From positions 1-20,916 of IMG/VR virus record IMGVR_UViG_3300010412_000460: a DNA stretch of 20,916 nucleotides; one strand, 5' to 3'. Position 1 is the stretch's first letter, and every line of letters begins with the position of its first letter. The DNA comes from a virus. The notes below the pieces were generated by a model. It was not told the DNA's origin and did not search any database. It worked only from the letters and a program-made list of their open reading frames with translations. Positions 1 through 20,916 of this stretch are shown here, piece after piece. The position numbers and the translations under genes are program-made.

Positions 1-295
1 TTTCTATGCGGGCAAGGAAGGAAAGGTCACTGACGGGCATAATTGCGTTAATGTTAATCATGATATCGTCAATGCTGTAAATGGCTGTTTCTTCCGAAGA
101 CATATTCGGAGTAATGTGTTTTTGAATTGTTTGTTTACCTTCTACTGATAGCGGGGGCATATAGTATACGGTGTAATGGGTTTTGTATATTTCTTCATTA
201 GGATCAGGGGTTGCTGTTTGGACTGCGATGATATACATTCCGATAGCAATAATGAATGCCACGATTGCGGCTACGATAATAAGTGAAAGTTGCAT
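1..295 (-). CDS. Membrane-anchored hypothetical protein (3' end cut by window edge)
   Basis: An open minus-strand frame starts at the ATG at 295-293 and runs off the left edge of the window with about 98 codons visible and no stop. The N-terminus is a single hydrophobic segment (about residues 3-24, rich in I, A, V and L, beginning MQLSLIIVAAIVAFIIAIGM) that reads as an uncleaved signal anchor. After it comes a polar region with TPDPNEE and then mixed sequence. The predicted topology is one membrane helix with the rest outside the cytoplasm or in the periplasm. It is the last visible gene of the leftward run and starts 11 bases after the stop of the radical SAM gene. I do not recognise a family. 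Confidence 0.7.
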   Translation of the reverse strand, partial: MQLSLIIVAAIVAFIIAIGMYIIAVQTATPDPNEEIYKTHYTVYYMPPLSVEGKQTIQKHITPNMSSEETAIYSIDDIMININAIMPVSDLSFLARIE

Positions 296-306
296 GTTGA
301 TTGATT

Positions 307-1170
307 TTAAAAGATGTAACGAATAGTGTTCCACGGAATAATACTATTGTGGAGACGCGTGAATTCCTCTATAAAGGTTCTTTTCAAACCGCTTTTGTAT
401 CGGATGTTTAGACCACCGAATTCGGATTGTTTGTTTTCTTGCATGGATGGATTCCATAATAGCTCTTCTCCTGGTTTTTCCCATTCTACGTTGTAATTGT
501 GTTTGTTCTTGTTGTGAGTAAGGAATATGACTTCAGCTTTAACTACGGACTTGTATTGATCCGGTAGCTCATTTAACCGACAAAATAGTTCGGCGTATTC
601 TTCAAGCCATCCGTCATATACGACAACGGGGCTAAAGTTAACATGAACATCGTAACCTGCATCAATAAATTGAGGTATGGCTGATAGTCTTTCGGCAATA
701 GAAGAGGTGTTGGGTTCTAATATTTGCCGACGGTTCTCGGGCATCAGACTGAATCGGATCCGAATCTTTTGTTTAGGGTTGAACTCCAATAAATTCTTGT
801 TGACATATTTGGTTGCCAATGTTCCCATCGCTACTGGATGATCTACAAAGAATTGGAATATTCTTTTCCAATCATAATACTTTGCATGTAAAGCAAAATC
901 TTCGTTGCATGAAATGTCATAAGTGATGAATTTTTCATGCGTTTGATTAGGCTTTTCTACATCAGTAAACCAAGCGTGATTGTTGATTGTTGTCAGAATG
1001 TGTTCTATGTTGGCTGAATATTCTAAACCTGTGGGTTTATTTCTCTTCATGTAACAGTAGGTACAATCGTATAAACAACCGTAACCAAAGGAAGGAGCAA
1101 CAAAATCGCTACTCCTTCCTGATGTTCTAATTTCTGTTGTCTTTCTGTAGACGGGGATTACTAAATTCAT
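307..1170 (-). CDS. SPL-like (spore photoproduct lyase family) radical SAM enzyme
   Basis: The 287-aa product contains the radical SAM cluster motif GCLYDCTYCY, with the three 4Fe-4S ligands at C32, C36 and C39. The rest resembles spore photoproduct lyase as I recall the Bacillus protein: ISCNED around C88 lies where SPL has its FEGSCTSD H-atom-donor cysteine, RIRFSL (137-142) matches RFRFSI, and the segment from EPNTSS through AGYDVHVNFSPVVVYDGW (about 152-188) matches the SPL EPGTSP...AGY...P...GW block. Family chemistry is SAM cleavage to a 5'-deoxyadenosyl radical and repair of a thymine dimer. The real substrate here is unknown, because Bacteroidota do not sporulate. The ATG at 1170 overlaps the stop of the PAPS-reductase-like gene as ATGA, so the two are probably co-translated. 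The frame is open further upstream to 1428, but that stretch lies inside the neighbouring gene and was excluded. Confidence 0.85.
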   Translation of the reverse strand: MNLVIPVYRKTTEIRTSGRSSDFVAPSFGYGCLYDCTYCYMKRNKPTGLEYSANIEHILTTINNHAWFTDVEKPNQTHEKFITYDISCNEDFALHAKYYDWKRIFQFFVDHPVAMGTLATKYVNKNLLEFNPKQKIRIRFSLMPENRRQILEPNTSSIAERLSAIPQFIDAGYDVHVNFSPVVVYDGWLEEYAELFCRLNELPDQYKSVVKAEVIFLTHNKNKHNYNVEWEKPGEELLWNPSMQENKQSEFGGLNIRYKSGLKRTFIEEFTRLHNSIIPWNTIRYIF

Positions 1171-2030
1171 ATTCCACAAATTCCTGCTTTGCATCCCGGA
1201 CCGGTTCCACCAAAGAAATCCATTTGAATTCCTATATCGCGAATAGCTCCCATGGATATTTCTTTCTTGAAACGGTTTCCCATTATCTCTTCCATGATGT
1301 GAGCCCATTGGATAATGGCACGGGGTTCCGATCTTTCGTAATTTAACTTTAGTTGTTGAGGATCTTTCCAAAAACAGATTTGACAGCCTGTGTCTTCCGG
1401 GAAAGAAACTTGAGGGTTTTGATCCCAAAACTTATTTACCATTGGTCGCATTACTTTATCTTCAATGAGAGGATATGATAACGTGCGGTATTCAAAGTTT
1501 TTGATCCAGTTCTGTTGTCCTGTACCATAGTTGTTACAAGATATTGGGAAATCGATTGTTGCATCAAGGTCTTCAGCTCTTTCAGCTTCATCATATCGAA
1601 ATCCAATTCTCATATCTACAGGAAGTTCACAATGAAGATAGATGTATTCAAACATCGGAATAATCTTCATGTATTCTGTGCACCATCTCATTTTGAGATT
1701 TGGTATTGCACGTTTAACTTCCTGAATAAGATTTTCAAATCCTACTCCGCGCACCCATGTAATTTCACGACCTGTGAATTGTTCTAATTCCAACATTGTG
1801 ATAAGGGTTTGAGGATCTTCTGCCGTTGCTTTGAACTCGGGCCAATGTGGAGAAGTCTTTTGCAATTTGTCTTGGACTTGTTGCAATAGGGATTTATTCT
1901 TTCTCCAAAATGAACCGTTGGCATTGTGATCGTCAATACATACCACGGCAAACATTTCGATGTCTGCCGGGTAATGTACTGCCAAGTAAGATGATGTTTT
2001 ACCTCCAGATAAACTGTTGATACTTGTCAT
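1167..2030 (-). CDS. PAPS-reductase/DndC-like PP-loop ATPase-fold protein
   Basis: The 287-aa protein opens with the PP-loop motif SLSGGKTSS (residues 6-14), the nucleotide-binding signature of the PAPS reductase/ATP sulfurylase/DndC superfamily. A second family hallmark is RWCTEYMKIIPM at 115-126 (the RxCTxxxKxxP pattern). Cysteines recur at C117, C216/C219 (GCQIC) and C280/C285 (GCKAGIC near the C-terminus). They could bind an Fe-S cluster, as in DndC-type members. Family members transfer or reduce sulphur using an adenylated intermediate; phage copies are usually unassigned. It overlaps the SPL-like radical SAM gene by four bases, which suggests a two-enzyme pathway, perhaps nucleotide or nucleic-acid modification. 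That pathway is inference. A role in cysteine/sulphate assimilation is the alternative. Confidence 0.85.
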   Translation of the reverse strand: MTSINSLSGGKTSSYLAVHYPADIEMFAVVCIDDHNANGSFWRKNKSLLQQVQDKLQKTSPHWPEFKATAEDPQTLITMLELEQFTGREITWVRGVGFENLIQEVKRAIPNLKMRWCTEYMKIIPMFEYIYLHCELPVDMRIGFRYDEAERAEDLDATIDFPISCNNYGTGQQNWIKNFEYRTLSYPLIEDKVMRPMVNKFWDQNPQVSFPEDTGCQICFWKDPQQLKLNYERSEPRAIIQWAHIMEEIMGNRFKKEISMGAIRDIGIQMDFFGGTGPGCKAGICGI

Positions 2031-2033
2031 TTC

Positions 2034-2369
2034 TTACAAAATTAAATCTCTGATGATTACAGCCGTTTCGTAATCTTCTTCATCAAGAGCTTCCTCCAAT
2101 CTACTGCTGATAGCTTTAGGATCGTTAAGAACAAATTGAGAAGAATAGGTAAAGGCTTTACCTCCGCTATGGTGTCTTTTTTTGCATCCGCAATTAAGAT
2201 ACGGAGATACAGATGGCGTATTGTCAATATTCACCATTTGTTTTCCATCGGTTGAACAATAGAAAATGTCGGTGACAACATATTCATTTCCTTTAATTCT
2301 CGGTTGAGCAGGTCTTTCTCCTGTTGATAATGCGATTACAGAATCTCCAATTTTAAAGTTTTGATTCAT
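2034..2369 (-). CDS. Small protein with C-terminal UVR-like motif
   Basis: A 111-aa protein. Residues 5-50 (KIGDSVIAL... GNEYVVTDIFY) look like a small beta-barrel of the SH3/KOW type. The middle carries CGCKKRHHSGG (60-70), a possible metal or nucleic-acid-binding loop. The C-terminus (about 90-110), SRLEEALDEEDYETAVIIRD, matches the UVR/UvrB-UvrC interaction motif pattern (a short helix hairpin ending in A..IRD). UVR motifs mediate protein contacts in nucleotide excision repair and also occur in unrelated regulators. The start overlaps the PcfJ-like gene's stop as TAATG, and the stop lies three bases before the PAPS-reductase-like gene. Function is unknown. Confidence 0.8.
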   Translation of the reverse strand: MNQNFKIGDSVIALSTGERPAQPRIKGNEYVVTDIFYCSTDGKQMVNIDNTPSVSPYLNCGCKKRHHSGGKAFTYSSQFVLNDPKAISSRLEEALDEEDYETAVIIRDLIL

Positions 2370-3664
2370 TAGGCTGATTTTTTGAGTTTAGATCGGTTTA
2401 ACTTTTTGATAAGCTGAATGTTGCTGGTTACTAAAGATACGATTTTTTCGTTGTATTCAGATGGCTTATTGTTTGCTCCACGGGCCTGAACAATTTTCAA
2501 TTTTTTCAGATCCACTTCGATAGTTTCCACCGGTACATCATCGATAGTAGCATTGAGTAATAAAGACTCTGGCTTTTTGTAGTATTTATTCTCAAATACG
2601 CAATGATTCAACTTGCTTCCAATGTCGTAACATTCTTGTACGGACGTGATTGGAGTAATTGTGATGTTTTCCATTTGCAATACCAAATCGAAGAACTTCT
2701 TACGCATTTTGACATATTCTTCATTGTCTTCTGCAATCTTACTCATAAGTTCACGAAGCCTATTCTTTCTGTCAGATATGCGTTTCTTTTCCAAATATCG
2801 TTGATGTTCTGCATGTAGATCCGCAGGGCATACGTATTTTGGATTAAGAAGGTCTTTGTTGAAGTGATTTAGCAAATAGATGTAATCTTTCCAATCCATT
2901 ACATTTCGGACAATGTAGTTGTTCCTAATGCAAATTTTGATGGTATTCCAAATGTCACCTATTGAATTACTTGTAGCATAAAAATCGACCAAGTTATATT
3001 GCTTGGCTTTCATCAGCGTTTCAATTTTCGGATCTTTCAACAACCTGGACATTAGATGATGTGACGTAGTCTTCATCGTTTTTATCTCTACGAATCCATT
3101 ACGTTTCAAGATTGGAAGAATTGATTTGCGAGGGTAAACATTAACCGCATCGATGTTATATCTCATATGGTTCATGCTTTTTCGTAATTCCAATTCACTA
3201 TTGATATTGAAATTATCGTAGTAGTGGCTCATTATGTACACATTCTTAGTAAAGGAGGTTATCTTACCTTTTTCATCAATCCAATGTTGAAGGTTTTCAG
3301 ACCATTGGTAAGTTGCAGGTTGTCCTTTCTTTACCCATTTGTACATGTAAATAATTCGGTTTACTTGGTATCCTTTGAAGGTAGTCAGAATCTTAAAGAG
3401 TTCGATTGTTCTTTGGTACCCAAGTTTACCTACGTGCGGCTTACTTTTCTTTTTACAAGCAGGACAAACGATCCTATTACGATTGATTAAAGATGTCGCC
3501 TCTTTTTGAATATGTCCACACTCCAGGCAATAGTATTTGTTTTGATGAATAACCGAAAGGGGAGTAAACTGTTGCGCTCCCCAATCGATTTGTTTCTGTG
3601 TAATTGCCGGTAGTTGACTTTGAAGATTTACAATGTTGATGTCGTATTTACTTTTCGGTGTCAT
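2369..3664 (-). CDS. pcfJ: PcfJ-like protein
   Basis: A 431-aa protein. Two CxxC pairs near the N-terminus (CLEC at about 46-49, CPAC at about 68-71) form a probable zinc ribbon. The C-terminal third carries the PcfJ-domain signature: GSKLNHCV..NKYYKK, then LLLNATIDDVPVETIEVDL, then IVQARGANNKPSEYNEKI. PcfJ was named on the conjugative plasmid pCF10, and its homologues are common on phages and other mobile elements of Bacteroidota; the biochemical role is not established. It is joined to the PcfK-like gene upstream by a TAATG overlap, the usual PcfK-PcfJ arrangement. A basic, lysine-rich C-terminus and the zinc ribbon are consistent with nucleic-acid binding, but that is inference. Confidence 0.88.
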   Translation of the reverse strand: MTPKSKYDINIVNLQSQLPAITQKQIDWGAQQFTPLSVIHQNKYYCLECGHIQKEATSLINRNRIVCPACKKKSKPHVGKLGYQRTIELFKILTTFKGYQVNRIIYMYKWVKKGQPATYQWSENLQHWIDEKGKITSFTKNVYIMSHYYDNFNINSELELRKSMNHMRYNIDAVNVYPRKSILPILKRNGFVEIKTMKTTSHHLMSRLLKDPKIETLMKAKQYNLVDFYATSNSIGDIWNTIKICIRNNYIVRNVMDWKDYIYLLNHFNKDLLNPKYVCPADLHAEHQRYLEKKRISDRKNRLRELMSKIAEDNEEYVKMRKKFFDLVLQMENITITPITSVQECYDIGSKLNHCVFENKYYKKPESLLLNATIDDVPVETIEVDLKKLKIVQARGANNKPSEYNEKIVSLVTSNIQLIKKLNRSKLKKSA

Positions 3665-4101
3665 TAGAACATTGACATTTGATTTGGACTGATATCTGTT
3701 GTCGGTTTTTCAGTTGAAGTTTCTTTGTTTGCTTCATGCGGTGTCTTCTTTGCCGTAAGTTTGCGTTTTTCCTGTTCAATCAGTTCGCGAATAGCTTTTT
3801 CTTTGGCTTCAGCTTTCTCTTCTTCTGTAAGAACCACCGGTTCATTGATTACTACTCGACAATCAATTGGCTTTCCAACTTCAATTACATCTTCATCGTA
3901 GTAGTGTAAAGCCATACCGTAAATCTCATTAGGAGCGAAGCCGTTGCATCCTGATTTTTGTACGGTATTGAGAATGTAAGTAATGCAGTCATCTATATTC
4001 TTGTTTGGCTTAGAATACATTTGTGCAAATTGCTCGTTAGTTTGAGCAAGGTTGTCAAGATACTTTTTGATTACGTTTTTGAATCTCTCAGTTGATTTCA
4101 T
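3664..4101 (-). CDS. pcfK: PcfK-like protein
   Basis: A 145-aa protein beginning MKSTERFKNVIKKYLD and containing the strongly conserved PcfK stretch NIDDCITYILNTVQKSGCNGF followed by GMALHYYDEDVIEVGKPI. From memory this closely follows Bacteroides PcfK-like proteins. The last third is a charged, probably coiled helix (TEEEKAEAKEKAIRELIEQEKRKL) with a low-complexity Thr/Pro tail ending NQMSMF, which resembles the short C-terminal peptides that bind the sliding clamp. That last point is inference. It directly precedes the PcfJ-like gene with a TAATG overlap. The pair is known from plasmids and phages, but its molecular role is unresolved. Confidence 0.9.
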   Translation of the reverse strand: MKSTERFKNVIKKYLDNLAQTNEQFAQMYSKPNKNIDDCITYILNTVQKSGCNGFAPNEIYGMALHYYDEDVIEVGKPIDCRVVINEPVVLTEEEKAEAKEKAIRELIEQEKRKLTAKKTPHEANKETSTEKPTTDISPNQMSMF

Positions 4102-4213
4102 ATTTCAATTTTTGATTGTTAAATTGCCCCATTGGGGGCTCCCACTCTGGCAGGGAGCACTCCTCCTTTTCATCCATGTCTGTATGAACGTTACGCAGAT
4201 CAGATTTGAGCAT
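4088..4213 (-). CDS. Possible 41-aa small protein upstream of pcfK
   Basis: A short minus-strand frame opens at the ATG at 4213-4211 and ends with TGA at 4090-4088, overlapping the first 14 bases of pcfK. The predicted peptide is hydrophilic: MLKSDLRNVHTD, then DEKEECSLPEWEPPMGQFNN, then a basic end. A second in-frame ATG lies at 4177. In favour: it fills part of an otherwise empty gap and keeps the overlapping-gene style of the operon. Against: it is short, has no clear ribosome-binding site, and contains GC-rich inverted repeats that could be RNA structure instead. I do not recognise a homologue. Confidence 0.4.
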   Translation of the reverse strand: MLKSDLRNVHTDMDEKEECSLPEWEPPMGQFNNQKLKYEIN

Positions 4214-4305
4214 TATCGGTAAATTACAACAGAGGATTTACCGATCGCCTGGATGAATCATTTCCATCCTCTCGGAATTGAGGATGCTTATGTAATCTGC
4301 TCCCT
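4201..4305 (-). ncRNA. Candidate structured RNA element (junction of stem-loops)
   Basis: This mostly non-coding gap holds several exact inverted repeats. ATCGGTAAAT (4215-4224) pairs with ATTTACCGAT (4236-4245), a 10-bp stem with an 11-nt loop. CATCCTC (4265-4271) pairs with GAGGATG (4280-4286). The outer pair CAGATT (4201-4206)/AATCTG (4294-4299), followed by AGCAT (4209-4213)/ATGCT (4284-4288), could close a multi-branch junction around them. AGGGAGCA (4152-4159)/TGCTCCCT (4298-4305) is a further 8-bp pairing that competes with the outer stem. There is no U-tract, so it is not a simple terminator. Strand and function are unproven; minus is assumed from the flanking genes. Confidence 0.4.
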
Positions 4306-4306
4306 C

Positions 4307-5797
4307 TTAATTTTGGATATAAAACACTTCTCGCGTTTCATCTAATGTAACAAAACAATAGTTTCCTACTTCTTGGTAGTTGTATGGTTTTACCAATCCG
4401 TAAAGTTCTTTCATTCTGGTTTCGATACGTGAAGCAAGTTCTTTCACTTCAGTTGGAACTGATAATAGATCGTTCTCAATGTCAGTTGCGGTAACTCCTT
4501 CAACTTCATCTTCCAATAACCATTCAAAACCTTGAGGGACTTTTGTTTCTACTGCTTTTGATTCTTGTTCAATAGAAGCTTGAAGTTTTTCCGGATTATC
4601 AAGGTCTGTAGGGAATACAAATGTGTCTGTACTTTCTACTTCAACTTCAGGTGCGTTTATCAACGCTTCCTTGATTTCTTCCGGAATACTTGGAGCTTCA
4701 ACTTTGACTTCCTTTTTTGCTACAACAGGAACAGGTTCGATGATTTTAACCGGTTCTGTTAGATTTGCCACAGGTTCAATAGTAGGAACAGGCTTATTCA
4801 TATACTTGAAGAACGCTTCTACGTTTTCTTCTTTAGATAGATTTGCCTTGAAGTGCATTCCACAATAGTAACCTGCCAAAGCTTTATCCACTTTGTAATC
4901 TTTCATCAGAACTTTCAATAGAGCTTCCGAATCAAACGGTTTTTCTTCTTGAACTTCTTCAGGTTGAGGATCTGCAGGAAATGCAGTTGTTAGTAACGCG
5001 GGTGCTTGTTCAATAGGTGGAGCAAATTGAATCTCTTCATTTTCAATTGCATCGCTTACCATTTTATCAGCTGCGATTTCAGCAATCAGATATTCGTTCA
5101 TTATGGTGTAATGAATCTTTTGCTGATTAACGGCCCATTTACGGAGATCCATTTCATCGATACCAAACATCAACAATTTGTACAATCCCCAAAGAGTATC
5201 TTTGTCTTTGTACTCATGCTTTGGTTTTTTGTATTCTTGTTTCACTGTACTGGCTTGAGTTGGACTGATTAAATCCAATTCAAAGTACAATGCACCCATA
5301 ATACAACCAAATGTATCTATCGATAATGGCATTGCTTTCATTCTTTCTTTTTCAGCAATGATCTTATCAAAATATACATCAGCTTGGCTAATGAGTTGTT
5401 CCATGATGTTTGATGCTTCTTTGTCAGCGGTACCTGTGTGTTTTCTAATCCACGACATACCTTCACTTCCAATAAGGGAAGTGTTGTTGTCATAGATGAA
5501 TGCACCAATAGCACAACCAAACTTTACCATTTTGTTGTACGAGTTCCACCATGTAAACATCATACCCATATCCGGATCCTTTGCGGATTTGATGTGAACT
5601 TTACCTAATACTACCTGGCCGCCATACGAGTAAAGAAATTCTTCTTTCTCAATTTCAAAATTATTCTTTGCCAGTTCTTCTCTTACTTTATCGATAATAA
5701 ATCCATGACTGATTACGGTGTACGTATCAGTCTGTTGTGGCAACGCTACAGCGCGAATACCAAGTTCTCCACAAGAATTGATTCCTTTTTCTTCCAT
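4307..5797 (-). CDS. DUF932-like phage protein with Pro/Glu-rich linker
   Basis: A 496-aa protein. The first ~230 residues resemble the DUF932 phage/plasmid protein family: VISHGFIIDKVREEL at about 28-42, then GGQVVLGKVHI, FTWWNSYNKMVKFGCAIGAFIYDN and a helical second half (KEASNIMEQLISQADVYFDKI). The family match is by overall pattern and is moderate. Residues about 255-420 are low-complexity and rich in P, E and V (for example VANLTEPVKIIEPVPVVAKK), with a small helical island in between (about 295-335, ALLKVLMKDYKVDKALAGYY). The C-terminus is acidic then basic. The gene starts at a TAATG overlap with the polymerase stop, so it is probably co-translated with the polymerase. The role is unknown; DUF932 proteins often sit beside phage replication genes. 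Confidence 0.75.
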   Translation of the reverse strand: MEEKGINSCGELGIRAVALPQQTDTYTVISHGFIIDKVREELAKNNFEIEKEEFLYSYGGQVVLGKVHIKSAKDPDMGMMFTWWNSYNKMVKFGCAIGAFIYDNNTSLIGSEGMSWIRKHTGTADKEASNIMEQLISQADVYFDKIIAEKERMKAMPLSIDTFGCIMGALYFELDLISPTQASTVKQEYKKPKHEYKDKDTLWGLYKLLMFGIDEMDLRKWAVNQQKIHYTIMNEYLIAEIAADKMVSDAIENEEIQFAPPIEQAPALLTTAFPADPQPEEVQEEKPFDSEALLKVLMKDYKVDKALAGYYCGMHFKANLSKEENVEAFFKYMNKPVPTIEPVANLTEPVKIIEPVPVVAKKEVKVEAPSIPEEIKEALINAPEVEVESTDTFVFPTDLDNPEKLQASIEQESKAVETKVPQGFEWLLEDEVEGVTATDIENDLLSVPTEVKELASRIETRMKELYGLVKPYNYQEVGNYCFVTLDETREVFYIQN

Positions 5798-7857
5798 TAG
5801 AACAATGTTTGTTGATTTGTAATCGGTTCTACAGATTCTATTTCGTTCTTGACAAGTTTGATGTAAAACGGATAATTGATTTCGTAATCTTCAAATTTTA
5901 CGGAATCATCGATCCTTACCAATACTCTTTCCAGAACTCTATCTGCTTCTACTTTGATTTGTTTTGTGATTATGTCGCCGGCTTTGTAGGATTTGACTAC
6001 GACTCCTGCTTTGTTTTTCATATCAAAATCTTCTTCTACAATAGATCGTTCTTCTTTGATCAATTTGCATCCGCGTTTTGATACAACATACCGGACCGTC
6101 TTTTGAGTGTCATAGTCAATTAAATCTCCTGCTTCGTAGCATGTTTGTTTAATCTTCCAATCTCCTGTTGCACGTATGCCGGCACAAAAGTCATAGATAT
6201 TTTGACATTCGCGAATTGTCTTTTCGGGATTCTTCCCATGGACAAAGTAATTGTATATCGCTATTGCCTTAATTCTATAGCTCTTGTTTTTGTGTAAGGC
6301 TTTATCTATCTCAAACCTACCTTTGAGCTTGATTGGATAGTGATAACACTTTCCATCTTTCTTTTTGAACAAGGGTTTCGGAAATGTAGAATTGAATTGC
6401 TCCATAGCTTTATCGCAATCAATCTCATAAGGTTTGAAAATGCCTATGTAATTATTCACATCCCAGATGATCAACTTCTCGTATTCTTCAAATTCTAATA
6501 CAAGACTTGTTCGTTCTTCCCATTCTTTGCAGATCCTATCGTATACCGGAACATATTCTTCGGGAAAGATTATCTCTCCACCATCTGTGTTCATCATAAT
6601 AGGTCTGGCCCCGGGAATGTTTTCGCACAAGTCTTCCATCAGTTGAGTAAGAAGTAACTGACCGTTGCAAGTAATTTGCATGGTAAGAAAACTGTCCTTT
6701 AACGGACTGCTGTTTTCATTACTCAATCCGAATACGGAATTCAGGACTATCTTGTACAGATAGTTTAAGGGATGTTTCTTATCGTACTTCAATCGTTCAT
6801 CATAGAACCATTCGTATCTTTTGCAAAAGATTTCAGAATTGTAATGCGCCGGTGACCATTTGTTTCTAATCGCCAAATTGGGATAGAATGATTTAACGTC
6901 AAATGATTTGATGATCATTCCGTTTTTGGCTTCATAGATACCACGTTTAGCACCATGGATCCCGCCTAATGCAAAAGATAATTCCAATCCTCGGTATTTG
7001 ACTTTGTGCGCGAAACTACCTTTAAGGTTTTCAGCATTCAGTTTTAACCGTTTGAACTTGTTGAGAGTATCGATTAGAGGTTTTGTTTTGAATTGAATGT
7101 ATGGAAGAATTGCTTCATCCAGGTTAATTGTTTTGCGATATGTCTGCTTCTTTTTCAATTCATCTACCGGAATATCTAAATCTTCCGATAGCAATTTTAA
7201 AAGGATTGCTTTTACTAATTTTGGTTCAGATAAGTTTTGAAGCTTTAAGTCAAAATGTTTGCTTAAATCTTCGCGTACTTTAATCTGATCGATGTTCTTC
7301 AATAGGAGAGCCCGTGTTGAAAGACAATCGTTAATGCAATACCTTTTAAGTTCGAGTATTTGTTTCTGGTTCAATATGTCGGAAGGCTTACAATTCATGT
7401 CCATGATATTGTGCCAATCCATGTTGAATTGTAACCACTTTAAAGAGGCAAACTTTTGTTTATTGTTGTAGTTGTTTATTGCTGCTAAATCAACTTCATT
7501 CCACGGAAGTAGTTTGTGAGAATAGGTACAATATCCTTTTTGATTTCTCAAATTGATAAGGTCCTGCACAAACATAAATACTTCACTTGCGATTTGAGAT
7601 CCGGAATAGTTTCTCCAAGCGTAAAATTTTTGAATGCAATGCCATGCTATTTGCGAGTCAAAATTCAGTCCGTTGAATGATACAATGTAATTTTCATTAC
7701 GGGCTAAATTTTTAATGAACTTGACATATGCTTCAAAATCATTTTGGAAATCGGACATTTCAAAAGACACGATATCTCTGGTGTCTTTGATGTTGATGTA
7801 TACAGCAAGAAAACAATTCTTTATTGTTTCGTAATCGAAAACATAAGTCTTTTTCAT
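5797..7857 (-). CDS. Family B DNA polymerase with 3'-5' exonuclease
   Basis: A 686-aa polymerase, counted from the ATG at 7857. Exonuclease motifs: Exo I VFDYET (D8, E10), Exo II FNGLNFD (N62-D67), Exo III YCIND (Y173, D177). Polymerase motifs: A SFDVKSFYP (D320), B YKIVLNSVFG (K369, N373, G377), C NTDGG (D425). The DTDS-type motif C reads NTDG; the retained D425 corresponds to the catalytic aspartate and the first Asp is replaced by Asn. The protein ends NQQTLF, resembling a clamp-binding tail (inference). It is compact compared with cellular PolB and lacks a separate N-terminal domain. The frame extends 11 codons to a TTG inside the upstream terminator, but the ATG is the better start. Role: replicative polymerase. 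Confidence 0.93.
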   Translation of the reverse strand: MKKTYVFDYETIKNCFLAVYINIKDTRDIVSFEMSDFQNDFEAYVKFIKNLARNENYIVSFNGLNFDSQIAWHCIQKFYAWRNYSGSQIASEVFMFVQDLINLRNQKGYCTYSHKLLPWNEVDLAAINNYNNKQKFASLKWLQFNMDWHNIMDMNCKPSDILNQKQILELKRYCINDCLSTRALLLKNIDQIKVREDLSKHFDLKLQNLSEPKLVKAILLKLLSEDLDIPVDELKKKQTYRKTINLDEAILPYIQFKTKPLIDTLNKFKRLKLNAENLKGSFAHKVKYRGLELSFALGGIHGAKRGIYEAKNGMIIKSFDVKSFYPNLAIRNKWSPAHYNSEIFCKRYEWFYDERLKYDKKHPLNYLYKIVLNSVFGLSNENSSPLKDSFLTMQITCNGQLLLTQLMEDLCENIPGARPIMMNTDGGEIIFPEEYVPVYDRICKEWEERTSLVLEFEEYEKLIIWDVNNYIGIFKPYEIDCDKAMEQFNSTFPKPLFKKKDGKCYHYPIKLKGRFEIDKALHKNKSYRIKAIAIYNYFVHGKNPEKTIRECQNIYDFCAGIRATGDWKIKQTCYEAGDLIDYDTQKTVRYVVSKRGCKLIKEERSIVEEDFDMKNKAGVVVKSYKAGDIITKQIKVEADRVLERVLVRIDDSVKFEDYEINYPFYIKLVKNEIESVEPITNQQTLF

Positions 7858-7871
7858 TGCAGAATTTTTGA

Positions 7872-7908
7872 GATAAAAAAAGGGTACCAAACTTAATTAG
7901 TACCCTTT
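7872..7908 (-). terminator. Intrinsic terminator upstream of polB
   Basis: AAAGGGTAC (7900-7908 read on the minus strand) pairs perfectly with GTACCCTTT (7887-7879) around a 12-nt loop, followed by a T-run on the minus strand (down to about 7875). It ends the transcript that includes the 139-aa gene and lies only 18 bases before the polymerase ATG. On the plus strand the following tract is TTTCTT, a weaker terminator. Confidence 0.75.
7888..7895 (-). promoter_or_regulatory. Possible Bacteroidota-type -7 element for polB
   Basis: Read on the minus strand the terminator loop contains TAAGTTTG, an exact match to the TAnnTTTG consensus of the Bacteroidota primary sigma factor. A start site about 7 bases downstream would fall near 7880 and give a leader of roughly 23 bases before the polymerase ATG at 7857. 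I see no good -33 TTG at the expected distance, so this is weak. Confidence 0.3.
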
Positions 7909-7924
7909 CTTATCAGGTTTAGAT

Positions 7925-8344
7925 TTACTTTAGAAACTTCGAGTAATCAAACGCATTTACCATGTGAGCTTCAATGAACTCCACAATAGCATCTTTGTGT
8001 CTAATGTAATACTCGTGGTAAGTTTCCAATTGAACTCGTTGTTGTTGTGCTGGTTGTGATGCAACCAACGCTTTGTTTTTTGTTGCCACCGGCATACCAT
8101 CTTGATCTACTCGTGGAATCCAATGGAACGATTCTTTTTTGTTCTTACTTACAACCCCAAGGATTTGTTTTGTGGGATCGAAAATAACTTCAACAAATGC
8201 AGAATCATTCGTCAATGGAATACCTACGAAGTTCTCCACAGGTTGCCCGGATTGTTCATCGATTAGCACACTCTTAACAAACATCATGTGCTTGTTCTCC
8301 CACTTAGGGAGAGCTGGGTTGGCTTTTGTTTTTGTACCTGACAT
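7925..8344 (-). CDS. Hypothetical protein, 139 aa
   Basis: The product begins MSGTKTKANPALPKWENKHMMF and has a predicted beta-rich middle (FVKSVLIDE, NFVGIPLTNDSAFVEVIFDPTKQILGVV) with a helical C-terminus (YHEYYIRHKDAIVEFIEAHMV). No motif that I recognise. The KWENKHMMFVKSVL and FHWIPRVD segments suggest a small globular fold. It is followed by the intrinsic terminator at 7872-7908, so it is the last gene of its transcript. The upstream gap of 29 bases is AT-rich (TATATTTAC on the minus strand), which is only a loose promoter resemblance. Placement between a nuclease and the polymerase suggests a DNA-replication accessory, by context only. Confidence 0.75.
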   Translation of the reverse strand: MSGTKTKANPALPKWENKHMMFVKSVLIDEQSGQPVENFVGIPLTNDSAFVEVIFDPTKQILGVVSKNKKESFHWIPRVDQDGMPVATKNKALVASQPAQQQRVQLETYHEYYIRHKDAIVEFIEAHMVNAFDYSKFLK

Positions 8345-8373
8345 AGTATTTTTTTGTTGTAAATATACTGAAA

Positions 8374-9396
8374 TTATAATTCCAGTGTTCCTACTATGAG
8401 TTCGTAAGGTAAGTCATATCGTTCATTTTCGTAATGATACCTTGCGATCTCTAATTTTTCTTTCGTTTTGATTTCCCAATTACGTAATGATTCCACTGAT
8501 ACAGGGAATACATATACAGAATCGCTCTTGTCAATTACAGCAAAGTTCACTTTGAGTTTCCATGCGGTCTTGCTACCTGAAGGAACCAGGTTTAAGATCA
8601 GCTCTTTGTAAATGATTACTTGGAGCCAATACATGTAGTTGGAATCATGGAAATTATTGTACCATTCCAATAGACTTTTCGATGTTGTCTTGAAGTCTGT
8701 AATGATGATTGTTTCATTTGCGTAATCAACTTTGACGCAATCAATAACACCTTTCAATCCGAAAGGATAATTTGGAATGTCGCATTCCAATTCTAATTCT
8801 TTACGGACTTCTTCTTTGGCATTCAAAGCGTGAATCAGATTTTTGCATTCTTCATTTTGAAGCATTGCTTCTACTTTACTTTTCATCTTCATTACAGTGT
8901 CCCAATCTACCATTGTTTTGCGATCGGTTATCACCTGTAAGTAGCTGTTGAAGTAGTTTATTCCATCAAGACTTGTGACTTTTTCCATTCGTTGAGCATC
9001 TGTTTTCAACGATTGATAATAGTTTTTCTCAGCCATGTAGTCCAAGATGAATTTCTCGTATGCTTCTAATGGTTCAAACTGCACGTTTTCAATTTCATTG
9101 CCGTCATCATCGTAGCAATCCTGAAGTAATCGCTTGAGTAAAGCATCAAGGATTTCTTTTGCGTATCCTCCTGGAATTTTAGAAGGACTGATTATAAAAA
9201 CATCATCGAACTTTTCGGGTTCCAACAATAGAAGATGAAACAATTTTCCTTCTCGGAAATACTTTTCATCTCGTTCTTCTTTTTCACCCAAGATATATTC
9301 TTTGTAGAACTGACGGGGGTTGTTCAATAGTTTTTGTAACGATGAATAGCTGAAATAGAATTTTTCAGGCGATGTTAATTCAACTGTGTTTGTCAT
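8374..9396 (-). CDS. PD-(D/E)XK nuclease, RecE/Cas4-like
   Basis: A 340-aa protein. It has the order of motifs seen in RecB/Cas4/RecE-C-terminal-type nucleases: FSYSSLQKLLNNPRQFYKEYI at about 15-35, GKLFHLLLLEP with H54, GLKGVIDCV with the metal ligand D219, IIITDFKTT with D234 and K236 (the DxK), and YWLQVIIYKE with Q259 and Y263. Known members are metal-dependent exonucleases that resect DNA for recombination. With the Sak4-like ATPase and SSB nearby, a phage recombination exonuclease is the likely role. The start overlaps the stop of the upstream 134-aa gene as TAATG. No helicase or Fe-S cysteine cluster is fused to it, which argues against a canonical Cas4. Confidence 0.85.
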   Translation of the reverse strand: MTNTVELTSPEKFYFSYSSLQKLLNNPRQFYKEYILGEKEERDEKYFREGKLFHLLLLEPEKFDDVFIISPSKIPGGYAKEILDALLKRLLQDCYDDDGNEIENVQFEPLEAYEKFILDYMAEKNYYQSLKTDAQRMEKVTSLDGINYFNSYLQVITDRKTMVDWDTVMKMKSKVEAMLQNEECKNLIHALNAKEEVRKELELECDIPNYPFGLKGVIDCVKVDYANETIIITDFKTTSKSLLEWYNNFHDSNYMYWLQVIIYKELILNLVPSGSKTAWKLKVNFAVIDKSDSVYVFPVSVESLRNWEIKTKEKLEIARYHYENERYDLPYELIVGTLEL

Positions 9397-9800
9397 TAGA
9401 TTTTCTTTTTAGGATCAAGTTGCGCTTTAAACGCGTATACCGGATTAAATTCAAAGGTTTGATATTCATTGAGAATGAATTTGTTTATCGCGGGATCTTC
9501 CGGCATATTGTGTTTCTCACGATACAATTTGTACACTTTCATTATGTAATTCAAATCGATTTCTGGTTCGTATTCTGCAATTGATTTAAGATAGTTTACA
9601 AGGTTTTCCGATTTGCCTAATTCTGTACCGTACGCAAACATTTTGTTTCGGCATTGTGTCATTAGACAAAGGATTGGGATTAATGATTTTTCAATATCGC
9701 ATTGATCTACGATTGATATGACAACCGAAAGGTTATCAGGACTTCTCAAGAGTTTTTGAAGTTTCAAATACTGTTTATGGTGAATTATGTTTTGTGCCAT
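9396..9800 (-). CDS. Hypothetical helical protein, 134 aa
   Basis: A largely alpha-helical small protein (QYLKLQKLLRSPDNLSVVISIVD; SLIPILCLMTQCRNKMF; DLNYIMKVYKLYREKHN) with a basic C-terminus ending DPKKKI. No recognised domain or catalytic motif. It overlaps the upstream 108-aa gene by 16 bases and the downstream nuclease by one (TAATG), so it is translationally coupled on both sides. A partner of the nuclease is possible by position only. Confidence 0.75.
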   Translation of the reverse strand: MAQNIIHHKQYLKLQKLLRSPDNLSVVISIVDQCDIEKSLIPILCLMTQCRNKMFAYGTELGKSENLVNYLKSIAEYEPEIDLNYIMKVYKLYREKHNMPEDPAINKFILNEYQTFEFNPVYAFKAQLDPKKKI

Positions 9801-10111
9801 TCTGTAGCTTTTTTGATAGCCTTTTCTGCATTTTCTAATTCTTCCGCTACCAATACTTTTTCAGACATTACGGCATGGTATAAATCTCGTAATGCTTCAA
9901 GTAAATCGGGAGCAGCAGCTATTAAATGAGCGTTAGCTGTACATTCTTCAGCTGTCATTGATTTAAAACCGGTGTATACAGATGCCAAGCATTTGCGTTT
10001 ACCTTCTGTACCAAACATAATTAAGTAGCCGGGACCCGAATCAACATCGGATCCCCAACTACTATTTTTTGCAAGGTGCCAAGTTTGCGTTGTTCCTTTG
10101 AATTCGTTCAT
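9785..10111 (-). CDS. Small phage protein of the 'ANAHLIAAAPDLLEAL' type
   Basis: A 108-aa protein with a beta-rich first half (TWHLAKNSSWGSDVDSGPGYLIM) and the motif ANAHLIAAAPDLLEALRDL at about 60-78, which recurs in many small phage proteins across hosts as ANAxLIAAAPDLLEAL; its function is unknown. The C-terminal half is a charged helix ending ATEWHKT. The start overlaps the stop of the MoxR-type gene as TAATG. The motif is good evidence for a phage origin. Confidence 0.85.
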   Translation of the reverse strand: MNEFKGTTQTWHLAKNSSWGSDVDSGPGYLIMFGTEGKRKCLASVYTGFKSMTAEECTANAHLIAAAPDLLEALRDLYHAVMSEKVLVAEELENAEKAIKKATEWHKT

Positions 10112-11340
10112 TACTCCAAGATGTTTTGAACTACCGCATCAGATAGCAATAACGCGTTGTACTTTCCATTCATGTTGGTCAGTTTTCTTCCCAATACAAA
10201 CTTTAAGTCTGTTCCAAGGCATGTAGACAAGATGAATTCTTCCAATCTTTTGATCAGAGATTCATTGATTTGTTCACCGGGAACATTGAACTGAAGATGA
10301 TTGATCAAACGTGTTGTCAATACATAAGCAATGTCAGCTCGGTAACTTGTTCCGGATTTTACAATCTTGTTGATTTCCTTTTCGATTTTGTTGAATGGAG
10401 TATCAACATTCAACATTTCTTCTGGAGTAATCAATTCATCCATCTTGTTATGAATGAATGCGGTAAACATGGTTGTGACTTCAGTTCCTAATGAACCTTC
10501 CCCGAGAAGTTGGATCAGTTCCAAGTCTTTGTCGAAGTTTTCAATACTACTGATAGAATTGAAGAACAGTGTAATGCTTCGAGCATTGACTTCGGGTGTT
10601 TCAGGCTTAACGATTTCTTTATTCATCAGGACAAAGTTGATACATCGGCCATCAATGTTATTCTGAACAGCCCATTCAGCCCAAATTTCAGCGTTCCATG
10701 CAAGATTTACATTCAAGTATCTTGATTTCTGTGCAGGATCCTGGTCGGTTACATTGTACATACCGTCATCGGGATTAGATGACAATACGATGGTCCATCC
10801 TTCCGGTAACGCCCAAGAAGCATAACGTTGATTCAGGATAAGTTCCATGACCGCTTGAGTAAATCTTTGAGATGCTCGCGTGTAGTCATCCAGAATCAAC
10901 ATACCCGGACCGGTTTTACCCGATACCCATTCAGGAATAATGTAACTCATTTTGGAATCACCTGTGTTTACCCATCCGGCACTCATGTAACTTGTTAGAG
11001 CTTTCTCTTTAACCCAAGTTTCTTTTTTGGTTTTGCAACCTTTCTCGTCTGTTGCCACTTTAACCATACGATATTCTTCAGTAGGAATACCGATCAAATC
11101 TCCAATTTCTTGAAGAGTGGACAAGTTCAAATACACGATGTTCTCTTTCTTGAACCCAAGTTCAATAGCACTTTGTGTAATTGTGCTTGTTTTGCCAAGA
11201 CCAGCTTGACCGATTACGTTCAAAGCCAAAGGAGTTTGACCTTTAGATTGAAGCATTTTGTTGGTGTTTACGATATGAGTAATGATTCTCTTAAGTTCTT
11301 TTACGTTGATTTCTGATTGAATAGATGCTTGCTTTTTCAT
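10111..11340 (-). CDS. MoxR-type AAA+ ATPase
   Basis: A 409-aa protein, counted from the ATG at 11340. Walker A is GQAGLGKT (44-51), Walker B is MLILDD (147-152), sensor 1 is SSNP (187-190), and a candidate arginine finger is at R207 (QKSRYLN). The ATPase core is followed by a helical C-terminal region. MoxR ATPases act as chaperone-like motors and are typically encoded beside a VWA-domain partner, as here. A TTG at 11352 would overlap the upstream stop as TTGA and add four residues; I prefer the ATG eight bases after that stop. It lies within the replication block, so remodelling of a replication or virion complex is a reasonable guess, but the target is unknown. Confidence 0.87.
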   Translation of the reverse strand: MKKQASIQSEINVKELKRIITHIVNTNKMLQSKGQTPLALNVIGQAGLGKTSTITQSAIELGFKKENIVYLNLSTLQEIGDLIGIPTEEYRMVKVATDEKGCKTKKETWVKEKALTSYMSAGWVNTGDSKMSYIIPEWVSGKTGPGMLILDDYTRASQRFTQAVMELILNQRYASWALPEGWTIVLSSNPDDGMYNVTDQDPAQKSRYLNVNLAWNAEIWAEWAVQNNIDGRCINFVLMNKEIVKPETPEVNARSITLFFNSISSIENFDKDLELIQLLGEGSLGTEVTTMFTAFIHNKMDELITPEEMLNVDTPFNKIEKEINKIVKSGTSYRADIAYVLTTRLINHLQFNVPGEQINESLIKRLEEFILSTCLGTDLKFVLGRKLTNMNGKYNALLLSDAVVQNILE

Positions 11341-11348
11341 TTTTAAGT

Positions 11349-12533
11349 TCAATTAAGTTTTACACATTTACCGGGTAGCTGTTCATTGATATCATGTTTA
11401 CTTCCATGTACCCAAAGAATATACCCTCTTGCATTTTTTGGAATCGATGCTTCACCATCAGTTAGATAGATCAAGCACGAATACTTTTTGAAATGTTGAT
11501 TGAAGTAATCAATTGTTGGTTGGAACGATGTTCCTCCTCTTCCTGTAACTTCAATTGGTTGACGAGGATTGTACTTTATTTTGCCGTGAATTTGAGTATC
11601 AACAAATAAGATGTCGATATCATGTCCGGTTTTGTGCATATGAGTTAACTCTTTTGCAAATTCAAGTAGATCCTCGTCTTCTACTGATGCCGATGTATCA
11701 ATAGCGACAAGTATATGAGAATAGTAATTTTCTCGGGAACCCGGCATATCTGGAAATCTGCGACTTTTCTTCCTTCGGGTATCCTCTACCCAAGTTTTAG
11801 TAGAAACTCCCACAAATCGTCTGAGATAAGCTCTCCAATTGAATTTTGGTGGTTCAATCACGTTGAATTGTTCAATCAAACTTTTGATATGATCCGGAAT
11901 ACTACCAGGATTTGATTTTTCTAACTGTCGTACTACATTGGTAAGGAGTTGTTCTGTGTTCTTACCGACCATTTTCTTGACAGCATCGGAAGCCTGTTGC
12001 ACTTCTTCCCATTCATGTTTTGGGATTTGTATAGGTCTCCCGCTGGAATCTGTAGTTTCACTTTTACCCTCTTGCATAGCTTGGAGAATGTTGTTGAGCG
12101 TTTCATCATCTCCATTCTCTTTGTTTTCCATGAGCTTTTTGTAATACCAATTGGTATCTTGCCCGGGCTTCAAGTCTTTGTACTTATCCCATGTGCATCC
12201 TCCTGGAGGTAGCATGTCGGCAGGAATAGTTTGATTGATGTAAATATCCATTGCCTGATTTGCAATATCGTGATCGTGTAAGTGATCATAGTCAGTCAAA
12301 TGGAAATTAATGATATGACCTAATTCGTGAATGAGTAAGCCTTGCTTTTGTTTATCATTCAGAGTAGCAAAGAAATCGGAATTCACAATTAACTTATAAG
12401 TTAACTGATTCAATCCGACGCATGCCGTTTGGGTCCTGTTATTGTTTACTTCTTTTTGTAAACTCAATAGAATGGATCCGTAGAATGGATTATCGTAAAT
12501 GAGTTCTTTTGAAACTTTAAGGATTTCCTTCAT
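11349..12533 (-). CDS. VWA-domain protein with N-terminal metallopeptidase-like domain
   Basis: A 394-aa protein. The N-terminal domain carries the zinc-protease motif HELGH (69-73). The C-terminal domain is a VWA fold with an intact MIDAS: DTSAS (D279, S281, S283), GGTSF (T335) and LTDGE (D359). The two-domain order matches the bacterial 'putative metallopeptidase plus VWA-like' proteins that accompany MoxR ATPases. The linker (about 135-260) is charged and includes RRKKSRRF (253-260). It overlaps the upstream 130-aa gene by 17 bases and is followed by its MoxR partner after eight bases. MIDAS proteins bind a ligand through Mg2+, and the AAA+ partner usually loads or remodels that complex. 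Whether the HELGH site is active cannot be told. Confidence 0.87.
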   Translation of the reverse strand: MKEILKVSKELIYDNPFYGSILLSLQKEVNNNRTQTACVGLNQLTYKLIVNSDFFATLNDKQKQGLLIHELGHIINFHLTDYDHLHDHDIANQAMDIYINQTIPADMLPPGGCTWDKYKDLKPGQDTNWYYKKLMENKENGDDETLNNILQAMQEGKSETTDSSGRPIQIPKHEWEEVQQASDAVKKMVGKNTEQLLTNVVRQLEKSNPGSIPDHIKSLIEQFNVIEPPKFNWRAYLRRFVGVSTKTWVEDTRRKKSRRFPDMPGSRENYYSHILVAIDTSASVEDEDLLEFAKELTHMHKTGHDIDILFVDTQIHGKIKYNPRQPIEVTGRGGTSFQPTIDYFNQHFKKYSCLIYLTDGEASIPKNARGYILWVHGSKHDINEQLPGKCVKLN

Positions 12534-12909
12534 TGTTTAACGTTTTGATTCTGTTTTCAACAAGCAAGTCGATGTACTTGGTATAGATTTGTTTCATTCT
12601 AAGGATTTCATCGACATTTTTTGATTTGAAAGACAGTTCAAAGATTGATGGAATGGATAGTTCATGTAGATCTTTGATCTTAGCTTCCGTCATTGGGTAA
12701 AGCCTTCTGAATGTTTCCGATACCTTGCATTGGAAATCAACCGATAGGTCGTCAGAATCTTTCAGCATGGAGCCTTGTTGTAATTTTACAAGAGCCATAG
12801 ATGAAAGAACATTGTCTGGCTTCATTCCTGATATAAGCGTTTGAATTGCTAATACGCGGTTTTCCGCATCTTTTGAGTTAAGAAGAAGTTCTATTTTGCT
12901 TATGTTCAT
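12517..12909 (-). CDS. Hypothetical helical protein, 130 aa
   Basis: The product begins MNISKIELLLNSKDAENRVLAIQTLISGM, which resembles one HEAT-like helical repeat, and continues as predicted helices (FQCKVSETFRRLYPMTEAKIKDL, DEILRMKQIYTKYIDLLVENRIK). No catalytic motif is visible. It overlaps the primase gene by 32 bases at its start and the VWA gene by 17 bases at its end, so it is tightly coupled to both. It could belong to the MoxR/VWA module or be a primase accessory; I cannot tell. Confidence 0.78.
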   Translation of the reverse strand: MNISKIELLLNSKDAENRVLAIQTLISGMKPDNVLSSMALVKLQQGSMLKDSDDLSVDFQCKVSETFRRLYPMTEAKIKDLHELSIPSIFELSFKSKNVDEILRMKQIYTKYIDLLVENRIKTLNNEGNP

Positions 12910-13876
12910 TTGCAGCTAATTTGAGCAAAGGAGTTAGAAAGACTTTGGTGTTTTCTATGCCGTGTTCTTTTACACATTCGGCAATGTCTTTCTCTACTTC
13001 AAATTCGATTATAGGTAGCTTGAATTCTTCATTGTAGCGTAAAGCACTATTCTTGCCGGCAACGTCATTGTCAAACAAGACGGTAATTAAGTCATATCGT
13101 TTTTTGTAGAACTCCATTTGTTTTTCTGTGAGCATGGTGTTTTCACTATCTGGAGCAATACATTCGATGTTTTTGTAACCGAGTTGCTTGAATGCTATGA
13201 GGTCTTTGAGCGATGATAGTAACATCAGCCATTTAGTGTTAAACTTGAGCTGATCGTGACCTTGGATATAGTTCTTTACCTTGATGAATTTAGCACGTTT
13301 GCTTTTTGGGTTGTAGATTTTATACAGTTCTCCGTTGTCACGGAAGAAGCCGTAGGTAAAATCATTTTGGAATACCATTTTGTTTGTGGTATCTCCTGAT
13401 TTGCTTTCAAAGGTATATGATGCGAGGGGCTTGATGTTATGTCCTTCTAATGCGTCGGAACCTATATGGTACTGCAACCAATATTTTGCATCGTTGGTAT
13501 TCCATTTTCTTACTTCCCATGAACCTATGGATTTTTCCGTTTTGGCAAAGGCACTTTGAGTGTATTGCACATTAGAAGCGGAATTATATAGGTCATAGAT
13601 TTTAATGAAAGCTTCATCTCTGGAAATGTTGTAATAGTGCCGAATAAGGTCTACACCATCACCGTTTAAACCTGACGAGAAATCTTTGAATTTGTATTTC
13701 CCGCAGTCGTGTACATATAAGACCATTGAAGGTCTTGAATCTTTACTGTTAAAGATTGATTTAATCGATACAGATTGTCCTGTTAGCTTTTCTTCTAAGT
13801 TCAAGAATGTTTCAAATATCCATTCATTAGGAACAGGGAAAGTATCTGTTGTGAATGTTAGTGTTCTGAATCCCAT
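12878..13876 (-). CDS. TOPRIM DNA primase (DnaG-like, zinc ribbon degenerate)
   Basis: A 332-aa protein. Residues about 39-95 follow the pattern of a CHC2 zinc domain (SRPSMVLYV...GKYKFKDFSSGLNGDGVDLIRHYYNISRDEAF) but keep only one cysteine (C58), so zinc binding looks lost. The TOPRIM part has LLSSLKDLIAFKQLG (219-233), where canonical primases have EGxxD, then APDSENT (241-247), then LFDNDVAGK (267-275, the DxD-like metal site), and a late KDIAE (296-300). A K/S-SLKD version of the first motif is, from memory, usual in Bacteroidota phage primases. No helicase domain is fused; the DnaB-like helicase is a separate gene. The ATG is 16 bases beyond the terminator stem. Role: primer synthesis. 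Confidence 0.82.
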   Translation of the reverse strand: MGFRTLTFTTDTFPVPNEWIFETFLNLEEKLTGQSVSIKSIFNSKDSRPSMVLYVHDCGKYKFKDFSSGLNGDGVDLIRHYYNISRDEAFIKIYDLYNSASNVQYTQSAFAKTEKSIGSWEVRKWNTNDAKYWLQYHIGSDALEGHNIKPLASYTFESKSGDTTNKMVFQNDFTYGFFRDNGELYKIYNPKSKRAKFIKVKNYIQGHDQLKFNTKWLMLLSSLKDLIAFKQLGYKNIECIAPDSENTMLTEKQMEFYKKRYDLITVLFDNDVAGKNSALRYNEEFKLPIIEFEVEKDIAECVKEHGIENTKVFLTPLLKLAANEHKQNRTSS

Positions 13877-13884
13877 ACACGAAA

Positions 13885-13919
13885 TAATAAAAAAGGAGGG
13901 ATATAATTACCCCTCCTTT
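13885..13919 (-). terminator. Intrinsic terminator after the SSB-like gene
   Basis: On the minus strand AAAGGAGGG (13919-13911) pairs perfectly with CCCTCCTTT (13900-13892) around a 10-nt loop, followed by a T-rich run (to about 13885). It lies between the stop of the SSB-like gene at 13938 and the primase ATG at 13876. The architecture is the same as the terminator in front of polB. Confidence 0.78.
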
Positions 13920-13937
13920 ATTACATTTTTTGATTTG

Positions 13938-14804
13938 TTAGTCTACGTCAAACGGATCAATGTCTGCATCGGCATCATCACCGATTGCAAACGGATCTTC
14001 GTCTGTTACGGTTCCCGGCTGTGCAAAGTCAAGTCCGTCATCATCGGCGGTCATTTCATTGGTAACTCCTGCTTCAGCAGCTTCATCATGTTCTTCCCAA
14101 TTTTTTGCAGGAAGTTCCTCTTTCTTTGGAAGAGGGGCAGAGTTGCTACTGAACCCGTTTACTTCTTCTTTATCTCTTGTGTCATACACATGGAGAACTT
14201 CGTCGAACTTAACCAATGCTCCATAGCTGGACTTGTTAGGGTTCTTGAATGCTCTTTCGCCCTTACCTGTCTTCACAAGGTTCATATAGTATGTAGGATA
14301 ACCCTGTTCATCAGAGTACAACATTCCACCGATAGTAAAATCCATGTACACATCTTTGATTGGGTTCTCCTTGTTGAAGCCTGCGATGAAATCTTCAAAG
14401 GTTTCAAATCTTCCATCATTTGCTTCAACCCAGTTGGATCCGTTTGCCTCAAGGCAAAGGATATGAAGGAACGTACAGATACTTGTTTCTCTGATGTAAG
14501 TCTTTCCATCTTTTGTTTCGGTCTTGTAACCGAATGGGTTTGATCTTACGTTTCCAATCTGACCTAAGAAACGACCTTTTGATTCATCATCCTTGTCAAT
14601 CAAGAATCCTTGGAAATCACCTCCTACCGGTTCAGTTTCCAATGTCAAGAACAATTCAAGTTTGGTACCTCCATACTTCTTGTCTTCTTTTTCTTTTACG
14701 TATATGCCGTTTACTTTGCAGCGGTGTTGTCCAGGTGTAAAATTCTTAGACTTAAATCCTCCTTTTCCTACTGTTTCTGTTGCTTGTTTAGTTCCGAAAG
14801 CCAT
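13938..14804 (-). CDS. Probable ssDNA-binding protein with acidic C-terminal tail
   Basis: A 288-aa protein. The first ~200 residues are beta-rich and basic near the start (GTKQATETVGKGGFKSKNFTPGQHRCKVNGIYV), consistent with an OB-fold, including LELFLTLETEP and KDVYMDFTIGGMLY. From about 235 the protein is low-complexity and acidic, ending DPFAIGDDADADIDPFDVD. Such a tail is characteristic of SSBs (E. coli SSB ends DDDIPF; T4 gp32 also has an acidic tail) and recruits partner proteins. No sequence match to a named SSB family is claimed; the call rests on architecture and on its place between the Sak4-like ATPase and the primase. The leader AAAAAAAGAAGAGTT before the ATG suggests good translation, and the terminator downstream suggests a separately abundant transcript. 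Confidence 0.7.
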   Translation of the reverse strand: MAFGTKQATETVGKGGFKSKNFTPGQHRCKVNGIYVKEKEDKKYGGTKLELFLTLETEPVGGDFQGFLIDKDDESKGRFLGQIGNVRSNPFGYKTETKDGKTYIRETSICTFLHILCLEANGSNWVEANDGRFETFEDFIAGFNKENPIKDVYMDFTIGGMLYSDEQGYPTYYMNLVKTGKGERAFKNPNKSSYGALVKFDEVLHVYDTRDKEEVNGFSSNSAPLPKKEELPAKNWEEHDEAAEAGVTNEMTADDDGLDFAQPGTVTDEDPFAIGDDADADIDPFDVD

Positions 14805-14836
14805 AACTCTTCTTTTTTTATTGATTTTACTTTAAA

Positions 14837-15634
14837 TTACTTGTTTTGTTTTGCATCGAAAATCTTATCCCAATGCGTGATCATTGTTTCTTTACCGTTT
14901 TCATCTACGGTATACTCGGAGATTAGGATGTGTTCCTTTTCCAAGTAGCGGTGTCTACCACCAGCCAATGTGTCTTCACTTGCCGTAAAGTTAATATAGT
15001 TTTGATTTCCTTTACGATACATGTATCCGATTGCATCGGCTTTGAATGTAGAGATGAACCTACACTTCTTGGACATTTGGATATCCAATGATGTGAAGTC
15101 TACACCATCCTTGTTAATGGTAGCGTATGTACTGTGAGCCAATAGAATAATTTTTGGCGCACATCTCTCAAGTTTGTTCATGATTTCTGAATAAACTTCA
15201 GCTACATATTGCTGACCTTTACCAAATGGAAGATTGAGAATTGAACCGTACTTTTTCTTTCCGGATTCACGGTGGTAATCGGTTTCTTCCTTGTTCATAA
15301 GGAACCAATTCTTGTCTGATCTTGCGTATCTGATTTCAGCTTCTTCCAAACACAATTCTTCAAGTGCTGAAGTAGTATCTACAGCAATGAATTTGTAAGG
15401 ATAGTTGGCAGCTACGATAGATTCGCAGACGTTGTTCAAATCTTCCATTGATTTGATTTGTACAGCCATCGCATCAATAGCAAGGGTACCTTCTTCAAAG
15501 TCTAAGATTAGACATTTTGGAAGTTTTGCTACAACGCTTGTCTTACCGATTTTAGGTTTTGAGAATAGGATAATTCTCTTTGGTGTTTTTAATACAGCAG
15601 GTCTGGGTGCCGTTGGTAAATTGATAATTGCCAT
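14837..15634 (-). CDS. Sak4-like RecA-fold ATPase (single-strand annealing/recombination)
   Basis: A 265-aa protein. Walker A is SKPKIGKTS (25-33). Walker B-like segments are LILDFEEGT (42-50) and FIAVDTTSALEEL (82-94), and IILLAHSTY (162-170) is a sensor-type strand. This layout is that of phage AAA_24/Sak4-type RecA-fold ATPases, which work with SSB to promote single-strand annealing and recombination. The length is close to that of other Sak4 proteins. It lies immediately upstream of the SSB-like gene (32-base gap), an association reported for Sak4. A general phage nucleotide-binding protein is the conservative alternative. Confidence 0.82.
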   Translation of the reverse strand: MAIINLPTAPRPAVLKTPKRIILFSKPKIGKTSVVAKLPKCLILDFEEGTLAIDAMAVQIKSMEDLNNVCESIVAANYPYKFIAVDTTSALEELCLEEAEIRYARSDKNWFLMNKEETDYHRESGKKKYGSILNLPFGKGQQYVAEVYSEIMNKLERCAPKIILLAHSTYATINKDGVDFTSLDIQMSKKCRFISTFKADAIGYMYRKGNQNYINFTASEDTLAGGRHRYLEKEHILISEYTVDENGKETMITHWDKIFDAKQNK

Positions 15635-15635
15635 T

Positions 15636-16139
15636 TTATTTGATGATTTTATTTAGCCAAGGTTTGAAACTCACCGGTTTGCCGGTCAATATAGCCGCAA
15701 GATCACGAATAGTAAGTTCGCTAATTGGTAAGTCTTCAGTTGGATCAGGGATATCAAATTCATCCGCTTCATTGAATTCTTCAATTTTAGTGAGTTCACT
15801 ATAAGGAATGATGTAACAAGTGTCGCCTGATGCGCCAATAGGTTTAACATCATAATCCGTTTTGTAATGCGGATTAAATGTCCATTTGTATAGCGTTCTT
15901 TCAGGATCCTCTGGTTCAAATTCCTTACTTACTTTTTCGATGAATATATCTTTCTCTGCCTTTAATTCACCAGGGAAGAGATAGAAAATAGGCGGGGAAC
16001 CAAATATCATTTTAGGAATGAATAGTGCATCAGCGATTCCTAATTTTTCAAAAAGTGGTTCGTGCTTTTGTTTTAACAGATCGATCTTTTCTTTCTTAGT
16101 CAGGGGTTCATTTGAGTTATTATTTTTTGTGCTGAACAT
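15636..16139 (-). CDS. Hypothetical protein, 167 aa
   Basis: It starts with an Asn/Ser-rich stretch (MFSTKNNNSNEPLTKKEK), then a basic helix, a globular centre (GIADALFIPKMIFGSPPIFYLFPGELKAEKDIFIEKV; TLYKWTFNPHYKTDYDVKPIG) and an acidic segment (EEFNEADEFDIPDPTEDLP) before a basic C-terminus. I recognise no family. It sits one base from both the DnaB-like gene and the Sak4-like gene, so it is in the core replication operon. Confidence 0.75.
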   Translation of the reverse strand: MFSTKNNNSNEPLTKKEKIDLLKQKHEPLFEKLGIADALFIPKMIFGSPPIFYLFPGELKAEKDIFIEKVSKEFEPEDPERTLYKWTFNPHYKTDYDVKPIGASGDTCYIIPYSELTKIEEFNEADEFDIPDPTEDLPISELTIRDLAAILTGKPVSFKPWLNKIIK

Positions 16140-16140
16140 G

Positions 16141-17118
16141 TTACTTTGTTTTTGTTTGTTCTTGTGGAGGGGTAGCCATTTCTTCGAGCATCATGTTATG
16201 GAACATAGCTCTAAAGAAACTCATGCGAGTATCTCCGGTTCTACTTTTGACAATGTGGATAGCAATAATTGAGTCATCGTCAATTATAAATCTTTCCGGG
16301 CCATAAGCAGTGATGTGACGTAATGCAGGTCTATCCAAAATCATTACCATATCGGCATGTTGGAGTAGTGCATCTGATCCGAAGATATCTTGGTCATTAG
16401 GATAATTTCCATACTTACCATTTTCACAACGAGCCGGAGATGTAATATCTCGGTTCAGCTGTGACAATATTAAGAACAGAATAGGAAACATTTTCTTGAG
16501 TTCCGTACATACTTCTCCCAACATATTGAGCATATCCAATGTGGATTGATTTGCCGCTTTTTTGATAAGCACTGAATGGTCTAAGGTAATTACAGTTTTC
16601 TTGTAAACTTTCTTTCCATCGATTACTACAGCGTGTTTCTCCATGTATTCCATGATCTCTGCTCTAAATTCAATAGCAGTCATCGGAGTATCTATAATAT
16701 CGATAGGCCATTTAGCGGCTTCTTTGGCATAATCTGCACACTTGTCAATGATATCGTCAGTAATAACTTGCCCTTCTATTTCAGCACTACATAGATACTT
16801 GTAAGTCTTCTTTGTAATAGCTGAAAATTCTCGAAGCTTTGAGTTTCTACCTACCATTTCCAATTGAAATTCTAATACATTGATGTTTTGTCCTGCGTTG
16901 ATTTTAAATCCTTCACGAACAATTTGATCTTTCATCAATGTCTTTCCACCACCAGGGCGTGCAGCAATAATGTTGATTGAGTGCCATTCAAATCCTTGAA
17001 TACCGGCATCATTGATTTTAGGGAACGGAGTTTTATAACTCGTGATCGCTCCCTTTTGTCTTTGACGCATGTAAACAAGAGCTTCTTTGTAATGGTCTGC
17101 GTGAGATTTCCACTTCAT
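16141..17118 (-). CDS. DnaB-type replicative helicase core
   Basis: A 325-aa protein with the RecA-like DnaB C-terminal domain. Walker A is ARPGGGKT (53-60), Walker B is VITLDHS (176-182), the glutamine motif is LILSQLNRD (216-224), GSDALLQHADMVMILDRP (247-264) corresponds to the conserved 'G(S/A)..i.q.ADvv..l.R' segment, and KSRTGDTR lies near the C-terminus. DnaB is normally about 450-500 aa with an N-terminal primase-interaction domain; only about 45 residues precede the core here. The start overlaps the stop of the 197-aa gene as ATGA. Role: hexameric 5'-3' unwinding at the fork, with the separate primase at 12878-13876. Confidence 0.9.
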   Translation of the reverse strand: MKWKSHADHYKEALVYMRQRQKGAITSYKTPFPKINDAGIQGFEWHSINIIAARPGGGKTLMKDQIVREGFKINAGQNINVLEFQLEMVGRNSKLREFSAITKKTYKYLCSAEIEGQVITDDIIDKCADYAKEAAKWPIDIIDTPMTAIEFRAEIMEYMEKHAVVIDGKKVYKKTVITLDHSVLIKKAANQSTLDMLNMLGEVCTELKKMFPILFLILSQLNRDITSPARCENGKYGNYPNDQDIFGSDALLQHADMVMILDRPALRHITAYGPERFIIDDDSIIAIHIVKSRTGDTRMSFFRAMFHNMMLEEMATPPQEQTKTK

Positions 17119-17708
17119 ACTACTCGGGTTTTGATGTATCGTTCTGGAACATAATCGGCACTTGAGTTAACCATGTCGCAATAGTTTGCCAATTCTGATA
17201 CGGCTGTACCATCTATGACTTTCTTTATGAAATACATTGCGGTTCTCATATACTGATAGTTATTCCTTTGGTATTCGTCAATATACCTTCTTGTAGCTTG
17301 TAAAATAGTTTCCCAATCGTAGTTATACTCTTGGAAAAACCACATGAAGTTTTCCTGTATGTTCTTTTTGTTTCCTCGGGCATACTTCCCATTGGGAAGC
17401 TTGTGAGTTGGAAACAAATTAATGAACTCGTCGATGTGTTTGTCTGAATCAGGACCCAACAATTGTAGATTTTTGATCTTCTTGATTGGTTTAAACAAGA
17501 GATCGATATCTTCAATCATTTTGATTGTTGATTCTTTTAACGAAACATCATCGTTTATATACGGAATCAGGGCGGAATTCTTTTTGATTATCTCCTTCCC
17601 TAAGTCCGAAAGATTGGGCTTCCCGTAAAGCCTTACCAATATGTGGTAGTCTTTGGGAGTCAATCCTTTCTTTTTCAACTTATCAAAAAACGCGAGTTGT
17701 TTAAGCAT
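17115..17708 (-). CDS. Hypothetical protein, candidate helicase loader
   Basis: A 197-aa, mostly helical protein: MLKQLAFFDKLKKKGLTPKDYHIL at the start, a charged middle, LPNGKYARGNKKNIQENFMWFF (about 105-126), then YDWETILQATRRYIDEYQRNNYQYMRTAMYFIKKVID (about 130-166). The last block has the W...I..A...Y.......Y...A..FI spacing seen in DnaD-like and other phage replisome-loading proteins. The match is by pattern only. It is coupled by ATGA overlap to the DnaB-type helicase, a common position for loaders. The call is mostly contextual; any other helicase accessory is possible. Confidence 0.6.
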   Translation of the reverse strand: MLKQLAFFDKLKKKGLTPKDYHILVRLYGKPNLSDLGKEIIKKNSALIPYINDDVSLKESTIKMIEDIDLLFKPIKKIKNLQLLGPDSDKHIDEFINLFPTHKLPNGKYARGNKKNIQENFMWFFQEYNYDWETILQATRRYIDEYQRNNYQYMRTAMYFIKKVIDGTAVSELANYCDMVNSSADYVPERYIKTRVV

Positions 17709-17736
17709 CTTGAAAATGGGTAACTAATATACGAAA

Positions 17737-18285
17737 TTAATCCCAAACAATTGGTTTAACCAGTATATTATTTACGATTTCTTTGAAGCTTATTTCATCA
17801 GGACAATCGTGAGGAAGAAATACTTTCTTGTGGTGCTTGTTATCCACACATCCCCCTAATTTTTCCGGTAGTTCTCCGATGAAAACATAAGTGCAACCCG
17901 TAGTTTGATAAGCCAATTTAGATACAATGCTGAACATTACATCTTTTGATTCTTCAATGTATCGTGTAGGATCACTTGTTGCTTCAAACATTGGAACCGA
18001 TAGGTATAGTACCCCTTGTTTCAATAGCTTTTCTGGTGCTATGAATTCCGGGGTTTGTGCTATTACAACCACATCGATTTCTTTGATGTTTGAATTGGTG
18101 TACGATGCAAACAAATCTTTGAATGACGGAACCCAATTGATGCCGTCTTGTTTGTCTTTCAATAGTTTCGATAGTAACTTGGAGAACTGCTCCATCTGAA
18201 ATGTTGGAGGTAAAATGTTTTTCCAAGATGTTTCTTCGTACTTTTGAGATAGATTGTTGATTGTTTCTTTAATTTTATCTGACAT
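17737..18285 (-). CDS. Uracil-DNA glycosylase-fold protein, catalytic residues substituted
   Basis: A 182-aa protein that aligns along its length with family 1 UDG (compared with E. coli Ung from memory). SWKNILPP...GINWVPSFKDLF (20-59) matches the W..vL....G...P..kdvF block. VVVIAQTPEF (72-81) sits at VVILGQDPYH. LLKQGVLYLSVPMFEA (87-102) matches WARQGVLLLNTVLTVR. CTYVFIGELPEKLGG and VFLPHDCPDE (131-164) correspond to VVFLLWG..AQ and VL.APHPSP. The catalytic D of QDPYH is T78, the loop histidine is F81, the uracil-recognising N of LLLN is S96, and the HPSP loop is HDCP. The segment between the first two blocks is shortened. The fold looks conserved while glycosylase activity is probably lost. 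Alternative: a non-catalytic UDG-fold replication factor. Confidence 0.75.
   Translation of the reverse strand: MSDKIKETINNLSQKYEETSWKNILPPTFQMEQFSKLLSKLLKDKQDGINWVPSFKDLFASYTNSNIKEIDVVVIAQTPEFIAPEKLLKQGVLYLSVPMFEATSDPTRYIEESKDVMFSIVSKLAYQTTGCTYVFIGELPEKLGGCVDNKHHKKVFLPHDCPDEISFKEIVNNILVKPIVWD
18239..18246 (+). promoter_or_regulatory. Possible -7 element for the plus-strand gene
   Basis: TACTTTTG matches the Bacteroidota -7 consensus TAnnTTTG exactly, about 38 bases before the plus-strand ATG at 18284, and lies inside the coding sequence of the minus-strand UDG-like gene. The -33 region (about 18216-18220, TGTTT) is weak. Chance occurrence is not excluded. Confidence 0.28.
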
Positions 18286-18296
18286 GAGCGATAAAA
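18273..18296. repeat. 24-bp dyad over two divergent start codons
   Basis: TTTTATC (18273-18279) and GATAAAA (18290-18296) are exact inverted copies centred on CATG (18283-18286). The CATG supplies the ATG of the minus-strand UDG-like gene (18285-18283) and the ATG of the plus-strand gene (18284-18286). Only the spacers TGA and AGC break the symmetry. It could be an operator, or a by-product of both genes starting with similar codons (both products begin MSDK). Confidence 0.6.
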
Positions 18297-18580
18297 AATT
18301 TAGCTACATACTTGAAGATGCACTTCTTCCTATTGAGATTAGCGGTAAGTATTACCACGAGCTCAAGAAAGTGTTCGTTGCTTTAATGGCTGACAATAAT
18401 TCCACAGACGATATGATTAAGAAGTTAACGAGTATCGCCGCCGGGAAAGTATCAAATCCGCAAGAACATATGTTGCATCTTATGTATGTGCTGATTAATG
18501 AAATTGAAAACGTTGCTGTTGAAAAGGGAATGGTAGAAGATAGATCCGTAGACCCTAATCTTTCATCCCCTGAAAGTTGA
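18284..18580 (+). CDS. Hypothetical helical protein on the opposite strand, 98 aa
   Basis: This is the only plus-strand gene that I support. It begins MSDKKFSYILEDALLPIEI at the ATG at 18284 and is predicted helical (KYYHELKKVFVALMAD, DDMIKKLTSIAAG, HMLHLMYVLINEIENVAVEK). No minus-strand gene covers its body (18286-18554), which is the main reason to accept it; the amphipathic, well-mixed composition also favours a real protein. It overlaps the UDG-like gene at its start and the convergent 124-aa gene by 26 bases at its end. The frame is open for ten more codons to a TTG at 18254 inside the UDG-like gene; ATG is preferred. The role is unknown; a regulator is one possibility from the divergent position. 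Confidence 0.72.
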   Translation: MSDKKFSYILEDALLPIEISGKYYHELKKVFVALMADNNSTDDMIKKLTSIAAGKVSNPQEHMLHLMYVLINEIENVAVEKGMVEDRSVDPNLSSPES

Positions 18581-18929
18581 TATTCAGAAATCTTCCGATC
18601 TCTAAGATTGACTCAATCACTTCAGATAGTTGCTCTTTGGAACAATCCTTGAAAGATTTTCCGGCCAAACCACAATGAGCCTTGACTTGATCTTTCATTT
18701 CTTGAGCACTGCATCCTTGTTCTTTAGCCATTTCGTTTATACACGCATGGATTTTTGCAAGTTGGGCCTTGGTATTGGTTGGACTTACAACTTCCATTAC
18801 GCAATCAATTACGTCGTTTTCTAAAATGCCGGCTACAAAAATCTTGTACTTCTCTTTTGAGAGTTCATCTCTGGGAGTAAGTTTGCCGTCTTTTAGTACA
18901 AATTGTATGGATAATACTTGTTTGGACAT
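18555..18929 (-). CDS. Conserved-looking small phage protein, 124 aa
   Basis: The N-terminal part (VLSIQFVLKDGKLTPRDELSKEKYKIFVAGI) precedes a helical region KAQLAKIHACINEMAKEQGCS (about 54-74), then MKDQVKAHCGLAGKSFKDCSKEQLSEVIESILEIG. The pattern AQLxKIHxxIxEMAxExG...KSFxDCSKEQL recurs, from memory, in small proteins of recombination/replication regions of phages and loosely recalls NinB-type proteins. I do not assign a function. It begins directly after the stop of the Api92-like gene (TAAATG) and its end overlaps the plus-strand gene convergently. Confidence 0.75.
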   Translation of the reverse strand: MSKQVLSIQFVLKDGKLTPRDELSKEKYKIFVAGILENDVIDCVMEVVSPTNTKAQLAKIHACINEMAKEQGCSAQEMKDQVKAHCGLAGKSFKDCSKEQLSEVIESILEIGRFLNINFQGMKD

Positions 18930-19424
18930 TTAATGCAATAAAGGGTATAACATTTTTTGATTTAATCTTTTTTCGAGTTGTTCATAATCACTCATGCCAT
19001 CTTCATCTTGACATTTAATAAAGTCATTCGGTTTAAGATCGGCACCGCAGTACTCATCTTCATTGTAAACGAATGTTCTTTTGCCAAAGATACCCATACT
19101 TGTTTCTTCATATTCATGTTCAAAATCTAAGTTGTAAGCTTTAGCAGCTTGAAGAACATCATATGAATTAGGGTTCCAACGGGTAGAATAATTCAATACC
19201 AATTGTGTATCATTGAAATTGTTTATTGCTTCAGGAGTAAGTTCCGAAATATCAATTTCGCTACAAGTAATATCGAAGCAATACATTTCATTTTCTGAAT
19301 GCAATTTGCAATTGAATTCTTCTTGAACGACTCCTTTTGTTGATGAATATACGTTCAGCAAGAACGCTTTTAAATTTTCTGTTTTGCCTGTAAATACTAC
19401 TGTGTTGCTACACCAATTAGGCAT
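18930..19424 (-). CDS. Api92-like / DUF1281 ferredoxin-like-fold phage protein
   Basis: The 164-aa product starts MPNWCSNTVVFTG, the characteristic opening of phage Api92-like/DUF1281 (YubB) proteins. It also contains STRWNPNSYDVLQAAKAY followed by LDFEHEYEETSMGIFGKRTF, the second family block (the WNP segment and YEE.....G). The family has a ferredoxin-like fold with no known activity and is widespread on phages and plasmids. It overlaps the start region of the gene after the SF1 helicase: its ATG is eight bases inside the end of the Dda-like gene. The last ~40 residues (KCQDEDGMSDYEQLEKRLNQ) are a charged extension. Confidence 0.85.
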   Translation of the reverse strand: MPNWCSNTVVFTGKTENLKAFLLNVYSSTKGVVQEEFNCKLHSENEMYCFDITCSEIDISELTPEAINNFNDTQLVLNYSTRWNPNSYDVLQAAKAYNLDFEHEYEETSMGIFGKRTFVYNEDEYCGADLKPNDFIKCQDEDGMSDYEQLEKRLNQKMLYPLLH

Positions 19425-20742
19425 GGTTTACGAGTTTAAATTGGAAACTTTTTCGCAGTTCTATTTTCTTTTTTGCCCGGGTAACGGCGGTATATAACCA
19501 GCGGGATTTGTTCCATGAATCTGCAAGAAATCCGCAGTCAATGTATACATTATCCCATTCATTACCTTGGCTTTTGTGTACCGATGTTGCGTAACCATAC
19601 GTGGATATCGATACGTCACCTTTCCATTGCCTTTGCCTGGTGTATTCGTTTACATCTGTGAGCAACTTATGATACTTGATATTGGATGAAGTCATAAGTT
19701 GTGCAGGATGAATACTCGGCATGTCCACATTGGAAATGAGGAGAGTTGTTTTTTCGGACTTCTTTTCCGGAGAAGTTTTGTATTTGAGAACGTGGAATGT
19801 GAACTGTTTCAGTACAGGATTTTTACCACTTACACCCACGTTTATTGTGGTAACAAAACTATCTACGATATGGGGTTGATAAACCTCAAAGGTTTCCCCA
19901 TTAATTAAGCCCTGGTTGGAAATGGAAATCAATCTGTCACCTTCTAAGATGTACTGATCCGATTTTTCCTTGAAACGATACTTTCTGATACGATTGTTGT
20001 ATTTGATACGATCTTTATTGTTCGATACCAAAACAATGTATGAGTTGTTTTGAATGATATCTATTGCCAAGCTTTTGGTAAAGTCATCGACAATAGTAAA
20101 TTCATCGTTGTTGTAATTAAGGATCTCGGGTTTTTGATTTCCTGTGCTTTTACGCAAATGAGTTGCCACTTGTAAAATGGTTCCGTCATTGCGTTTTACT
20201 TCTTCAAGTTTGATTTTCCAATAATCAATGAAATCAAAAGCCTTGTTCTTATCCCATTGGAATATTTTTGGATCGTTTCCTACCGGTTCTAACTGGAAGT
20301 CATCACCGATAAAGATAAGCTTGGCTTTTTCCTTTATTGCTGAATTAACAAGGTCGTTGAGTACCTTTTCGTCAATCATAGAGCATTCATCTACAATGTA
20401 AACTCCGTTACGCTTTAATCCATCACCTAATTTGAATTCTCCTGTTTCAGGATCCGGGTGACGATATAGTGTTTGATGAATGGTTCTGAACCTATCCAAG
20501 CCGACATAACCAAATTTGTCCATGAGTCGTTTAACTGCCGCATTAGTAGGGGCAATCATACGGGCATGAGCATATCTGGCTATGTTTTCGGCAATGGTAG
20601 TTTTACCGGTACCTGCATTCCCAATAATGAGAAAGAAGTTGTCCGGAGATTGTAGGAAATTGCTAATCAGCAATAAGGCTTTCTTTTGATCCGAGGTATA
20701 TTCAATTGGGTCTTTGCGTTCATCTAATATCCTTGGATTCAT
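19417..20742 (-). CDS. SF1B helicase, Dda/RecD-like
   Basis: A 441-aa helicase, almost the length of T4 Dda (439 aa). Motif I is GNAGTGKTT (41-49), motif Ia is APTNAAVKRL, motif II is VDECSM (117-122), motif III is FIGDDFQLEPV (144-154), motif V/Va is YATSVHKSQGNEWDNVYID, and motif VI is YTAVTRAKKK. Dda-type enzymes unwind 5'-3', strip proteins from DNA and help start replication and recombination. The start overlaps the stop of the truncated upstream gene as ATGA. All helicase motifs are intact. RecD2-like helicases are the alternative name; the absence of an N-terminal extension favours Dda. Confidence 0.92.
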   Translation of the reverse strand: MNPRILDERKDPIEYTSDQKKALLLISNFLQSPDNFFLIIGNAGTGKTTIAENIARYAHARMIAPTNAAVKRLMDKFGYVGLDRFRTIHQTLYRHPDPETGEFKLGDGLKRNGVYIVDECSMIDEKVLNDLVNSAIKEKAKLIFIGDDFQLEPVGNDPKIFQWDKNKAFDFIDYWKIKLEEVKRNDGTILQVATHLRKSTGNQKPEILNYNNDEFTIVDDFTKSLAIDIIQNNSYIVLVSNNKDRIKYNNRIRKYRFKEKSDQYILEGDRLISISNQGLINGETFEVYQPHIVDSFVTTINVGVSGKNPVLKQFTFHVLKYKTSPEKKSEKTTLLISNVDMPSIHPAQLMTSSNIKYHKLLTDVNEYTRQRQWKGDVSISTYGYATSVHKSQGNEWDNVYIDCGFLADSWNKSRWLYTAVTRAKKKIELRKSFQFKLVNHA

Positions 20743-20916
20743 TCTTGTTGAGATTTAATGATTGAAATACGACGAACTAATTCTGCATTGTAGTTGGTCC
20801 AAAATCTGTGTCTGTCACCGTCACGAATACCTAATGGAGTAGGAGCAGATTTTTTTATTGCAGTACGCCATTTTAGGACGCGTGCATTTTTGACAAGAGA
20901 TGTTTTAAGCGATGAT
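20739..20916 (-). CDS. Hypothetical protein (5' end cut by window edge)
   Basis: A minus-strand frame is open from the right edge to a TGA at 20741-20739 that overlaps the Dda-like gene's ATG (ATGA). The visible 58 C-terminal residues are basic and helical: NARVLKWRTAIKKSAPTP, then GIRDGDRHRFWTNYNAELVRRISIIKSQQE. No family recognised. The ATGA coupling and continuous frame support a real gene. Confidence 0.65.
   Translation of the reverse strand, partial: SSLKTSLVKNARVLKWRTAIKKSAPTPLGIRDGDRHRFWTNYNAELVRRISIIKSQQE

Follow-up and report, generated by a model that had tools for sequence, protein, structure and literature searches.

Spore photoproduct lyase (SPL), which undoes a UV lesion in the spores of bacteria, is known as the endospore repair enzyme. 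In the phage DNA analyzed here, the gene for an SPL-type radical SAM protein overlaps that for a PP-loop protein, and the locus raises the question of whether the two enzymes form one system, as a preliminary description had proposed, or are separate tools that lie side by side.

Two overlapping genes in a tailed-phage fragment

The window (the whole stretch of DNA that was analyzed; 20,916 bp, virus record IMGVR_UViG_3300010412_000460) represents part of a tailed-phage genome. Nearly all of its coding sequence lies on the minus strand, where replication genes (a helicase, DnaB, a RecA-like ATPase, a Toprim primase, an exonuclease and a DNA polymerase) are accompanied by an AAA/VWA pair, PcfK, PcfJ, a gene for a 111-aa protein and the PP-loop and SPL-type genes. 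The ORF beside the SPL-type gene at the window end encodes a hydrophobic N-terminus and is incomplete, running past the end. Judging by the relatives of the SPL-type protein, the phage host probably belongs to the Bacteroidota and is non-sporulating, so that the non-sporulating host presumed in the preliminary description is plausible. The two genes and their junction are as follows:

307..1170, minus strand: SPL-type radical SAM protein, 287 aa (ATG at 1170, stop at 307-309; PF20903, TIGR03886 and SPL fold)
1167..2030, minus strand: PP-loop (SspD/DndC/CysH-type) protein, 287 aa (phrog_424, SspD and PP-loop fold)
1167..1170, minus strand: ATGA stop/start overlap of the PP-loop and SPL-type genes (from the sequence)

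Both ORFs were confirmed where they had been described, as was their overlap, in which the stop codon of the PP-loop gene (TGA, 1167-1169) lies over the start codon of the SPL-type gene (ATG, 1168-1170). A 373-aa form of the SPL-type ORF, starting at a TTG codon, is a mechanical extension; homology starts at the ATG at 1170, which gives the 287-aa protein.

The radical SAM protein is a clear relative of SPL

The family assignments made in the preliminary description, SPL-like for one protein and PP-loop for the other, are supported by matches far beyond chance. The SPL-type protein is a clear SPL relative: it matched the Pfam SPL family (PF20903) at 5.9e-25, with 88.3 bits against a curated cut-off of 27, and TIGR03886 at 7.3e-94, with positions 62-346 of the 346 in the profile aligned and the first 61 unmatched. 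The TIGR03886 score of 314.8 bits is below the curated equivalog cut-off of 437.55, which marks the protein as a shortened relative and not an equivalog; it is likewise not an equivalog of TIGR04070, the Bacillus-type SPL (81.4 bits against a curated cut-off of 400, E 6e-23). A profile search of solved structures with the protein matched SPL alone (1.6e-24). Its AlphaFold2 model (pLDDT 94) resembled solved SPL with TM scores of 0.86-0.88 in Foldseek and a Z of 30.9 in VIA (rmsd 2.1 over 276 aligned residues), and other radical SAM folds reached a Z of 14.7 at most. Identity to the tested SPLs is only about 20%. The residues on which a catalytic assignment depends were located by alignment:

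1054..1077, minus strand: CxxxCxYC radical SAM motif, residues 32-39 (C32, C36, C39; alignments, with counts over 142 relatives)
907..909, minus strand: Cys88, hydrogen-donor equivalent (C141 in B. subtilis, C140 in G. thermodenitrificans; alignment to 4FHC, 142 relatives)

The CxxxCxxC cluster that had been noted earlier is thus kept, in the form CxxxCxYC, and C88, which had been placed at the position of the SPL hydrogen donor, does align with the catalytic cysteine of both characterized enzymes; its equivalent is a cysteine in 140 of 142 relatives. Y38, inside the motif, aligns with Y97 of B. subtilis SPL, and the residue that follows the motif, Y40, aligns with Y99; they are kept in 141/142 and 140/142 relatives, respectively. 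Mutating C141, Y97 or Y99 in the B. subtilis enzyme alters catalysis (PMC3742179). With SplB (PF20903/TIGR04070; G. thermodenitrificans SPL, 4FHC) the window protein shares the fold, the CxxxCxYC-Y motif, the hydrogen-donor cysteine, the relay tyrosines and an RFS..EP.TS..R..AGY core. Because profile, fold and catalytic residues match those of solved and tested SPL, the window enzyme very probably runs the SPL chemistry predicted for it.

The phage proteins differ from Bacillus-type SplB in being phage-borne, in missing about 60 N-terminal residues and in the absence of a link to sporulation. They also carry Glu or Gln at the hairpin position aligned with R304 of the G. thermodenitrificans enzyme, which we take to be the lesion-hairpin arginine (lesion-contact residues of SPL other than C140, Y96 and Y98 are likewise presumed). 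The lesion may differ because of the absent N-terminal stretch, the sub-cut-off TIGR03886 score and the replacement of R304. A substrate other than spore photoproduct, acted on by the SPL-type enzyme alone, could be another kind of photodimer, or thymine that is hypermodified in the DNA of phage or host; such a thymine-derived substrate would suit these departures and also Ser249, which is invariant in the relatives and replaces a glycine. TIGR03886, a separate NCBI family, moreover far outscores the true-SPL model TIGR04070 (7e-94 vs 6e-23), and odd bases are numerous in phages. However, the catalytic cysteine and both relay tyrosines are conserved, the SPL fold is matched across 276 residues, and base-hypermodification genes were not seen in the SPL neighborhood clusters. 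Another substrate is consequently considered rather unlikely: the evidence for it, one hairpin residue and an absent N-terminal stretch, is thin because the cluster cysteines, the hydrogen-donor cysteine and the relay tyrosines are all kept. The earlier expectation that the substrate is probably not spore photoproduct is therefore not supported, all the more since non-spore-formers have SPL homologues, which are predicted to be SOS-regulated (PMC3323433).

Shortened SPLs are widespread in phages

At least 577 relatives of the SPL-type protein were found on viral contigs in a degenerate scan. Relatives in genomes are mostly from Bacteroidota, with some from Rickettsiales and one from an Actinomycetota bin, and it is the TIGR03886 proteins of non-spore-formers (Bacteroidota, Rickettsiales) that provide the best profile match of the window protein. 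The bacterial TIGR03886-type relatives are mostly 45-53% identical. The phage SPLs differ from that family in forming their own clade, in scoring under its cut-off and in leaving its 61 N-terminal profile positions unmatched. In a 72-row tree the phage SPLs fell on one strongly supported side (100/98), which included one Kordia bin, and the other bacterial sequences stood apart. Among phage pairs the median dN/dS was 0.16, and the gene is therefore kept by purifying selection. The Rickettsia relatives L222, L224 and L225 appear shortened or fragmented, unlike the phage and Bacteroidota copies.

Genes for DnaB helicase, a DNA helicase, DNA polymerase and Sak4 lie near the phage SPL gene. A uracil-DNA-glycosylase-like gene was present in 22/100 SPL loci and 0/82 PP-loop loci, a comparison biased by the choice of the query from SPL loci; in whole records the counts were 8/29 and 0/26 (p 0.005, ignoring phylogeny). 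This gene of the uracil-DNA-glycosylase superfamily belongs to phrog_12143 (function unknown) and lies about 2 kb downstream of the phage SPL gene, as at 5877-6731 of contig L003. No photolyase was found beside SPL in 29 records. SplB-like enzymes have been reported to be located with repair genes (PMC3765255); among the conserved neighbors of the bacterial SPLs analyzed here a nameable repair gene was not seen, and in Spirosoma the neighbor clusters track genus-level synteny. No description of a phage-encoded SPL was found in the literature searched, of which coverage was incomplete.

The PP-loop protein resembles SspD more than CysH

The model of the PP-loop protein (pLDDT 89) has a PP-loop fold, and its nearest fold neighbors are PAPS/APS reductases (Z 10-11), followed by NcsA, GMP synthetase and LarE. 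The gene is under purifying selection in the relatives (median dN/dS 0.06). The following conserved elements were identified:

1992..2009, minus strand: PP-loop nucleotide-binding motif SGGKTS, residues 8-13 (near-invariant in 80 relatives)
1680..1682, minus strand: Cys117 of RWCT..MK, predicted Fe-S ligand (80/80 relatives)
1374..1385, minus strand: Cys216-x-x-Cys219, predicted Fe-S ligands (each 80/80 relatives)
1176..1193, minus strand: C-terminal Cys280-x4-Cys285, predicted sulfur-carrying or redox pair (C280 in 78/80 and C285 in 80/80 relatives)

DndC is a 4Fe-4S protein in which three cysteines hold the cluster and a separate cysteine dyad is present (PMC10853773). By analogy, C117, C216 and C219 are predicted to be cluster ligands and the tail bearing C280 and C285 is predicted to be a sulfur carrier; the model of this tail (residues 276-287) is of low confidence or flexible (pLDDT <50). 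The preliminary description spoke of DndC-like cysteine pairs, which is fair as a description (RWCT, CxxC, CxxxxC), but the match to DndC itself is marginal (0.0013 in PADLOC) and falls below the NCBIfam cut-off (12 bits against 290.4), and SspD, a protein of single-strand DNA phosphorothioation, is the better match. The SspD profile matched 28/28 scanned members (best 1.9e-19; window protein 7.1e-11), its coverage being partial and its curated cut-off unstated. With SspD and DndC the window protein shares the PP-loop, the RxCT..MK motif and the conserved cysteines, and its length is near that of SspD (a 277-position profile); it differs in that no cysteine desulfurase is phage-encoded. A sequence search of the family against solved structures gave chance-level matches only, and Pfam matches to PanZ and globin were short and sub-threshold.

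The protein matched phrog_424 at 2.3e-19, a phage family named for PAPS reductase, and an assimilatory PAPS reductase (CysH) would supply reduced sulfur during infection. Phage cysH has been widely reported (PMC9301287), and the superfamily fold is shared (Z about 11). However, the window protein had no match to Pfam PAPS_reduct (PF01507), as was true of all but one of the 28 members, and that one reached an E of only 0.0098, outside the usual thresholds, whereas SspD was matched by all of them. The C-terminal tail is GCKAGICGI in the window and GCQAGFCTD or the like in relatives, so that a CxxxxC pair stands in place of the ECGLH-type motif, which we take to be the catalytic cysteine motif of CysH. 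Judged by its sequence, the PP-loop protein is not a canonical CysH, and a role in assimilatory sulfate reduction is considered quite unlikely.

The genomic context of the PP-loop gene points instead to nucleic acid. A DNA methyltransferase gene of four sampled families was found in 41/82 PP-loop loci and in none of the SPL loci, a difference biased by the choice of queries from PP-loop loci; methyltransferases are, besides, frequent in phages. A fusion of a ParB-like domain with a DNA methyltransferase (phrog_498) is encoded near the PP-loop gene at 7386-8531 of L074 and in 23 further loci. A cysteine desulfurase (PF00266) was present in 0/29 records, with a working control, although many of these records are fragmentary and a host enzyme could substitute; DUF4007 (SspB) also matched 0/29 records, and had no match in the control genomes either.

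Thiolation of tRNA, as by PP-loop enzymes of the NcsA/TtuA/TtcA type, would agree with the presence of NcsA and TtuA among the fold neighbors (Z 8.6-9.6), and the three invariant cysteines would fit a 3-Cys [4Fe-4S] cluster. This substrate is decidedly unlikely, given that the surrounding genes encode DNA methyltransferases, ParB-methyltransferases and recombination functions, that the window has no tRNA gene and that profile matches favor SspD and DndC. Given its genomic context and a profile match that is both weak and partial, the likeliest assignment of the PP-loop protein is a putative sulfurtransferase acting on nucleic acid, with DNA as the best guess, and using a host desulfurase. The sulfur-related role in nucleic acid modification proposed earlier is therefore plausible for the PP-loop gene alone (SspD-like, with DNA methyltransferases nearby), but not jointly with SPL.

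The two genes are nearly always apart

The preliminary description envisaged a single pathway in which both enzymes add or remove a modification derived from sulfur or from radical chemistry, on phage DNA or on tRNA and possibly against restriction, and a fixed co-occurrence of the genes elsewhere was sought in a neighborhood survey. Within flanks of up to 6 kb the genes were found together only in the window, in L019, where they are adjacent, and in L026, where they are 3 kb apart. L019 is a syntenic sister phage with the same PP-loop/SPL order and a spacing of about 100 bp. In whole SPL records the PP-loop gene occurred in 1/19 and 1/28 contigs, both times L019; the other 27 of the 28 long contigs, 27-183 kb in length, were without it. 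Beyond L019 and the preselected L026, the other gene was present in 0/27 SPL records and 0/26 PP-loop records, although many of the searched records are fragments in which absence of the partner is not proof.

In the SPL tree the window, L019 and L165 group together and L026 is placed elsewhere. No PP-loop gene was found within 4.2 kb upstream in L165, the nearest SPL sibling, and the adjacency in the window and L019 therefore looks local to one phage lineage. Between these two phages the PP-loop proteins are 84% identical, the SPLs 63% and other proteins 33-69%, which points to unequal histories for the two genes. The 84% identity (window 1167-2030, L019 6001-6861) may reflect strong constraint or recent exchange. 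The neighborhoods also differ, with a DNA glycosylase near SPL and DNA methyltransferases near the PP-loop gene.

A joint SPL and PP-loop cassette is not supported, and the idea largely fails the co-occurrence check that the preliminary description had set for it. The ATGA overlap, the SspD-like character of the PP-loop protein, the order kept in two related phages and the co-occurrence in a third contig would all suit a single pathway, and the last two leave some room for a functional link, but against the scarcity of pairing, the differing neighborhoods and the unequal identities a shared pathway is highly improbable. Both genes are widespread in viruses yet nearly always apart, which makes them look like independent tools rather than a single new system.

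Proposed activities and their implications

The best joint reading, which we hold to be reasonably probable, is that the SPL-type enzyme carries out light-independent repair of UV lesions and that the PP-loop enzyme independently carries out thiolation, both activities being predicted ones. What the analysis shows directly is the families, folds, conserved residues, neighborhoods and selection; the chemistry, the exact lesion, the sulfur acceptor and the host are predictions. The genes would be separate accessory functions, adjacent by chance and translationally coupled. The SPL-type enzyme would be a DNA repair lyase that needs no light. Its [4Fe-4S] cluster, held by C32, C36 and C39, would cleave SAM, and the resulting 5'-deoxyadenosyl radical would abstract hydrogen from a thymine dimer with a methylene bridge, either spore photoproduct or something closely related to it. 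The dimer would then split, C88 would give a hydrogen atom back, and Y40 would carry the radical back, regenerating SAM. In this way the enzyme would repair UV-damaged phage DNA, whether incoming or in replication. The PP-loop enzyme would use ATP to activate a substrate oxygen, after which sulfur would be inserted via the enzyme cysteines; the acceptor would most likely be DNA and the sulfur would come from a host cysteine desulfurase.

The locus is thus two enzymes of ordinary kinds side by side, and their combination does not constitute a new system. Of more lasting value is the broad clade of phage SPLs that are shortened yet apparently intact. The hundreds of phage contigs with intact SPL catalytic residues, under purifying selection, suggest that repair of a thymine dimer is selected for beyond spores, with packaged viral DNA as a plausible setting. 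This mostly-phage clade could, tentatively, represent a virus-specific, light-independent repair of capsid-DNA lesions that acts on cell entry, a possibility that we regard as somewhat doubtful; spore photoproduct or a related dimer would arise in the dense, poorly hydrated packaged DNA, and the logic of spore-DNA repair would extend to virions. The resemblance of this phage 'PAPS reductase' family to SspD, and not to CysH, calls for caution in claims about viral sulfur metabolism.

Other features of the window

At 2034-2369 a match to the UVR motif was slightly under its cut-off. Genes for PcfJ and PcfK-like proteins, known from plasmids, lie at 2369-4101 of this phage sequence. The span 10111-12533 encodes a 413-aa ATPase-like protein, which has no Pfam match, and next to it a DUF2201 metallopeptidase/VWA protein; the order of the two genes is kept in L019, and the arrangement resembles a phage-borne pair of the MoxR-VWA type.
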